Origin: Polycladidibacter stylochi
GTDB taxonomy: Bacteria > Pseudomonadota > Alphaproteobacteria > Rhizobiales > Stappiaceae
DNA length: 64,000 nucleotides
Assembly: GCF_001562055.1 (NCBI RefSeq)
Contig: NZ_LLWE01000027.1
Location: 62,001 to 126,000 of the forward strand
Direction of reading: 5' to 3'
Made by a program: the position numbers and the translations under genes. Each line of letters starts with the position of its first letter. Within the stretch, counting starts at the first letter, position 1. Under the pieces are notes generated by a model, which saw only the letters and a program-made list of their open reading frames with translations, did no database searches and was not told the origin of the DNA. Shown piece after piece: positions 1 to 64,000 of the stretch.

Positions 1-303
1 ATAGTCATTCTCGCCACTTGTGAGCGCTGCACAAAACGCCGATAAGTGGCGTTTGGCTTCCATTGTTGGAGCCTTTGCAATGAGGTGTCCAAGCGCCGTT
101 GCCAAATCTTGAATAAAGGCAAAGTCTTGTAATAAATAGCTTTTATAGTCTTCACAGTCTAAGGTGCCGTCGCCAAGCGCACAGGTAAATGGGTGTCTTG
201 TTGCTTCTTCCCAGCTACTGGCACAGCATGCGACTAGCCAGTCTGTAAACGCTGCATCGGGGTTTAGGGCCTTGTAGTTTAAGTAGGATAACTTGGCTGT
301 CAT
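1..303 (-). CDS. tenA: TenA-family protein (thiaminase II-like), 3' end cut by window
   Basis: Reading leftward from ATG at 303 gives 101 residues without a stop, running off the window edge. The stretch DYKSYLLQDFAFIQDLATAL, preceded by a compact helical segment with an FTCALGDGTL turn, fits the N-terminal half of TenA/THI-4 (PqqC-fold) proteins. These hydrolyse aminopyrimidines in thiamin salvage or degrade thiamin. A purine-rich GGGGGAGAT lies just upstream of the start. The catalytic Cys and Glu of TenA lie further C-terminal and cannot be checked, so function within the family is inference; family assignment is fairly secure. Confidence 0.7.
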   Translation of the reverse strand, partial: MTAKLSYLNYKALNPDAAFTDWLVACCASSWEEATRHPFTCALGDGTLDCEDYKSYLLQDFAFIQDLATALGHLIAKAPTMEAKRHLSAFCAALTSGENDY

Positions 304-464
304 ACGATATCTCCCCCGTGATTACGCGGCAAAACCAATTAGTAAGAGCATGCAACTGGATAGCAATGGTTACTAACGTACAAATACTTGTTTCCCTTTA
401 TAAATGCGGGAAATGTCCTTAACCTGACTTTCAGTGTTTGAGAGATTTTGAATTCGATAACAAG

Positions 465-1469
465 CTATGGCGCTTCAAATGCGCCGCTCGCTTCAGAGCG
501 CACAATTGCATCAATTATGCGCATGTTTTGTATCGCATCATCAACGCCGTAGGGGAGGTTTTCCTCGCCGCGCACTGCTTGAGAAAATAATTCAGCCTGC
601 CGCTGGTATTGATCGCAAGCCTCAATCCTTTCAATTTCAAGAGCTCTATCCCCGAGTATAGCGCCGTCATCCAGACGCAGAAAAACCTCAGCATTTTCAG
701 GAGCATTGAATGGAATTAGTATCTCCAATCGCTTTTTGGTGCCGATGAGATTTAAACGCTGATAGGGGACAGATTGTGTCGACACCGAAAATTCGGCCCG
801 CCGACCATCACCATAATCCAACAGGCAGCTGGTTCTGCGATCGGTACAAAAATGTGGATCACGATCAAAGAGACCAAGAACGCGAGCGGGCTCAGCTTCA
901 AAAAAATATCTTGATGCAACAATAGGATAGCAGCCAATATCCATGAGGCCACCACCGCCGGTGTTTAGCTGGTTACGTATATTGGCTTGCTCTGTGTTGT
1001 TGTAACAAAAGGCGCCTTGTACCAGCCAGAGCTCACCCAATTCACCTGCACGGACAATTTCGCGTGCCCGCTGCCACTGGGGATGAGCGCGTACCATAAA
1101 GGCTTCCATGACCAGTCGTTCACGCGGAAGCTCTTGTAATTGTTTAGCTTCTTCAGCGTTCATCGCTATTGGTTTTTCGCAAAGAACGTGTTTTCCAGCG
1201 CGAACCGCTTCTATGGTCAGGGGGATATGTAAGTTGTTGGGGAGGGGATTATAAATAACATCGATATCAGGATCGGCGAGCAGCTCGGCGTATGTACCGT
1301 AGGTTTTTGGTATACCAAACTCCCCGGCAAAATCTTTGGCTGCCTGCAAGCTGCGCGAGGCGATGGCAGTAACTGAAACACCTTGTGCCTTTAAAAGCGC
1401 CGGGACAACCTTTTTACGGCCGATTTTGGCGGTTGAAAGGATGCCCCAGTTTATAGTTTGCTGTTCCAT
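465..1469 (-). CDS. Gfo/Idh/MocA-family NAD(P)-dependent oxidoreductase
   Basis: 334 residues, normal for the family. The N-terminal Rossmann segment (about residues 7-25, WGILSTAKIG) binds NAD(P). The family's catalytic-lysine motif CEKP is at 97-100, followed by the alpha/beta C-terminal domain with GGGGLMDIGCYP. The best match in architecture is to D-xylose 1-dehydrogenase / dihydrodiol dehydrogenase-like members, but substrate cannot be read from sequence. It starts 42 bases after the stop of the AGE-family gene, so the two are probably co-transcribed and act on related sugars. Cytoplasmic. Confidence 0.9.
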   Translation of the reverse strand: MEQQTINWGILSTAKIGRKKVVPALLKAQGVSVTAIASRSLQAAKDFAGEFGIPKTYGTYAELLADPDIDVIYNPLPNNLHIPLTIEAVRAGKHVLCEKPIAMNAEEAKQLQELPRERLVMEAFMVRAHPQWQRAREIVRAGELGELWLVQGAFCYNNTEQANIRNQLNTGGGGLMDIGCYPIVASRYFFEAEPARVLGLFDRDPHFCTDRRTSCLLDYGDGRRAEFSVSTQSVPYQRLNLIGTKKRLEILIPFNAPENAEVFLRLDDGAILGDRALEIERIEACDQYQRQAELFSQAVRGEENLPYGVDDAIQNMRIIDAIVRSEASGAFEAP

Positions 1470-1511
1470 GTTGATTCCCCCGAGTTCACCCTGGGGGATA
1501 TGCTGGGATGA

Positions 1512-2690
1512 TTACAGCAATAATTCAAGCCCTTCTTGCTGTTCACTGAAGTTGCGCAGTTCGGCAATAGCACAAATAATATGGTAGAGAGTTGAGGCCG
1601 GTGCGGCTTCTTCGACAAATGTGCCTTCAGGGGTGAGCTTATCACGCCACAATCCTGCTGGAGCATCGGCAATGAAGTGCTTCAAAGCATCAAGCCCTTG
1701 AGCCAAGGATTTTTGATAGAGTTCAGCCTCTTCGGCGCTTTCGGCATGCAAGAGCAGGCTTAGCGATGCTTTCACCCATTCGGTTTGCCCCCAAAGACGC
1801 GCTAGAGGGTCGCGCATGTTAAAGTCAACATCAATGCCCATCACTGTCGCGTTCCGGTCAAAGTCAACACCATGTTCGTAGGCTATCGTAAACAAGCGCT
1901 TGGCTGCTGCAATTGCTGCTTTGTTTTGGTCGCGCTTACCGGCCCAACGCAACAACAGCCATGCCCATTCAAACAAGTGGCCAGGTTCTACCTCGCGGCC
2001 CAATTCGCCCTCAGCTGGTTGCCAATCAAGTGCAAAGAACTCGCGTAGAACGCCACTTTCGCTATCTAGCAGTTTCTCAAGGCAAACTTTAGCCAGCATA
2101 TCGGCCAGTTCAGCCCATGGGCCTTCAGGGTCAATAGCTTCGAGAGCTTGTGAAGCTTCGAACATATGCATATGTGGGTTGGCGCAGAGCGGTGCGCTGG
2201 GGGGCATTGTGCTCTGGAAACCAATTTCCGGGTGCGCATAATTTGCTTTGATAAATGCGAAAAGTGCGCGTGCTTTTGCCAGTGCTTCGTCCTTATGCTC
2301 TGGCATCGTGTCGGCAACGCTGGCGTAGCTTAGAAGTGCAAAAGCCTGATTATAAAGGTCAAAGGTTTCATCTACCAACTTGCCTTCTACGTCGATCAGT
2401 GCACCGAAGCTGCCATTTTCCAACTGGAAAGCATCATGATAATGCTGATAACCATGTAATGCGGCCTCTTGCCATGGGCCTTGCCAGCCCAATCGGCCAG
2501 CTTCACAAAACACATAAACCATTCTGGGGTTGACGCGTGAGCGCAGTGGTACTTGACTTGCGGTGCCGTCCAACTCAATGGTTTCGGCAAAGCCACCACG
2601 CTCTTTCAGGCCGCCCACATTCCACCACAAGGGCAAACAGGATTGAAATAGCCATTCTTCCAGATATTTTCTATGTGCGACAACACTCAC
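1512..2690 (-). CDS. AGE-family sugar epimerase/isomerase
   Basis: 392 residues, the usual size of N-acylglucosamine 2-epimerase / mannose isomerase (alpha6/alpha6-barrel) proteins. Family landmarks are visible: an Arg-rich RSRVNPRMVYVF segment (about 50-61), NPHMHMFEA (about 171-179) and EPGHLFEWAWLL (about 235-246), which supply barrel His/Glu residues. Members interconvert mannose/fructose/glucose or epimerise GlcNAc; which one applies here is unknown. It is first in a two-gene unit with the Gfo/Idh/MocA dehydrogenase, pointing to sugar catabolism. Nearly all of the protein matches the family, so the assignment is secure while the substrate is not. Confidence 0.88.
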   Translation of the reverse strand: MSVVAHRKYLEEWLFQSCLPLWWNVGGLKERGGFAETIELDGTASQVPLRSRVNPRMVYVFCEAGRLGWQGPWQEAALHGYQHYHDAFQLENGSFGALIDVEGKLVDETFDLYNQAFALLSYASVADTMPEHKDEALAKARALFAFIKANYAHPEIGFQSTMPPSAPLCANPHMHMFEASQALEAIDPEGPWAELADMLAKVCLEKLLDSESGVLREFFALDWQPAEGELGREVEPGHLFEWAWLLLRWAGKRDQNKAAIAAAKRLFTIAYEHGVDFDRNATVMGIDVDFNMRDPLARLWGQTEWVKASLSLLLHAESAEEAELYQKSLAQGLDALKHFIADAPAGLWRDKLTPEGTFVEEAAPASTLYHIICAIAELRNFSEQQEGLELLL

Positions 2691-2997
2691 GGGTTCGTCT
2701 CCGGTTCATTATGTTCTAATCTAGCAAAAAACATGCACAGCAACCAATGGCAAGAATTTGGCATGGCGAAGTGCGTGAAGAGATTTCTAGGTCTTAAATA
2801 GAATCTAGCATTTTTTGGTGAAAAGAGTAGCTGTAAACAGACATAAAGAGATATTTTGTACTACAATTTCCACATACTGTCCAACAATGGTGCGAGCATC
2901 ACCTTAATTAACGCGAATAGCTTTAATGGAACTGGATTGAAAAGCCGTACTCTTGCTAGTGCATTGCCTAGTATAAAAGGGGCGGATAACAAGAGGG
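2691..2997. other. Intergenic, AGE-gene promoter side
   Basis: About 300 AT-rich bases between the AGE-family start and the tRNA-Thr 3' end. It should hold the promoter for the leftward sugar genes. I see no convincing ORF, hairpin or repeat in it. Confidence 0.5.
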
Positions 2998-3073
2998 TGG
3001 TGCCGCTGATAGGACTTGAACCTACGACCCACGCATTACGAATGCGTTGCTCTACCATCTGAGCTACAGCGGC
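2998..3073 (-). tRNA. tRNA-Thr (anticodon CGU)
   Basis: On the minus strand a full cloverleaf folds: acceptor GCCGCTG/CAGCGGC, D-arm GCTC...GAGC, anticodon stem ACGCA/TGCGT with loop TTCGTAA (anticodon CGT), and T-arm with GGTTCAAGTCC. The 3' CCA is encoded (TGG at 2998-3000 on the plus strand). It decodes ACG. It stands alone, downstream of the HemY gene and in the same direction. Confidence 0.97.
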
Positions 3074-3253
3074 ACGAATTATGCCGAGCACAACTTCTTG
3101 AATACAAAAGCTACCGCTAAGTTTCAAGGGCAGATTTAAAATGACGCACAGCCTCAATTTTAACCAATTGCAAGAAGTTTATTGGCAACTTGAAAATGAA
3201 AATGAGGCCGATTAAGAACCGGCCCCATCCATAATAATTGATATATTTATCAG

Positions 3254-5179
3254 TTATTTGAAGAACTTATAGTTTCCTTCGTTTGGTGTTTTTTTCTCTT
3301 CCTCTTCGGTTCCCGGATCGTCTGGCATATGGCCTAAAGGAAACTCAACGAGGTTTTCAGCTCTAGGACTGTCGGAGCCTGTAGTTGTTTTTGCCGCAAT
3401 ATTTAATGTGCTTTTAAAGGGGACTTTTGCCCGTTTCTCGACTTCCAGTTTCTTAGCTTCGGCCAGCAATCCCTCGCCTTTGGCTAATGGTTGCTTGGGG
3501 TGCGAAGTTTGGTCTAAAATCGGTTCATTATCGTGCGAAACTGTGTGCAAATCGGCTCTTTGGGTTTCATCAGCACTTTTATCGGCGGCGTGATCGATAT
3601 TAGGTGAAACAATTTCATCTACTGGAGGTTTTTCTTCAGTCTGTGGCGCTTGTTGTTGCTTTGAGGATAAGCCTTGAGCACCTGCCGGCACCGCTGTGGT
3701 ATCGGTTTCAACTTCAATAGTAGAAGCGGTATCGACCTTGCCAGTGTTATCCTCTGGTTCGATCACCTTTTCCGGAGTTGCAGATTTTATTCCATTCGTA
3801 TCTTGAGGCGTGGAAGCATGTGTGCCGCTTTGAATGAGCTGAGGAGCTTCCAACAAGCTATCGTCGATATGCTCGATTTGCGGTTGTTCGTTTTGGGCTT
3901 GTTCTGGATAGCCCCATTCGTAGGCGTCCAGGCGTCCTGTTTTGGGTGAGACAGGGCCCCAGTTGGCAGAAACAACACCGTCGGCAATCCAGACTTTATC
4001 TTGCGGTGCGCGTACAGCCCGCGCCAACCATTCGCGAACCCGTCCCTGATCACCGCTTTCCAGTTCGTCTAGGTCGGCCATCATTAAAAAGGCGCGTTGT
4101 GTTGGTTCCGAGCGCAGTACTTTTTTCAGTTGCTCGCGTGCTTCTTTAAACTGTTGGGCGTCCAGCGCTGCGGATGCAATTGCTAATGCGCCCTCATTTG
4201 AATGGGGGCGTAGTGATGCCAAGTGTTTAATGCGGGCCATGCGGTCGCTTACCGAATCGCCCATACGAACGTGGGCATAAGCCTCTGCCAAGTCAGGATG
4301 CGGATTAATTTTCCACGTTGTCTCCAGAGTTTTGGAAGCCTTACGAATGTTACCGTGACGGGTGAGCAACCGCGCGGCAACGAGAGAGGCGGCGATAAGG
4401 CTGGTGGCTAAGCCATGGGCTTCGACAGCAAGAGTGCGGGCGCGGTCCGGTTCTTGACTTTCCAACTCAAGCGCACGCGCGGTGAGAATAACCGCGCGGT
4501 GGCGACGCATGGTTGCTTTGTCGATGAGTTTGGCTGCATAGTTCTTTTCGAGTGTCTTTAAGGCCTGTTCCCAATCACCGGCAACGGCCTGATAGCCAAG
4601 TACTGCTTTACCAGCCCATGTCAGCCCCGTATTATCTGTCAAAGCTTCCTCGGCATAATGGCGGGCCGCTTCACCGGCATTGGCACGTTCTGCTTCTAAA
4701 AACAGCCCATGAAGACCAACGGACTTGGTGCGCGGGTCATCAAGCATGGCTTCAAACCGGTTGCGGCTTTCTTCCTGGTTGCCGCTAATTTGGCTGACTT
4801 GTGCAAGTAGCAGTTTAACCGCAGGTTCATTGCCCTTAAGTAGTTTGTCGGCCTCGCTACCAAATTTACGGGCAGTGCTTGTTTGCCCGGCTCCAAGCGC
4901 AAGCAGCCCTTTTGAGAGAGCCTCAAAGCCACGGTCCTGACGGCGACGGCGCATAAAGCGGGAAGCCAGTGCAGGCGAACGCCATATGAGCCGAATTATG
5001 CCCCAAACAATGAATAGGGCAACAATTCCCGCAGCGAGTGCCACTAAAGTAGTGAGCAAGCTTGCCTGAATGCGAAAGCCTTCCCAATCCAGTGTCACAA
5101 CGCCGGGGCGGTCGGCAATCCAGGCACCGCCGAGGGCCAACACAAAAACTATGGCCATATAGATAAGAGCGCGGATCAT
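3254..5179 (-). CDS. hemY: HemY-family TPR membrane protein
   Basis: 641 residues. Two N-terminal transmembrane helices (about 4-20 and 40-65) flank a short periplasmic DxxGxVTLDWEGF-like segment typical of the HemY N domain. TPR-like helical repeats follow to about residue 400, ending with the conserved WIADGVVSANWGPVSP stretch. The C-terminal 200 residues are an acidic, Thr/Gln-rich low-complexity tail. This is the Pfam HemY type (a haem-cluster TPR protein of unclear role), not protoporphyrinogen oxidase. It starts 19 bases after the mitofilin-like gene, in one leftward unit with hemC-hemD, as is usual in alphaproteobacteria. Confidence 0.85.
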   Translation of the reverse strand: MIRALIYMAIVFVLALGGAWIADRPGVVTLDWEGFRIQASLLTTLVALAAGIVALFIVWGIIRLIWRSPALASRFMRRRRQDRGFEALSKGLLALGAGQTSTARKFGSEADKLLKGNEPAVKLLLAQVSQISGNQEESRNRFEAMLDDPRTKSVGLHGLFLEAERANAGEAARHYAEEALTDNTGLTWAGKAVLGYQAVAGDWEQALKTLEKNYAAKLIDKATMRRHRAVILTARALELESQEPDRARTLAVEAHGLATSLIAASLVAARLLTRHGNIRKASKTLETTWKINPHPDLAEAYAHVRMGDSVSDRMARIKHLASLRPHSNEGALAIASAALDAQQFKEAREQLKKVLRSEPTQRAFLMMADLDELESGDQGRVREWLARAVRAPQDKVWIADGVVSANWGPVSPKTGRLDAYEWGYPEQAQNEQPQIEHIDDSLLEAPQLIQSGTHASTPQDTNGIKSATPEKVIEPEDNTGKVDTASTIEVETDTTAVPAGAQGLSSKQQQAPQTEEKPPVDEIVSPNIDHAADKSADETQRADLHTVSHDNEPILDQTSHPKQPLAKGEGLLAEAKKLEVEKRAKVPFKSTLNIAAKTTTGSDSPRAENLVEFPLGHMPDDPGTEEEEKKTPNEGNYKFFK

Positions 5180-5198
5180 CTTTGTGTTTCCTCCGGCA

Positions 5199-7091
5199 TT
5201 ACTGGGTTACGCTGCCAAGCGAAACCAAAACTTCATTGGTGATTTGTTTAACAAGCGCATCTGCTGCAAGGCGTGCTTGGGCATGGTCGGCCCAGTCGGC
5301 ACCGGCTTCTTGCATGGCTTCTGGCAAGCGCTGATAAGCTGCGAGTGCAGCGGCTAAATCACCTTTTTCAACTTTCACTTCCATTTGCCCCAATATAGCG
5401 CCTGGGGTTGTTCCGGCTTCATCCGACGGGCGGCGAATAGAAACGAGTGACTGCGCACTTGTTAGCAGGCGGTCCACCACACCCTGATCGGGCTTTTGCA
5501 GTTGTGCCTTGCTCATTGCGCGGGCAGCCTCGCCAAAGCTGGCAATCAATTCGGCATTTGTGGGAATACCAAGGCGGGCAAATTCGTCCAGCTTGCTAAA
5601 ATCGAACTGGCCTTGTGGTACAACAGCCTTAACGGCTGTAAGCTCGGCAGCATAAGGTTTGCCGCTCTCAACGCTTGCGCTGAGTGAGGATACGGCAATG
5701 GCGCGTGCAGCGCGTTCTTGTGCGCTGGCAGAACCGACTTTGCTTTCCACATTTGCCAAGCTGGCACTTAGCTTGCCAAGTGATTGCGTGTGGGCATCGA
5801 CATCTTTTTGCTGCTGGCTCAATGTGCGCATCAACTCGGTGAGCTCGCCTTGCATGCTGGCAAGCGAGGTGGAAAGCGTTGCCCCTTGCTCACCTTGTTG
5901 TTTGGCAAGGGCTGTGCTGGAGACTTCCATATCTTGCAAACGGGTTTGTAGGGAAGCCAGCGTACCGATGCTTTTTTGCAGGCCCTGTTGTGTTTTTTCC
6001 AAGCTGTTTTGCTGGGCTTTTAACGTTTCAAAATCAACGCTAGCCTGTGTTTGTACCTTTGTAAGCTCACTCAGCTTGCTTTGAACCTTGGCAAGCGTTT
6101 CGTTAACATTTATCAGAGCCGGACCATCGCCCCCTTGCCCTTTGGCTATTGCCTGCTCAAGCTTTGTGAGCTGCTGTGTTAACTGGCTTACGGTTTGACT
6201 ATCGTCGGTGCTGTTGCCGATTGCGGCATTGATTTCGTCAATGCGTTTTGTTTGCGCTGTTATTTTTTGTTCAAGGCCCGTAAGCTCTTGCTGGTTTGCG
6301 CCATCGTTACCCTTGTTTTGCAGGGCAGCAATTTTACCTTCCAAGTCCTGAAGGCGCTGTTCGTTCGCATCAAAGATACCGCGCATGAGCGCTATTTGGT
6401 CGGCTTGCGGTGCCGTGAGTACTTTTAAATAACCTGCCTGATGAGCACCATAGAGACCGCCCAAAACAAGCGCTGCCCCGAAAACGGAACCAAGAAGCGC
6501 ACCAGTGAGTGCGCCGGAGCCTGATTTTTTGCTCGCCTGTGGTTGGTTGCCTGCAGTTGTTGTTTGTTGGGTAGACTGTGTGTTTTTGGCTCTCTCTTTG
6601 GCTTTTGTATCTGCTGCTTTTTCGCTTTTCGGCTTTTCTTGCGCCTTCACTGCTGCGTCTTTTGTCGCTTGCGCCGTGTTGGCAGCTTTGGTGCTTGCCG
6701 TCTTTGTTGGGGGAACTGCGCTTTTGTTGTTTGCGCGATCGTTGTCTTTAACGGCAGCCTTATTGTCTGTTGTTTTTGTTGCCGCTACAGGGGGTTCGCT
6801 TGTTTTACTATCTGGCTTGTCGTGAGCGGCCTTATTGGTACTTCTTGGTGCCGTTGTAGATGTCGACGTTTCTTTTGCAGGACTGTCCGAAGGCGTTGTA
6901 GCTTTTTCTGCTGCTGCTTCGGGTGCCGACTGGTTTTGAGGCGTAGGAATGTCTTTGCTCGCGACTTCTTTAGCGTCTAAATCAATCGTGATGTTTTTTG
7001 CATTATCACTTTGAGCGCTGCCAGTTTTACGCCTTTGCCCGCTCTTGGCGCTTGTTTGTCCTGCCCCAGAGGTTTTTCTTTCACCGGCCAT
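5199..7091 (-). CDS. Mitofilin-like inner-membrane protein (alphaproteobacterial Mic60 type)
   Basis: 630 residues in four parts. Residues 1-190 are a cytoplasmic, Lys/Thr/Ala-rich disordered segment. One transmembrane helix follows at about 194-215 (GALTGALLGSVFGAALVLGG). A long coiled coil spans about 230-450. The helical C-terminal domain (about 455-630) contains the SKLDEFARLGIPTNAEL segment typical of COG4223/mitofilin. In other alphaproteobacteria this protein next to HemY is the bacterial counterpart of Mic60 and helps shape inner-membrane invaginations; here that role is inferred from architecture and neighbourhood. It lies between hemD (148 bases upstream) and the HemY gene. Confidence 0.8.
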   Translation of the reverse strand: MAGERKTSGAGQTSAKSGQRRKTGSAQSDNAKNITIDLDAKEVASKDIPTPQNQSAPEAAAEKATTPSDSPAKETSTSTTAPRSTNKAAHDKPDSKTSEPPVAATKTTDNKAAVKDNDRANNKSAVPPTKTASTKAANTAQATKDAAVKAQEKPKSEKAADTKAKERAKNTQSTQQTTTAGNQPQASKKSGSGALTGALLGSVFGAALVLGGLYGAHQAGYLKVLTAPQADQIALMRGIFDANEQRLQDLEGKIAALQNKGNDGANQQELTGLEQKITAQTKRIDEINAAIGNSTDDSQTVSQLTQQLTKLEQAIAKGQGGDGPALINVNETLAKVQSKLSELTKVQTQASVDFETLKAQQNSLEKTQQGLQKSIGTLASLQTRLQDMEVSSTALAKQQGEQGATLSTSLASMQGELTELMRTLSQQQKDVDAHTQSLGKLSASLANVESKVGSASAQERAARAIAVSSLSASVESGKPYAAELTAVKAVVPQGQFDFSKLDEFARLGIPTNAELIASFGEAARAMSKAQLQKPDQGVVDRLLTSAQSLVSIRRPSDEAGTTPGAILGQMEVKVEKGDLAAALAAYQRLPEAMQEAGADWADHAQARLAADALVKQITNEVLVSLGSVTQ

Positions 7092-7239
7092 ACATGTCTC
7101 CCAAGACTATTTGCTCAAGCGTTGTGCGCCGCCATTTGTACTATGGCAGGTTCTACCCTATGCCAAAAGCACGACTTTATACGCTCTTTACAACAGAACC
7201 CTTAGCCGAACGTTGCCATAATACGTTAATGCAATGCTC

Positions 7240-7971
7240 TTAGGTTTTTGGTTCTCTTGTTAAAAGCGCAAATAGCGCTTGTTCTGTCGGTCTATCGGGC
7301 CAAGTACAAGGAGCAATGCCTTCCATGACTTGGGCCACTTGATGCGAGATACAAAACGCTTTTACAGAGTTAATGGGCAATGTGATTTTATCAAGGCAGA
7401 CGAACTGCCTAAATATAATCGCTGTGCGTTTTGAATATAGTAGTACACAGCCAATTTGCCCTGCTCGTAGTAACCCTAGGGTGGAATTGGATAATTTCTC
7501 GCTGGCTGCCATTTGGTAAAGTGGGACTTCATGGCAGTGGATACCCGCCCGTTGTAAGGCTGCCCCCATATTAAAGGCGCGGTTTTGTGCACAAAGATAA
7601 AGCACATGGTGGTTATCAGCTTGCGGGTCCAGCTTTGTACTCAACAGTTGGGCAAGTTGCGGCGCAGTGCCCCCCCCGGCCGTGACGTTTGTAAAGCCCG
7701 CTTTACGGGCATGAAGTGCTGTTGCCTCGCCAACTGTATAAACGGGATGGTTTCGTAAGCTGCCCGTCAAACCGAGTTCGCAGGCGGCATCCACCGCCCT
7801 TGCACTGGTAAAGACCACAGGTGCATTTACAGCCGTACGCGGGAGCTTGGGTGGCTCCAGCAACTGAAAGTGCAGCAGCGGCTCTATGATCACCTCGTGC
7901 CCCAGCGCCCGCAGCATTTGCGCGGTTTTTTCCGCTTGCGGTTGGGCGCGGGTGACGAGAATACGCATCAA
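7240..7971 (-). CDS. hemD: Uroporphyrinogen-III synthase
   Basis: 243 residues. HemD closes and isomerises hydroxymethylbilane to uroporphyrinogen III in tetrapyrrole synthesis. Sequence identity is low in this family, but the N-terminal [21 protein letters not shown], the [12 protein letters not shown] turn and the VYTVGEATA segment are characteristic. The start ATG overlaps the last four bases of hemC (ATGA), giving translational coupling with the preceding pathway enzyme. Length and context make the call firm. Confidence 0.9.
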
Positions 7972-8918
7972 ACCACCAGAAAGTCGGGTCCGGCTTTGGC
8001 TTTCAGCGCTTGCCCTGCTTGGCGGCCTAACGCCTCGGCCTCGCTTGCTGCGCCGGAGATGGTGATCTCGAAGCTCTCGCTACCATCGGGCTTAATCACC
8101 TCGCCGCGAAATGAAATGGTATCGCCTTCGATTTTCGACAGACCGCCAATGGGTGTGCGGCACGAGCCATCCATTTCGGCCAGAAACGCGCGTTCCAGTG
8201 TCAGGCGCTGCTCGGTTGGCATATCGTGAATGGCGCTGAGCAAGCCGTGAATAACCGCGTCACCTTCGCGGGTTTCGATGCAAATAGCCCCTTGGCCCAC
8301 CGCTGGCAAAAACTGCTCTTCATCCAGCAGGCATGTGACATGCTCTGTCAGCTCAAGACGGCGCAGGCCCGCGTGAGCGAGCAAAGTGGCATCCACAGCC
8401 CCTTCTGCCAATTTGCGCAAACGGGTTTGTAAATTTCCGCGATACATAACCACATCAAGATCGGGACGCAGGCGCTTGAGCTGGGCCTGACGGCGCAATG
8501 ATGACGAGCCGACTACCGCCCCTCTGGGCAAATCTTGCACGCTATTATATTTGGGCGATAAGAACGCATCGCGCACATCTTCACGCGGTAAGAACGTGGA
8601 AAGCACCAGCCCTTCTGGTAAAATTGTTGGCATGTCTTTTGAGGAGTGCACCGCAAGGTCGATGCGGCCATCAAGCAATGCCTCTTCGATTTCCTTGGTA
8701 AAAAGCCCCTTACCACCGGCTTCCGACAGAGGGCGGTCTTGAATCATATCGCCCGATGTCTTGATAATGACAATCTCGAACTGGTCCTCGGCCATATCAT
8801 GGGCCGCCATCAGGCGGGCGCGGGTCTCATGAGCTTGTGCCAGCGCCAATGCACTGCCACGGGTACCGATTTTGATGAGTTTTGTTTGCAATGATCGCAT
8901 CCTCTGGTAAAGGGGCAT
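7968..8918 (-). CDS. hemC: Porphobilinogen deaminase (hydroxymethylbilane synthase)
   Basis: 316 residues. It polymerises four porphobilinogens into hydroxymethylbilane. Visible landmarks: [13 protein letters not shown] near the N-terminus, HSSKDMP (about 91-97) with the catalytic Asp, the Arg-rich [11 protein letters not shown] segment, and Cys253 in GSCRTPIGG, the attachment site of the dipyrromethane cofactor. The start is uncertain: ATG at 8918 gives 316 residues, and ATG at 8900 ([12 protein letters not shown]) is equally possible, with AGAGG directly against it. It is divergent from tsaD with about 80 bases of shared promoter region. Confidence 0.97.
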
Positions 8919-8999
8919 ATGGCATTAGGCAATACCTGTCCCGTGGGCCAAAATCAACGCTTGAACCACATGGACGGCTAAATATCTAAGGAGAATAAT

Positions 9000-10115
9000 G
9001 TGCTCACTGTCCTTGGGATCGAAACCAGTTGTGACGAGACCGCCGCGGCCGTTGTGCGGCTTGATGAAAACGGGCAGGGAGAGATTCTCTCCAACATTAT
9101 TCATTCGCAAATTAGCGACCATGAAGCCTTTGGAGGTGTGGTGCCGGAAATCGCGGCCCGCGCCCATATTGCTATTTTGGATAGCCTGATAAAAAAAGCT
9201 ATGACTGAGGCTGGTCTTGCCTATGATGATTTGAGCGCGATTGCCGCCACCGCCGGTCCCGGCCTGATTGGCGGGGTGATCGTGGGCTTGATGAGTGCCA
9301 AGGCCATTGCCATGGCCGCCAACAAGCCGCTATTGGCTATTAACCACCTTGAGGGCCACGCCTTAACCGCCCGGCTGACAAATAAAGTGGCGTTTCCCTA
9401 TTTATTGCTGCTCGTTTCAGGTGGACACACCCAGTTCTTACTGGTGAAGGGCATGGGCGATTATGAGCGCCTTGGCACCACAATCGACGATGCTATTGGT
9501 GAAGCATTTGACAAAACCGCCAAGATGCTGGGGCTTTCCTACCCCGGCGGGCCTGCGGTGGAAAAAGCCGCTGCCCAAGGGGATGCCAAAGCCTACCCTT
9601 TACCCCGGCCACTGCTCGACCGACCGGGCCTTGATATGTCGTTTGCCGGGCTCAAAACCGCTGTGCGCACCGCCGCACTAAAAGAAGAGCCGGTGAGTGA
9701 TTTGGTCGTCAATAACCTGTGTGCCTCGTTTCAGGCGGCGGTTGCCGATGTGATTGGCCAGCGCAGCGCTCGCGCCTTTGCGCTGTTTCAAGAGCGTTTC
9801 CCGCAAACACCGGCGAAAATGGTGATTGCTGGCGGGGTGGCTGCCAACAACGCTATCCGCAGCCGCTTGCAAGAGGTTGCCGCCGCACACAATGGCGAGC
9901 TTGTGGCTCCGCCCCATAAACTGTGTACTGATAACGCGGCCATGATCGCATGGGCAGGTATTGAACAGTTGCGCCACCAGCAGGCGCAAAACGGCACAAT
10001 TCCAAGCGAGAACGGGGTTGATGATGATATGCAGGTAAGCCCGCGCCCGCGCTGGCCACTGGACCAGCTGTCGCAAAGTGTTTTCGGCTCGGGCAAAAAG
10101 GGTGCGAAGGTTTAG
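9000..10115 (+). CDS. tsaD: tRNA N6-adenosine threonylcarbamoyltransferase
   Basis: 371 residues. TsaD transfers threonylcarbamoyl to A37 of ANN-decoding tRNAs with TsaB/TsaE. Family marks: [14 protein letters not shown] at the N-terminus, the metal-binding NHLEGH motif (His116, His120), SGGHTQ (140-145) and the [10 protein letters not shown] phosphate loop. The start is GTG at 9000, placed 6 bases after a strong AAGGAG; the overlapping ATG at 8998 is in the wrong frame. It is divergent from hemC, a common alphaproteobacterial arrangement. Confidence 0.97.
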
Positions 10116-10376
10116 CCTATTCCCTTGAGAAAACCACAAGTACGCGCTGAGGCAATGCATGATTTTTGGGTTGGTTAGAGTTCAAGACAGGATATGAACC
10201 CCCAACCTTTATAGTACGGTTTGCCTAGCGTTTTTAGCTATAGCCGGTGCTCTCGGTCGTTGGCAGGGCAACCGTTTGGCTTTTATAAAGCGCTGGGCGG
10301 GTAAAATACATGATTGACATTGCGCGCAAGTGCGGGCAAAAAACTCCTGTTTTCAATTTAAGGAACTTTGAGACTT

Positions 10377-10502
10377 ATGTTCTCTCGCGCACACAACATG
10401 CCAGCTTATAAAGCGCCCAAGCAATTGGGGTGCATGGCTTGTGCAGCGTCCATGACAATGAAAACAACATTCACGACAACGACGACTAAGACCACCGTTT
10501 AA
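10377..10502 (+). CDS. Threonine-rich leader peptide of asd (candidate attenuator)
   Basis: A 41-codon ORF ends 107 bases before asd. Its last 16 residues, MTMKTTFTTTTTKTTV, hold 10 threonines, five of them consecutive, spelled with ACA/ACG/ACT/ACC. AAGGA at 10361-10365 could serve the ATG at 10377; translation could also begin at the internal ATG at 10452 or 10458. Threonine is a product of the pathway that Asd feeds, so ribosome stalling at these codons would report charged tRNA-Thr, as ThrL does in enteric bacteria. The following RNA has mutually exclusive stems. Function is inferred; the composition is directly visible. Confidence 0.7.
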   Translation: MFSRAHNMPAYKAPKQLGCMACAASMTMKTTFTTTTTKTTV

Positions 10503-10509
10503 GGTGCCT

Positions 10510-10600
10510 CTCTTTCCCGCGCGTCTCCCCGGGATGGAGGGCGCTAAAGAGTGAACCGGGTGCCGCAGCCTCCGGGGAACTTACGGGGGAGACGAAGAGG
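10510..10600 (+). promoter_or_regulatory. Competing RNA stems between leader peptide and asd
   Basis: Two stems that share bases can form. The proximal hairpin pairs CTCTTT (10510-10515) with AAAGAG (10546-10551), GCGC with GCGC (10519-10522 / 10541-10544) and CTCC with GGAG (10525-10528 / 10536-10539). The long-range stem pairs CGTCTCCCC (10522-10530) with GGGGAGACG (10586-10594), ending directly before the asd ribosome site AAGAGG (10595-10600). No U-run follows, so control of asd translation is likelier than termination. Confidence 0.5.
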
Positions 10601-10609
10601 ACATAACCG

Positions 10610-11641
10610 ATGGGTTTTAAGGTTGCTATTGCAGGGGCTACCGGTAACGTGGGCCGGGAGATGCTGGATATTCTTGCCGAGCGCGGGTTTCCGGCTGATG
10701 AAGTTGTGCCGCTGGCCTCGCGCCGCTCGCAAGGGCTGGATATTTCTTACGGCGACAAGACACTTAAAGTGCAAGCGCTGGAAAACTATGACTTTTCCGA
10801 TACCGATATTTGTTTGATGTCTGCTGGCGGTTCCATTGCCAAAGAATGGGCACCCAAAATCGGTAAGCAGGGCTGTGTGGTCATCGATAACTCCTCCGCA
10901 TGGCGTTATGATGCCGAGGTGCCGCTGATTGTGCCGGAAGTAAACCCGGACGATATTGCCGATTTCACCAAGAAAAACATTATCGCCAACCCGAACTGCT
11001 CGACAGCCCAGCTGGTTGTGGCCCTTAAGCCGATTCACGAAGCAGCCGGTATCAAGCGTATTGTTGTCTCCACTTACCAGTCGGTTTCCGGCGGTGGTAA
11101 AGAAGCCATGGAAGAGCTTTTTGACCAGACCCGTGCGGTGTTCGTCAACGATCCGATTGAGCCGAAAAAGTTCACCAAGCGTATTGCCTTTAACGTAATC
11201 CCGCACATCGATGTGTTTATGGAAGACGGCTACACCAAAGAAGAATGGAAGGTGCTGGCTGAAACCAAAAAAATGCTAGACCCAACAATTAAGGTAAGCT
11301 GTACCGCTGTACGTGTACCGGTATTTGTGGGTCATGCGGAAAGCGTGAACATTGAGATGGAAAACCCGCTGAGCGCCGAAGAAACCCGCGATTTGCTGCG
11401 CGAAGCGCCCGGTTGCCTTGTGGTTGATAAGCACGAAGACGGCGGTTACGTCACCCCTTACGAGTGTGCCGGTGAAGATGCCACCTACATCTCGCGGATT
11501 CGCGAAGATGCGACCGTTGAAAACGGTTTGAACCTGTGGGTGGTTTCCGACAATCTGCGCAAGGGAGCTGCCCTGAACACCGTTCAGATTGCCGAATTGC
11601 TGGTGAATGGCAAACACATTACGCCAAAATCTGCGGCGTAA
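10610..11641 (+). CDS. asd: Aspartate-semialdehyde dehydrogenase
   Basis: 343 residues. It reduces aspartyl phosphate to aspartate semialdehyde, the branch point to lysine/diaminopimelate, methionine and threonine. N-terminal NADP-binding VAIAGATGNVG, SAGGSIAKEW, and catalytic Cys130 in ANPNCSTAQL are present. It starts at ATG 10610 with AGAGG 9 bases upstream, and is preceded by the threonine-rich leader described separately. It is monocistronic: a strong hairpin terminator follows within 40 bases. Confidence 0.97.
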   Translation: MGFKVAIAGATGNVGREMLDILAERGFPADEVVPLASRRSQGLDISYGDKTLKVQALENYDFSDTDICLMSAGGSIAKEWAPKIGKQGCVVIDNSSAWRYDAEVPLIVPEVNPDDIADFTKKNIIANPNCSTAQLVVALKPIHEAAGIKRIVVSTYQSVSGGGKEAMEELFDQTRAVFVNDPIEPKKFTKRIAFNVIPHIDVFMEDGYTKEEWKVLAETKKMLDPTIKVSCTAVRVPVFVGHAESVNIEMENPLSAEETRDLLREAPGCLVVDKHEDGGYVTPYECAGEDATYISRIREDATVENGLNLWVVSDNLRKGAALNTVQIAELLVNGKHITPKSAA

Positions 11642-11652
11642 CCAAGATTTGA

Positions 11653-11677
11653 GCGCGGGGAAGCCCCCGCGCCTTTT
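11653..11677 (+). terminator. Terminator of asd
   Basis: Perfect 8-bp stem GCGCGGGG / CCCCGCGC with a 4-base loop, followed by CTTTT, starting 12 bases after the asd stop. Confidence 0.85.
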
Positions 11678-11698
11678 GGGGCGCACCAATGGGCAGCC

Positions 11699-12007
11699 TT
11701 AAGTAATGCTCAAATTCAGCTTACGGCCAACAGCCTGTGCTGCGCGGCTTAGCGTTGAGAGGGTAACACTTGTATTATTGGGATCGAGTAGGCGGTCAAG
11801 TTGGGAGCGACTCGTTTGCAAGCGCTCAGCCATAGCAGATTTTGTGATGTTTTGCTTCGCCATTGCTTGCTCTAGCTCGAAAGCGATAACCCGCTTTATT
11901 GCAACCTCACGAGCTTCTTCCAATAGATTTTCTTCTTGCAAAAAATCATCAAAACTTGAGCCAAGATGAGCAGATTCGACAGTTTTGTTTTGTTGGTTAT
12001 GGGTCAT
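11699..12007 (-). CDS. higA: XRE-type antitoxin (HigA-like)
   Basis: 102 residues. The C-terminal half is a helix-turn-helix (KSAMAERLQTSRSQLDRLLD) followed by a LSTLSRAAQAVGRKLNL tail typical of HigA partners of Gp49-type toxins. It should neutralise the upstream toxin and repress the shared promoter. It starts one base after the toxin stop, so the two are translated together, with the toxin gene first as in higBA. Confidence 0.85.
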   Translation of the reverse strand: MTHNQQNKTVESAHLGSSFDDFLQEENLLEEAREVAIKRVIAFELEQAMAKQNITKSAMAERLQTSRSQLDRLLDPNNTSVTLSTLSRAAQAVGRKLNLSIT

Positions 12008-12008
12008 A

Positions 12009-12353
12009 TCAAAGCTCTTTCATTCTTTTCACTGCGGTTTCTATTTCCTTTTGTGGCGTTTTTTCGCTTTTCTTTTCAAACCCATGTAACAGCACGAGAT
12101 AGCTGTCATAAATACAAAAGAAAACGCGTGCGATGCGTCCCCCCTCCAAATGGCAACGAATTTCCCATAGACCTTTATGTCCTTTAATCGCACGACATAA
12201 CGGCATTCCTAATGGCCACCCATATTCCGCCGTTTTAATATCCATACCAATGGCTTTACGGTCTCTTACATCCAGACTTAATAACCAGTCACGGACAGGT
12301 TCCCTAGCATTTGCTGTTTTGTAAAACCTAGCAGAGAGTTTTTTATGGCTCAT
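12009..12353 (-). CDS. higB: RelE/HigB-type toxin, phage Gp49-like family
   Basis: 114 residues matching the Gp49-like (PF05973) RelE-superfamily toxins: the pattern PVRDWLLSLD, LWEIRCHLEGGRIARVFFCI, VLLHGFEKKSEKTP, then a C-terminal KRMKEL. Such toxins are ribosome-dependent mRNA endonucleases. The Lys-rich C-terminal KKSEKTPQKEIETA segment is the usual signature. It is first gene of the pair; a palindromic operator lies 10 bases upstream of the start. Confidence 0.87.
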   Translation of the reverse strand: MSHKKLSARFYKTANAREPVRDWLLSLDVRDRKAIGMDIKTAEYGWPLGMPLCRAIKGHKGLWEIRCHLEGGRIARVFFCIYDSYLVLLHGFEKKSEKTPQKEIETAVKRMKEL

Positions 12354-12362
12354 GGTCGACTT

Positions 12363-12378
12363 GTACCATTATTGGTAC
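12363..12378. promoter_or_regulatory. Operator palindrome of the higBA pair
   Basis: Perfect inverted repeat GTACCA-TTAT-TGGTAC, just upstream of the toxin start. The position and symmetry suit autoregulation by the HigA dimer. Confidence 0.6.
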
Positions 12379-12502
12379 TATTGAGCAAGTAAGGTTACGA
12401 CTCTATAAATAGGCAGCATTTACGTTTATTTTCTAAAGGCTTAAATAGCATGACATCATTATGATTATGTAGAAGACTTAAGATTAATTCTCGGAGATGG
12501 CC

Positions 12503-12901
12503 ATGAAAATTTACATAACCAATGTTTTTGTCGAGGATCAGGCGCAGGCGCTTGAATTTTACCATAACAAACTCGGGTTTATAGTGAAGGACGATATTCC
12601 CATGGGGGTGGACCGCTGGTTGACCGTTGTGGCAAAAGACCAGCCCGACGGACCGCAGCTTTTGCTGGAACCAAGCTCCCACCCTGCCGTAAAACCCTAC
12701 AAAAGCGCTTTAAAAGCGGATGGCCTGCCCGCAGCCTCTTTTCAGGTTGAAAATCTGGATAAGGAATACACCCGCCTTAACGGCCTAGGTGTTGAATTTA
12801 CCCAACAACCGACCGATTTTGGTAATGTCCGTATTGCTGTGCTGGATGATACCTGCGGGAATCTGGTCCAGCTTGTTGAAATGAAAACAGGCCGTTCATG
12901 A
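12503..12901 (+). CDS. VOC-superfamily (glyoxalase/bleomycin-resistance-like) protein
   Basis: 132 residues from ATG 12503; this start is chosen because CGGAG at 12492-12496 is spaced 6 bases from it but abuts the in-frame ATG at 12497. Two beta-alpha-beta-beta-beta modules are visible: ALEFYHNKLGFIVKDD in the first, and DDTCGNLVQLVEM as the typical last strand. Members bind a metal and act as glyoxalases, dioxygenases or drug-binding proteins; the substrate is unknown here. Monocistronic. Confidence 0.85.
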   Translation: MKIYITNVFVEDQAQALEFYHNKLGFIVKDDIPMGVDRWLTVVAKDQPDGPQLLLEPSSHPAVKPYKSALKADGLPAASFQVENLDKEYTRLNGLGVEFTQQPTDFGNVRIAVLDDTCGNLVQLVEMKTGRS

Positions 12902-13188
12902 AGTCAGTAGCTTATTGTTCATCCAATATTTTCACGGGTTTATCATCGTGATTTTTGATGGCAGCTGCACTCACATAGATACCTTATTGTATCTGATTGG
13001 AGCTGGTCACTGCCCCTTGAGAGAGCCAAGTGGTTACCGCGTAAGATTAGAGTATTGTCTTGATGGATTTTGTTTAATCGAATAAAATAATTGAATTGCT
13101 ATTGATATTCATCGCTAGACTGTAAATAATAACAGAGTGCGGAGCGGGTAAACCTAATTTATTTTAAGTAATATAGGGTTCACGCCAT

Positions 13189-15894
13189 ATGTTGAATAGA
13201 AAATCGAATGCCGATAAAAGCTATTGGTATACATCTCCCATCGAAACTATTTTAGATGATTTGTATTCTTCTAAAAACGGGCTTCATCAAGCTGATATCG
13301 AACAAAGGCTTGAAGAATTCGGGCCAAATAGTTTGCCTAAAGCATCCCAAAAGAGTTCGTTTCTGCGATTTTTACTGCAATTCAATAATGTTTTAATTTA
13401 TGTGTTGTTGGCTTCAGCCCTTGTCACCAGTTTAATCGGACACTGGATAGACACCAGCGTTATCATGGCGGTGGTTCTTGCCAATGCTGTTATTGGTTAC
13501 TTGCAGGAGGGCAAAGCAGAAAAAGCCATGAATGCGATTCGTAATATGTTGGCGCCACTTGCCAACGTGTTACGCAATGGTGTTCGCGTTCGCGTTAAAA
13601 GTGAAGACATTGTTATTGGTGATGTGCTGTTGCTAGAAGCTGGCGATAAAGTACCAGCTGACGTGCGCTTGTTTTCTGCTCACGGTCTTGCGGTTCAAGA
13701 AGCGATTTTGACAGGTGAGTCTGTACCTATAGATAAAAACACCGCGCCCGTACATGAAGCGGCCTCTATTGGTGAGCGAACTTGTATGACTTACTCGGGT
13801 ACGATGGTTGTGGCAGGCCAAGGGCGCGGCGTCGTTACCGCTACTGGCGGCGATACGGAAATAGGCCGTATTAGCGGACTATTAGCTGAAGTTGAAAAGC
13901 TGGAAACACCGCTGACGACGCAAATGGCCGTTTTTGCCAAATGGCTTACACTATTTATTCTTGGTGTGGCTGCCCTGCTCCTTTTAGGGGGCTATTTTTA
14001 TTTGGGCTATGAATTCAAGGAGATTTTTCTCGCTGTCGTTGGTTTGTCCGTGGCGGCAATACCAGAGGGCCTTCCGGCAATTATGACAATCACGTTGGCT
14101 GTCGGTGTGCAAGCAATGGCACGTAATAGTGCAATTGTGCGTCATTTACCAGCTATTGAAACCATTGGCTCGGTCTCTGTTATCTGTAGCGATAAAACCG
14201 GCACATTAACACGTAATGAAATGATGGTGGCTAGTGTGCTTACTAGCGGGCATTTATTTCAGGTGGAGGGGCAGGGCTACCTGCCGGAAGGTGCTATCAA
14301 GCTGAATGGCCGCGAGATTGTGCATGAGCAACATGGGACGCTGAGTGTGCTCGCCTGTGCGGCGCAACAGTGCAATGACGCTGAATTACGGCTAAGCTCT
14401 GATAATTGGCAGGTAGAGGGCGACCCCATGGAAGGGGCTTTACTCGCCTTTTCGGGAAAAGTTGCTGGTTCCACGGGCTGGTCTGCAGAAGGCTGGGAGC
14501 GTATGGACGCTTTACCGTTTGATAGCCGGCATCGCTACATGGCTGTTCTTGCCAAAAATAAGGAACGCTCTGTCATTTTTGTAAAGGGTGCGCCTGAGCA
14601 AATACTGGCCATGTGTCACAATCAATTTGCTAATGAAAGTATGAGCGCACCTTTAGACGAGGCTTATTGGGAAGAGCAGGCAGAAGAAATTGCGGCCCGT
14701 GGACAGCGGGTGCTGGCTTTTGCCATGGCGTTTGTTCCCAATGAGTTGGAGCAACTCAAACATGCCGATATAGATGGAAAAATAACGATATTGGGCATGG
14801 TGGGGATGATTGATCCGCCGCGTGAAGAAGCATATGCGGGGGTGCGTGAGTGCCGAGAAGCTGGCATTGCGGTTAAAATGATTACCGGCGACCATGCAAA
14901 GACAGCAGCCGCCATTGGGGCGCAGATTGGGCTTGAAAATGCCGGGTATGTTTTGAAAGGTGCGGACCTTGAGAAAATGGATGACAGCCAACTGCGAAGC
15001 GCAGTTTTAAAATGCAATATTTTTGCCCGCACGAGTCCCGAGCAAAAGCTAAGAATAGTTATGGCTTTACAATCGAATAATATGATTGTTGCCATGACAG
15101 GGGACGGGGTGAATGATGCGCCTGCTTTAAAACGCGCCGATGCCGGCATTGCTATGGGGTTAAATGGCTCTGAGGCGGCGAAAGAAGCTGCCGAACTTGT
15201 GTTGGCGGATGATAACTTTGCATCCATTGTGGCGGCTGTTCGTGAGGGGCGAACCGTTTATGATAACCTCAAAAAGGTTATCAGCTGGACGCTACCCACC
15301 AATGCGGGTGAGGCAATGACAATAATTGTTGCACTTGTTCTTGGCATGACATTGCCGATTACTCCGGTGCAAATTCTTTGGGTGAATATGATTACTGCTG
15401 TGACTTTGGGCGTGGCGTTAGCTTTTGAGCCAACGGAAGCCAACAGCATGCGAAGACCACCACGAAAACAAGATGCCCCCTTGCTTGATGGGGCACTGCT
15501 TTGGCATATTACACTTGTTTCCAGCCTGTTACTGGCCGGTGTTTTCGGTATTTACCAGTATGCTTTAGCAGAAGGGCATTCGTTAGAACTGGCGCGAACA
15601 CTTGCCATGAATACATTGGTTATTATGGAAATGTTCCACTTGTTCTTTATTCGAAATATCTTCAACCGCTCATGGAGCTGGCAGCACCTAAAAGGCACGA
15701 AAGTCCTTTGGTCGGTAATTTTGATCATCACGATTGCACAGATTCTAGTGACGTACCTGCCACCATTACAGTCTTTATTTGCGACCCAAGACATACCGCT
15801 TGAATTGGGGCTAATAATACTGGGCATAGGTATTGCTTTGCTGGTTATTATTGAAATAGAGAAGCAATTACGCCACATGTTGTTGGGTAAATAA
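13189..15894 (+). CDS. Cation-transporting P-type ATPase (type II, Ca2+/H+-like)
   Basis: 901 residues. The N-terminal cation_ATPase_N segment (SPIETILDDL...) is followed by actuator motif TGES (about 179), PEGLPA in M4 (about 296), the phosphorylation site CSDKTGTLT with Asp335, and MTGDGVNDAPAL in the P domain. A C-terminal six-helix cation_ATPase_C region follows. PEGLPAIMTITLAVG with the long C-terminal membrane domain points to the PMR1/SERCA-like or PMA-like type II group; ion specificity is not certain. No heavy-metal-binding domain is present, unlike the copper ATPase at the right end. Inner membrane. No strong ribosome site precedes the ATG. Confidence 0.9.
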   Translation: MLNRKSNADKSYWYTSPIETILDDLYSSKNGLHQADIEQRLEEFGPNSLPKASQKSSFLRFLLQFNNVLIYVLLASALVTSLIGHWIDTSVIMAVVLANAVIGYLQEGKAEKAMNAIRNMLAPLANVLRNGVRVRVKSEDIVIGDVLLLEAGDKVPADVRLFSAHGLAVQEAILTGESVPIDKNTAPVHEAASIGERTCMTYSGTMVVAGQGRGVVTATGGDTEIGRISGLLAEVEKLETPLTTQMAVFAKWLTLFILGVAALLLLGGYFYLGYEFKEIFLAVVGLSVAAIPEGLPAIMTITLAVGVQAMARNSAIVRHLPAIETIGSVSVICSDKTGTLTRNEMMVASVLTSGHLFQVEGQGYLPEGAIKLNGREIVHEQHGTLSVLACAAQQCNDAELRLSSDNWQVEGDPMEGALLAFSGKVAGSTGWSAEGWERMDALPFDSRHRYMAVLAKNKERSVIFVKGAPEQILAMCHNQFANESMSAPLDEAYWEEQAEEIAARGQRVLAFAMAFVPNELEQLKHADIDGKITILGMVGMIDPPREEAYAGVRECREAGIAVKMITGDHAKTAAAIGAQIGLENAGYVLKGADLEKMDDSQLRSAVLKCNIFARTSPEQKLRIVMALQSNNMIVAMTGDGVNDAPALKRADAGIAMGLNGSEAAKEAAELVLADDNFASIVAAVREGRTVYDNLKKVISWTLPTNAGEAMTIIVALVLGMTLPITPVQILWVNMITAVTLGVALAFEPTEANSMRRPPRKQDAPLLDGALLWHITLVSSLLLAGVFGIYQYALAEGHSLELARTLAMNTLVIMEMFHLFFIRNIFNRSWSWQHLKGTKVLWSVILIITIAQILVTYLPPLQSLFATQDIPLELGLIILGIGIALLVIIEIEKQLRHMLLGK

Positions 15895-15930
15895 AGCATA
15901 ATGCGCAACTGGTAAGTTATTGGCTGGTTT

Positions 15931-15966
15931 GGTGAAAAGGGAGCTCTTGCCCCCTTCACCTCTTTT
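15931..15966 (+). terminator. Terminator of the P-type ATPase gene
   Basis: Hairpin GGTGAA..GGG with CCC..TTCACC (two-base bulge), followed by TCTTTTTC, in the short convergent gap between the ATPase and the leftward flavoprotein gene. Confidence 0.7.
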
Positions 15967-15984
15967 TCTGGCATACAAATGAAG

Positions 15985-17139
15985 CTATTGGGCTGCAAAT
16001 GGATTGTGGTAGATATTTTGAGGACCAAGATTGGTCGCCAAGCGCTCGCCACAAAGCGCCATAGTGATATCCATTTCATTTTCCAAGATTTTTAAAGCAG
16101 TTGTCACGCCTGCTTTGCCACCGGCTCCCAGACCATATAGGAAGGGCCGGCCGATATATGTGCCTTTGGCTCCCAAACAAACTGCTTTTAAAATATCTTG
16201 GCCGCTGCGTATGCCGCCATCAATGTGCACTTCTACCTGGTCGCCAACGGCATCGACAATCTCTCCCAAGACTTCGATAGAGGAAGGGGCGCCATCCAGT
16301 TGGCGGCCGCCATGGTTGGAAACAATTATGGCATCGGCTCCGGCTTGCGCGGCAATTTTAGCGTCTTCTACATCTAAAATTCCCTTTAGGATTACAGGTC
16401 CGCCCCACATTTTCTTGATTTCTTCAACAGCTGACCAGTCTAGTTTGGGGTCAAACTGTTCGGCTGTCCATGAAGAAAGTGAGGATAGGTCGGAGACACC
16501 CTTCGCGTGGCCAACTATGTTACCAAAGCTTTGGTGTTTGGTTTGTAACATTTGCAAGCACCACAAAGGGCGCGTTGCCATTTGCCAAATGTGTTTGGGG
16601 GTAAACTTGGGCGGAGCAGACAAGCCGTTACGTAAATCTTTGTGGCGTTGCCCCAGTATTTGCAAATCAAGCGTGATGACAAGCGCTGAGCACTTGGCGG
16701 CTTTGGCCCGCTCGATGAGATTCTTGAGGAACTCCTTATCGCGCATGACATAAAGCTGAAACCAGAACGGCTTGGTTGTTTTGGCCGCTACAGCTTCGAT
16801 GGAACATATGCTCATGGTTGATAGGGTAAAGGGTACGCCGAATTCTTCGGCGGCTTGTGCAGCCAGAATTTCACCATTCGCGTGCTGCATGCCAGTAAGG
16901 CCTGTGGGCGCAAGTGCAACAGGCATGCTAACGCTTTGGCCTACCATTTTTGTGGCCAGCGAGCGGTTGGTCATGTCGACTGCAATACGCTGACGTAATT
17001 TGATTTTGCTAAAGTCGTGCTCGTTTGCACGATATGTACTCTCTGTCCATGAGCCCGAATCAGCGTAGTCAAAGAACATCTTGGGCACACGTTTTTGTGC
17101 CTTCTTTTTTAAATCATTAATGACGAGTGTGGGTGACAT
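15985..17139 (-). CDS. lldD: FMN-dependent alpha-hydroxy-acid dehydrogenase (L-lactate dehydrogenase type)
   Basis: 384 residues, full length for the family. An N-terminal KMFFDYADSGSWTESTYRAN segment leads into the TIM barrel; PVALAPTGLTGM and the C-terminal VSNHGGRQLD (catalytic His, substrate Arg) and HIDGGIRSGQDILKAV (FMN phosphate) are intact. The insertion around residues 170-215 is of the LldD/glycolate-oxidase kind. L-lactate is the most likely substrate; mandelate or glycolate-like acids are alternatives. Membrane-associated and feeding electrons to quinone in known LldD. It stands alone. Confidence 0.88.
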   Translation of the reverse strand: MSPTLVINDLKKKAQKRVPKMFFDYADSGSWTESTYRANEHDFSKIKLRQRIAVDMTNRSLATKMVGQSVSMPVALAPTGLTGMQHANGEILAAQAAEEFGVPFTLSTMSICSIEAVAAKTTKPFWFQLYVMRDKEFLKNLIERAKAAKCSALVITLDLQILGQRHKDLRNGLSAPPKFTPKHIWQMATRPLWCLQMLQTKHQSFGNIVGHAKGVSDLSSLSSWTAEQFDPKLDWSAVEEIKKMWGGPVILKGILDVEDAKIAAQAGADAIIVSNHGGRQLDGAPSSIEVLGEIVDAVGDQVEVHIDGGIRSGQDILKAVCLGAKGTYIGRPFLYGLGAGGKAGVTTALKILENEMDITMALCGERLATNLGPQNIYHNPFAAQ

Positions 17140-17472
17140 AAAACCTCCCGTTATTTATGTACCCGTTCATTCAAAGTGAGGGAAAGTGATTATGTCAATC
17201 ATAAATCCTATATATATCAGTAGGATGCCTAGGTATATCTAGGTTATATGAAGGTATATCAGAATTTTGCGAGGTAATTATACTAAAGTTTTATGATTTG
17301 TACTTTGATGCGGGCTGTAATTACTTGCAGGTTTGAATAGTCCTGTGAAGTATATTAGGTAAGATTGGCTGGTCCTAATAAGAGTCGTTTTGTTTGGCTA
17401 TTTGTTGGGAAGGGCCGTAACTGCTCGCTGTCAGGCTAAGTCGAGATTTCTATAGTTTATAAGGTAGAAGAA
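17140..17472. other. Intergenic region between lldD and the island
   Basis: AT-rich and without a credible ORF. Near the lldD start it has short repeats of GGTATATC and the inverted repeat CCTAG-GTATAT-CTAGG (17227-17242), a possible operator. The right edge is the island's attachment repeat. Confidence 0.4.
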
Positions 17473-17488
17473 TTGGTGACCCCGACAG
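17473..17488. repeat. attachment-site repeat, far end of the island
   Basis: TTGGTGACCCCGACAG, identical to 27892-27907, where it forms the 3' end (with CCA) of tRNA-Arg(CCU). Flanking bases differ on both sides, so the shared core is 16 bp. This is the pattern left by integrase-mediated insertion into a tRNA 3' end. Confidence 0.85.
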
Positions 17489-17659
17489 TCACTAAGCCAA
17501 CTATTAATTGGTATATAAAACAATAATATGTGTAAAAGTGTTATCGATTTACCCCTCACTATACCCCACAAAATCAGCTTCAATATTTTGTTTTCTTCCT
17601 CACTTCTACAAAGTAAGTGGTTAAACTGGTAAGATTGACAACTATTAGAAGTTCATACT

Positions 17660-17809
17660 ATGTTCTTTTTAGCTGGCATAAATGCTGGTGAGTGCGTCAC
17701 ACAAAGACGTGCGGGGATTAGGAACCCCTTCCAACCAAAAGGCGTTTCCACCACGCCACGTTTCCCTGTGAGCGTGGTTTTCTATGGTCGGGCGAATGAG
17801 AGCACGTAA
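17660..17809 (+). CDS. Ash/Icd-like phage peptide, possibly truncated
   Basis: 49 residues (ATG 17660, TAA 17807-17809). The pattern FFLAGINAGECVTQRRAGIR, then NPFQPKGV, then RFPVSVVFYGRANEST, matches the Ash / 'host cell division inhibitor Icd-like' family of P4-type phages and islands. Reading on in the same frame past the TAA gives VRRFLLGGSS and a second stop, which resembles the usual continuation of that family. The TAA may therefore be a nonsense mutation, or the reading frame may be conserved mainly because it overlaps a structured RNA. Weak ribosome site. Confidence 0.55.
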   Translation: MFFLAGINAGECVTQRRAGIRNPFQPKGVSTTPRFPVSVVFYGRANEST

Positions 17810-17880
17810 GTGCGCCGCTTCCTTTTGGGCGGTAGTTCCTAATCTTGTTTTGCCCGATCACCAAAGATTAGGAACCTTTG
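17713..17880 (+). ncRNA. C4-like antisense RNA region
   Basis: GATTAGGAACC occurs at 17716-17726 and again at 17866-17876, while its complement GTTCCTAATC lies between them at 17835-17844. GGTCGGGC (17787-17794) can also pair with GCCCGATC (17852-17859). The second copy of GATTAGGAACC lies in the leader of the next gene, about 38 bases before its start. This geometry (RNA segments complementary to a downstream leader, inside an Ash-type ORF) is that of the phage P4/P1 C4 immunity RNA. Ends and promoter are not determined. Confidence 0.45.
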
Positions 17881-17913
17881 TTGTCGGGTTTTCAAATCAA
17901 AAGGAAACAGACC

Positions 17914-18237
17914 ATGCTTTTTATCAATCGATTTGATCTAAGCTCTAAGGAACTTGCTGATTTGTATGAATGCCTCAACTCCTTGGCCCATCATGCTGAA
18001 GCTCTAAGTGATTCACCTCGTGCACGAATTTACCGAAATACAGTTTTTCAAGAATTTAACGGGGTTGGGAGTTATTTGGATGGGCTTAGCGAACTTCTTT
18101 TTGATGAAATGGAAAAGCTTGCGAAAGTTGCAGAGGCTCCGAAACGCTGGTCATCTGAAAATAAAACGGAGTTAAGGCGATTGTCTATGCTCAAGGCGCT
18201 AATTGAAGGCAGGTACGAAGAATTTTCTGCTGCTTAG
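17914..18237 (+). CDS. Small helical protein of unknown function, downstream of C4-like RNA
   Basis: 107 residues from ATG 17914, chosen because AAAAGGAAA sits 4-11 bases upstream; a TTG start at 17878 would lie inside the pairing region. The protein is mostly helical and charged (SSKELADLYECLNSLAHHAE, then ELLFDEMEKLAKVAE). No family is recognised. Its leader is complementary to the upstream RNA, so it occupies the place of the target gene in C4 systems. Confidence 0.6.
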   Translation: MLFINRFDLSSKELADLYECLNSLAHHAEALSDSPRARIYRNTVFQEFNGVGSYLDGLSELLFDEMEKLAKVAEAPKRWSSENKTELRRLSMLKALIEGRYEEFSAA

Positions 18238-18715
18238 CGCTTTTGGACGTATATTAGCCCTGCTATAGAAGCGGGGCTTCCGCTTGAAAATGAGCTTTCA
18301 CCCTACGCCTTGCCACAACAGAGAAATCATAAGCTATTGTTCTCCCCAGGTGCTATCGTATGAGCTTCTTGATGAGCTATCCTGTTGAATTTCGCAGCCG
18401 CGTAATCATGGAGGTCTATTAGGATGGCTTTAGAAGACTAATTAACCCTTTTTTGCCCGAATGGTGTTTGAGTTACAATATAACATATTGTAATTATTGT
18501 ACTACTTTCATTTGATTTTTTGGAAACTAAGCAAGCAAAAATGTGTTTTTGTGGCTTGAAACTTGTCAAAATGTGGGCCTCGCGACCGTAAGTCTTCTGA
18601 CATCACACAAAAGGTACCTAAATCGGGGGGTAACCCGTCGGTTTGCCTCTTGCTATTAGTGTATTCAAAGAATCTCTGAAAAGATGAGGCAATGAACATG
18701 GATGGGAGCATATAA
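18238..18715. other. Gene-poor gap in the island
   Basis: 478 bases. A hairpin AAGCGG-GGCTT-CCGCTT lies at 18269-18285, about 30 bases after the preceding stop; it could end that transcript but has no T-run. A transposase-like remnant (18372-18422) follows. The remainder is AT-rich without a supported gene. Confidence 0.4.
18372..18422 (+). pseudogene. Remnant of a transposase N-terminus (IS630-like)
   Basis: ATG at 18372 reads MSYPVEFRSRVIMEVY then TAG, with DGF following in frame. The start resembles the MSY..EFR..V..........DG N-terminus of IS630-type transposases, whose helix-turn-helix would come next. Only about 20 codons remain and no inverted repeats are seen. Confidence 0.3.
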
Positions 18716-19663
18716 TTGTCAGACTCAAAGCATTCAAGTGCCAACAATGGAAAAAGGAATGGATTAATTCTAACTTCTCCTTGGGCATGGGGAATATTCG
18801 GGACCTTAACCTTGCTCGTTCTTTATCTTTGGCAAGCAAACGCTCATTACGCCGTTACCGGAGAGCTACCTTTTTATCTATCTTTTAACGAACCAGCTCC
18901 CCCGCAAACCTTTTGGGAATTGTTTCATCAATTCAAATCGCACCAATCAATAGCTAGTTATTCAGAAAGAGGGCCTATAGGAGATACGTTCGGAATTGCA
19001 AATTCTCTATTTTCTGGCCTTGCGTTATTGGGTTTGTTCTACGCAATTTTACTACAACATGAAGAGTTGGCACACGTTAAGCAAGAACGCAGAGAGACAA
19101 AAGTAATTTTAGACAAACAAGAAGAGAACATTGAAGCACACGCTGCGTTAAATGCAAAACAGTCTTTTGAAACCAGCCTATACAATGCGCTTGACTTATT
19201 ACTCAAGCACCGAGGACAACTTATATTTGAAGGCGCAAGCCAATTCTCTGGAAAAATTGCCCTTTCTGAAATGGCAGCATCATTGCACAAAAACGGGAAC
19301 ACAGTCGAAAACCTTATACATAGCTTTGATAATTACTGGAGTGCACCTAATAATAAGGTACGCTCCAGAGGTACTAGTTACATTCGAGCCGTTATGATGA
19401 TCTGTGAAATAATAGAAAAAACAACGCTAGAGAATAAAGAGTTTTATAGGCAAATACTGAGATCACAGCTCGATGAGCCCGATTTAGTTCTCATTTTATT
19501 TGCTGCTTGTTCAAAAAATAACATAAGCGGTAAGTGGCTTGAACTTGTAAAAAGCTCTAATATCTTAAAGTATATTACACTTCAGGATTGGGATAATAGC
19601 TGTAAACGTTATGTTGAAGAACTGCTAGATGAATGCGATTTTATCTTTCTTGGGAAAATATAA
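18716..19663 (+). CDS. PutAbiC-like membrane protein (putative abortive phage infection)
   Basis: 315 residues from a TTG start with GGGAG 7 bases upstream. Two transmembrane helices (about 22-42 and 93-113), a Glu/Lys-rich coiled coil (115-150), then a soluble helical domain starting QSFETSLYNALDLLL and ending FYRQILRSQLDEPDLVLILF. This layout (second helix GLALLGLFYAILLQHEEL followed by coiled coil and an SFE.....L segment) is that of PF16872 putative AbiC proteins, membrane-bound suspects in phage exclusion. Mechanism is unknown. It is AT-rich relative to the core genes, consistent with cargo. Confidence 0.65.
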   Translation: MSDSKHSSANNGKRNGLILTSPWAWGIFGTLTLLVLYLWQANAHYAVTGELPFYLSFNEPAPPQTFWELFHQFKSHQSIASYSERGPIGDTFGIANSLFSGLALLGLFYAILLQHEELAHVKQERRETKVILDKQEENIEAHAALNAKQSFETSLYNALDLLLKHRGQLIFEGASQFSGKIALSEMAASLHKNGNTVENLIHSFDNYWSAPNNKVRSRGTSYIRAVMMICEIIEKTTLENKEFYRQILRSQLDEPDLVLILFAACSKNNISGKWLELVKSSNILKYITLQDWDNSCKRYVEELLDECDFIFLGKI

Positions 19664-19664
19664 T

Positions 19665-20279
19665 TTACTTAACCGCCAGCATCTTTCTGACTTCTTTTTC
19701 TACTTCGGGCTGTAAATGCTTGCTTTCGTTTTCGTACGTCTTGGCAGTATCGTCTGTGGTCATTTCTTCCGGTATCCGTACATCTGAGCGTGCTTTACGA
19801 AAGTCTGAGTTACCCCACTTGCGCTTACCTTCTGTTCGTGCCTCAAAGACAGTGCCCTTGAATTTTACAATCTCTTTACGGTTCGGGAACCTACCGCCCT
19901 TAATCCAAGCCTTTGGGTGTTTTTCCAACCCCCCACGGGGCTTCGCCCCTACACCGCCCCATTTATACTCTCTAGCTTTAAAGTGCTTTAGGCTTATGTA
20001 CCCGCCTTTTGTTGTTAGAGTGTATTCTAGTTGAGCGCTATTGCCCTTAAATGCAGCTCGTGCCTTCTTAGGTTTGCCAAGGGCTTTTGTGATTATTTTC
20101 TTTTTAAGTCCGGTCTGCTTGGGTAGTGTTTTGATAACAGCGCGGCGGACTTTGGTTCCCGTACGGTTGATAGCCGCCCTATAAGCTTTCTCAGCTTCCT
20201 TCTTGCTTCCCAACCGCTCAGCGACTTTCCAGAATTCGGTGAGCTTGTTGTCGTCGATACTAAGCTTGATGTGTGCCAT
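19665..20279 (-). CDS. Prophage minor tail protein Z-like protein
   Basis: 204 residues from ATG 20279, preceded by GGGGGGAGGAAC, a very strong ribosome site; the longer upstream frame is not needed. The segment AYRAAINRTGTKVRRAVIKT, then KQTGLKKKIITKAL, is typical of the Minor_tail_Z (PF06763) family of lambda-like tail proteins. The C-terminal end is charged. There are no other tail genes in the element, so its present use is unclear. Its first 20 residues recur in the next small gene. Confidence 0.65.
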   Translation of the reverse strand: MAHIKLSIDDNKLTEFWKVAERLGSKKEAEKAYRAAINRTGTKVRRAVIKTLPKQTGLKKKIITKALGKPKKARAAFKGNSAQLEYTLTTKGGYISLKHFKAREYKWGGVGAKPRGGLEKHPKAWIKGGRFPNRKEIVKFKGTVFEARTEGKRKWGNSDFRKARSDVRIPEEMTTDDTAKTYENESKHLQPEVEKEVRKMLAVK

Positions 20280-20379
20280 ATGTTCCTCCCCCCAGTTTCT
20301 GACATAAGGCCGATCAGAAAAAGGAAAAGACACGGCACAAGGGTGTCGAGGCTTAAATAGATTATCATTTAAATTTTTT

Positions 20380-20589
20380 CTAAAGCTTTTCTGCCAATGT
20401 AGATGGGCACCATTCAGCTTCTTTATCAATGACACGAGACGAATATGGTAAAGACATATTACTTTCTTGGCTTAAGGGTGAGTTCTTAGCAATATCTTTC
20501 AAGGTATCGAACAAAGGTCCAAACTGCTCAACGACTTTCCAGAATTCGGTGAGTTTGTTATCATCGAAACTGAGTTTAATATCTACCAT
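20380..20589 (-). CDS. Truncated paralogue of the minor-tail-Z-like protein
   Basis: 69 residues. IKLSFDDNKLTEFWKVVEQF (residues 4-23) is nearly identical to residues 4-23 of the neighbouring 204-residue protein (IKLSIDDNKLTEFWKVAERL), and the DNA is similarly close. After that it diverges (PLFDTLKDIAKN...) and stops. It may be a decayed duplicate or a small protein keeping only the N-terminal interaction segment. GGGACA is the only ribosome-site candidate. Divergent from the next gene by 32 bases. Confidence 0.5.
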   Translation of the reverse strand: MVDIKLSFDDNKLTEFWKVVEQFGPLFDTLKDIAKNSPLSQESNMSLPYSSRVIDKEAEWCPSTLAEKL

Positions 20590-20621
20590 ATTGTCCCATC
20601 TAACAGCTTATAGGCCCTTAC

Positions 20622-21314
20622 GTGAAGTCACTTACATATCTAGCTGCAGCTTTGATTATTTGCTTAATCCTTATCTATGCAGCAATTGGGCTTGGCTATG
20701 CCTTTGGCCCTTACTTCATAAGCGAAAAAAATAACGTAACCGACTGGATAATGGCTTTTGGTAGTGTGGCTGGTCCCTGTGTAGCAGCTGGTGGCTTTTG
20801 GTTGATTCTTGACCAGCTGAAACAGCAACAGTTATCCAATAAGATAGCTGTTAGACAAGAACTATCAAATACCTTGCTTGAAGCTAGAAATGAGCAATTG
20901 ATGGTCAAAACCATTGCTTCTGGTCACTCTTTAAGCGACATATTAGAAATATATACAAAAGTAAATTCACACTCAAAAGCACCTGAGTGTAATGAGATTA
21001 TATATTTTGAGCCATTCAGAAACGCTATTTTGCTTATGAGCGACCCTACACGACCGACAATAAAAAACCTACAACTAAGATATGGTGGTTTGATTTTCGA
21101 AATAGCTGGCATCTGTCAGAGCTTAATCGACATTTTGCCATCTTTCTTTCATGAGGTGTCAGGTAGAAAATCTACACTGGCACAACCACTTTTCATTTCA
21201 CGACCTAGGCGTTTGACGTTTGCTTTAGATAATATAAATGAAGCGGATTTTGAGAAGCTTGTTGCAATAGATAACTACCTAAAAAACTATCCAAAGATTA
21301 CATGGCAGTTTTAG
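20622..21314 (+). CDS. Two-helix membrane protein of unknown function
   Basis: 230 residues from GTG 20622. Transmembrane helices at about 6-31 and 42-64 (AFGSVAGPCVAAGGFWLILDQL) lead into a Gln-rich coiled coil (QLKQQQLSNKIAVRQELSN) and a helical cytoplasmic domain. The layout parallels the PutAbiC-like protein at 18716 (two helices, coiled coil, soluble domain), though no sequence match is evident. A membrane-tethered effector or exclusion protein is possible; no function is assigned. Confidence 0.6.
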   Translation: MKSLTYLAAALIICLILIYAAIGLGYAFGPYFISEKNNVTDWIMAFGSVAGPCVAAGGFWLILDQLKQQQLSNKIAVRQELSNTLLEARNEQLMVKTIASGHSLSDILEIYTKVNSHSKAPECNEIIYFEPFRNAILLMSDPTRPTIKNLQLRYGGLIFEIAGICQSLIDILPSFFHEVSGRKSTLAQPLFISRPRRLTFALDNINEADFEKLVAIDNYLKNYPKITWQF

Positions 21315-21395
21315 AAAAAGAGCAGAAAAGGCTGAGTGCTGCAGTTGAGAGTGTTTATACACAAATCACGACGATCTAGCCACGTCCTCACGTAA

Positions 21396-21620
21396 TTAAA
21401 AGAAGTCAGGCTTAGTAACTGAGCGGGTGAGAGCCATCAATCCTTGCTGCAGGTTAGTCTCACCAATTGCCAGCCAACGTTTATCAATTTCATCTGCGAC
21501 CGATAACTTCTCAACCAAATCGCCTATCTCTTTTCCTTTGAGCTTGATTTCATTCATCAAGTCAATTTCCGCCTGTGACAACTCACGATAACCTTTGATC
21601 TTGCGATGCTGATTATCCAT
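21396..21620 (-). CDS. Acb2-like small protein (candidate cyclic-oligonucleotide sponge)
   Basis: 74 residues from ATG 21620, with GAGG upstream. The whole chain fits the short helical-hairpin phage family that includes Acb2: QHRKIKGYRELSQAEIDLMN, IKLKGKEIGDLVEKL, then RWLAIGETNLQQGLMALTRS and an aromatic C-terminus PDFF. Acb2 proteins oligomerise and trap cyclic di- and trinucleotides, blocking CBASS immunity; related Tad1 proteins trap Thoeris signals. Family placement rests on this recalled pattern; ligand binding here is inference. Confidence 0.65.
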   Translation of the reverse strand: MDNQHRKIKGYRELSQAEIDLMNEIKLKGKEIGDLVEKLSVADEIDKRWLAIGETNLQQGLMALTRSVTKPDFF

Positions 21621-21652
21621 TTACGCCTCGTTTTGTTAAACATAATGACAAG

Positions 21653-21718
21653 CGCCGGGAGGCCAGACCCGGCGGCCCCTGTTGGGGTCTTAAGGCTGGT
21701 TTTAGGCAGAGCCAGCTT
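21653..21718 (-). promoter_or_regulatory. Three consecutive hairpins in the leader of the Acb2-like gene
   Basis: CGCCGGG/CCCGGCG (21653-21659/21668-21674), CCCC/GGGG with a TGTT loop (21676-21679/21684-21687) and AGGCTGG/CCAGCTT (21693-21699/21712-21718, one G-U). They lie 30-100 bases upstream of the Acb2-like start on its strand. No T-run follows; they could be a structured leader or processing element. Confidence 0.4.
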
Positions 21719-21861
21719 GCCATTACATATCTTTATATCAATAATTTATAGTTGAGACTTCATTAACCAGACTTCTCCAGCCTCAATGATTTTGATCACA
21801 AAATATGATACTATTCACTTTAAAAGTAGCTTTTCAATGTTCACTTTCAAAGGAACTTAAA

Positions 21862-22167
21862 ATGAGAAGGGTGAATATGCGTTTTCCGCCTAGGGAAAGG
21901 ACAGCTCGCTTGATCAAAAGAAGGGATTTGCTACTGGAAAGAATAGCTCAATCAAATAACCGTGCTGAGCAAGGAGCTTACCGCAGGCAATTACGGATGG
22001 TTGAAAGACAATTATCGCAGCCAAGAGCACAGACCATTCAGCCCAAATCTGCCGACAGTCAAAAAGATAACCAAGGTAATAAATATAGTAAAAGAGACAG
22101 TAAAAGAGACAGTAAAAGAGTGATCATTAAAGCAAAGCCCAGAGAATCTACTAATGTGTCTGGCTAG
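21862..22167 (+). CDS. Small basic protein of unknown function
   Basis: 101 residues from ATG 21862, chosen because AAGGAAC is 6 bases upstream (a longer frame opens at 21805). Very rich in Arg/Lys: RFPPRERTARLIKRRDLLLE and RRQLRMVERQLSQ are likely amphipathic helices, then a Gln/Ser linker. SKRDSKRDSKR is encoded by a 12-bp tandem repeat (about 22085-22120). It could bind nucleic acid; no family is recognised. Overlaps the end of the convergent next gene by 17 bases. Confidence 0.5.
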   Translation: MRRVNMRFPPRERTARLIKRRDLLLERIAQSNNRAEQGAYRRQLRMVERQLSQPRAQTIQPKSADSQKDNQGNKYSKRDSKRDSKRVIIKAKPRESTNVSG

Positions 22168-22834
22168 ATTTAAATGTAACCTCAATTTCCTCAACCAAAT
22201 CAGCTGGAATATAAGTAAGATCAATAGTATCTACATTTCTCTCTGGATTTATTTCTTCCCATTCATCAATAATACATTTTTTATAATCGGTTACATACAA
22301 ACCCACAGAACCATCATGCCCAAATAAACACGGTCCAAATGGTTTACATGAAAATCTAGAAAGAGGGTGTGACATCAGTCTTTCGCCACCCTTTTTTCGG
22401 ACAACCAATTGTATCATGGGTATCTCATTTGAGGAGCATATGGTTTCTATAGTGTTCGTATGCACATGTGTGTAGGAAATTTTGAAATACCTTAACACCT
22501 GCGTACTCATATCTGCCCCCCATTTACGCCATATAACTGCGACTAATACCGATAGAGTGACTGACAAACACGCATTTACTACATCGTTCTCAGTGAAGCC
22601 TTCTGCGATAGTCCCGCCCAACTTAGCAATAAACCCAAACACTGAACTCAAGAACAATGTATCGATAGATTTGTGTGCCCTACTCCTACCAGTGTACGCG
22701 ATCCTGTACCCAGTGTATCCTGCCGCAAATACAACTAAGGTTTCAAGCGGCAGATCTAAAAGAGGTTGGATTTGCATAACTTGCTCACTTATCGTTATAT
22801 ACCAATACCCTAGACCCAACGGGGGAGGAAGCAC
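22151..22834 (-). CDS. Membrane protein of unknown function
   Basis: Up to 227 residues. The GTG at 22834 shares its G with the TAG stop of the upstream gene; an internal ATG at 22777 (MQIQPLLDLPLETLVVFAAG) is a likelier N-terminus for a membrane protein. Two or three hydrophobic helices fall in the first 110 residues (LETLVVFAAGYTGYRIAY, IDTLFLSSVFGFIAKL, VVNACLSVTLSVLVAVIW). A soluble C-terminal half with a conserved-looking WEEINPERNVDTIDLTYIPA follows. Translation is probably coupled to the DUF6362-like gene. Confidence 0.6.
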   Translation of the reverse strand: MLPPPLGLGYWYITISEQVMQIQPLLDLPLETLVVFAAGYTGYRIAYTGRSRAHKSIDTLFLSSVFGFIAKLGGTIAEGFTENDVVNACLSVTLSVLVAVIWRKWGADMSTQVLRYFKISYTHVHTNTIETICSSNEIPMIQLVVRKKGGERLMSHPLSRFSCKPFGPCLFGHDGSVGLYVTDYKKCIIDEWEEINPERNVDTIDLTYIPADLVEEIEVTFKSSQTH

Positions 22835-23367
22835 TAAGCCGCAAGTTTCCTCATTCTATCAGAATAACTACCCGATTTAGGCCGGTATTGTCCATCTATA
22901 ACTTCACTTGCCAAAGAAAGAAAAACTCTATTTTTACATAGGCTTAACAAAACATTTTCAAGTGCATAGTTAAGGCGGTTGTAGCAGGTTTGCCGCGCTA
23001 CTCCCAATTGATCCAAAAATTTATTCAAGCTTAGCTTATAGCCATAGCAAAAGGTCATGACTGCCAGTGCCTTACGGTCTTCGGGTCGTTTCACAGCTGC
23101 CATCCAGCTCCACGTTTCTTCCATACTTGCAATAGCGGCAACATCCGGCCTTGCATGGTGGCGTAGCTTTTTTTCACCTTCGCTTAGTTTTTTGGCACAG
23201 GCGTTGAGAGCTGCCTCCCATTGCTCTGCTGCGCTTGGTGTTACATCAGGCCAGAACGTTGCAGGCTGGCCGGGTCTTACCCCGCGCACCCGCATAAACC
23301 GCATGACAACCTGAGCCTCAATCAGCCGGTCTAAAATAACAGCTTCCGTAATTTGTAGCGGTGTCAT
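22834..23367 (-). CDS. DUF6362-like helix-turn-helix protein
   Basis: 177 residues. ATFWPDVTPSAAEQWEAAL, SMEETWSWMAAVKRPEDRKA and a C-terminal sigma-like helix-turn-helix (LNKFLDQLGVARQTCYNRLN) follow the layout of the DUF6362 proteins found in alphaproteobacterial prophages. A regulator of late genes is a reasonable guess from the DNA-binding end, but nothing shows it directly. It directly precedes the membrane protein gene. Confidence 0.6.
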   Translation of the reverse strand: MTPLQITEAVILDRLIEAQVVMRFMRVRGVRPGQPATFWPDVTPSAAEQWEAALNACAKKLSEGEKKLRHHARPDVAAIASMEETWSWMAAVKRPEDRKALAVMTFCYGYKLSLNKFLDQLGVARQTCYNRLNYALENVLLSLCKNRVFLSLASEVIDGQYRPKSGSYSDRMRKLAA

Positions 23368-23446
23368 GCGCTTCTACCTTTGTTTGCAAGTGCTGAAAAT
23401 TTAGCACATCATATGATGTAGCAAATATTTCCACTCTTCATGGTAT

Positions 23447-23656
23447 TTACTCAATCGGGTCTAACCCTGCTGTCACGGCTGCGCACGCTAGCGCAACATG
23501 CCGTGGTATGACCACAGTTTTACTTGGGGCTTCCCGCCTAATGCCTGTTTCATATAACCGCACGGTCTCGGGAGACATCCCGAGGGCTTCAGCCGCTAAT
23601 GCTCTGCTTTTGAAGCCATTTTCTTTGCGCCATTTTTTGAAGCTCTCGGGGGTCAT
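23447..23656 (-). CDS. Small XRE-type DNA-binding protein
   Basis: 69 residues from ATG 23656 (MTPESFKKWRKENGF). The helix-turn-helix SRALAAEALGMSPETVRLYE is clear, and VPRHVALACAAVTAGL-type ends are usual in small phage regulators. The ATG overlaps the stop of the preceding tiny ORF as TAATG, so translation is coupled; that decides this start over an upstream TTG. Confidence 0.75.
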   Translation of the reverse strand: MTPESFKKWRKENGFKSRALAAEALGMSPETVRLYETGIRREAPSKTVVIPRHVALACAAVTAGLDPIE

Positions 23657-23745
23657 TAAAGCCAACCAAAATTTACGGCCAACAGGCCAAGGATTACGAG
23701 TGATAGAGCTATAGAGACGAGAGATAGTTTATCTTGCCTTGACAT
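23656..23745 (-). CDS. 29-residue single-helix membrane peptide
   Basis: ATG at 23745 with AGGAG 7 bases upstream reads MSRQDKLSLVSIALSLVILG then LLAVNFGWL and a stop, which overlaps the next ATG (TAATG). A charged N-terminus and one hydrophobic helix of about 20 residues are visible. Good ribosome site and coupling support translation. No family is recognised. Confidence 0.55.
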   Translation of the reverse strand: MSRQDKLSLVSIALSLVILGLLAVNFGWL

Positions 23746-23773
23746 TTGTATGCTCCTATATTGAGGGAGGAGT

Positions 23774-23799
23774 GCACCCCCCTTGGCCTAGGGGGGTGC
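23774..23799 (-). terminator. Strong hairpin between the two tiny membrane-peptide ORFs
   Basis: Perfect 9-bp stem GCACCCCCC / GGGGGGTGC with an 8-base loop. No T-run follows on the minus strand, so it may be a stabiliser or attenuator rather than a true terminator. Confidence 0.45.
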
Positions 23800-23809
23800 G
23801 TCGCTCATC

Positions 23810-23890
23810 TTACCAGTGGTGCAGGATGTTCACGAAGAGCATCACAACTACGATGATCTGAAGGAGAATTGCCAGAAGTTGTAGCTTCAT
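23810..23890 (-). CDS. 26-residue single-helix membrane peptide
   Basis: ATG at 23890 with AAGGAG 9 bases upstream reads MKLQLLAILLQIIVVVMLFV then NILHHW and TAA. It is almost wholly hydrophobic with a His/Trp end, like small toxic or modulatory membrane peptides (type I toxins, holin-like or lysis peptides). It is too short for family assignment. The ribosome site is the best evidence that it is translated. Confidence 0.5.
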   Translation of the reverse strand: MKLQLLAILLQIIVVVMLFVNILHHW

Positions 23891-24006
23891 TTTGCTTTTC
23901 TCCTTGTGGCGGGGATGGCCTATCCATCCCCCTCACCACACATTCAATATAGGCATACTGTGCCCGGCAACTTCTGTCAGAAGATCGGCCCAAATTTGAG
24001 CACATC

Positions 24007-24282
24007 TCAAGCCCCTTTCCGCCCTAACTCATAGCGCTGGACCTCTTGCACTACAGCTACTGAGAACTCAACGAGGTGCCGCTCAGCTACTTCAGGAGCA
24101 ACACCTGCAGCCGCTGATTGCTTGCGCAAGGTCTCAAGTGTGCGCCGCCAATAGGCGTCCCGGTCCTTACCCCGCTTTTTTGCGAAAATTGCTGCTACAT
24201 GCCTTATTTTCCCTTTTCGATGCTTCATTGGGAACAAAATCACACTGCTTTCTGGGAGTGAGCTGCCGGTAGTGCCTGCCAT
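24007..24282 (-). CDS. DUF6074-like prophage protein
   Basis: 91 residues from ATG 24282, preceded by GGAGGAAT. The VILFPMKHRKGKIRHVAAIF core, then WRRTLETLRKQSAAAGVAPE, then a helix ending in VVQEVQRYELG, fits the small DUF6074 proteins common in rhizobial prophages. Function unknown. Confidence 0.6.
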   Translation of the reverse strand: MAGTTGSSLPESSVILFPMKHRKGKIRHVAAIFAKKRGKDRDAYWRRTLETLRKQSAAAGVAPEVAERHLVEFSVAVVQEVQRYELGRKGA

Positions 24283-24317
24283 GGAATTCCTCCGCCTAGA
24301 CCAAGATATATATAGTA

Positions 24318-24422
24318 CCCCAACTTTGGGGGGTAAAAGGATTGGCTGTTTTCTGTGATTTCGATTTTACGCAACCTCGCTTTCACCCCAACTTTGGGGA
24401 GTGGGACACCCCAACTTTGAGG
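24318..24422. repeat. Three copies of a CCCCAA-CT-TTGGGG palindrome
   Basis: Copies at 24318-24331 and 24386-24399 are perfect; 24409-24422 has one change (TTGAGG). Two lie in the 3' end of the winged-helix gene and one just beyond it. They look like repeated binding sites (iterons or operators) for a DNA-binding protein. Confidence 0.6.
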
Positions 24423-24951
24423 ATTGAGTTTTTTTTCTTTTTTTGTTCTCATTGTCCGCTTGCCGCTTGGATTTTTTGTCATCACGTGCCTGTTCAGTCC
24501 AGCGCCTGACATCCACTGAGGTTTTGCCCTTCCACTCGTTTGTGGCGTACCCTCCGTCTTTGTCTCCAATCCATGTGAGTCGGAACTCATTGGGATGCCC
24601 AGTACCAACCCCCGCCCTACCGCGCCTAACTGCTATCAGCCCCATAAAGACTAACTCGTCTATTGCGTCTGCAATACGGTTTTTGCCAACGCCGTACTCT
24701 TCAAATTGGCGGTGTGTTACCTTCAATGCCCCGTTCTCTAGCCCCGCGTTATTGATGTGCTCAATCTTGATGCGGTCCAATACCTTCCGAGCGTTTATAC
24801 TCAGCGCCCTATAAGCTGCAGACTCCAGCAACCCGCAGGTCTCCCAAATCCATTTTCCACCTTCAGGGGGCTTGTTCTTCGGCCCCTTGTTTCGCAGCAT
24901 CTTGGATGTTGAGCGTCCTTTCTCATCATGCTTTAAATAGTTACCTGCCAT
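24367..24951 (-). CDS. Winged-helix phage protein (replication- or regulation-related)
   Basis: 194 residues. The core (about 35-130) is a winged helix: WETCGLLESAAYRALSINAR, RIKIEHINNAGLENGALKVT, FEEYGVGKNRIADAIDELVF, then PNEFRLTWIG. The layout is common in alphaproteobacterial prophages near replication genes. The C-terminal 50 residues are Lys-rich and disordered. Its 3' end contains two of the CCCCAA-CT-TTGGGG palindromes (encoding SKLG and QSWGE), so it may bind its own gene region. No enzymatic motifs. Confidence 0.65.
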   Translation of the reverse strand: MAGNYLKHDEKGRSTSKMLRNKGPKNKPPEGGKWIWETCGLLESAAYRALSINARKVLDRIKIEHINNAGLENGALKVTHRQFEEYGVGKNRIADAIDELVFMGLIAVRRGRAGVGTGHPNEFRLTWIGDKDGGYATNEWKGKTSVDVRRWTEQARDDKKSKRQADNENKKRKKTQSSKLGCPTPQSWGESEVA

Positions 24952-25002
24952 TTCGCCTTCATCATCTTCAAGGAAAGAGAAGGCCGCTAACGCGGCCCTC
25001 AG

Positions 25003-25557
25003 TTAAGCTGCTTCGGTACTGCTGATTAGGCAGTCATAACCATCAGCTTTCTGCTCCAGAGCTATCTCCTTAGCCGTTGCTTCGGCCTCACTTTGGGATT
25101 GATGCACTGCTATTAAATCAAGGCACCTTTCGCCCCCCCCACTCAAGGAAACAAATACTCCATACCCCGGCGTCCGCAAATGTGGTGGTGAAGTTCTGTC
25201 AGAGCTGTACTCTATTGTTATCATGCATGTTTTACGTTCTGGAAACGCTTCACCGTACCGATAGATCAAATAGGGTGTTTCTTCTTCCTTGTACCTTTCC
25301 GCAAGCTTCTCCAAGAGCATTTCGGCGTCTGGCTGGCTGACCGTGGCGTGCTGAAAAAACACCGAAGCATCTGGACCAATTACCTTTTCTGGATACACAA
25401 CCTCGATCACGTATAGCTCTTTTTGAGTATCGGCCAGAAGTTGCTTGCTGGACAGGGCGTCTTTAGCCAAATGCAAATGTATCTCTACAACCCGCCCAGC
25501 GCCGGATTTGTTAGGGTTTGGCTTTTTACGTGCACGGAAGCGAATAACATTGTCCAT
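25003..25557 (-). CDS. Island protein of unknown function
   Basis: 184 residues from ATG 25557 with GAGGTG upstream. Starts MDNVIRFRARKKP, a common phage N-terminus. The rest is a mixed alpha/beta chain with no family I recognise (ELYVIEVVYPEKVIGPDA, then EETPYLIYRYGEAFPERKTC). Ends in a helix with EAEATAKEIALEQKADGYD. Same direction as its neighbours. Confidence 0.6.
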   Translation of the reverse strand: MDNVIRFRARKKPNPNKSGAGRVVEIHLHLAKDALSSKQLLADTQKELYVIEVVYPEKVIGPDASVFFQHATVSQPDAEMLLEKLAERYKEEETPYLIYRYGEAFPERKTCMITIEYSSDRTSPPHLRTPGYGVFVSLSGGGERCLDLIAVHQSQSEAEATAKEIALEQKADGYDCLISSTEAA

Positions 25558-25584
25558 CTTTTCACCTCTTCAACTACGCAGGGG

Positions 25585-25968
25585 TTACGCTGCTGCTTTG
25601 CAAATACGGTCGTTTGCAGCGTGTAACGGCTGCTTAGCCTGGGCTTCTTGCTGACTATTTGTTGGTGACAGTACGATATTCTCATAGAGCAGCAGTAGTT
25701 TATGAGGCACACAGAGGCCAGAAAGGCGTGTCCAATTACGTAACAGAGCTTTTTTTGTGCAACAGTAGCTCTTGCCCCTCCACACCCTTCCATGTGAGCT
25801 TAAAACGCCTTTCTGGATAATCCACTGAATGCCGTCTCTGCAGGCAATCACACGCCAATTGTTACTATGGGCTATTATTGCGCCGTAGTTTTCATGACTT
25901 TCCTTCTGCGCTGAGCTAACTTTGCTGCGTTTGGGATAGTTTTTATTTGTCCTAACCAACTCTTCCAC
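25585..25968 (-). CDS. Small island protein of unknown function
   Basis: 127 residues. The central NWRVIACRDGIQWIIQKG, then GRVWRGKSYCCTKKALLRNW, has a compact beta-rich look typical of small phage proteins; a basic N-terminus (KNYPKRSKVSSAQK) precedes it. No function can be assigned. Convincing mainly by composition and by fitting between two other genes of the same strand. Confidence 0.5.
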   Translation of the reverse strand: MEELVRTNKNYPKRSKVSSAQKESHENYGAIIAHSNNWRVIACRDGIQWIIQKGVLSSHGRVWRGKSYCCTKKALLRNWTRLSGLCVPHKLLLLYENIVLSPTNSQQEAQAKQPLHAANDRICKAAA

Positions 25969-26014
25969 AGTGAAATCTCCGTTTTTAAATTGTTGCTGAT
26001 GCCCATTACTTTGA

Positions 26015-26233
26015 TTATGCGGCCCTCTTGCTATCTAACCACGCCTCTATTTCGCAAAGCCTCCAGCGTTGCCCACGTGGACCCTTGCTAATGTTCATTG
26101 GTGCTGGAAGGTCAAAGTCTGGATCTTGCCGTAAAGCCCATAGGCGGTTCAATGAAAATCCTAGTAATTCAGCTAACTCAGAAGTGTTTATAAGTACCAA
26201 GGTATTTTTATTATCATTCACTGGCTCGTTCAT
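26015..26233 (-). CDS. AlpA-like helix-turn-helix regulator
   Basis: 72 residues. LINTSELAELLGFSLNRLWA, then LPAPMNISKGPRGQRWRLCEIEAWL, is the AlpA/MerR-like winged helix found beside integrases in P4-type elements, where it controls excision and satellite genes. It lies next to the integrase, separated by about 270 bases that should contain promoters. Confidence 0.8.
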   Translation of the reverse strand: MNEPVNDNKNTLVLINTSELAELLGFSLNRLWALRQDPDFDLPAPMNISKGPRGQRWRLCEIEAWLDSKRAA

Positions 26234-26500
26234 TCAGGTCCCTTTCATTTGCACAAAAAAAACACCATCGGTACAAGCATATTCCCAAACGCTTCTAGGC
26301 GAGCCCAATTGCACACGCTGGTCACAGCACGCGCCGATAGTAAGTTTTGAGTGATTCCAATGATTACAATGCTCAGAGTCATATCTCTGACCAAGGTTAT
26401 AATATGCTATGAAATATTAGAGAGACAGGGCTGCTTACTTACAAACACCCCTTTAGAGCTTTTTTTTAAAATTTTAGTTACCCTTTAAGGCATTAAAAGG

Positions 26501-27736
26501 TTATATGACAGTGGATAAGTTTGCTCTTAGGGGTATGACATTCGCAGCTTCTTGCCCTGTGATAACTTTAGACCATTGCTCTACGATGATCGCTCTTTGT
26601 TCCAATAGGTCAGCGCGGTTGTATGATCGTTCTACTTTTCCTCTAACTTCGTGTCCTTGTTGTATCTCTGCTGCATCATAAGGCAGGCCCATTTCAGCAG
26701 CCCATGTTCTAAAAGATGCTCTGAAACCATGCGGGACATAACCTACATTTTGGGTTTTCATGATCTTTGATAGTGCGCTTTCGTTTAAATATAGTGTTTT
26801 AGCTCTTGGGTGTTTAGCTTGCCTTGGGAAGAGAAAACCATCTCTTGAGAATGGTTTTGAAAGTTCGATGATGCGAAGAGCCTCAGAACTCAAGGGTACT
26901 CGTTGAGCCTCTGTATGTTGGCCGACACGTCCTTTTAAGTCCTCAGGAGGCACATGCCACACGCATTCTGTAATGTCTTCTAATTTCATGCGCCGGACTT
27001 CGCCAGACCTACGAGCTGTAAGTATCACTAATTGTAAGGCCCTAGCTGCGACAGTACCTAACTCTTCCAATTTAAGGTAATAGTCTGCCACGTCTCTCCA
27101 TGGCATAGAGGAGTAAGGTGCAGCGTTATTTATTTGTTTGCCAAGCAGCCGTTTTGCCTTGTCTGTAGTGTCTAGTTGAACCTCAAGCCCCATATCCAAG
27201 GCATGTTCAAAGCCGATCTTAAGGCGCTGAATAGCTTTCCTTGCAACTTCTTGCTTAACGTTCCATATAGGTTTCAAAGTTTTAACAATGTCTGCTGGAC
27301 TAATTTCTTCAATTGGCGTGTCTCCAATTTTTGGTAGAACATGCGTATTTAGAGCTGACCACCAGCGCCCTGTTCGCCCCTCTTCTTTAAGGGACGCTTT
27401 TCTTGCTTCAAATGCTTTCTCTAATACTTTGCGTAATGAGGTATTTCGCTCTTGCGCTTGTTGCTGTTCTAGTTTTCTTATTGCAATAGGGTCCTTACCT
27501 TCATCGCGTATTGCTCGCCACTTTGAAACTGATTCTCGTGCTTGCTGAATTGAGCATGCCGGGAAAGAGCCTAATCCCATTTCACGCCTCTTCCCTGTTA
27601 CTGGAGAAGTGTAGATAAATGCCCAACTTTTTCGCCCCGATGTGCTTACGATAAAATAAAGACCACCCCCATCGCTAATTTTCCTTGGCGTAGCGCTACG
27701 TAACTGAGTTGGTTTTAGCCGGTATATACTTGCCAC
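26501..27736 (-). CDS. int: P4-type tyrosine integrase
   Basis: 411 residues from GTG 27736, 7 bases after GGAGGA; the ATG at 27790 would read through the CCCCACAT repeats and lacks a ribosome site. The N-terminal arm-binding domain includes KISDGGGLYFIVSTSGRKSW and REMGLGSFPACSIQQARE. Catalytic residues are visible in TARRSGEVRRM (Arg), PHGFRASFRTW (His-x-x-Arg), QQGHEVRGKVERSY (His and the Tyr nucleophile). It sits directly beside tRNA-Arg, as expected for an enzyme inserting the element at the tRNA 3' end. Confidence 0.95.
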   Translation of the reverse strand: MASIYRLKPTQLRSATPRKISDGGGLYFIVSTSGRKSWAFIYTSPVTGKRREMGLGSFPACSIQQARESVSKWRAIRDEGKDPIAIRKLEQQQAQERNTSLRKVLEKAFEARKASLKEEGRTGRWWSALNTHVLPKIGDTPIEEISPADIVKTLKPIWNVKQEVARKAIQRLKIGFEHALDMGLEVQLDTTDKAKRLLGKQINNAAPYSSMPWRDVADYYLKLEELGTVAARALQLVILTARRSGEVRRMKLEDITECVWHVPPEDLKGRVGQHTEAQRVPLSSEALRIIELSKPFSRDGFLFPRQAKHPRAKTLYLNESALSKIMKTQNVGYVPHGFRASFRTWAAEMGLPYDAAEIQQGHEVRGKVERSYNRADLLEQRAIIVEQWSKVITGQEAANVIPLRANLSTVI

Positions 27737-27747
27737 AGAATATTCCT

Positions 27748-27779
27748 CCCCACATCCTACCCCACATTGCACCCCACAT
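27748..27779. repeat. Three CCCCACAT repeats at 12-bp spacing
   Basis: Copies at 27748, 27760 and 27772, between the integrase start and the tRNA. A related CCCCACA occurs at 17564-17570, near the other end of the element. The regular spacing beside int suggests arm-type binding sites for the integrase or an excisionase. Confidence 0.5.
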
Positions 27780-27892
27780 TTATTACGCAATGGCAGAAAA
27801 ACTAATGGGTGCTAAAAGTGCTTTATAATGGCGTATTATGGGGGTTTTTGGAGATGTTGCAAGATGCTACAAAATACATGGAAAAGTTGGTT

Positions 27893-27969
27893 TGGTGACC
27901 CCGACAGGAATTGAACCTGTGACCTACCGCTTAGGAGGCGGTCGCTCTATCCAGCTGAGCTACGGGGCC
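27893..27969 (-). tRNA. tRNA-Arg (anticodon CCU), insertion target of the island
   Basis: Minus-strand cloverleaf: acceptor GGCCCCG/CGGGGTC (one G-U), D-arm GCTC...GAGC, anticodon stem ACCGC/GCGGT with loop CTCCTAA (anticodon CCT), T-arm CAGGTTCAATTCCTG, encoded CCA (TGG at 27893-27895). Its 3' end is the attachment core repeated at 17473. The gene is intact. Confidence 0.97.
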
Positions 27970-28025
27970 ATAGCACTATTGATAGCGGTAGCCTGCCATA
28001 GCATGTTTAGAAAACGGATGCGAGT

Positions 28026-28898
28026 ATGAGTTGCTATGGAGCCCAAAACATCCCCAACCTGATCTGCGCTATTTGTAAACATAAGATGACGCTAAGGCGT
28101 TGTGGGCTGTTTCTGATGATTTCTCTTAGGGCGATGCTTGTAGGCGATATTGCACTTGGCGGGTGCGTTCGCGCGCACGATATATTGCTTGAGCGATCAA
28201 GCGAACCAAGTGCTGCCATGTTCTGGCAGCATCACAGACTTGCAGACTTACATTTGGTCGAGGGAGAGCATTATGCCGAGCAAAACTTGATGGCAAAATA
28301 TTATCGGGAGTATTTAGAGGCACAGGCAAACAGCAAAGATATAAAGAGCCATCTGGTTGGCGAAAGCATTGAGTTGCGGTTACGTGCCGGTTTGCCAGCA
28401 GATCGCTGGGGGCGAAAGGTCATTACACTTTGTTTTGAAAAAGGTACTTGCTTTTCTAAGTGGCTTTTAACAAATGGTTTGGCTGTTGTTTCGCCACAAG
28501 AATTGGATACAGAGTGTATTGATCGTCTGCTAAGCTATGAAAAGGCAGGATTTGCGAAAATATCAAGGACTTGGCGTAAGACTTATATTGTTTCGACCGA
28601 AAAAAATAACCTAGAGGAATTACGTGGGAAATTTATAATAGCCGAAGGCAAAGTCGTGACAGTTGGAAAAAGGCGCAAATACACTTATCTGAACTTCGGT
28701 AAACGCTGGACAGAGGATTTTACAGGTATTATTCAGGTAAGGTCTATTGCGAAAAAATTTGGCAAGTCATGGCCAGCTGAAGCGCTTATTGGCAAGCGGG
28801 TGCAAATCCGAGGAATACTTCAAATGAATATGGGACCGGAAATAAAAATATTCCATCCCGGTCAGCTTGAAGTGCTAGGGGTGGAGCATACACAGTAA
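28026..28898 (+). CDS. SNase-like (thermonuclease family) protein
   Basis: Up to 290 residues; the start is uncertain (ATG at 28026, 28086 or 28125), with no clear ribosome site. An OB-fold region SIELRLRAGLPADRWGRKVI, then CFSKWLLTNGLAVVSP, is followed by a C-terminal segment GKFIIAEGKVVTVGKRRKYT, YLNFGKRWTEDFTGIIQ, conserved in alphaproteobacterial thermonuclease-family proteins. Hydrophobic N-terminal residues may form a signal or anchor. The usual SNase catalytic Arg/Glu set is not obvious, so activity is doubtful. Two bases before the M48 gene. Confidence 0.6.
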   Translation: MSCYGAQNIPNLICAICKHKMTLRRCGLFLMISLRAMLVGDIALGGCVRAHDILLERSSEPSAAMFWQHHRLADLHLVEGEHYAEQNLMAKYYREYLEAQANSKDIKSHLVGESIELRLRAGLPADRWGRKVITLCFEKGTCFSKWLLTNGLAVVSPQELDTECIDRLLSYEKAGFAKISRTWRKTYIVSTEKNNLEELRGKFIIAEGKVVTVGKRRKYTYLNFGKRWTEDFTGIIQVRSIAKKFGKSWPAEALIGKRVQIRGILQMNMGPEIKIFHPGQLEVLGVEHTQ

Positions 28899-28900
28899 GA

Positions 28901-30367
28901 ATGAATGTAGCCTGTTTTAAAAAGAGCGTACGCTTTTGGAGAATAACTGTTTGGCTTGTCGCCTTGCTGTTTGGGCTATCTGGTTGCCAGATGCTTCAAA
29001 ATGCGGGTTACTCCCCGCGGCCAGGCACGCTCAGACCCGGCCTTGCAGCCGATATTGGCGCACGAGAGCACCCGCGTGTTGTGGCGACATATGGCGGCAT
29101 TTACGAGGATGGGGGCACAGAACGTGCTATTGCCAAAGTTGTTGGCCGTTTGGTTGCGGTCTCTGATGATCCGGGCCTCAAGTACAGGATTACCATTTTA
29201 AACAGTCCGGCTGTGAATGCGTTTGCTTTGCCCGGCGGTTACTTATATGTAACGCGCGGTTTGCTGGCATTGGCAAATGACACTTCCGAGCTTGCCGCAG
29301 TTCTTGCCCATGAGATGGCGCATGTTACCGCGAACCATGCCATAAAACGCAAACAACAAGCAGATCAGGCAGAACTTGTAAACCGTGTGATGTCGAATGT
29401 GGGTAAAAGCCCGGAAGCTATTGAAAAAGCCATAAAAGAAACCCAGATGCAGTTTGCACGATTTTCGCAAGAGCAAGAGTTGCAGGCGGATGATATCGGC
29501 GTACGCACTTTAGGCGCTGCCGGTTATGACCCTTATGCGGCAGCTCGCTTTTTAAAAACAATGGGTGATTTTGCCCGTTTTCAAAGCTTACAGGGTGAGA
29601 CAAGCCAAGTACCTGATTTCCTTTCGTCGCATCCCAATACGCCAGAGCGTGTTAAACGCGCTATATTAAGTGCCCGTAAAATTGGTGCCCCGGGTATTGG
29701 TCGGCGTGACAAAGCAAGCTATCTGGCAGATATTGATGGCATGCTTTATGGCGATGATCCTTTAGAAGGGTTCATCCGCGGACGTAGTTTTTTGCATAAA
29801 GCGCTTGGGATATCGTTCTATGTACCGCGCGGCTATGTTCCGGAAAACTCACCGGATGCTGTGCTGGCCAGTAATGGCCGAGGCACTGCTATGCGTTTTG
29901 ACGGGGCCGACCTTTCCGGTTTTGAAGAGCTGGAAGATTACATGCGCAGTGGCTGGATCAATGGTTTGGTTGATAATAGTGTGCGCCCGGCAACAGTAAA
30001 CGGATTGCCAGCAATGATTGGGTCAGCTGTTACCGATGGCTGGTCATTTAGAATTGGGGTGGTACGTATCGGGGCGACGGGTTACCGGTTTATCTTTGCC
30101 AGCCGGACGCCTAATCGCCGCTTTGTTGATGACTTTGAACGCACATTGCACAGTTTCAAGCAACTTAGCCCAGCAGAACAGGCGCGACTGCGCCCGTTAC
30201 GCGTGAAGGTTGTTTATGCTCGCGAAGGGGATACTGCAAGCCGCCTTGCGGTTGGAATGAGTGGAGTTGAAGCAGAGCGACGCCTCCAGCTGTTTATGAT
30301 TTTAAACCAGGTAAATAAAGCTACGCGCTTTCACAAGGGCGACCCTGTGAAGGTGATTGTTGATTGA
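28901..30367 (+). CDS. M48-family metalloprotease lipoprotein
   Basis: 488 residues. N-terminal signal with lipobox LSGC (Cys about 29) predicts a lipoprotein. Zinc site HEMAH at 137-141 (HEMAHVTANH) with the third ligand in QELQADDIG. The C-terminal half (from about 290) is a second domain ending in a LysM-like stretch (VVYAREGDTASRLAVGM). Resembles periplasmic BepA/YfgC-like quality-control proteases. It starts two bases after the preceding gene, so they are co-transcribed. Confidence 0.9.
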   Translation: MNVACFKKSVRFWRITVWLVALLFGLSGCQMLQNAGYSPRPGTLRPGLAADIGAREHPRVVATYGGIYEDGGTERAIAKVVGRLVAVSDDPGLKYRITILNSPAVNAFALPGGYLYVTRGLLALANDTSELAAVLAHEMAHVTANHAIKRKQQADQAELVNRVMSNVGKSPEAIEKAIKETQMQFARFSQEQELQADDIGVRTLGAAGYDPYAAARFLKTMGDFARFQSLQGETSQVPDFLSSHPNTPERVKRAILSARKIGAPGIGRRDKASYLADIDGMLYGDDPLEGFIRGRSFLHKALGISFYVPRGYVPENSPDAVLASNGRGTAMRFDGADLSGFEELEDYMRSGWINGLVDNSVRPATVNGLPAMIGSAVTDGWSFRIGVVRIGATGYRFIFASRTPNRRFVDDFERTLHSFKQLSPAEQARLRPLRVKVVYAREGDTASRLAVGMSGVEAERRLQLFMILNQVNKATRFHKGDPVKVIVD

Positions 30368-30404
30368 GGGCCTGTTATTTGTTGGCATGGCTTGTCATGC
30401 AGGG

Positions 30405-31235
30405 CTAGCGTGTTGCTGCACGTAATTTATCAAGTGCTTTGCATTCGATTTGTCTCACCCGTTCTTTTGAAATGCCAAGGTTTTTACCTAGCTTGGCGAG
30501 GGTTGGGCTGTCATCCATGAGATGGCGCATTTTAATTATATGACGTTCGCGTTGATTAAGTGTCATCATTGCAGCTTCGAGCTGGTTTCTACGCCGTTCG
30601 CGGTCAATCCGTTTTGTTGTTATCGCCTCAGGAGATGGGGACGGGCAAACCAGTCGGTCTTGTTGCTCTCCACCTTGCTCTTCATCGTAGAGGGGCTGAT
30701 TGAGCGAACTGTCTGGACCGGACAGGCGGGCTGTCATGCGTTGTATATCCTCCTGCTTACGACCTGTGCGTTTGCAAATGAGGGCCGATAACTCGCTATT
30801 GTTTAAATGCGGGTTGGCGCGTTCAATTTCGGCACGGATTCTACGCAATGAAAAGAAGAGGGTTTTTTGCCCCGAAGAGGTGCCGCCTCGCACGACGGAC
30901 CAGTTTTTTAAAATGAAATCTTGCAGGGAAGCCTTAATCCACCAAGTTGCATAGGTTGCAAAGCGTACCTCCCTTGTGGGATCAAAGCGGGATGCGGCTT
31001 CCATGAGCCCCAAATGACCTTCTTGAATAAGATCGCTCATGGAAAGGCCATAGCCGCTATAGCGTAATGAATGGGCGATGACCATTCGTATGTGCGCTTC
31101 TGTTAGTTTGTGAAGGGCGTTCAGGTCTTTATTGTGTACCCATCTGGTGGCAAGCGCATGCTCTTCTTCTGAGGTCAGATATGGGGCTTTTCTTGCATAT
31201 TTAGCAAGTGTGGCTTGCTTGCTTGGGTATGACAT
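30405..31235 (-). CDS. rpoH: RNA polymerase sigma factor, RpoH2 type
   Basis: 276 residues. Regions 2.1-2.4 are clear (GYGLSMSDLIQEGHLGLMEA, FDPTREVRFATYATWWIKAS), the RpoH-box-like QKTLFFSLRRIRAEIE follows, and region 4.2 ends with LGKNLGISKERVRQIECKAL. Alphaproteobacteria often carry two RpoH paralogues, and this one's Gly-rich GGTSSGQKTLF and length suit the second type, used for oxidative/singlet-oxygen response rather than classic heat shock. That role is inference. Confidence 0.9.
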   Translation of the reverse strand: MSYPSKQATLAKYARKAPYLTSEEEHALATRWVHNKDLNALHKLTEAHIRMVIAHSLRYSGYGLSMSDLIQEGHLGLMEAASRFDPTREVRFATYATWWIKASLQDFILKNWSVVRGGTSSGQKTLFFSLRRIRAEIERANPHLNNSELSALICKRTGRKQEDIQRMTARLSGPDSSLNQPLYDEEQGGEQQDRLVCPSPSPEAITTKRIDRERRRNQLEAAMMTLNQRERHIIKMRHLMDDSPTLAKLGKNLGISKERVRQIECKALDKLRAATR

Positions 31236-31549
31236 CGATCACTCTCCAATTGGCTTGAGATTGCTGCCGTTGTTGTTTTAAAAAGCTGAAAACAAAATTT
31301 AAAACCCTTTGTGTTGCTTTGTAATTTTCCAAATAGGAGATAACCTATTGAATTTACATAATTAAATTTATGGGGACATAATACTTGAAAAGATCAATAA
31401 AGCGCAGATTAGAATGATTACAATATTGATTGATATATGTGGCGTGATTAAGGCAGATTGAAGATGATAAAAAAGCAAAAGCCCGGACATGAGCCGGGCT
31501 TTTGCAAATTCTGAACTGTTATATTCTCCACACTATGTGGATGTGCTGG
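31236..31549. other. rpoH upstream region and CarD terminator
   Basis: About 314 AT-rich bases. The left part must hold the rpoH promoter; I see no secure -35/-10. The right part holds the CarD terminator hairpin listed separately. No ORF is supported. Confidence 0.5.
31475..31505 (-). terminator. Terminator of the CarD gene
   Basis: Perfect 12-bp stem GCAAAAGCCCGG / CCGGGCTTTTGC with a 7-base loop. On the minus strand it is followed by TTTTTTATC, 45 bases after the CarD stop. Confidence 0.9.
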
Positions 31550-32125
31550 CTATGCAGCGGCTTCCTGACCATCTTCAGAAGATGCGGTAGGCTTAGGACC
31601 GCGGCCAGGCGACTTGGAAAGAATATCTTCAATCTGGCGAACGGCTTCGGTGTCGGGTTGCTGCTGTACGGCTGCAATTTCACGCGCCATACGGTCAAGG
31701 GCGGCTTCATAAAGCTGGCGCTCGGAGTATGATTGCTCTGGCTGTGTTTCGGAGCGATATAGATCGCGAACAACCTCGGCAATTGAAATCAGATCACCTG
31801 AATTGATTTTTGCTTCATATTCTTGAGCGCGGCGGCTCCACATCGTGCGTTTTACGCGTGGTTTACCCTTGATGGTTTCAAGACTTTTCTTAACGGTTGC
31901 AGCTTCCGACAGTTTGCGCATGCCAACCGATGCGATTTTAGCAACGGGTACGCGCAACGTCATCTTATCCTGTTCAAATTCAATGACTAGGAGTTCGAGC
32001 GAGAAGCCGGCAACATTTTGCTCTTCTATGGCAACAATCAAGCCAACGCCATGGGACGGGTAAATGATATGTTCACCGGTTTTGAACCCCTGGCGCTGCG
32101 CGGTCTTCTTTGCGGGTGTAACCAT
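31550..32125 (-). CDS. carD: CarD-family transcription regulator
   Basis: 191 residues. The N-terminal RNA-polymerase-interacting domain (FKTGEHIIYPSHGVGLIVAI, then MTLRVPVAKIASVGMRKLS) resembles the Mfd/TRCF interaction fold. The C-terminal DNA-binding helical domain includes KRTMWSRRAQEYEAKINSGD and a conserved Trp. CarD stabilises open promoter complexes, notably at rRNA promoters. Disordered Gln/Glu tail. Monocistronic with a strong terminator. Confidence 0.93.
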   Translation of the reverse strand: MVTPAKKTAQRQGFKTGEHIIYPSHGVGLIVAIEEQNVAGFSLELLVIEFEQDKMTLRVPVAKIASVGMRKLSEAATVKKSLETIKGKPRVKRTMWSRRAQEYEAKINSGDLISIAEVVRDLYRSETQPEQSYSERQLYEAALDRMAREIAAVQQQPDTEAVRQIEDILSKSPGRGPKPTASSEDGQEAAA

Positions 32126-32675
32126 ACGCTTTACTTCTCCTGCGCAGATGCCTAGTGTGTGCTAGGCCGAGTGCTTAATAACGCAAGCACTACAAATAAG
32201 GTAAACGCAAAAAATACGCCGAAAGCACATTGCATTTCGGCGATGCGTTCTGTTCAATTTCATTCAGTCGGTTAGGTCGTGGGCTTAATCCAAAAGGCAA
32301 TCAGGCGATGCGACGCCATTGCAATTCTTCAGAAATTGCGGCCAAAAAAAATCTCCCTGAGGAGATGAACCAACCAGCGTGCCAAGCGACTATTGGGCAC
32401 TATAGCACATTATCCACGGATTTCAAACCATTCTTGTCTATGAGATAAAACGGGTTGAAATACCATGATGAATACATTGTATAATGCTTGCTAAAAGCTT
32501 GTATATACTAGTAAATTAGTCAGAAATACAAAGCATGTATTTACCAAGACTATCTCAACCTAGTGCTGGTTGCTGGTGTGAAGCTTGAGTCGGACCATAA
32601 ATATGACGCAGCTGCGTGCCCAATGACAGCTTGTTTATGGTGCGAACTGGATACTTCGCACCATATGCTGGTGGC
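32126..32675. other. Intergenic between carD and fdxA
   Basis: 550 bases. A hairpin CGCCGAAA/TTTCGGCG lies at 32217-32242 and a long hairpin at 32636-32665 next to fdxA. The rest is AT-rich, with no ORF that I support. The carD promoter is expected just upstream of 32125. Confidence 0.4.
32636..32665 (-). terminator. Hairpin after fdxA
   Basis: Perfect 11-bp stem TATGGTGCGAA / TTCGCACCATA with an 8-base loop, 10 bases after the fdxA stop. There is no T-run, so it may protect the mRNA end or terminate inefficiently. Confidence 0.5.
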
Positions 32676-33014
32676 TTAATCACCAGTGCCAGGGTTTGGC
32701 GAGAAGTATTTCGCCAGCTTGTCTTTAACGCCGTCAAATTCCGGAGCTTCCGGAAGCGCGTCTTTTTTCGCTGTAATGTTCGGCCACTTAGCGGAATATT
32801 CTGTATTGAGTTCAATCCAGCTTTCCAAGCCTGGCTCTGTATCTGGCAGAATGGCATCTGCTGGGCATTCCGGTTCACAGACGCCGCAGTCAATACATTC
32901 ATCAGGGTTGATTACCAGAAAGTTCTCACCCTCATAGAAACAGTCAACCGGACAGACCTCTACACAGTCTGTGTACTTACATTTAATACAGTTGTCAGTT
33001 ACGACGTATGTCAT
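32676..33014 (-). CDS. fdxA: Seven-iron ferredoxin
   Basis: 112 residues, the FdxA type. Cys9, Cys17 and Cys50 should bind the 3Fe-4S cluster and Cys21, Cys40, Cys43, Cys46 the 4Fe-4S cluster (CEPECP at 46-51). The C-terminal extension ([18 protein letters not shown]) is normal for the family. Cytoplasmic electron carrier. Leftward, 168 bases after the S4-domain gene. Confidence 0.95.
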
Positions 33015-33182
33015 CGTATCCTCATTAATATCTTGGCGACAAGTTTGTTATGTGAACGTTTTGTTCTTTGTCTCTGGTTAATCCGCCCAACTAGGCAGGG
33101 ATAGCTTTTTTGTTTGTTAGCTGCAAGGGGCTGTGTCTTATAGTTCCTACCAACTATGGAATCATAGCATTAATGCGCAGCT

Positions 33183-33566
33183 TTAAGAGGTATCAAATTG
33201 CTTGACCCGCTTTAACTGCAGCAATTGGCGTCGATCGCGCTTAGTTGGTCTGCCAGCGCCTGGTTCTCTTTGTTCGGCTTTGGCTTCTGGTTTTTCTGGT
33301 GGTGGCGGGGTTAAGTCTTCGTAAAGCGTTTGCGCTTCAGGTGCCGGGCCGCGCCTTGTTCCAGGTTGTAACACCTTCAAGATTTTTTGATGATTGCCTT
33401 TAGTGACAACCAGAACATCTCCTGGTTTCACCGTTTGGCTTGCAGCGCTCACCTTATCTTTATTGAGGCGAACATGTCCGGACACGGCGAGTTTTTGCGC
33501 CAGTGTCCGGGTTTTTGCCATGCGGGCGTACCAAAGCCATTTATCAATACGTTGAGACGCCTGCAT
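33183..33566 (-). CDS. S4-domain RNA-binding protein (HslR-like)
   Basis: 127 residues. S4 domain at the N-terminus: RIDKWLWYARMAKTRTLAQK, then SGHVRLNKDKVSAASQTVKP, DVLVVTKGN. The C-terminal tail is Pro/Lys-rich. HslR relatives bind stalled 50S subunits carrying peptidyl-tRNA. It begins 27 bases after the helicase stop, an arrangement conserved in alphaproteobacteria. Confidence 0.9.
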   Translation of the reverse strand: MQASQRIDKWLWYARMAKTRTLAQKLAVSGHVRLNKDKVSAASQTVKPGDVLVVTKGNHQKILKVLQPGTRRGPAPEAQTLYEDLTPPPPEKPEAKAEQREPGAGRPTKRDRRQLLQLKRVKQFDTS

Positions 33567-33593
33567 GTTATCCTCTTCACATTCTGCTGGCGA

Positions 33594-36548
33594 TCAGTTT
33601 TTACCATCTTTCATGTTTTGCTTTAAAGAAAGCAAAGCGGCAAATGGCGAGTTTGGATCGATAGGCTTGTTTTTGCTCGCTGGAGAAGAATGCGCCGATC
33701 GTTGCGGCTTGCCACCGCCAGATTTGCCCGCACTATGACGCTTGTTGGCGGCATTTTTGTGGGGCTTACGCTCACCGCGATCGCTGTCATGACGACGTGG
33801 TTTGCTTTGGCGTCGGTTGTTTTCGCTTGTGCTCCGGCGGCGGTCGTTGCGACCAGGGCGCCAGATTTCTAAAGTAACAGTCTCGGTTGCCTGTTCTTCA
33901 GCTGGAACCTCTTCAGAAGAAGCTTCCTCGGCTTGCGCTTCAACCGGCTTGGCGTCGCCTTCGCTTTGAGGGGGAGTACCTTCCTCAGCAGCTTCCTGAG
34001 TGGCTTCACTCTCAGCAGGTGCTTCGGTGTCTGCTTCTGCCTGTTCTGTTGGTTGTGTCACTGCCGCTTCAACCTGCACAGGGCGCTCGATCTCACGTGT
34101 TTCTAAGCGATATCCCAAAGACTTCAAGATATTCGAGAAATCTTCACCGGCACAACCAAGTAGCGATGTCATGGAAACGGTTACAGTAAAACCGCCGCCT
34201 TCTGTTAAGGCACCTTCAGGTGGCTCAACGCCTTCTTCTAAAGGCTTCCATGCCACTAGTGGGCGAATGATATCGGCCAGACGCTCCAGAATATCGATAC
34301 GAACAGCACGTGGCCCGCAAACACGGAAACCACAGACGCGGTAGAGCGACAGTTCGATTTCTTTATCATTAGGAACAGAGGTGCGGCCAGAAGCGGAAAG
34401 CTGTGGCAGCTCTTCAAGGCCTTTAATGCCCTCTTTACCCTCTTTTAGGGCCCATAGCTGGGCTAGCAGCTGGCTGGGGGCAGGCTTGAGCAATGCAGGT
34501 ACGAATATGTGATAGGCACCAAAACGCACGCCAATTTTACGCAGGGAGCCACGCATTTGCTGGTCAAGTTGGCGAATTTCGTCGGCAACTTCAAATCGCT
34601 CCAGAATGCCAAGCTTTTCTGAAAGGCGATAGGCAACACCGCGTGCAATGCCTTCGATATTTTCGGCTTGCTCAAGTTCGAATAAAGGCTTGAGTAGCGT
34701 TTCTACGTGCGCTTTCACCCACTGGTCCAGGCGTTGCTGCACTTTATCGCGTGCCGGGCCGGTCAGCTGCTCATCGGCCAGCAATAGCAAGCCAGGGCGC
34801 AGCGTTGTTTCGCCGGCAACCAACTTGGCGACAATATCGCCCTGCCATCTAATTGTGCCATCCGAAGAGAGGATGAAATCTTCGTTAGCAGAGCGAGAAA
34901 ACCGGTCTGCCCGCGTTTCAATCTCACTAGCTAAAGCTTTTTGGGCAGCAGTACGCACAGCTTTTTCATCCTGGCCTTCTGCCGCTGAATCTGGGGCAAA
35001 CCGGAAACCGTGAAGTTGGCCAATGTGCTGGCCCTCTACTAGTACGTCCCCGGTTACGGTGATCTCCGCTTCGAGCATCTTGTTCTCTCTCAGACGTCGC
35101 ATCAATACGCTGGTTCGCCGATCCACAAACCGCTGTGTTAGCCGTTCGTGAAGGGCATCTGATAAACGATCTTCTATGCCGCGGGTAACGCCTTGCCAGT
35201 GGGCAGGGTCGTTAAGCCAATCGGCACGGTTGGCTACAAATGTCCAGGTCCGGATATGTGCTATCCGGTTGGCAAGTGTGTCGATATCCCCATCTGTTCT
35301 ATCTGCGAAAGATACATGATTATGCATCCATTCGTCAGGAATAGCGCCCTTGTGGGCCAAATGGGAATAGATATCCAATACGAGGTCAGCATGGTTGGCT
35401 GGGGCTATCTTGCGATAGTCAGGCACCTGACATACATCCCATAGCATGGACACCTGGTCTTTGTTTGTCGCAAGTGAAGTGACTTCACTATTACGACTTG
35501 CAAATTCCAGTACACCGATATCCTCCGCCGGAGGGGCTTTGGTCAAGCCCTGTTCTTGCGGAGGACGCTCTAAAGAGCGTAAAAGTGCATTTATTGAACT
35601 GAAATCTAACTTTGAGTTGCGCCATTGCAGCACTTTTAAAGGTTCAAACTCGTGAGATTCGAGCTGGCGAACCAAATCATCTTCAAATCCGGAGACTCGC
35701 GCCGTGACCCCAAAAGTACCATCGCGCAGGTGTCTGCCAGCGCGTCCGGCAATTTGGCCTGTCTCTGCTGCGGTCAATTGGCGGTACTGATAACCATCAA
35801 ATTTACGATGTCCTGCAAAGGCAATATGGTCCACATCCAGATTGAGCCCCATTCCAATGGCATCGGTGGCAACCAGCCAGTCAACGTCGCCATTTTGAAA
35901 CAGCTCAACTTGCGCATTGCGCGTTCTTGGGGAGAGTGAGCCGAGTACAACAGCAGCGCCGCCATTTTGACGGCGAATGAGCTCTGCTATTGCGTAGACC
36001 TCGTCGGCAGAAAATGCCACGACGGCCGAACGTCTTGGTAGGCGTGTTACCTTTTTCGAGCCGGCATAGGTAAGTATCGACATGCGTGGCCGCGTGACGA
36101 TATTCAAACCCGGTAGTAATTTTTCGAGCAGCGGGCGTATGGTTTGCGAGCCAAGGAGCAGGGTTTCTGAATGCCCCCTTAAATTCAATATACGATCCGT
36201 AAACACATGGCCGCGCTCTAAGTCACCCGCCAGCTGGACCTCATCAATGGCCACAAAATCCACATTAAGATCTTTAGGCATGGCCTCCACAGTCGAGACC
36301 CAATAGTGGGGCGTACGTGGAATAATTTTTTCTTCGCCGGTTATGAGTGCAACGACATTAGGCCCTTTGCGCTCTACCAACTTATCGTAGACTTCGCGTG
36401 CCAGTAGACGTAGCGGTAAACCTATCAAGCCGGAGCCATAACTGCACATGCGCTCAATAGCCATGTGGGTTTTACCTGTATTTGTAGGTCCCAAAATGGC
36501 TGTGACCGTTTTTGCGCGAATTGTACGAGGTAAAATTTCTGGTTTCAT
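33594..36548 (-). CDS. SUV3-like DExH-box RNA helicase
   Basis: 984 residues. Walker A GPTNTGKT at 20-27, DEVQ (Walker B) at 102-105, SLSPRTRNAQVELFQNGDVD and VATDAIGMGLNLDVDHIAF (motifs IV-V), QIAGRAGRHLRDGTFGV (motif VI). The helicase core ends near 300; the middle is a helical Suv3-type region and the last 150 residues are acidic then Arg/Lys-rich disordered. Mitochondrial SUV3 is the eukaryotic relative, working in RNA decay; here that role is inference. Operon with the S4 protein. Confidence 0.9.
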   Translation of the reverse strand: MKPEILPRTIRAKTVTAILGPTNTGKTHMAIERMCSYGSGLIGLPLRLLAREVYDKLVERKGPNVVALITGEEKIIPRTPHYWVSTVEAMPKDLNVDFVAIDEVQLAGDLERGHVFTDRILNLRGHSETLLLGSQTIRPLLEKLLPGLNIVTRPRMSILTYAGSKKVTRLPRRSAVVAFSADEVYAIAELIRRQNGGAAVVLGSLSPRTRNAQVELFQNGDVDWLVATDAIGMGLNLDVDHIAFAGHRKFDGYQYRQLTAAETGQIAGRAGRHLRDGTFGVTARVSGFEDDLVRQLESHEFEPLKVLQWRNSKLDFSSINALLRSLERPPQEQGLTKAPPAEDIGVLEFASRNSEVTSLATNKDQVSMLWDVCQVPDYRKIAPANHADLVLDIYSHLAHKGAIPDEWMHNHVSFADRTDGDIDTLANRIAHIRTWTFVANRADWLNDPAHWQGVTRGIEDRLSDALHERLTQRFVDRRTSVLMRRLRENKMLEAEITVTGDVLVEGQHIGQLHGFRFAPDSAAEGQDEKAVRTAAQKALASEIETRADRFSRSANEDFILSSDGTIRWQGDIVAKLVAGETTLRPGLLLLADEQLTGPARDKVQQRLDQWVKAHVETLLKPLFELEQAENIEGIARGVAYRLSEKLGILERFEVADEIRQLDQQMRGSLRKIGVRFGAYHIFVPALLKPAPSQLLAQLWALKEGKEGIKGLEELPQLSASGRTSVPNDKEIELSLYRVCGFRVCGPRAVRIDILERLADIIRPLVAWKPLEEGVEPPEGALTEGGGFTVTVSMTSLLGCAGEDFSNILKSLGYRLETREIERPVQVEAAVTQPTEQAEADTEAPAESEATQEAAEEGTPPQSEGDAKPVEAQAEEASSEEVPAEEQATETVTLEIWRPGRNDRRRSTSENNRRQSKPRRHDSDRGERKPHKNAANKRHSAGKSGGGKPQRSAHSSPASKNKPIDPNSPFAALLSLKQNMKDGKN

Positions 36549-37543
36549 TAATTGCTAGCTAGCGCCCGTTCAGCTGCGGGGGCCTCCATATTCGGTGTTG
36601 CTTTAGCGTAAACAGGCATAGAAGATAAATGGCATCTACCTAAAGCAATGCAGGCGGTTGTAACGCCTATATAGATAACTGTGGCTCTGTGTAAAGGCTT
36701 CGTGGAAATTTGCAAGCTGAGATTTTAGCAACACTAGGTGGGCTTGATCTTAGATATTTGCTTTTGGGAATGGTCTGTCCTTAAAAGTATGGCAAGAGAT
36801 GCGCATATGTGGCAGGGCGCTGGGGAAACCGCTATCCGTCAAAAATAACAGTCCAATAAATCACCTACTTATTTTTAAGTTCTCGTTTGTGACTGTGAAA
36901 TGTTCTAGGGGATTTGAAACTAGGTCGAACGATCGTCCATGTAACATGTTAAAGAGCCTGTGACGTAGCGGATTGCTATAAAAAATAACCTAGATAGAGA
37001 TTGAAAGTGGGGGTTAAATATACTGCGATTCGAGTGTATCATGGCTAAAACAGCAAGTGAAAATGCCAGTGCGCGATGTATTCAGTTCTCCTTGAAGAGT
37101 TATCCCCGATTTCCCCGAGTTGTTATAGTTAAGAAATTTACATCTATTATTCAATTATGACGATTGCATTCCTAGGGGGCATTATAAAACTAAGTGTATT
37201 TACTTACTGTTTTTCTTGCTTGCATACCAATCGAGCAAAATAAAAGGAAATTGCTTGTATTTGAGCACATTGCAAGCAGACCAGTGTAAATTTCACCCCT
37301 CATATATAACCAGTCCTTAGAAATTGAATTGCGCAGAAATTAGAGAATTTGATTGGATATTACTTATTGTCAATATCCGTGTAAGTGTAAATTTCAGTGA
37401 TGAAGTCTAATTGAATAATTTTATTTTCCTATTGGCGTATTTCCGGTCGTGAATTGAAATTGGTTGGTTGAGACACCTTCTATCTTGATAAACCTTTTCG
37501 TAGGGTAATCTTCGTTGGGGCAAGATAAACAGGGGTGAATAAA
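36549..37543. other. Long gene-free region
   Basis: Nearly 1 kb between divergent genes (helicase and LuxR solo), AT-rich on the right, with no ORF of 60 or more codons on either strand that I support. TGCTTG...CAAGCA (about 37250-37276) is a weak inverted repeat; no clear lux box. A small RNA or long regulatory region is possible. Confidence 0.45.
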
Positions 37544-38263
37544 ATGAATCCATTAACTGTTGCACTGGAATTTGTTGACACAATTAGTATTGAAGAAACA
37601 ACTGAAGGCATTTCACGTCGCCTTTCTGATGTTGCGCAAACTTTTGGCTTTAATAGCTTTTGCCTGGCATCCATGCCAGATTCAGGCGGAAGTTTTGATA
37701 GCTGTATCATGATTAGTGGATGGCGGCCGGATTGGCAGCAGCGCTATCTGGATAGGGACTATGTGAAACATGATCCAGTTATTCTACGGGCACGTACAGC
37801 TACGCGTCCATTTCTTTGGTCAAGTGTAGCTATTGATAGCAATATGAGCGGTGCAGCCCGACAAGTTTTAGAGGATGCACGTAACTTTGGAATGAATGAT
37901 GGCGTTTGTGTACCCATACAGGGTTTGCAAGGCTTTCAAGGAATTTTGCTGTTTGGCGGTGGCGAAGTGCGGCTTACCGAACGGGATATTAGTGTTCTTC
38001 ACCTTGTGGGTATTTACGCCACGAATAGGGTGCGGGAGCTAACAGGCAGCGGAAGTAGCCGTCCCCGTCATCGTTTGACACCAAGAGAACTTGAGTGCCT
38101 GAAATGGTCGGCTGCGGGAAAAACCAGTTGGGAAATCAGTCAGATATTGACTATTTCTCAACATACAGCAGACTGGTATTTGGCTTCTGCTGCCAGAAAA
38201 CTACATGCTGCGAACCGAACCCATGCAGTTGCAGAGGGTTTTCGGCTAGGGCTTATTCGTTAA
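37544..38263 (+). CDS. LuxR-family regulator with autoinducer-binding domain (solo)
   Basis: 239 residues from ATG 37544, 7 bases after AGGGGTG (a GTG at 37535 is alternative). Autoinducer-binding domain: GWRPDWQQRYLDRDYVKHDP carries the conserved Trp, Tyr, Asp and Pro of acyl-homoserine-lactone receptors, with the next Trp in PFLW. C-terminal LuxR HTH: LTPRELECLKWSAAGKTSWE, ISQHTADWYLASAARKLHAA; the usual 'TVxxH' is altered to TADWY. No luxI lies in the window, so it is a solo responding to its own, foreign or host signals. Confidence 0.88.
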   Translation: MNPLTVALEFVDTISIEETTEGISRRLSDVAQTFGFNSFCLASMPDSGGSFDSCIMISGWRPDWQQRYLDRDYVKHDPVILRARTATRPFLWSSVAIDSNMSGAARQVLEDARNFGMNDGVCVPIQGLQGFQGILLFGGGEVRLTERDISVLHLVGIYATNRVRELTGSGSSRPRHRLTPRELECLKWSAAGKTSWEISQILTISQHTADWYLASAARKLHAANRTHAVAEGFRLGLIR

Positions 38264-38644
38264 AATGTGACACTATTATGACTTAAATAACCTTTGCCAC
38301 AACTGAGTTGCAATCGTAAAAACGGGTCGTCATATTGAGCGGCCTGTTTTTATATTAGTAGCGCATAGTATTGATTATCTACAATTAATCTAAGTAAGCA
38401 TACTTATAATATATCAGTCGCAAGGTCTGGGGTGATGAAATATATCTCGGTAGGTTATTAAAATATAAGTTTAAGGTATGTTGCTGGACTACTATTATAA
38501 GTTACTAAAAAACTGATAGTGTTGAGATATTCTGATAATTTATCAAATATTGGATCTAAACTGGTAAATTTTTTCTTTCCTTATGATTGATTGCTCTGGT
38601 AGTAATTAGCAAGCATTCGACTTATTCTTTAGGGAGGAAATTGC
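38264..38644. other. luxR terminator and pyc promoter region
   Basis: 380 AT-rich bases. A terminator sits at the left; TATAAT occurs at 38405-38410 but without a matching -35. The pyc ribosome site is at the right edge. No gene is supported. Confidence 0.5.
38318..38351 (+). terminator. Terminator of the LuxR-solo gene
   Basis: 12-bp stem AAAAACGGGTCG / CGGCCTGTTTTT (two G-U pairs) with a 10-base loop and a T-rich 3' arm, 55 bases after the stop. Confidence 0.75.
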
Positions 38645-41600
38645 TTGTCAATTCGTCGTATTCTTGTAGCTAACCGCTCAGAAATTGCTATTCGCGTTTT
38701 CCGGGCTGCAAATGAACTCGGGCTGGAAACTGTAGCAATTTTTGCAGAGCAAGATAAGCTCGCATTGCACCGCTTTAAAGCCGATGAGGCCTATCAGGTT
38801 GGCAAGGGTATGGGCCCGATTGAGGCGTATCTTTCTATTGATGAAATATTACGTGTGGCAAAAGAGCAGAATGTGGATGCGATCCACCCTGGCTACGGTT
38901 TTTTGTCGGAAAGCCCGGAATTTGCTGATGCTTGTGCCGAAAACGGCATAGTATTTATTGGCCCCTCTTCAACAACCATGCGTCGTTTGGGCAATAAGGT
39001 TAGTGCACGTGAACTTGCCATAGAAGCAGGTGTGCCGGTTATGCCTGCGACCAATCCGCTCCCTGATGATATGGATGAAGTGAAGCGGCTTGCTCTTGAA
39101 ATCGGTTATCCGGTCATGCTGAAAGCCTCTTGGGGCGGCGGTGGCCGCGGTATGCGGGTTATCCGTGACGAATCTTCACTGGTAACCGAAGTGTTAGAGG
39201 CCAAACGTGAGGCTAAAGCAGCGTTTGGTAAAGACGAGGTTTACCTTGAAAAGCTCGTTGAACGGGCACGCCATGTTGAAGTGCAGATTCTTGGCGACAG
39301 CCATGGCAACATTGTTCACCTTTATGAACGTGACTGCTCCATTCAACGTCGCCATCAGAAAGTTGTCGAGCGGGCACCTGCTCCTTACCTGGATGAGAAA
39401 CAACGACAAGAGCTTTGCGAATATGGCCTGAAAATCGGTCGCCAGGTTGGCTATTGCGGCGCTGGCACAGTTGAATTCCTGATGGATGCAGATAGCGGTA
39501 AGGTTTACTTTATCGAAGTCAATCCGCGCATTCAGGTCGAGCATACAGTGACCGAAGAGGTCACCGGTATTGATATTGTTAAAGCTCAAATCGCCATCGC
39601 CGAAGGGGCAAAAATTGGTGATGTGAAAACGACGGGTGTACCTGCTCAAGAATTGATCGAATTAAATGGTCATGCATTGCAGTGCCGTATTACCACAGAA
39701 GATCCTGAACAAAACTTCCTGCCAGATTATGGCCGTATCACCGCTTACCGTGGTGCAACCGGTTTTGGTATCCGCCTTGATGGTGGTACCGCATATGCGG
39801 GAGCGGTAATTACCCGTTTCTATGATCCTTTGTTGGAGAAGGTTACAGCTAAAGCGCCAAGTGCTGCAGAAGTATGTAAGCGTATGGACCGTGCTTTGCG
39901 CGAGTTTCGTATTCGCGGTGTGGCAACCAACCTGATTTTCCTTGAGCAGATCATCACCCACCCGAAATTCCTGAATAACGATTATACCACACGGTTTATT
40001 GATGACACGCCGGAGTTGTTTGAGAATATCCGTCGTGGTGACCGCGCAACCAAGCTGCTTGATTATATCGCCGATGTGAGTGTGAATGGTCATCCGGAAA
40101 CCCGCGGTCGTCCGCGTCCGCCTGTCGATGCGCCGGCACCTGTTGCACCATATGTGGAAGGTGTCGTGCCCGATGGCAACAAGCAGCTTTTAGACCAGCT
40201 CGGACCCAAAGGTTTTGCCAACTGGGTGAAAGCGCAGCAGCAGGTATTGATTACCGATACCACCATGCGCGATGCCCACCAGTCATTGCTGGCAACAAGA
40301 ATGCGGACCTTTGATATCGCGCAGGTTGCTGAAACCTACGCCAAGGGTTTTCCGCAATTATTCTCGCTTGAATGCTGGGGTGGGGCAACGTTTGACGTTT
40401 CGATGCGCTTCTTGACTGAAGACCCTTGGGAGCGGTTGCGTTTGGTGCGCGAAAAAGCGCCGAATATTTTGCTGCAAATGTTGCTGCGCGGCTCTAACGG
40501 TGTGGGTTATGCCAACTACCCTGACAACGTGGTCAAACACTTTGTCAAGCAAGCAGCGACGAACGGCATTGATGTTTTCCGGGTGTTCGATTGTTTGAAC
40601 TGGGTTGAAAACATGCGCGTCTCGCTGGATGCGGTGCAGGAAGAGGGCAAGCTGTGTGAGGCGACGCTGTGTTATACCGGCGATATTTTAAACTCTGCCC
40701 GTCCTAAGTACGACCTTAAGTACTATGTGAATCTGGCTAAAGAGCTGGAAGCCGCCGGTGCTCATATTCTTGGTATCAAGGATATGGCCGGGCTGTTGAA
40801 GCCGCAGGCCGCTAAGGTTCTGATTAAAACCTTGAAAGAAGAGGTTGGTATTCCGCTGCACTTCCATACGCATGATACCTCGGGTATTGCGGCTTCAACC
40901 GTATTGGCTGCGGTCGAAAGCGGTGTTGATGTGGTGGACTTGGCAATGGACGCTTTGTCTGGTCTGACCTCGCAGCCTTGTCTTGGCTCTGTTGTGGAAG
41001 CCTTGAAAGGCACCACCCGCGATCCGAAACTGGATACGGAATTGATCCGCGAAACCTCTTTCTACTGGGAAGCGGTGCGTACGCAATATCGTGCCTTTGA
41101 AAGTGAAATGCGCTTTGGCGCTTCGGAAGTTTACCTACACGAAATGCCAGGTGGTCAGTTTACCAACCTTAAAGAGCAGGCACGCTCGCTTGGGTTGGAA
41201 ATGCGCTGGCACGAAGTGGCCAAAGGTTATGCCGATGCCAACATGATGTTTGGTGATATCGTGAAGGTGACACCAAGCTCCAAGGTTGTGGGCGATATGG
41301 CCGTGATGATGGTGTCGCAAGGCATCACCCCTGAAGAGGTGCTGGATCCGAACAAGGAAGTTGCTTTCCCTGAGTCGGTTGTCAACATGCTGCATGGTGA
41401 TTTGGGGCAACCGCCGCAAGGTTGGCCAAAAGCATTGCAAGAAAAGGTCCTGAAAGGGCAGGAGCCGATTACGGTTCGCCCAGGCTCCTTGTTAAGTGCT
41501 GAGGATATGGAGGCGCGCCGCGCAGAAGTGACGAAACTTCTTGGTCGTGAAGCGGGTGATAAAGAGCTTAGCGCTTATCTCATGTACCCCAAGGTGTACA

Positions 41601-42094
41601 CCGAGTTTGTCAAAACCCAGGACAAGTATGGTCCAACAAGCGTATTGCCAACGCCTGTATATTTCTATGGCCTTGAAGTTGGCGATGAAATCATGGTGGA
41701 GCTGGAACCGGGTAAGGTGATGGTACTGTCTTGTTTGGCCATTGGTGATACGGATGAAAACGGCGAAAAGCGGGTCTTCTTCGAGCTAAACGGTCAACCA
41801 CGGGTGATCCGCGTACTTGATCGTGCTCATGGCGCGACTGGTGGTGCCGGCCGCGACAAAGTGGAAGAGGGTAACCCGAACCAGTTTGGCTCTCCAGTAC
41901 CTGGGGTTGTTTCTACCGTTGCTGTGAAGGCAGGGCAGCAAGTGAAAGCTGGTGATGTGCTGGTTTCGGTGGAAGCAATGAAAATGGAAACAACAGTACA
42001 TGCAGATCGTGACGGGGTGATTGCCAAAGTAAATGTTACCCCTGGCGATGCTGTCGAAGCAAAAGATGTGCTTGTTGTTTTTGAAGCAGCATAA
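38645..42094 (+). CDS. pyc: Pyruvate carboxylase
   Basis: 1149 residues, full length for the single-chain enzyme. TTG start at 38645 with GGGAGG about 8 bases upstream. Biotin carboxylase domain first (ILVANRSEIAIRVFRAANEL, ATP-grasp SWGGGGRGMR), then the carboxyltransferase (about 530-800; TDTTMRDAHQSLLATRMRT) and the C-terminal biotinyl domain with Lys1113 in EAMKMET. It carboxylates pyruvate to oxaloacetate to refill the TCA cycle. Monocistronic with its own terminator. Confidence 0.98.
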   Translation: MSIRRILVANRSEIAIRVFRAANELGLETVAIFAEQDKLALHRFKADEAYQVGKGMGPIEAYLSIDEILRVAKEQNVDAIHPGYGFLSESPEFADACAENGIVFIGPSSTTMRRLGNKVSARELAIEAGVPVMPATNPLPDDMDEVKRLALEIGYPVMLKASWGGGGRGMRVIRDESSLVTEVLEAKREAKAAFGKDEVYLEKLVERARHVEVQILGDSHGNIVHLYERDCSIQRRHQKVVERAPAPYLDEKQRQELCEYGLKIGRQVGYCGAGTVEFLMDADSGKVYFIEVNPRIQVEHTVTEEVTGIDIVKAQIAIAEGAKIGDVKTTGVPAQELIELNGHALQCRITTEDPEQNFLPDYGRITAYRGATGFGIRLDGGTAYAGAVITRFYDPLLEKVTAKAPSAAEVCKRMDRALREFRIRGVATNLIFLEQIITHPKFLNNDYTTRFIDDTPELFENIRRGDRATKLLDYIADVSVNGHPETRGRPRPPVDAPAPVAPYVEGVVPDGNKQLLDQLGPKGFANWVKAQQQVLITDTTMRDAHQSLLATRMRTFDIAQVAETYAKGFPQLFSLECWGGATFDVSMRFLTEDPWERLRLVREKAPNILLQMLLRGSNGVGYANYPDNVVKHFVKQAATNGIDVFRVFDCLNWVENMRVSLDAVQEEGKLCEATLCYTGDILNSARPKYDLKYYVNLAKELEAAGAHILGIKDMAGLLKPQAAKVLIKTLKEEVGIPLHFHTHDTSGIAASTVLAAVESGVDVVDLAMDALSGLTSQPCLGSVVEALKGTTRDPKLDTELIRETSFYWEAVRTQYRAFESEMRFGASEVYLHEMPGGQFTNLKEQARSLGLEMRWHEVAKGYADANMMFGDIVKVTPSSKVVGDMAVMMVSQGITPEEVLDPNKEVAFPESVVNMLHGDLGQPPQGWPKALQEKVLKGQEPITVRPGSLLSAEDMEARRAEVTKLLGREAGDKELSAYLMYPKVYTEFVKTQDKYGPTSVLPTPVYFYGLEVGDEIMVELEPGKVMVLSCLAIGDTDENGEKRVFFELNGQPRVIRVLDRAHGATGGAGRDKVEEGNPNQFGSPVPGVVSTVAVKAGQQVKAGDVLVSVEAMKMETTVHADRDGVIAKVNVTPGDAVEAKDVLVVFEAA

Positions 42095-42116
42095 TTAAGT
42101 ATATCAATACAACAGG

Positions 42117-42150
42117 AAAGGCGGCTTGTTGATGCAAGTCGCCTTTTGTT
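42117..42150 (+). terminator. Terminator of pyc
   Basis: 12-bp stem AAAGGCGGCTTG / CAAGTCGCCTTT (one G-U) with a 6-base loop, followed by TGTTTT, 22 bases after the pyc stop. Confidence 0.9.
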
Positions 42151-43017
42151 TTAAGTGCTAAGTTCCCCTGCAATTAACCTACGGTTTTTGTTAAGCAACT
42201 TCCTAAGTCGGCTTAGTAGCTCTCTTTGTTGTTTTTCAAATCGGTCCTCGTGATGCATGACAAGCCATTGGTGGTGGGCGAGCTCTTCAATGGGTTTTGA
42301 AACCCTTAGGAGCCCAGAGCGCTGATCCCCGATAAAACACGGTAATACAACTTGTCCGATGCCCACGTTTGCCAGATCAAGAAGATTACGTATGGAACTG
42401 GCCGTCATTACAATGGGTTGTTTCGCTGTTTGTTCAAGCCATCGCGCGGAGGGGGTTGTGGGGTTGGCTGGTGCGATCCAAGGGAGTGCATCCACTCCAT
42501 ACCGTTCAACGAGCTGCGGACTGGCATAACTTGCAAATGCCACAGGCCCTAGTTTTTGCCCAGCCATTGAAGTGCTGCTGGGTGGTGCGTTCCTTATACC
42601 TATTTCTGCCTCACGGCGTCCTAAATCCAGTTTATGGTCTGCTTGTATAAAGGAAAGCAGGAACGGGTCTTTGACCTGCCAAATAAGATTGATATTTTGC
42701 GTAAGAAACAGTGTTGTCCAGCTGCCAGCGGTTAGGCGTATGGTTGGTTTGCTGTGATCTTTGGAGCGCCATTTCTCGATTTCACTCATTTCCGCTTCTG
42801 CGCGTTCGGCCATCTCCAACAGCTCAGTGCCATCGCGTGTAAGCTCATAGCCACGTGCATGCCGGTGAAAAAGTTGATGATTGGTTGCTTTTTCCAGCGC
42901 GAGCATGCGTCGCCCCAATGTGGCTGGGCTTTGTCCGCATTGGCGGCTGGCCTCGCTTAGGCTTTTGGTGCGGGCAACAATAATGAAAAGTTTCAGGTCT
43001 GACCAAAGGTGTTTCAT
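42151..43017 (-). CDS. LysR-family transcription regulator
   Basis: 288 residues from ATG 43017 (MKHLWSDLKLFIIV); the longer frame to 43170 would overrun the divergent promoter and the neighbour's start, so it is rejected. N-terminal HTH SLSEASRQCGQSPATLGRRM, LEKATNHQLFHRHARGYELT; effector-binding domain follows. It is divergent from the aldo/keto reductase, the usual arrangement for a LysR and its target. Confidence 0.88.
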   Translation of the reverse strand: MKHLWSDLKLFIIVARTKSLSEASRQCGQSPATLGRRMLALEKATNHQLFHRHARGYELTRDGTELLEMAERAEAEMSEIEKWRSKDHSKPTIRLTAGSWTTLFLTQNINLIWQVKDPFLLSFIQADHKLDLGRREAEIGIRNAPPSSTSMAGQKLGPVAFASYASPQLVERYGVDALPWIAPANPTTPSARWLEQTAKQPIVMTASSIRNLLDLANVGIGQVVLPCFIGDQRSGLLRVSKPIEELAHHQWLVMHHEDRFEKQQRELLSRLRKLLNKNRRLIAGELST

Positions 43018-43108
43018 TTTTGAAAAGTGGGCTGCAATTTCGAAGATTTTGTCACAAGTTAAAGCAGCATAGCATTGGTTAAAGCGAAAACACATAGGGA
43101 GCTTTACA

Positions 43109-44092
43109 ATGCGTATTGCAGGCGTTGATTTACCTCGTATGGGAATGGGCTGTTGGGCTATTGGCGGCAAGCAAATGGCAGGAGATATGGTCTGTAACTA
43201 TGGAGCGGAAGACATTGAAGAAAGTGTAGTGCTGGCAACGTTGGATGCAGCACGTTCGGCTGGCATTCGGGTGTTCGATAGTGCAGATGTATATGGCGCA
43301 GGTCGTTCTGAAACCTTGTTAGGCAAAGCATTTAAAGGGCGTCAGGATGTTTTTATCGTAACAAAGCTGGGCTATCTTTATAATGAAGAAAGCCGGCAAA
43401 TGACAGGTTTTGCTAAAGACCCGGGTTATGTGCAGGTCGCTGTTGAGGCCAGCTTAAGGCGGTTACAGCGTGATCATATTGATTTACTGCTATTGCATGT
43501 GAATGATTTGGATATCGAAACAGCTTTGCCCATACTTGAAGCCATGCAGAGTATGGTAGCTAAGGGGCGTGTACGCTCGATTGGCTGGTCTACCGATTAT
43601 TTAGATCGTGCCAAGGCTGCAAGTGTTTTAAATCATTTTACTGCTTTAGAGTTTGACCAAAATGTTTTGTGTGATCGGCCGGATATGCTGGAGTTGTGCG
43701 AAGCAAACGAACTTGCAGCTTTTTGCCGTTTGCCGCTTGCTATGGGGGTATTAACTGGCCGGTTCCGTCAGGGGCAGCTTATTGGGGAGCCTGGGATACG
43801 TACCAGCGGTGCGGATTGGGTGCGCTATTTCAAAGATGGCATGATTGAACCACAAACCAATAAGCAGCTTTCAGCAATTCGAGATTTACTGCAAGTTGGC
43901 GGGCGTACCTTGGCACAAGGCGCTTTATGTTGGCTTTTGGCGCGAAACCCAAGAAATGTTCCGATACCAGGCGCAAGTAAGCCATCGCAGGTTATTGAAA
44001 ATGCAAAGGCGTTGACTTTTGGCCCACTTCCAAGTGAGGTGATGCTTGAGATAGACCAGCAACTTGGCTTATTGTCTACTGAAGTGGCATAG
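43109..44092 (+). CDS. Aldo/keto reductase
   Basis: 327 residues, TIM barrel of the AKR superfamily. DSADVYGAGRSETLLGKAFK carries the catalytic Asp/Tyr pair, IVTKLGY the Lys, LLLLHVND the His. The C-terminal NADP-binding segment VPIPGASKPSQVIEN is intact. GGGAG is 7 bases before the ATG. Substrate unknown; probably regulated by the divergent LysR protein. Confidence 0.92.
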   Translation: MRIAGVDLPRMGMGCWAIGGKQMAGDMVCNYGAEDIEESVVLATLDAARSAGIRVFDSADVYGAGRSETLLGKAFKGRQDVFIVTKLGYLYNEESRQMTGFAKDPGYVQVAVEASLRRLQRDHIDLLLLHVNDLDIETALPILEAMQSMVAKGRVRSIGWSTDYLDRAKAASVLNHFTALEFDQNVLCDRPDMLELCEANELAAFCRLPLAMGVLTGRFRQGQLIGEPGIRTSGADWVRYFKDGMIEPQTNKQLSAIRDLLQVGGRTLAQGALCWLLARNPRNVPIPGASKPSQVIENAKALTFGPLPSEVMLEIDQQLGLLSTEVA

Positions 44093-44105
44093 TATTTAAA
44101 CATTA

Positions 44106-44146
44106 ATTATCAGTGAGTTAGATGCGTTCTCATACTCACTGATAAT
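44106..44146. terminator. Bidirectional terminator between AKR and amidotransferase genes
   Basis: Perfect 13-bp stem ATTATCAGTGAGT / ACTCACTGATAAT with a 15-base loop, in the convergent gap; GATAGTTTTTAG follows on the plus strand. Confidence 0.8.
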
Positions 44147-44154
44147 GATAGTTT

Positions 44155-44910
44155 TTAGCTAGTGATTGGTTGTAGGTGGGGGTGCTGAACCACTTGATTG
44201 GTGCCATTTGCGTGCCCGATCCATAAATCCATAAAGTCTTGCAGCCATTTGAATAACGCTGGATCAAAAACAAAACGACCGGCAAAATGATCGCGGCGCG
44301 TTTGTGCTCCGGGGTCTTTAAGCCGCGCTGATCCTTTGGTGGTCCATCTGTTCATCATGGCGTGAGTGAGCTCGGGATGGAATTGGATGCCAAAAGTGTT
44401 GTCATTTACCTGCATTGCTTGGTTGGGAAAGCGCTCGCTGCCTGCCAAACGTGTTGCTCCACTAGGTATCGTGAAACCTTCATTGTGCCATTGGTATACT
44501 TTCTCGGGCCATTTCATGAGCTGCTTGCCCTCGGCTGTCGGTGTTATGGGATAATAACCGATTTCAACCTCACCATCTGGCCGCGGCGCAACTTTTGCCC
44601 CCAAATGACGGGCAAGCATTTGAGCACCAAGGCAAATACCCAATAGGGGCTTATTCTCCTTTAACGGGACTGCAAGCCAGTCTGTTTCCTTTGTAATAAA
44701 AGCATCGTGGTCATTGGCACTCATTGGACCACCAAAAACCACAGCGCCGGCATGATGCTCAAGAGTGGTTGGCAAACAGTCGCCAAACCGGGGCTTGCGA
44801 ATGTCTAACTGAAAGCCACGTCGGCGAAGTTCTTGTCCCACACGTCCTGATGAAGAGTTTTCTTGATGTAATACGATGAGAATTTTGGGTATTGTGTGGG
44901 TCGCTGTCAT
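44155..44910 (-). CDS. Class I glutamine amidotransferase-like protein
   Basis: 251 residues, resembling GMP-synthase-type GATase domains that stand alone (YfeJ/PuuD-like). GICLGAQMLARHLGA contains the nucleophilic Cys, and GIQFHPELTHAM the catalytic His and Glu. Partner and substrate unknown. Probably monocistronic; starts 15 bases after the TerB-like gene in the same direction. Confidence 0.85.
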   Translation of the reverse strand: MTATHTIPKILIVLHQENSSSGRVGQELRRRGFQLDIRKPRFGDCLPTTLEHHAGAVVFGGPMSANDHDAFITKETDWLAVPLKENKPLLGICLGAQMLARHLGAKVAPRPDGEVEIGYYPITPTAEGKQLMKWPEKVYQWHNEGFTIPSGATRLAGSERFPNQAMQVNDNTFGIQFHPELTHAMMNRWTTKGSARLKDPGAQTRRDHFAGRFVFDPALFKWLQDFMDLWIGHANGTNQVVQHPHLQPITS

Positions 44911-44925
44911 TTAAATTCCGGTATA

Positions 44926-45405
44926 TTAGTTATTGTGTTTGGGCTTATCTTTATATGTATTTGCAACTTTATGCTTCATTTCAAGTCGGTCTCTTGAAGA
45001 AACACCAAGTAATTCTGCGATACGCCATATTGCATTGTCTTCAAATTCGTGAAGTCGTCCATCAACATATCCAACTTCCCATAATAGTTTAACCAAATGA
45101 ATGCGATCGTCAATTTCCAATTTTCTTTTAAGGACAGATGTAAAGCTATATAAGTCAACGGCTTCTTCATCCCTCACTTGCGCAAGCGCCATGAGTTCGC
45201 TCGCCTCGCTATTTGATAAATTATAGGTTGCACACAGTAGCTCGTGTAATTTGTCGCGTTCGTTTGCATCCACCTGACCGTCCACAGCAATAATGTGGAA
45301 CATCAATGCTGCTGCTGCTAAACGTACATCGTCATCATCAAATGGGTGTTGGCTATTATTTTGTTTTGTTATTTCGCCCAGAAACGTTTTAAGAATATCA
45401 AGCAT
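44926..45405 (-). CDS. TerB-like protein
   Basis: 159 residues, all-helical TerB fold (PF05099). Acidic loops IAVDGQVDANERDKL and VGYVDGRLHEFEDNAIW are the typical metal-binding repeats. Such proteins appear in tellurite resistance and in DNA-damage or stress systems; with no other ter genes here, the role is open. Confidence 0.85.
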   Translation of the reverse strand: MLDILKTFLGEITKQNNSQHPFDDDDVRLAAAALMFHIIAVDGQVDANERDKLHELLCATYNLSNSEASELMALAQVRDEEAVDLYSFTSVLKRKLEIDDRIHLVKLLWEVGYVDGRLHEFEDNAIWRIAELLGVSSRDRLEMKHKVANTYKDKPKHNN

Positions 45406-45721
45406 TTTTTGGTCCTTTGGATCAGATGGAGCGATTTGTTTTATGATAATGTCTATTATATGTGACTAAAGCCTTTTTATGGCTAGTGTGTCGCGGCTGA
45501 TGCTTTTGGGCAATCGGATACCAAAGATTACGAGACTGTGAAAGCCTGATGCTGTTTGCTCGTTGCGCTTTTGCTACCCTTACGAAAGACATTGGGCGCG
45601 TGCACTTGGATAATATTATAAAAAGCTTATAGGCTTTATCTTAATTTTACCGTTTTCTAATCGTTAAACGGGTTTGTATTTTTGCTCGTCAGGCAGTGAC
45701 CATACGCGTGGGATTTTATAG
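45406..45721. other. Intergenic upstream of the AsmA-like gene
   Basis: 316 bases between divergent genes. No ORF, tRNA or strong hairpin seen; promoters for both directions are expected. Confidence 0.4.
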
Positions 45722-48700
45722 ATGAACGAAGAGCTGGACAATTCGAAACCGCGTTCTGGCAAGAAGCGCTATAGACTTGCGCTTATTACTATTGGTATCG
45801 GGGCTTGTTTGGCCTTAGCTGCTTTTACTTTATTGCCCTCACTTATTTCTATTTCTACGGTCAAAGAAAAGCTGGCAAATTCTCTTTATGCCTCTAGTGG
45901 CTATCAACTTCGCCTGGATGGCCGAAGTACAGTGAGTTTGTTTCCTACTCCGGTTGTTTCTGTCGAGAATATTGGTGTTTCTCGTGAAGGTAGCCCAAAC
46001 AAGTTGGAGTTTTTGCAAATTGGCCGTGCCGACTTTCAGCTCAGTTGGCTTTCTTTGCTGCAAGGTGATGTGAAAGTCCTTGATGCCGAGTTGGTTGAAC
46101 CTCGATTCTTCTTGGAGGTGGGGGCAGACGGTAACGCAAACTGGTCAATAGCTGCCCCAAAAAGCGGTGATAGCGAGAAACCGTTACAGCTGGGTGTTCT
46201 CTTCGATCAATTAGGGCTGCGACGTCTCTCACTGATTGATGCACTGGTTGCCTATAGCAATAAACAGTCCTTATTCGATTTACGCATTGATCATTTAAAA
46301 ATGGATGTTGCCCGTGAGGGAGGGGATGCGGCTTTAACGTTTAAAGGTGAAATGCCGCGCAAAGGAAAAATGCTGCGTGTTTCTGGCCGTTTGGGCTCTG
46401 GCATAGCGCTGTTAAATGGGGCATCTAGTGCTGTTGAAGTGGCTTTGAGTGGCCCGCATGGAGGCTCCATTAATCTTGCGGGGCAACTTACCGTATCTGA
46501 CCGGCCTATCGGTTCGTTAAGTGTTGAGGCGAACATTCCTGATTCAGCTGGCTTTGCAGCTTTGTTCGGGCACCATAGCGCGGCAAAGTCTTTACCTGTT
46601 TCATTAAGCGGTCAGCTACGTTTTTCGAAAGATTCCATAGGAACGCAAGGGCTGGGGATTACAGCTGGACAAGCGCATATGTCGAGCGAAATTACGCTGG
46701 ATTACTTGGAAGATGGTGTTGAGCTTTCAACCAAGGTGAGCGGGCGCTCAATACCGTTTGGCAGCCTTATGCAATACATGGGGTATGCGCAACCTGCTTC
46801 TGGTTTTGTTGATTTGGACGTGTCGGCATTGAGTATTGGGCTGGGTCCGGTACAGCTTATCAAGAATTTGCGTGTTGATGGTAGTGCCAAGCTCTCACAC
46901 GGACGTATTGCCGATATTCCGTTGCCATGGAAAACGGAAGGGCTCAAGGAAGATGGTCGTACTCATCAAGCTGCTGAAACTCTTGAAGATATAGATGTTG
47001 CTATAAGCTTCTCCGATACTCATGCTCCCATGAGGTTTGACGGGCAGGGCCGGTGGCATGGCGAGCCGGTTTCGCTGAAAGGAGAACTAAGCCCAGAAGA
47101 TATATTGGACTTGGAGGTGCGCGGAGAAGCGGGTCTTTTGGCTTTAACAGGGCCTTCAGGTTTGTTTTCTAGCGTGGATGATGGCGGAATATTAGCCCCT
47201 TCCTTCGCTGGGCATGTGGTTTTTGAAAGCGCCGATATACGCCGCTTTGGGAGTATATATCGAGTTCCCGTATCTGCAGGCTTGAAGGCTAAAAATATAA
47301 AAGCGTCAGGTGTGTTGGTTGAGGAAGGCCAACAACTTAAAATACGTGATCTAGATGCCCAAATAGCCAACACCCATATTAAGGGGAGTGGTTTATTTGC
47401 TTTTGGGAGCACGCCAAAATTATCGGGTGATTTTTGGATCGCCGATATGCACTTTGATGACTTGGCGTTGCCGCTTATGGGGGATTATGCGCAAAAGTCG
47501 ATAAGGCTCGGCGGACTAAGAGATTTCGATTTTGACTTGGATTTGGAGCTCCTGCGACCTTCAATGGGGTTTTGGCATGCGGACCAAGCCTTTGTGCGGG
47601 CAGAGAATGAAGCAGGTAAGCTTAACCTAAACGTTTCCCACGCCAGTTTATACGGGGGGACTGGCGAGGGTACTTTTACAGCTAACATGGCGAGTGTTAC
47701 CCCAAGTTACAAAAGCGAGTTTGTTTTAAATGGCCTTGATGTTGCTCCAATAACAAAGGCTCTTGAATATACACCACAAATGAAAGGCCGACTTTTTGCA
47801 ACTGGCGTACTCGAGGCCAAAGGCGATAACTGGACAGCACTAAAAGAAAGCCTATCGGGAAATGCCAGCCTACAGATTGGGGAAGGGCACCTTTCGACGG
47901 TACATTTGGATGGTTTGATTGATACAATAGCAAGCCAGAATATAACGGGTTGGCCGCGTTATTCTGAAGTTGGCACCGACTTCAAAACATGGGGCTTGGA
48001 TGTGGCGTTAGCTGATGGATTGGTTCGTGTTGAAGGGTTGACGATGCAAACGCCGCTCTCCTTTATTGAAGGGGGTGGAAAAATATCATTGAAGAACGGG
48101 GATATCGAGTTTGTTTTTAATCCCAGCCGATATGATCAGGAGCAGGTTCAACTTGGAAGTGGCGGTCACTCAGCCGGAAGGGAAGTCGCAGCCGCGGGTA
48201 TTATTGTTTCGGGTAGTTTAACCAGACCTCAATTTGCCAAGCTAAGTGAAAAAAGTAAGCAGCAGCAAGAGTATACGGACCGATCGCGTGGTGGTGTTCT
48301 TGCTGGCAGCTCTGCGCGTAAACTGGCAGCCCAACTGGAAGCAAAAGCAGCTTTAAGGCGCGAGACGCAACAAACGACAAGCCAAGAGGTAGCGCGTGAA
48401 GATGGTACTCGCACAGATAAAGCAAATAGTGCGCCTATCACGGCACTTGATGCACCTAAAAAAGATGCGGAGCCTCAGGCCACGCCACAAAAGAGCCTGG
48501 CGGGCGGAGATGTTGATGATGAAATGATTTCACGGGTGGGGCCAGTGGTTCCTCTTTCGAAGCCAGCGGGGAACAAGAGGAACACCAGTGTTGCTAACAG
48601 CGAGCTGCCTCAAGAGCCAAAAGTGCAACCAGCAAAAACCGCGAGCGATATTAATGTGGTTGATGTGGCCAATGGCGATGCCGATGATGAGGCCACATTA

Positions 48701-48751
48701 CGCGCAATTGAAGAAGGGTTTGGGCTGGATCCGGGTTTCTTATCGGATTGA
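45722..48751 (+). CDS. AsmA-family inner-membrane-anchored protein
   Basis: 1009 residues. Short cytoplasmic N-terminus, one transmembrane helix (about 20-42, LALITIGIGACLALAAFTLL), then the AsmA N-terminal repeating-beta region (TVSLFPTPVVSVENIGVS), a long beta-rich periplasmic body, and AsmA C-terminal features (GLDVALADGLVRVEGLTMQT, LSFIEGGGKISLKNGDIEF). The last 170 residues are disordered, Gln/Lys-rich. AsmA-like proteins are proposed lipid conduits between membranes. Its stop abuts the convergent phnN stop directly. Confidence 0.9.
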   Translation: MNEELDNSKPRSGKKRYRLALITIGIGACLALAAFTLLPSLISISTVKEKLANSLYASSGYQLRLDGRSTVSLFPTPVVSVENIGVSREGSPNKLEFLQIGRADFQLSWLSLLQGDVKVLDAELVEPRFFLEVGADGNANWSIAAPKSGDSEKPLQLGVLFDQLGLRRLSLIDALVAYSNKQSLFDLRIDHLKMDVAREGGDAALTFKGEMPRKGKMLRVSGRLGSGIALLNGASSAVEVALSGPHGGSINLAGQLTVSDRPIGSLSVEANIPDSAGFAALFGHHSAAKSLPVSLSGQLRFSKDSIGTQGLGITAGQAHMSSEITLDYLEDGVELSTKVSGRSIPFGSLMQYMGYAQPASGFVDLDVSALSIGLGPVQLIKNLRVDGSAKLSHGRIADIPLPWKTEGLKEDGRTHQAAETLEDIDVAISFSDTHAPMRFDGQGRWHGEPVSLKGELSPEDILDLEVRGEAGLLALTGPSGLFSSVDDGGILAPSFAGHVVFESADIRRFGSIYRVPVSAGLKAKNIKASGVLVEEGQQLKIRDLDAQIANTHIKGSGLFAFGSTPKLSGDFWIADMHFDDLALPLMGDYAQKSIRLGGLRDFDFDLDLELLRPSMGFWHADQAFVRAENEAGKLNLNVSHASLYGGTGEGTFTANMASVTPSYKSEFVLNGLDVAPITKALEYTPQMKGRLFATGVLEAKGDNWTALKESLSGNASLQIGEGHLSTVHLDGLIDTIASQNITGWPRYSEVGTDFKTWGLDVALADGLVRVEGLTMQTPLSFIEGGGKISLKNGDIEFVFNPSRYDQEQVQLGSGGHSAGREVAAAGIIVSGSLTRPQFAKLSEKSKQQQEYTDRSRGGVLAGSSARKLAAQLEAKAALRRETQQTTSQEVAREDGTRTDKANSAPITALDAPKKDAEPQATPQKSLAGGDVDDEMISRVGPVVPLSKPAGNKRNTSVANSELPQEPKVQPAKTASDINVVDVANGDADDEATLRAIEEGFGLDPGFLSD

Positions 48752-49339
48752 TTATCCGATATAATTTATTAGTTGGGTGTAGAGCTGGCGGATACTTTCT
48801 GTAGGTGTGCTACAATTATTAATAGTGATTAGGTTTTTGCAGTCGGGTAAAGACAAATTTGCCCGTTTCAGCCTATCGAGTATTTGCTCGTGGCTTTCGC
48901 GGCCACGCTGCGAGAGCCGCTTAGCTAATACTTCCAACGGTGCGGTTACGTGAACAACAACGACCGTTTGATATTTCTCTTGTGCTTGCAATAAAATTGC
49001 ACGAGATCCATTAGCAATGACGGTGCCGCCCTGTCTTATATGCTGGTCTACTGCCAAAGGAAGCGCATAGGTTAAACCATGTGCCGGCCAGCTCAGGGCA
49101 ACGCCATTATTAGCAATAAGTGCATTCATTTCATCTATGGTCAATGAAGCATGATCTTCACTGGTCATATCTGCTTTGCGGGTAATAAGGCGGCGGGCAA
49201 ACATGACGTTTAATTCATGGCTCAAATTAGCTTTTAACCCATCAAGCAGCGTGTCTTTACCTGCGCCACTGGGCCCGACAACGATAACGAGTTTACCGGG
49301 CCCAACAGGAGAGCATTCTTTTTGAAGAGTAATGTTCAT
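48752..49339 (-). CDS. phnN: Ribose 1,5-bisphosphokinase PhnN
   Basis: 195 residues from ATG 49339 (MNITLQKECSP); the frame continues to 49417 but would overlap phnM, so this start is preferred. Walker A GPSGAGKDTLL. PhnN makes PRPP from ribose 1,5-bisphosphate, the last step of the C-P lyase pathway. It is the last gene of the phn operon. Confidence 0.9.
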   Translation of the reverse strand: MNITLQKECSPVGPGKLVIVVGPSGAGKDTLLDGLKANLSHELNVMFARRLITRKADMTSEDHASLTIDEMNALIANNGVALSWPAHGLTYALPLAVDQHIRQGGTVIANGSRAILLQAQEKYQTVVVVHVTAPLEVLAKRLSQRGRESHEQILDRLKRANLSLPDCKNLITINNCSTPTESIRQLYTQLINYIG

Positions 49340-49389
49340 TCTTGTGGTTGCCTTAAAGCTGGCTGGGTCTGTAATTGGAGATATCGTTA

Positions 49390-50583
49390 TTAAGCAACGC
49401 GGCGTCCGTTGCGCCAAACTCCACGTACTATTGGTACTTCACCAACCAACTTTACTTGCACAAGGTCTGCATTACGTCCGACTTCCAGTGCACCGCGATC
49501 TGTTAAGCCTACGGCTTCTGCGGGTGTTTTGCTAATCATTCTAATCGCTTGTGGCAGTGATATCTGATCGATAACACGATCAAGAGCAAAGGCGGCATGC
49601 AACATGGAAACGGGAATATAATCGGATGAAATGACATCCAGATAACCAGCTTCAGCCAGTTCTTTGGCAGCAATATTACCGGAATGAGAGTAGCCGCGCA
49701 CAACATTCGGCCCGCCCATCAGCACGGCCATGCCTGCATTGTGTGAAGCTTTTGCCGCCTCCATGGTGGTGGGGAATTCGGCAACTGCTACATTTTGTGA
49801 AATTGCTTCTTCAACATGTGCTTGGGTGGCATCGTCGTGGCTGGCAAGCAAAATACCTGCTTCCGCTGCTTTTTTTGAAATGTAAGAGCGGTTGGGAGCA
49901 GAATATTTTTCGGCGCGCTTGGTGTATGTTTCGATGAATTCAGCCAGCTGTTCATCGTTAAAGCCGCGTTTTGTTTTATAGTAAGTGGCTAAAGCATCAT
50001 AACTGGTAAACTGGCGTTGGCCGGGGGTATGATCCATGAGTGAAGCGAGGCGAACTCGTGAATCACCTTCAAACATATTGAAGCTTTCTATACAGTTATG
50101 GGCCGAAACCTCGCAGCGCAGATGAATGAAATGCTCTGCGCGTAAGCGGTCTTCTTCCTGTGCGGTTTCGATGGCCTTTGCCATGGTAATCATATGACCG
50201 GCGGTTAAGTCAGTATCGTCGTCCATGCCAACACGCAGGGCGTCAAATACCGTGGTAATTCCTGCACAAGCTATTTGCCCGTCGTGTGCTTGTACAGCAG
50301 AAACAGCGTTCCAGAATACACTTGGGCGCGGGTTGTAATGGTTCTCGAGGTGGTCCGTGTGAAGCTCTACAAGTCCGGGAATGAGATAATCGCCCTCACA
50401 ATCTAAGCCTGTATAGCTGTTTCCACTATCAATACTTGCAATTTTTCCTTCCACGGCATGTAAGGTACCGTCTACTATGGTCGAAGGTAAAACCAGACGC
50501 GCATTGGTAAATGTGATTTCTTGGGCAGCTGAATGAGAACCGCTGGCAGGTATTATATTTTCGGCAGGGAGAAGGTCGGTCAT
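49390..50583 (-). CDS. phnM: RPnTP hydrolase PhnM
   Basis: 397 residues, amidohydrolase fold. Metal site HTDHLENHYNPRPSVFW, HCEVSAHNC-like region, and LASHDDATQAHVEEAI near the C-terminal metal site. It removes pyrophosphate from the phosphonylated ribose triphosphate made by PhnGHI. Starts with a 4-base overlap with the DUF1045 gene (ATGA). Confidence 0.95.
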   Translation of the reverse strand: MTDLLPAENIIPASGSHSAAQEITFTNARLVLPSTIVDGTLHAVEGKIASIDSGNSYTGLDCEGDYLIPGLVELHTDHLENHYNPRPSVFWNAVSAVQAHDGQIACAGITTVFDALRVGMDDDTDLTAGHMITMAKAIETAQEEDRLRAEHFIHLRCEVSAHNCIESFNMFEGDSRVRLASLMDHTPGQRQFTSYDALATYYKTKRGFNDEQLAEFIETYTKRAEKYSAPNRSYISKKAAEAGILLASHDDATQAHVEEAISQNVAVAEFPTTMEAAKASHNAGMAVLMGGPNVVRGYSHSGNIAAKELAEAGYLDVISSDYIPVSMLHAAFALDRVIDQISLPQAIRMISKTPAEAVGLTDRGALEVGRNADLVQVKLVGEVPIVRGVWRNGRRVA

Positions 50584-51281
50584 TTTGTTTGTCCCTCTAG
50601 GGCGAATGTCGAAATGATTTTAAAGGGTTTGCCGCGCTCTTCTTCACAAGCGAGCACGAGTGTTTCGATTTTGTGAGGCTGGTTAATGTGCGCTGAAAAA
50701 TGCTGAGTTGCAGCTTGATGGAGCGCTTTAGCCTCGTTTCCGTCTTCGAGTTTATTGCTTAACGTCATGTGAAAACGAAAGAATTCGAAAATGTAAGGGT
50801 AGCCCCAGTCAAGCAAATAGCGGTCTTGCGCCGGGCTCAGGCCCGCTTGTCGCCGACGTTCAATGTCTGCCTGGCTTTGAATGGCCCGCATGTGGTCAAA
50901 CTCGCGAACACAATTGGCCGCAAGCTCTGAAAGTTGCGCGCTTGGAGTTGCGGGGGTGAGAGCCAAAAAACGACCGATTGTTGTTACTGCCAGTCCATCT
51001 ATGAGAAACGGTGCAGTTTTACGTGCAAAATCTGCAAGTGCCGTACTCAAATCGGAGAGGTTGAAGCTTGGTTGCAGCGCAAACGGTGGCTTTAAAGTGC
51101 CGTGGAATCCGTAGCGCCTTGGCTCGGTTGTGAGCTGCAAAAAGCGTTCGTGAGTTATTGGCCCGATATGGATTGGCGGAAGAGTTTGCCCTGTAAAAGC
51201 ATCTCGGGACAGCCAAGCGCTGCCGCACTGCTCTAGGGGGCTTTTATGTTCTGGGGAGTAATAAATTGCATAACGCATCAA
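50580..51281 (-). CDS. DUF1045 family 2H phosphoesterase (phosphonate operon)
   Basis: 233 residues. Two HxT motifs are visible, YGFHGTLKPPFAL and FFRFHMTLSNKL, as in 2H phosphoesterases. DUF1045 proteins replace or supplement PhnP in many C-P lyase operons, so opening of the cyclic phosphate intermediate is a plausible role. Overlaps phnM by 4 bases; 18 bases after the hexapeptide transferase gene. Confidence 0.88.
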   Translation of the reverse strand: MMRYAIYYSPEHKSPLEQCGSAWLSRDAFTGQTLPPIHIGPITHERFLQLTTEPRRYGFHGTLKPPFALQPSFNLSDLSTALADFARKTAPFLIDGLAVTTIGRFLALTPATPSAQLSELAANCVREFDHMRAIQSQADIERRRQAGLSPAQDRYLLDWGYPYIFEFFRFHMTLSNKLEDGNEAKALHQAATQHFSAHINQPHKIETLVLACEEERGKPFKIISTFALEGQTK

Positions 51282-51299
51282 AGTACCTCTGCGCTGTCT

Positions 51300-51971
51300 T
51301 TATTTGCTATGCGTGTCATTGCGATGACAGATTTTAAGTTGCTCAAGTTGCCTTAGGAGTTGTTCACATAATGGTTTTTGAAAGAGGTCAAGTGCTTCAA
51401 ATAATGTAGCTTTTGGCCAATTCCACCATTGCAGTTCTTGCAAACGGGGTATAAGAGATTTTGGAAATCGTAGGCGTACAGGCTTTGCTGGAACGCCGGC
51501 GACTATGGTGTATGGCTCGACATCCTTTGTCACCACTGCACCTGCTGCAATGACCGCACCGTCACCAATCGTTACCCCAGGAAGTACTGTTACGGCATGG
51601 CCGATCCAGACATCATTGCCAATGGAGACGCGGTTTGCACGTCTCTTGGCAAAGAAATCGCTATCGCGTTGTTTGTTGGCTAAATAATACTCGGGGGTGT
51701 AGGTAAAACGGTGTTGGCTGGCACGCTCCATGGGATGGTTTGGAGGACAAACCCGCACATTTGCTGCAATTGCCGTGAATTTTCCGATAGTTGTATCGTG
51801 AATCATACAGCCCGGCCCAAAGTATGAATAATCGCCAATTTCACTGTATTCAATTGTACTGGGGCCAAGCAGCTCGCAAAAACGACCAACTGTTACTTCG
51901 CGCTGGCTGACACTCTCATCAATAACAGTCTCAGCAATTTTGGGCAGACGGGGGAGCGAATGAGATTGCAT
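51300..51971 (-). CDS. Hexapeptide-repeat transferase of phosphonate operons
   Basis: 223 residues with left-handed beta-helix hexapeptide repeats ([20 protein letters not shown], then [40 protein letters not shown]). It resembles the phosphonate-associated acetyltransferase family found in phn operons. Its substrate is uncertain: an aminoalkylphosphonate acetylation role, replacing PhnO, is inference. Confidence 0.85.
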
Positions 51972-51979
51972 TTTGTTAC

Positions 51980-52684
51980 CTATGCATTGGTTCGCGTTTG
52001 AAACTGGGTCACATCAATAGTGCGGTCGGCAATGCGCTCTCGTGTTTCCAGATCATGTAATATGCCAAGCATTGCAACGCCTTGCTTCTTCTTTTCGTTG
52101 ACAAGATCAATCAGCACTTGGCTGTTTTTGGCATCTAGCGATGCCGTTGGCTCATCCAGTAACAAAATTGGGAAATGGGCGATAAAGCCTCTGGCAATGT
52201 TAACGCGTTGCTGCTCGCCGCCCGAGAACGTTGCTGGCGGCAATTGCCAAAGATGATCTGGCAGGTTGAGGCGGGAAAGCAACTCACTTGCTTTTTCAAG
52301 CGCCTGTTTTTCATTCGCACCCTGTGCGATGAGCGGTTCGGCCACAAGGTTTATGGCAGGAACACGAGGGATAGCACGTAAGAATTGCGATACATAACCA
52401 ATTGTTTTTTCACGTAGTTTTATTATTTCTCTTGGGGAGGCTGTGGCTATGTTGATTATTTTATCTTCATCTGTAATGAGGATCTGGCCTTGATGACACC
52501 TGTAGTTTCCATAGAGCATCTTAATGATAGAGCTTTTGCCGGAGCCAGAGGGGCCCCCCAATATGGCGCATTCGCCTGCAGCGACTGAAAAGCTAACATT
52601 TTCTATGACTGGAATTTCCATTGCACCGCGTAAATGCATTGTGAAAGACTTGCCTAAGTCGGCAACACAGATTTTGGTTTGCAT
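51980..52684 (-). CDS. phnL: C-P lyase ABC-type ATPase PhnL
   Basis: 234 residues. Walker [12 protein letters not shown], signature [14 protein letters not shown], Walker [13 protein letters not shown]. PhnL joins PhnK on the C-P lyase core complex; it is not a transporter. Start ATG 52684, 18 bases after the PhnK stop. Confidence 0.95.
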
Positions 52685-52702
52685 GTGAGGTAAGTCCTTA
52701 AC

Positions 52703-53509
52703 TTATGGCTGCAAAATGGAGGAAACCAACAACTGGGTGTAACTTTGCTGAGGATCATCAAGGACTTGGTCGGTTAGTCCATGTTCAATGACATTGCCGT
52801 GCCGCATGACAAGGGTGCGATGGGAGAGAAGCCTTGCGACAGCAAGGTCATGGGTGACAATAATCACGGCAAGGCCCAAATCAGCCACGAGCGAGCGTAG
52901 TAAGTCCAGCAGGCGGGCTTGTACCGAAACATCAAGACCACCTGTAGGTTCGTCCATGAAAACAAGGCGGGGTGCTGTGACGAGGTTACGCGCAATCTGT
53001 AAGCGCTGGCGCATACCGCCAGAGAAGGCGCGAGGCTGGTCGTCAATACGATCGCAATCGATTTCTACCCTTTCTAGCCAATCAGTTGCGGTGGAACGAA
53101 TGTTGGCATAATGGCGGTTGCCAACGGCCATAAGGCGCTCGCCCACATTGGCACCAGCCGAAACGGACATGCGCAAACCGTCTGACGGGTGTTGGTGTAC
53201 GTACCCCCAGTCTGTGCGCATAAGTGTGCGTCTTTCGGCCTCGCTCATTTCATAGAGATTACGCATAACGCCATCGCGGCCGCGATATTCCACAGTGCCT
53301 GTCGTGGGTGCAAGGCGCGTGGATAAGCAGTTCAACAAAGTGGATTTTCCCGAGCCACTCTCACCGACAATGGCCAGAACCTCACCAGGGTAAACCTCAA
53401 AACTAACATCTTTACAGCCAATGCGTGCACCGTAGTACTTGGTTGTTTGTGAGGCACGAAGCAAAGGTAAATCACGATTATTATCAAGTGGTTCCATTTT
53501 ATGCCTCAC
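52703..53509 (-). CDS. phnK: C-P lyase ABC-type ATPase PhnK
   Basis: 268 residues. Walker A VGESGSGKSTLL, signature FSGGMRQRLQIARN, Walker B FMDEPTGGLDVSVQ. PhnK docks on PhnJ in the core complex. The start overlaps the phnJ stop by 11 bases, giving coupling. Confidence 0.95.
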   Translation of the reverse strand: MRHKMEPLDNNRDLPLLRASQTTKYYGARIGCKDVSFEVYPGEVLAIVGESGSGKSTLLNCLSTRLAPTTGTVEYRGRDGVMRNLYEMSEAERRTLMRTDWGYVHQHPSDGLRMSVSAGANVGERLMAVGNRHYANIRSTATDWLERVEIDCDRIDDQPRAFSGGMRQRLQIARNLVTAPRLVFMDEPTGGLDVSVQARLLDLLRSLVADLGLAVIIVTHDLAVARLLSHRTLVMRHGNVIEHGLTDQVLDDPQQSYTQLLVSSILQP

Positions 53510-54416
53510 TTAATTCGTTCGAGTGAACAGGGTCTGCGGCCATGTGGCCTTTGTGCCCTTGGGCGCGCCGTCCCTCGCAATAGTCACTATCGGAGCACAC
53601 AAACATGCGGCTGCCTTTATCGTCGAGGATAACCTCATCAAGGTAGACATTTTCAGCAGCGCATAGAGCACAGGGTTCGCTGAATTCTTGAGGTGTGAAG
53701 GGGTGGTCTTCAAAGTCCAGTGAAACCACATCTGTATACGGGGGAATGGCATAGATTCTTTTTTCACGACCTGCGCCAAATAACTGCAATGCGGGCATTT
53801 GATGCATTTTCGGATTATCGAATTTAGGAATAGGCGAGGGGTCCATGACATAGCGGGAATTCACCATGACTGGATATGCATAAGTTGTTGAAATATGGCC
53901 GAAATGCGCGATGTCTTCGTATAGTTTCACGTGCATAAGCCCATACTCTTCCAGCGCATGCATTTTCCTTGTTTCGGTTTCGCGCGGCTCCAGAAAGCGC
54001 AGTGGCTCGGGGATTGGAACTTGATAAATAAGCACCTGATCCCCGTTTAAGGGGGCTTCGGGAATGCGGTGCCGCGTTTGAATCAAGGTTGCTTCTTTGG
54101 TGCTGGTTGTGGTGCTAACCCCTGTTGTTTGCTTGAAAAAATCGCGAAGAGCGACCGCATTGGTGGTGTCATCAGACCCTTGATCGATCACTTTTAAAAT
54201 ATCTTTATCCCCGATAACGGCAGCAGTGAGCTGGACGCCGCCTGTGCCCCAACCGTAAGGCATTGGCATTTCGCGAGATGCAAAGGGAACCTGATAACCC
54301 GGAATAGCAATGCCTTTTAATATGGCGCGGCGGATCATTCTTTTGGTTTGCTCATCTAAATAAGCGAAGTTGTAATGCTCATTGAATGACTGGGTGTTTT
54401 TTGGGCTTGTGCTCAT
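53499..54416 (-). CDS. phnJ: Carbon-phosphorus lyase radical-SAM subunit PhnJ
   Basis: 305 residues. Four cysteines, 249, 252, 274 and 280 (EPCALC, MFVCSDSDYC), have the same spacing (3, 22, 6) as the four catalytic cysteines of E. coli PhnJ, which bind the 4Fe-4S cluster and form the thiyl radical. YLDEQTKRMIRRAILKGIAI and the GWGTGGVQLTAA loop are conserved. It cleaves the C-P bond of ribosyl-phosphonate. Overlaps phnI by 4 bases. Confidence 0.97.
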   Translation of the reverse strand: MSTSPKNTQSFNEHYNFAYLDEQTKRMIRRAILKGIAIPGYQVPFASREMPMPYGWGTGGVQLTAAVIGDKDILKVIDQGSDDTTNAVALRDFFKQTTGVSTTTSTKEATLIQTRHRIPEAPLNGDQVLIYQVPIPEPLRFLEPRETETRKMHALEEYGLMHVKLYEDIAHFGHISTTYAYPVMVNSRYVMDPSPIPKFDNPKMHQMPALQLFGAGREKRIYAIPPYTDVVSLDFEDHPFTPQEFSEPCALCAAENVYLDEVILDDKGSRMFVCSDSDYCEGRRAQGHKGHMAADPVHSNELSEA

Positions 54417-55543
54417 GACGCCGCCTCCTGAGCTGCATCTTCTGCCGGTGTGTTCTGGTCGAACCAGTTTTCCCGCAGTTGACGAATGAGGTCTAATTCT
54501 GCTTGAAAATCAACGTAGTGTGGTAATTTTAGGTGCTCAACAAAACCGGTTGCCTGTACATTGTCAGAGTGAGAGAGTACGAACTCTTCATCTTGTGCCG
54601 GTGCACTGGCATCTTCGCCCAGCTCTTGCCAGCGTAAGGAGCGATCGACCAGCGCCATGGCCATGGCTTTGCGTTCTGCCTGCCCGGGGACAAGTCCATA
54701 ACCACGGGTGAATTGTGGTGGGGCTTTGCTTGAGCCAGCAAACTGGTTGATCATTTGGCATTCTGTAAGGGTTATCTCGCCAAGCGGCACATCAAAGCCT
54801 AATTCTTCAACGTAGAGTTCGACTTCCACTTCTCCCAGCCGGATTTCACCGGCAAACGGGTGTGTTCGGCCATAACCGCGCTGTGTGGAGTAGCCAAGTG
54901 CCAGCAAGAAGCCCTCATCACCGCGTGCCAGATTTTGCAGTCGTAAATCGCGATTTGCCGGAAATTCCAGTGGCTCCCGGGTCAAGTCACCGACCTTGTG
55001 GTGTTCGTCGATGGTGGCGTCAGGCTCCATCAGGCCGTCATTTGCCAGCATTTCTGTGACACGCGGGGTGCTTTCCGGCTTGTCCTCATCATCTTCAATC
55101 TGGGCTGTTTGGATGTCTGGTTGTGATGGTTCTTCATTTGCCGCGAGTGTGAAGTCCAACAAGCGTTGGGTGTAATCGAATGTTGGGCCAAGCATTTGCC
55201 CGCCGGGCAGGTCTTTATAAATGGCGGAAATTCGCCGCCGCAGCTTCATTTTTGCTGTATCTAAGGGTTTGCTATAACCAAAGCGTGGTAGCGTGGTGCG
55301 GTAAGCACGCAGCAAAAAGATGGCTTCAATTAAATCGCCGCGCGACTGCTTAATTGCCAGTGCTGCTAAACTACTATCGTAGAGCGAGCCTTCCGCCATA
55401 ACGCGTGAGATCGACAAATAGAGTTGTTCGGCTATTTGCTCGAGTGTTAAGGCGGGGAGAGCGGTATCGCCGCGGCGGTCTTTGGCGAGGAGTTTATGGG
55501 CGTTGGCAATTGCCTTTTCGCCCCCTTTTACGGCAACATACAT
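54413..55543 (-). CDS. phnI: C-P lyase subunit PhnI
   Basis: 376 residues, standard length. MYVAVKGGEKAIANAHKLLA at the N-terminus and LGYSTQRGYGRTHPFAGEIR, FAGSSKAPPQFTRGYGLVPG are hallmark segments. With PhnG/H/L it transfers the phosphonate to ribose of ATP. Starts 4 bases after phnH. Confidence 0.97.
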   Translation of the reverse strand: MYVAVKGGEKAIANAHKLLAKDRRGDTALPALTLEQIAEQLYLSISRVMAEGSLYDSSLAALAIKQSRGDLIEAIFLLRAYRTTLPRFGYSKPLDTAKMKLRRRISAIYKDLPGGQMLGPTFDYTQRLLDFTLAANEEPSQPDIQTAQIEDDEDKPESTPRVTEMLANDGLMEPDATIDEHHKVGDLTREPLEFPANRDLRLQNLARGDEGFLLALGYSTQRGYGRTHPFAGEIRLGEVEVELYVEELGFDVPLGEITLTECQMINQFAGSSKAPPQFTRGYGLVPGQAERKAMAMALVDRSLRWQELGEDASAPAQDEEFVLSHSDNVQATGFVEHLKLPHYVDFQAELDLIRQLRENWFDQNTPAEDAAQEAAS

Positions 55544-55546
55544 TTA

Positions 55547-56170
55547 TTATTGCTCCTCGATAATGACTTTTGTTGATCTTGGCAGGGCAGCAATTTGCTC
55601 ATCTGCTGCAAACAAAACATCTATGCCTAAGGGATAGAACTGGTGGTTTTCTTGGATTTGTCGCCAGAAAAAAGCTGGCACACAGGAAGGCGCGAAGCTT
55701 TGCGAAGTTTGAATGCCGGGCCCTTGCAGCTGAACCGATTGGGCATGGTTCAAACTTTTTTGGCAAAGAACCACAGTTGTCGAGCGGTCGGGATACTCGC
55801 CTGTTCCAATCGCAAAGCCTTCCAGCGTTGCCAGTTTTTCAGGTTCGCTAATAAAAGCAAAGGCCGCTTCATGGCGGTGTTGCGTTATTGGCGCGTTGCA
55901 ATGGAAACGGATGTAAGAAGCGACCTCTGGGCTGTTTGCAAGCTTATCATCAAGCCATATGGGCGTATCATAATCGCACAGACATAAGATTATAGCTGTT
56001 GCAGCTTTGTTGAGGGGAGCTGGAGGAGATAGCTTGATGTCCGCTAGGCTTTGCAATGTGCCTGGCTTTGCCTGCGCATTCATTAAAGCACGAAAAACGG
56101 CTTGTGCTTCTAAAACAGGGTTTTCAAATCCAGCCTTGGGGGCGGTTTTCAAAAGGGTGCTAACTGTCAT
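55547..56170 (-). CDS. phnH: C-P lyase subunit PhnH
   Basis: 207 residues. GFENPVLEAQAVFRALMNAQ, then KPGTL, is the PhnH N-terminal signature. It is a structural member of the PhnGHIJ core, related to PLP-transferase folds but without the cofactor lysine in known members. Its start adjoins the phnG stop directly. Confidence 0.95.
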   Translation of the reverse strand: MTVSTLLKTAPKAGFENPVLEAQAVFRALMNAQAKPGTLQSLADIKLSPPAPLNKAATAIILCLCDYDTPIWLDDKLANSPEVASYIRFHCNAPITQHRHEAAFAFISEPEKLATLEGFAIGTGEYPDRSTTVVLCQKSLNHAQSVQLQGPGIQTSQSFAPSCVPAFFWRQIQENHQFYPLGIDVLFAADEQIAALPRSTKVIIEEQ

Positions 56171-56638
56171 TTATTCGCCCCGAACCATGGTGAAGAAATC
56201 AACTTTGGTGGCTTTTGTCTCGGCTTGTTTTTGCGCATCGTGCTGTTGTTGTTGCGTGCGCAAGGGGGCCATGATTTTTTCTTCAATCTCCTGCTGGTGG
56301 CTTTCCTGTTGCCAGTGCGCATCCAGTAAGGCGCAGAGCAAAGCTTTTTCTTTGTCTCTTCCTAAGCACTGGCCAAACCCTGTGGTGCCATCTGACAATG
56401 CAACCACACAGCGGGTCAGCGTTGCTTCACACAAATTGAACGGTGCGCCGGTGCCTCCAATTTGCCCGCGTACCATGACCAAACCAATTTCGGGGGGGCG
56501 AACGATACGGTGTTCCTGCACAGTAAATGAAGCCGCCTCAACAGCAGCTTGCAACGCTGCCTTTGATGCTTTGGCACAAGTTGCCATGGCGGCGCGTCTG
56601 TTTTGCATATCAGGTGATAATGCTCTGTTCGAGTTCAT
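56171..56638 (-). CDS. phnG: C-P lyase subunit PhnG
   Basis: 155 residues. Segments IVRPPEIGLVMVRGQIGGTG and FNLCEATLTRCVVAL are typical of PhnG, which with PhnI, PhnH and PhnJ forms the core complex. It is the first gene of the operon; its promoter must lie in the 220-base gap to phnF that contains the palindromic operator. Confidence 0.95.
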   Translation of the reverse strand: MNSNRALSPDMQNRRAAMATCAKASKAALQAAVEAASFTVQEHRIVRPPEIGLVMVRGQIGGTGAPFNLCEATLTRCVVALSDGTTGFGQCLGRDKEKALLCALLDAHWQQESHQQEIEEKIMAPLRTQQQQHDAQKQAETKATKVDFFTMVRGE

Positions 56639-56795
56639 AGGGTTTAAGCCTCACAGGTGCCATTTTTGAAAACGGGGAGAGGTGAAAGCACGGTTGAGCG
56701 CAATTGGACGGGGTGGATAGGAACGGGCATAAACAGGAATTGAGCGGGCATAAGTGATGCTTTTCAACTTTTTGAATACCAAGGGTGGTGTAAAT

Positions 56796-56819
56796 TTGTA
56801 TAGTTGTCTATACAACTAT
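56796..56819. promoter_or_regulatory. PhnF operator in the phnF-phnG gap
   Basis: Overlapping palindromes: TTGTATAG-TTGT-CTATACAA (56796-56815) and ATAGTTGT-CTAT-ACAACTAT (56800-56819), both perfect. The inner TTGTCTATACAA fits the site type bound by HutC/PhnF-family GntR proteins. It lies 40 bases before the preferred phnF start and 158 bases before phnG, so PhnF may control both. Confidence 0.7.
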
Positions 56820-56858
56820 TGGGCAGAAGATGAATTAATTGGTTTTCATGACAGGCAA

Positions 56859-57608
56859 ATGACGGAAACAGCAGAAATTAAACTACGTAGGATTGAGCGG
56901 CGCTCTGGTTTGGCCATGTGGCGGCAAATTGCAGATGAAATTCGCAATCAACTGACAATGATGAACTGTTCTGTTGGAACGCAGCTTCCGACAGAGTCTG
57001 TTTTATCTGAGGGGTTTCAGGTGAACAGGCATACGGTAAGAAGGGCTATCGGCTCATTGGTTGAGGATGGTTTTTTGCGTGCTGACCAGGGACGGGGGAC
57101 TTATCTTGCCCGAAAGCCTTTGGTTTATCCGATTGGCACGCGCACCAGATATAGCGATAACTTGAGCAAGCAAGATATTGAACCTTCAGGCAAACTCTTG
57201 GGAATAGAGGTGGAGCCTGCGGATATGCGACTGTGCGAGGCCTTTTCGTGCCCAACAGAAACACCAATGTACCGTGTTGAGACGCTGAACTATGGTGATG
57301 ATGTACCGCTAATTTATGCGCAGCTTTGGTTCATAAAGTCTCATTTCCCCGAGCTACCCCGGATAATGAGCGAGGATACTTCTGTAACACACTTGCTTAA
57401 GCACTATGGTATTGAAGACTATACCCGGAAAAAGACCCTTGTTTCGGCAATGATAGCAACACCGGAATTGGCCGAGCATTTACAGTTACAAGAAGGTGCG
57501 CCAATTTTGGTTATGGAAAGCTTGAATATAGATGGAGCAGGTAATGCGGTACAGTTGGGCCTAAGCTATGTCGCATCAGAAAGAATGCACTTAACCCTTG
57601 AAAATTAA
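56859..57608 (+). CDS. phnF: Phosphonate operon regulator PhnF (GntR/HutC family)
   Basis: 249 residues from ATG 56859 (MTETAEIKLRRIERR). The longer frame from 56754 would translate through the operator, so it is rejected. N-terminal winged helix: MWRQIADEIRNQL, GTQLPTESVLSEGFQVNRHT, RRAIGSLVEDGFLRADQGRG. C-terminal UTRA domain follows (PMYRVETLNYGDDVPLIYAQ). It should repress phn genes until a phosphonate-derived or phosphate-starvation signal appears. Confidence 0.92.
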   Translation: MTETAEIKLRRIERRSGLAMWRQIADEIRNQLTMMNCSVGTQLPTESVLSEGFQVNRHTVRRAIGSLVEDGFLRADQGRGTYLARKPLVYPIGTRTRYSDNLSKQDIEPSGKLLGIEVEPADMRLCEAFSCPTETPMYRVETLNYGDDVPLIYAQLWFIKSHFPELPRIMSEDTSVTHLLKHYGIEDYTRKKTLVSAMIATPELAEHLQLQEGAPILVMESLNIDGAGNAVQLGLSYVASERMHLTLEN

Positions 57609-57665
57609 ATGGTGTTAAATTCAGGTGTTACTACTGAAATGACGTGATCATTGATTTAAAAATAC

Positions 57666-57771
57666 TAGAGCGTATTCCCGAAAAGTGGATACCGGTTTTC
57701 GGATACGAATACGCGTCAAAATAATAGGTTAAAGCAGTTTGACTGCTTCTATAAATCGCAAACTGCTTTAA
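57666..57771 (+). repeat. 106-bp dispersed intergenic repeat, copy 1
   Basis: Begins TAGAGCGTATTCCCGAAAAG, has ACCGGTTTTCGG and GAATACGCGTC, then AAAGCAGTTTGA...CAAACTGCTTTAA. It aligns over its whole length with the reverse complement of 61396-61501 with about one fifth of bases different. Two internal palindromic halves (CGTATTC/GAATACG and AAAGCAGTTTG/CAAACTGCTTT) would each fold as a hairpin. Confidence 0.85.
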
Positions 57772-57828
57772 TTATCACTTTTTGAAGGGTTTGCCTGTAC
57801 GCTTGCGGTGTTTTAGAAAGGAAACGCC

Positions 57829-58464
57829 GTGGACTATGCAGAGGCAGCAAAAGCATTTGGTTCGTTATTTGCCATTATGAACCCATTTGTAAACCTGCCA
57901 ATTTTTATGAGTCTCACCTCGGATTTAACCCAGAGCCAGCAGCGTTTCTTAGCGGCCAAAATCGCCCTTTATTCTGCTGGTCTTGCCACGGTAATTCTAT
58001 TTAGTGGTCGGGAATTGCTTGTCTTTTTCGGAATCACCGTAGAGGATTTTCGCATTGCCGGTGGGCTGGTGCTTGGCAATATTGCCTGGTCCATGCTGAA
58101 TGGGCGGGAAGTGGCTTCACACATGGGCTCGGTGAAAGAGCAAAGCAGCTTGGCGGAGCTAACCCGCCTTGCATTCTACCCGATGACCTTCCCAATAATT
58201 GTGGGACCTGGTACATTAGCGACACTAATAATTTACACTGGATTTATTGATAGTGCGGCCAATGCACTGGGGCTTTTGTTTATTATCTATTTGATATTGG
58301 CCATTGTTTTTATTGTATTCTATTTTTCGAGCCATTTTTCGAAGGTTTTCTCCTCAAGCATGCGTGTCATTATAACCCGCCTGATGGGCATGGTATTGCT
58401 GGCGATTGCCGTGGATATGCTCACAACCGGTCTTACGGCCATGTTTCCAAACTTGGTGAACTAA
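57829..58464 (+). CDS. MarC-family integral membrane protein
   Basis: 211 residues from GTG 57829, after AAAGGAAA. Six predicted transmembrane helices; MNPFVNLPIFMSLT, FYPMTFPIIVGPGTLATLII and RLMGMVLLAIAVDMLTTGL are typical of the MarC (UPF0056) family. Function is unknown; the link to multiple-antibiotic resistance was not confirmed. Its stop overlaps the convergent CYTH-CHAD stop (CTAA). Confidence 0.93.
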   Translation: MDYAEAAKAFGSLFAIMNPFVNLPIFMSLTSDLTQSQQRFLAAKIALYSAGLATVILFSGRELLVFFGITVEDFRIAGGLVLGNIAWSMLNGREVASHMGSVKEQSSLAELTRLAFYPMTFPIIVGPGTLATLIIYTGFIDSAANALGLLFIIYLILAIVFIVFYFSSHFSKVFSSSMRVIITRLMGMVLLAIAVDMLTTGLTAMFPNLVN

Positions 58465-60074
58465 GCCTCTGGCATAGCGGACTTTTCCCAAAATCTGGGC
58501 GTTGTGTCCAATGCTTGCCAGCGTGTTTGGGCGTCACACCAGGCTTGCTCGCAGCGCGCCTGATGCCAACCGGCAATAAAGCCAATGACCAGTGACAGCT
58601 TGGCGGTATCACTGGTTCTTGAAAGCTGGAGGGCCAGTAAGCGTTCTGCCATGGCAACATCGTTTAAATAACCGAAAATATCCTGAAGCTTTTTGAGTTG
58701 ACCGCGAAAGGTCTGGGTACTTTGCTTGGGATATAGGCTTTGAAAAAATTCAAGGGAGTAGCGTAATTTTTTGAGGGCTTTTCGTAAATCGTGGCGTTGC
58801 TCTTCGGTGAGGCTTTGTAGTTCCTGCGCTTTTTTGCTCACGTTAGACCATGTTTTGCGTAGTGCGGCCGCGGCGAGTTTACTATTGCTTTTTGTGAGCT
58901 TTTTCAGTTGCTTATGGGTGAAATGATCAGATGTCTCCTGATGTGATACAAAACGTGTGCAAACCGGCTCAAGAACATAGCAAAAACGTGCCAAGTCGAG
59001 CAAAAAGTGGTTCACTTCGGTTGATTTGAGTAATGAGCGAACCTCGCGCCTTGTTTCTTCGCGGGCTTGCTCGATTGCGGTGAGCAGTGGTGCTGCTGTC
59101 AAATCCTCTGGAAGAGAAGGTTGGGCAGGGACGATAATATCTGCAATAAGCACATCTAAATCACGCAGATTACCAAGCGCTGTGGCAATGAGCTGGGCAT
59201 CACGGTCAAAGCGTTGGCGTATCTCTTCAGGAAAATATGACTTGCCAGCCTGCAACAGCGAACGTAAGCGGCGTAAGCCGACCCGCATTTGATGCGGACC
59301 CGACGGGTCTTCGTGGGAAAGAACGGCCATGCGGTTGCTGCTGATTTGAGAGAGGCAGTTTTGCAGCATTTCTTGTAGGCTTATATAAGCGCGGTCTGTT
59401 TCATTTAGCTTTACCCCTATTGTTGTTTGGGGAGGATAACCTTGCTCGGGGGCGTTGCCCTGTGTCAACTGGTAACCAATGGCGGCTTTGTTAAGCGTTG
59501 AGAACATGAAAGGGTGCTGGCCAAGCAGTTCTTTTGCAATGTGATAGAGCGCTTCGGGCGGGCCTTTTTTCAGCTCCAGCTCCATTTCTACAATTGGTGT
59601 TTGTGCTGTATCGGTGCAGGCATGACCTTGATCGAGTGCGACTTCGACGGTGATTTCTTCCCCCGCCGTGGTGAGTAACCATTTACGGCGTGTGATGCGG
59701 GTTTCAAAAATAGGCCTCAGGGGCCCTTGATCGCCACCATCAACTTTTTCCAGAAAACTACGCAGTTCAATATCACTAATTAATGTGAAGTCGGGCAGGT
59801 TTTCGGTCAGCGCATGCTCTATCTCGGTTGTGTTGGAAAGGCCGGCACGCACCCCGCCTCCCTGTTTGATAGTTTGTAAAAAATCACCGTCTTTATCTCT
59901 CGTTCGCAATGTCATGGAAGCTTTGCGGAGCTGGTGATCTTGGCTATCATAATAGCGGGAGCATAATTGTTGTGTTGCCTGCTTGGTAACTTGAAAACCT
60001 TCGGGGGCTGGCGCACTATAAATTGCGTCGAGCGTTGCAGAGCTGAGAGAAAACTTCAATTCAATTTCTTGCAT
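58461..60074 (-). CDS. CYTH-CHAD domain protein
   Basis: 537 residues from ATG 60074; GAGATGG lies just upstream, and a longer frame opens at 60188. CYTH domain first, with the ExExK signature in QEIELKFSL (residues 2-10), acting on triphosphates. CHAD domain from about 260 to the end, with conserved His (SHEDPSGPHQMRVGLRRLRS, HDLRKALKKLRYSLEFF), which binds polyphosphate. The pairing suggests inorganic triphosphatase or polyphosphate-linked activity. Confidence 0.9.
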   Translation of the reverse strand: MQEIELKFSLSSATLDAIYSAPAPEGFQVTKQATQQLCSRYYDSQDHQLRKASMTLRTRDKDGDFLQTIKQGGGVRAGLSNTTEIEHALTENLPDFTLISDIELRSFLEKVDGGDQGPLRPIFETRITRRKWLLTTAGEEITVEVALDQGHACTDTAQTPIVEMELELKKGPPEALYHIAKELLGQHPFMFSTLNKAAIGYQLTQGNAPEQGYPPQTTIGVKLNETDRAYISLQEMLQNCLSQISSNRMAVLSHEDPSGPHQMRVGLRRLRSLLQAGKSYFPEEIRQRFDRDAQLIATALGNLRDLDVLIADIIVPAQPSLPEDLTAAPLLTAIEQAREETRREVRSLLKSTEVNHFLLDLARFCYVLEPVCTRFVSHQETSDHFTHKQLKKLTKSNSKLAAAALRKTWSNVSKKAQELQSLTEEQRHDLRKALKKLRYSLEFFQSLYPKQSTQTFRGQLKKLQDIFGYLNDVAMAERLLALQLSRTSDTAKLSLVIGFIAGWHQARCEQAWCDAQTRWQALDTTPRFWEKSAMPEA

Positions 60075-60362
60075 TGCACCATCTCTTGTTTTTGTTATGG
60101 CTTGATTGATGCATCGCGGTTTTGATAGGGGGCCTTTACAGCTGTAATTGCAACTGTGAGAACGGATTGTTAAAGGCGGCTCCTGCAAAACTCAAATTTC
60201 TGTGCGCTGCATCAATTAAACAGGCATATTCCAAAAGTAACGAATAATTGAATCTGTGTCTGTTTGAGGGGTAACCTGCGCTACATTACCTATAAATTCT
60301 TGGTTATATTGACGCTACGAACTGGCCACTGTCAACTTCTGCAATTTATGTGGGTTGATGGG

Positions 60363-61106
60363 TTAGGCCACTACTGGATCTTGATGGAAGAGGTAGGCAT
60401 CAAAAGCCGGGTCTTCGCTATCGGAGAGAGTAAGCAGGCGCTTGCGAACGTTATCTAAATGCTGCCACATGGCTTGGCGCGCGGCTGCCGGGTCACGGCG
60501 CTGTAAAGCGTTGAGGATATTTTCATGATCTTGTAGCCATGCTTGGCGGTAGGTATCGTCGAAGATACGTTCGTGCAGCTTATTCCACATGTGGGAATTT
60601 TTACGCAAATTCCAAAGGGTTTGTACCATATCGGCCAAAACGGTGTTTTGGGTGGCTTTGGCAATGAGGATATGGAATTGCTCATCGGCATCGTAGTTAT
60701 CGATACCGGCGGCCAGATCTTGTTTTTCCTGGTCAAGTGCAGTTCGCAGCCGGACAACGTCAGCCTTGGTTATGGTGGTGGCAGCAAAGCCGGCAACATT
60801 GCTCTCGAGCAATTGGCGGGCCTGTAAAAGCTCAAATGGGCCGATATCGGCTGTGGGATTGTTTGTTTGCTCATTGCTGGGCAGGGCAATCACATAACTG
60901 CCCGAACCCTTGCGCACATCCACAAGGCCTTCGATTTCCAGCATAATCATTGCTTCACGCACCAATGAGCGCGAAACTTCCATTTCTTCGGCTATTTGCC
61001 GTTCGGGGCGCATGCGGGTGCCAAGCTCATATTTACCCGAGGCGATTTCCTGGCGTAATAAGGCCGCGACATCCTGATAACGCCGCCGTTGCTCTGAATT
61101 CGACAA
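60363..61106 (-). CDS. FCD-type GntR regulator (UxuR/ExuR-like)
   Basis: 247 residues. N-terminal winged helix (RRRYQDVAALLRQEIASGKY, MRPERQIAEEMEVSRSLVRE, IEGLVDVRKGSGSYV), C-terminal all-helical FCD domain with FHILIAKATQN and the metal-binding His/Asp set. The opening resembles UxuR of hexuronate metabolism, but no uxu genes are near, so the target is unknown. Confidence 0.85.
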   Translation of the reverse strand: MSNSEQRRRYQDVAALLRQEIASGKYELGTRMRPERQIAEEMEVSRSLVREAMIMLEIEGLVDVRKGSGSYVIALPSNEQTNNPTADIGPFELLQARQLLESNVAGFAATTITKADVVRLRTALDQEKQDLAAGIDNYDADEQFHILIAKATQNTVLADMVQTLWNLRKNSHMWNKLHERIFDDTYRQAWLQDHENILNALQRRDPAAARQAMWQHLDNVRKRLLTLSDSEDPAFDAYLFHQDPVVA

Positions 61107-61498
61107 GGTTTCCTCCCACCTGTTCTCTAAGTGCAGCTTGTAGACCCTGAATTTTGCCGCTGGAGAAGTTTAATTATTTCAACTTTAGACCATTTATAGC
61201 AAAAAGTTAAAACCTCACGTGGGTAAATACACGATAAAAGTGTCTCAGGTATTTGTGCTTGTTACATTATTGGCCGTACTAGCTTGTTAACTTGGTGGGG
61301 TATTGTGCTGTGATTGGCGTTATCTCGCGGGGCTGTATCTCCGATACCGATTGCTTATCGGAGATACACTTTAATTAGGAGGTTGCTGTGTTGATTTAAA
61401 GCAGTTTGCGCTTTTATAGAAGCACTCAAACTGCTTTGAACTATTTTTTGACGCGTATTCTTACCCGAAAACCGGTGAGCACTTTTCGGGAATACGCT
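61107..61498. other. GntR promoter region with repeat
   Basis: About 390 bases: the GntR promoter near 61110-61200 (AT-rich), then TCTCCGATA...TATCGGAGA (61338-61366), an inverted repeat of 9 bp around a 10-base spacer that may be a terminator, then the second dispersed repeat, which overlaps the copA stop. No gene is supported. Confidence 0.4.
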
Positions 61499-61501
61499 CT
61501 A
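61396..61501 (-). repeat. 106-bp dispersed intergenic repeat, copy 2 (inverted)
   Basis: Reverse-complement relative of 57666-57771, same length. Its TAGAGCG end supplies the TAG stop (61499-61501) of the copper ATPase gene, so the repeat begins exactly at the gene's end. Confidence 0.85.
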
Positions 61502-63934
61502 GGTCTTCGGTTTCCAACGACGCAAGAGAGCAGCATTGGAGACAACCGAAACCGAACTCATGGCCATCGCAGCACCGGCGAACATAGGGGTGAGCAAACC
61601 AATTGCGGCCAGCGGTATGCCAATGATATTATAAATAAAGGCCCAGAACAGGTTCTGTTTGATTTTGCCGAGTGTGGCGGCAGAAACCTGAAGCGAAGCG
61701 GGCACCATGAGTGGGTCCGAACGCATGAGCGTGATACCAGCTGTTTCCATCGCCACATCAGAGCCTGAGCCCATGGCAATACCCAAATCAGCCTCAGCCA
61801 GAGCCGGGGCATCGTTGATACCATCGCCCACCATGGCAACCACATGACCGGATTGACGCAATTGCTTGACAATTTGCGATTTTCTTTCCGGTTGCACTTG
61901 AGAAAACACTTCATCAATACCAACAATTTCGGCAATTTTACGCGCTGTGAGCTCGGCATCGCCGGTAATCATTGCTGTCTTGATGCCCCGCTTTTTCAAA
62001 AGGGCCACGGCTTTTTTCGCTTCTGCCCGTGGTTGGTCGGCATAACCCAAAACACCAATGGCTGTATTGCCGAGTGCAACTGTAACGGCAGTTTGGCCTT
62101 CGCTTTCAAAGGACTTGACCAGTCCTTGCGCCATAAGGCTATCGACACCTAAATCTTGCATAAGAGCCTGATTGCCAATGGAGATGGCTTCGCCTTGTAA
62201 TGTGGCGCTGACGCCTTTGCCGGGAATGGCTTTCAGGGCGTCCGGCTGGACAAGGGCAATATTTTTCTCTTTGGCAGCTTTTACTGTGGCATAGGCAAGC
62301 GGGTGCTCGCTGTTTTGCTGTACGCTGGCAACCATTTGAAGCAGTTGGTTGCTGTCCTTGTCGAAAGACTGGATGCTGACCAGCTCTGGTTTTCCTTGGG
62401 TTAGGGTACCGGTTTTGTCAAACACAACCGTATTGACTTTGTGGGCCCGCTCGAGAGCCTCAATATCTTTAATCAATATACCCGCACGCGCTGCTGTACC
62501 GGTGCCCGCTACCAGAGCCGTGGGGGTTGCCAAGCCAAGCGCACAAGGGCAGGCAATAACCAGAACCGCAACAGCTGCCGAAATTGTTTGATCGAGCGAG
62601 TAACCAAGAGCCAGCCAAGCCAGCAGGGTGGCAACTGCGATAAGCAAGATGACAGGTACGAATACCGCTGATACCTTATCAACCAGTCGCTGAACGGGTG
62701 CTTTGGAGGCTTGCGCGGTTTCAACAAGCTTGATTATACGTGCCAGACGGGTTTCTTCGCCAAGTGCTGTGACTTCCATGTACAGGCTTGATGATGTGTT
62801 GATTGTGCCTGCCGCCAACGCGTCGCCAACAACTTTAAGCTGGGGAATGCTTTCGCCGGTGAGCATGGATTCATCTACATCGCCTTCACCCTTGGCCAGC
62901 ATGCCATCGGCAGGCACGCGCTCGCCGGGTTTAATGAGCAACAGGTCAGTTAATCTGAGCTCACTTACACGAACAGTGGTGACTTGGTCACCATCAACAC
63001 GGTGGGCCTCATCTGGACGCAGGGCCACCAGGGCCCGCACTGCAGCCGTTGTTGAACGGCGGGCTTTGAATTCAAGGTATTTACCGAATAAAATCAGCGT
63101 CAAAATGACGGAGGATGCTTCAAAGTAAAGGTGTTGCGGGGTACCTGGAGGCGCTGCAAACATGACATAAAGGCTAAAACCAAATGCAGCGGATGTACCA
63201 AGTGCAACCAGAGTATCCATATTGGTACCCCAGTGGCGAAGCGCACTAAGCGCACCGCGATAAAAGCGTTGACCGACGAAAATTTGTACCGGCGTTGCCA
63301 ATGCCAATTGCCAGATTGCCGGTAATTCCCAATGGATCCCGAAGGGTTTTAAAAACATTGGCGCGACAAGTGGTAGAGAAAACACTACAGAAAATACCAA
63401 GAGCTGGGCTGTTCTCTTTAGGGCTGCTTCCTCGGCAAGATCTTTTTGGTGTTGCTGTTCGGCTGCGCTTTGCTGACCCGAATTTTTAACTGTGGCCTCA
63501 AAACCAGATTCTTCAATCAGCTTGACCAGCTCTTGGGTGGAGGTTGAGGCGGCTTTTTTCAACTCGGCAGTTTCGAGTGCAAAATTCACTGATGCTTCAT
63601 AGACACCAGGTGCGCTGGCGAGCTTTTTTTCCAGTTTAGCAGCACAACCGGCACAAGACATGCCGGTAATTGCCAGCGAAACGCTTGCCGTATCTGCCGG
63701 GAGCTTGAGTGTCGCTTCATAGCCTAAATCTGCAGCCAGATCGATTACCTGTTGTGGTGTTGCGCCCGGTAACGGGTGAACGGTTGCATTTTCAAGGGCA
63801 AAATTGACCGTTGCGGTGGCAACAAATTCTGCTGCATTTAAGTTTTTTTCAAGTTTCGCGGCACAACCGGCGCACGACATGCCAGTGACGGCGAAACTAA
63901 GTGATTTGGGGGAAATATTTGTCTGAACTGTCAT
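61499..63934 (-). CDS. copA: Copper-translocating P-type ATPase
   Basis: 811 residues. Two N-terminal heavy-metal-associated domains with GMSCAGCAAKLEK (Cys21/24 and Cys94/97). Then the P1B core: membrane CPC motif in VIACPCALGLATPTALVAG, phosphorylation site VVFDKTGTLTQGKPEL, HP motif in SEHPLAYATV, and MVGDGINDAPALAEADLGIA. It exports Cu+ from the cytoplasm. Stop TAG lies in the dispersed repeat. No cueR or chaperone gene is visible before the window edge. Confidence 0.95.
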   Translation of the reverse strand: MTVQTNISPKSLSFAVTGMSCAGCAAKLEKNLNAAEFVATATVNFALENATVHPLPGATPQQVIDLAADLGYEATLKLPADTASVSLAITGMSCAGCAAKLEKKLASAPGVYEASVNFALETAELKKAASTSTQELVKLIEESGFEATVKNSGQQSAAEQQHQKDLAEEAALKRTAQLLVFSVVFSLPLVAPMFLKPFGIHWELPAIWQLALATPVQIFVGQRFYRGALSALRHWGTNMDTLVALGTSAAFGFSLYVMFAAPPGTPQHLYFEASSVILTLILFGKYLEFKARRSTTAAVRALVALRPDEAHRVDGDQVTTVRVSELRLTDLLLIKPGERVPADGMLAKGEGDVDESMLTGESIPQLKVVGDALAAGTINTSSSLYMEVTALGEETRLARIIKLVETAQASKAPVQRLVDKVSAVFVPVILLIAVATLLAWLALGYSLDQTISAAVAVLVIACPCALGLATPTALVAGTGTAARAGILIKDIEALERAHKVNTVVFDKTGTLTQGKPELVSIQSFDKDSNQLLQMVASVQQNSEHPLAYATVKAAKEKNIALVQPDALKAIPGKGVSATLQGEAISIGNQALMQDLGVDSLMAQGLVKSFESEGQTAVTVALGNTAIGVLGYADQPRAEAKKAVALLKKRGIKTAMITGDAELTARKIAEIVGIDEVFSQVQPERKSQIVKQLRQSGHVVAMVGDGINDAPALAEADLGIAMGSGSDVAMETAGITLMRSDPLMVPASLQVSAATLGKIKQNLFWAFIYNIIGIPLAAIGLLTPMFAGAAMAMSSVSVVSNAALLRRWKPKT

Positions 63935-63950
63935 GATACCACTCTAAAAC

Positions 63951-63964
63951 CGGCAAGCTTGCCG
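63951..63964. promoter_or_regulatory. Palindrome upstream of copA
   Basis: Perfect 14-bp palindrome CGGCAAGCTTGCCG, 17 bases before the copA start. It may be an operator or simply a stem; it does not match the usual CueR site closely. Confidence 0.35.
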
Positions 63965-64000
63965 CATTTCTACTGGATTTCGTGCTCAAGGTACATATTT

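Follow-up and report, generated by a model that had tools for sequence, protein, structure and literature searches.

In enteric bacteria, the thrABC genes are preceded by a short leader ORF, ThrL, in which a run of Thr codons lies close to the stop, and this element is represented in Rfam by the Thr leader family. The gene at issue here, asd, encodes an enzyme that supplies the routes to lysine, methionine and threonine as well as to the diaminopimelate of the cell wall; most bacteria producing diaminopimelate cannot live without it. The abstract of a comparative analysis by Vitreschak et al. (2004) reportedly names branched-chain attenuators for the Alphaproteobacteria, and not asd. The closest described case stems from a Ribo-seq analysis of S. 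meliloti that showed the translation of a small ORF, SEP5. This ORF holds six Thr and three Lys codons and was put forward in 2023 as a candidate leader peptide; the passage concerned calls it 'conserved only in Sinorhizobium' (PMC10117765). The same organism possesses a tryptophan attenuator, rnTrpL/peTrpL, that also gives rise to a small RNA (PMC10117765, PMC7298713). For the Cys leader peptides of Mycobacterium, the account in PMC1262725 mentions no conserved hairpin suitable as a terminator. A structured RNA named after the gene, the asd RNA motif (RF01732), is listed for Lactobacillales in a paper that does not contain the term 'leader peptide' (PMC2864571), and it had no match in the window at gathering score. 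The main text of a paper on alphaproteobacterial motifs (PMC1273637) holds no occurrence of asd, and among the literature matches listed there was no further mention of an asd leader peptide.

A threonine-rich reading frame in front of asd

The window, i.e. the whole stretch of 64,000 nucleotides that was analysed, belongs to a genome of 3.68 Mb, and the Asd encoded there shares 93% identity with the Pseudovibrio hongkongensis protein. The features at the start of the locus are the following:

10360..10364, + strand: AAGGA, possible ribosome binding site of the leader as judged by its sequence, 12 nt 5' of the ATG at 10377
10377..10502, + strand: leader peptide ORF of 41 codons, translation MFSRAHNMPAYKAPKQLGCMACAASMTMKTTFTTTTTKTTV followed by the stop
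10452..10499, + strand: Thr/Lys-rich tail, 10 Thr and 2 Lys in 16 codons
10610..11641, + strand: asd, gene for aspartate-semialdehyde dehydrogenase, presumably under the control of the leader (matches above cut-off to NF011456 and TIGR01296; PF01118/PF02774)

The original prediction had described a 41-codon ORF with ten Thr among its last 16 codons, five of them consecutive, and this description holds on the sequence, as does the distance of 107 nt between the end of the stop at 10502 and the start of asd at 10610. The identification of the downstream gene is corroborated by the matches to NF011456 and TIGR01296, both above cut-off. The start had been called uncertain (10377, 10452 or 10458). 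An in-frame start 39-44 codons 5' of the stop is found in 16/16 genomes of the genus and a start at 14-16 codons in 5/16, which makes the ATG at 10377 the likeliest start and leaves the two inner candidates as not conserved.

The spread of the ORF was recorded using a fixed rule, namely that an ORF ending 55-175 nt before asd has at least five Thr among its final 16 codons. By this rule a Thr-rich ORF end precedes asd in all 16 genomes of the genus and in all 71 of the rest of the family. Within the order outside the family it was recovered in 46 of the 88 sampled genomes (37/69 and 9/19), the other 42 being without a leader by this criterion, and among the other genomes of the class in 4 of 40. 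The two wider sets are uneven samples: the 88 genomes were drawn from 140 Asd-matching genomes outside the family, mostly by rank and with one or two per family (one of them, G136, entered after its match to the RNA model described below), and the 40 were drawn from 121. The count for the order is too low, as the rule misses leaders with four Thr, like those in Agrobacterium; one locus (L104) is truncated where its contig ends, and its match may be due to chance. The chance level of the rule was 23 in 3920 dinucleotide shuffles and 0 in 196 reverse complements of the same regions, and the conservation of a Thr-rich ORF before asd is far above it. In a separate set of 80 named asd loci, which are near kin as they represent the best 80 of at least 586 relatives, the Thr-rich tail was present in every case, in some with only four Thr; this includes two loci (L214 and L219) in which the leader is present, though the best-Thr rule alone favours other ORFs. 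Named loci with the tail are found in, among others, Pseudovibrio, Roseibium, Stappia, Pannonibacter, Rhizobium, Agrobacterium, Sinorhizobium, Mesorhizobium and Ochrobactrum/Brucella. The conserved parts are the Thr/Lys tail, the position of the stop and the placement relative to asd, while the first half of the peptide differs strongly between genera. The check that had been proposed along with the prediction, i.e. whether relatives keep the Thr run and stop while the other codons vary, was thus positive across the family and in around half of the sampled rest of the order, and this conservation supports the ThrL-like reading that the prediction had put forward.

Several properties indicate that the ORF is coding. 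They were analysed in 123 leaders, selected from 128 rule-positives by two conditions: the stop had to lie 90-155 nt upstream of asd, and the final six residues had to include a Thr. The Thr fraction of the last 16 codons was 0.474 in frame, compared to 0.010 and 0.033 in the other frames, and the Lys fraction was 0.159 in the tail vs 0.038 in the 16 preceding codons. Conservation was lowest at the third codon position (0.91, 0.77 and 0.68 for positions one to three within the genus; 0.79, 0.72 and 0.58 within the family), and all four Thr codons are used in the tails of the family (ACC 379, ACG 142, ACA 119 and ACT 49). The pN/pS ratio, computed without the last three codons, was 0.48 for genus g1 (shifted frames 0.64 and 2.06) and 0.51 for genus g6 (shifted frames 1.02 and 1.11), the two best-sampled genera; for the eight sequences of g7 it was 0.93 (shifted frames 0.92 and 1.46), which lends no support to coding. 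The explanation that there is no gene at all, and that the region represents an AC-rich unstructured spacer or a chance ORF, would agree with the fact that the ORF is short, of low complexity and without any Pfam or NCBIfam match in profile searches. It is nevertheless hardly credible, considering the difference in Thr fraction between the frames, the 23 positives in 3920 shuffles and the translation of the S. meliloti counterpart (PMC10117765).

The enriched residues, Thr and Lys, are both made from the product of Asd. Considering the enrichment of Lys in the tail, the sensor probably reads Lys as well. The region thus combines a short ORF upstream of a biosynthetic gene, which is conserved as coding, with codons for pathway products that are clustered near the end of that ORF, two features that mark leader-peptide attenuators. 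One could also envisage that the Thr-rich product is a small protein that acts in trans, instead of a sensor in cis. For S. meliloti, a function in trans is described for the trp leader peptide (PMC7298713), and SPA-tagged SEP5 was found in the soluble fraction (PMC10117765), but the conservation of tail and stop position next to a strongly variable first half, and the retained placement at asd, make a function in trans very improbable. We consider it likely that the ORF encodes a leader peptide, the translating ribosome of which would report the supply of charged tRNA-Thr, and probably of tRNA-Lys, to the asd mRNA.

Possible promoter and genomic neighbourhood

Upstream of the ORF one promoter-like element stands out:

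10314..10319, + strand: TTGACA, -35-like element of the asd leader transcript, unchanged in 16/16 genomes of the genus, around 60 nt before the ORF

The sequence GGCA at 10335-10338 is also unchanged in the 16 genomes of the genus, and by eye there is no clear -10 element. A scan of 10116-10700 with consensus sequences returned no sigma-70 promoter. Within the family, TTGAC was found 60-320 nt before the leader stop in 87/87 genomes, the chance expectation being around 0.25 per region.

In the window, tsaD (9000-10115, + strand) lies directly before asd; its product uses a substrate derived from threonine in the formation of t6A. The t6A modification is made from threonine and sits on the tRNAs for Thr and Lys. 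A link via tsaD and t6A was dropped, given that tsaD precedes asd in 1/16 loci of the genus and, within a flank of 700 nt, in 0/80 of the named loci (the best 80 of at least 586 relatives). With no constant gene on its upstream side, the leader is to be assigned to asd. In the same genome, hom and thrC have no leader by the five-Thr rule within around 1 kb upstream. For lysC one Thr-rich ORF end was encountered 939 nt upstream, which was not taken as a leader.

Some other elements in the vicinity can be mentioned. A tRNA-Thr gene (CGU; 2998-3073, - strand) is located 7 kb before the leader, which is probably a coincidence. Downstream of asd, Pfam matches identify a Gp49-like protein (12009-12353) and an HTH protein (11699-12007), both on the - strand, and we take this pair (11699-12353) to resemble a toxin-antitoxin system of the HigB/HigA type. 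Further on, Rfam recognizes a C4 antisense RNA, a phage-type regulator, at 17780-17865 on the + strand (51.6 bits, with a gathering score of 45).

RNA anatomy of the spacer and the possible output

The 107-nt spacer between leader and asd is strongly structured. The segments that can be discerned are:

10493..10506, + strand: hairpin S at the stop codon (1:2-like), CACC at 10493-10496 with GGTG at 10503-10506
10503..10545, + strand: hairpin AT (2:3-like), pairing 10503-10508 with 10540-10545, 10510-10512 with 10537-10539 and 10515-10518 with 10531-10534
10522..10530, + strand: segment b, able to pair with d, situated either in the loop of AT or within a local hairpin
10586..10594, + strand: segment d (GGGGAGACG), adjoining the asd Shine-Dalgarno, with a 9-base complementarity to b
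10596..10600, + strand: AGAGG, core of the asd Shine-Dalgarno, which in the window genome can pair with CCUCU at 10507-10511

Conservation of these segments was evaluated in an alignment (A1) of 61 sequences, comprising the genera g1, g4, g5 and g6, which were taken from a set of 77 distinct family sequences (already without g2) by leaving out g3 and g7. RNAalifold returned AT as the sole structure, with 12 pairs of which 2 showed two-sided change. In its extended form AT had 95.7% of the cells paired and two-sided changes in 3/14 pairs. Its covariation score (0.105) exceeded that of all 500 shuffles (0.091 +/- 0.004) and of every slid version (next best 0.099), yet the covariation is modest since the number of two-sided pairs alone was matched by 119 of the 500 shuffles. 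The pairing between b and d is kept for 99.5% in the family and is nearly invariant. A comparison of own versus permuted complementarity (41 sequences in 36 clusters) yielded a z of -4.1 for b:d and of -3.6 for the AT strands. These scores are guides, as many pairs of segments were scanned and the strongest z (-4.3) was obtained between the Thr run and the Shine-Dalgarno region of asd, a pairing that is weak (-3.1 kcal) and was left uninterpreted. The alignments show that the ORF with its Thr/Lys tail and its stop is a conserved element at asd, and that within the family the hairpin directly behind the stop is part of it.

Pairing of the Shine-Dalgarno with the post-stop segment does not covary across the family. 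General sequestration by that segment was rejected, as own complementarity did not differ from permuted (542 of 2000 permutations were as good; 59 sequences). The sequestration was strong in most tested sequences of the genus, in g3, g4 and g5, and in part of g7.

A covariance model built on the family had one match in its own genome, at asd, and no second copy there. In 61 genomes of the order it gave six matches, five of which lie directly before asd: two are from the family itself, and three, with E-values of 0.001-0.07, are from other families. The sixth (G370, E 0.013) was taken as false, for there is no asd within 1858 bases. The model misses most genomes of the order that carry the peptide, and outside the family the RNA part is therefore less certain than the peptide. 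In genus g2 the spacers between leader and asd are longer, with 129 (L090), 146 (L094) and 141 nt (L101). The one g2 locus that was tested, L090, has neither AT nor b:d pairs, and the RNA part of g2 may thus differ while the peptide is kept.

The mark of a transcription attenuator of the enteric thr type, an intrinsic terminator, was not found in 10116-10700 (terminator scan: 0), and a classical intrinsic terminator is unlikely. At least five T in 8 nt occurred in 26 of the 123 spacers, and in 15 of these the T stretch is one and the same, located behind a weak hairpin in the genus. It could be argued that hairpin S and the following CTCTCTTT form a weak intrinsic terminator in the genus that is opened by a ribosome at the Thr codons, as in classical attenuation. 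Indeed, S has 96.9% of the cells paired in the 61 family sequences (without compensatory change) and the T stretch follows soon after in 15/16 genomes of the genus. However, the stem has merely 4-5 pairs, a C breaks the T run, the scan was negative, and outside the genus such a T stretch occurs anywhere in the spacer of only 2/71 family members, all of which renders this form of attenuation improbable. As no convincing intrinsic terminator was found, control is most likely exerted at the initiation of translation or through termination by Rho.

The layout matches that of a four-segment attenuator, with the CACC of the ORF end, the post-stop segment beginning with GGUGCC, the AT partner of the latter, and d beside the ribosome site. 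In the corresponding model, a shortage of Thr or Lys would make the ribosome stall in the tail, where it would cover the end of the ORF and prevent the formation of hairpin S. The 5' strand of AT would then be free, so that AT could form during transcription and separate b from d, and asd would be expressed. With ample Thr and Lys the ribosome would reach the stop and sit on the 5' strand of AT. The loss of AT would allow b to pair with d beside the Shine-Dalgarno, and asd expression would fall; in the window genome CCUCU would in that case also pair with the Shine-Dalgarno itself.

Folding calculations bear on this model in different ways. Nascent RNA of the window that ends at 10560 or 10584 contains the AT-type hairpin, RNA ending at 10570 adopts a different fold, and in RNA ending at 10602, where both d and the Shine-Dalgarno are present, the fold pairs the Shine-Dalgarno. 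Over 36 clusters (with spacers of more than 130 nt also left out) the mean number of AT-type pairs was 4.8 in nascent RNA up to 32 nt before asd, compared to 0.9 in full-length RNA with the segment free, which suggests that a shortage of Thr would favour AT and the expression of asd. Within A1, forcing AT costs on average 10.0 kcal in the 15 sequences of the genus vs 0.9 in the 46 others. AT is thus far from the best full-length fold in the genus, so that it could act there solely by kinetic trapping. The cost of opening the asd ribosome site in the 15 genus sequences was 6.4 kcal at equilibrium, 3.6 with AT forced and 4.3-4.4 with the post-stop segment masked, i.e. with a ribosome at the stop; for the other 46 sequences the respective values were 3.6, 3.1 and 2.8 kcal. 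When changes above 0.3 kcal are considered, masking lowered the opening cost in 19/43 clusters and raised it in 13/43. In the genus, masking is predicted to open the asd site rather than to close it, which has the wrong sign for the model unless the OFF fold forms after release of the ribosome. The comparison between forced AT and masking depends on the segment chosen: with AT forced, the region -14 to +2 was easier to open in 16/61 sequences and harder in 24/61, the region -20 to +12 easier in 38/61 and harder in 8/61 (around 0.8 kcal on average), and the region -28 to +2 easier in 24/61 and harder in 31/61. The computed energies hence predict no uniform switch across the sequences.

Since the energy tests are mixed, the output could be Rho-dependent or of another kind. 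More explicitly, stalling or termination on the leader ORF might control Rho-dependent termination or mRNA decay in the spacer and not the initiation of asd translation. The empty terminator scan of the region would fit such an output, and so would the effects on ribosome-site opening, which outside a few clades are small or mixed; moreover, Rho-dependent termination has been suggested for the terminator-less cys leaders of Mycobacterium (PMC1262725). The strong structure of the spacer speaks against it, and on balance we regard this output as possible but rather doubtful. The fullest form of the antisequestering model, which we put forward tentatively, would be an ancient, order-wide and terminator-less attenuator on one branch-point gene. 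It would sense Thr and Lys via the position of the ribosome and act by an antisequestering hairpin on the translation of asd, so as to provide one sensor for diaminopimelate/lysine and threonine in the Hyphomicrobiales.

Comparison with known leader peptides

In sum, asd is preceded by a real, widely conserved Thr/Lys leader peptide, and the assignment to the class of Thr(+Lys) leader-peptide attenuators is well supported. If true, a conserved asd sensor in Rhizobium, Agrobacterium, Sinorhizobium, Roseibium and relatives would imply an aspartate-pathway logic unlike the enteric one, and would offer a naturally occurring example of a leader peptide that exerts control with no terminator in evidence. 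The remark made for one genus would become a testable rule for the order.

For this element, an Rfam search with E-values up to 5 gave no match to the Thr leader family. The sole match was to a DnaX-like frameshift element, which was discarded as sub-threshold (13 bits vs a cut-off of 35), and the search gave no support for a known riboswitch as explanation. The element resembles ThrL in that a short leader ORF with a Thr run near its stop precedes a gene from the aspartate/threonine pathway. It differs in that the gene is asd instead of thrABC, that Lys rather than Ile is the second amino acid, and that there is no convincing intrinsic terminator, so that the output step may well differ from that of the enteric thr attenuators. 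With rnTrpL/peTrpL it shares leader peptide control within the same order, the amino acid there being Trp. The Cys leaders of Mycobacterium likewise combine a run of cognate codons near the stop with the lack of an obvious terminator, for another amino acid, phylum and gene.

The closest relative is SEP5. In Sinorhizobium, the peptides at the asd loci L183, L187 and L193 have KTTAKTTTKTV as their last residues, i.e. the six Thr and three Lys given for SEP5 (PMC10117765), which makes it very likely that SEP5 is the same element; the gene associated with it there, an 'aspartate dehydrogenase', is then presumably asd. The ORF of the window is of the same kind and in the same place, with a different count (10 Thr and 2 Lys in 16 codons). 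The original prediction knew of no described Thr leader on an alphaproteobacterial asd gene; this has to be amended in view of the 2023 proposal of SEP5 (PMC10117765), while the order-wide spread is new. The passages on SEP5 give no mechanism or RNA structure (PMC10117765), whereas here the element is followed through many families, with a conserved hairpin in one of them. The core idea of a leader peptide is thus already in print for one genus, and what is added here is its spread over the order, the evidence for coding and the anatomy of the RNA.
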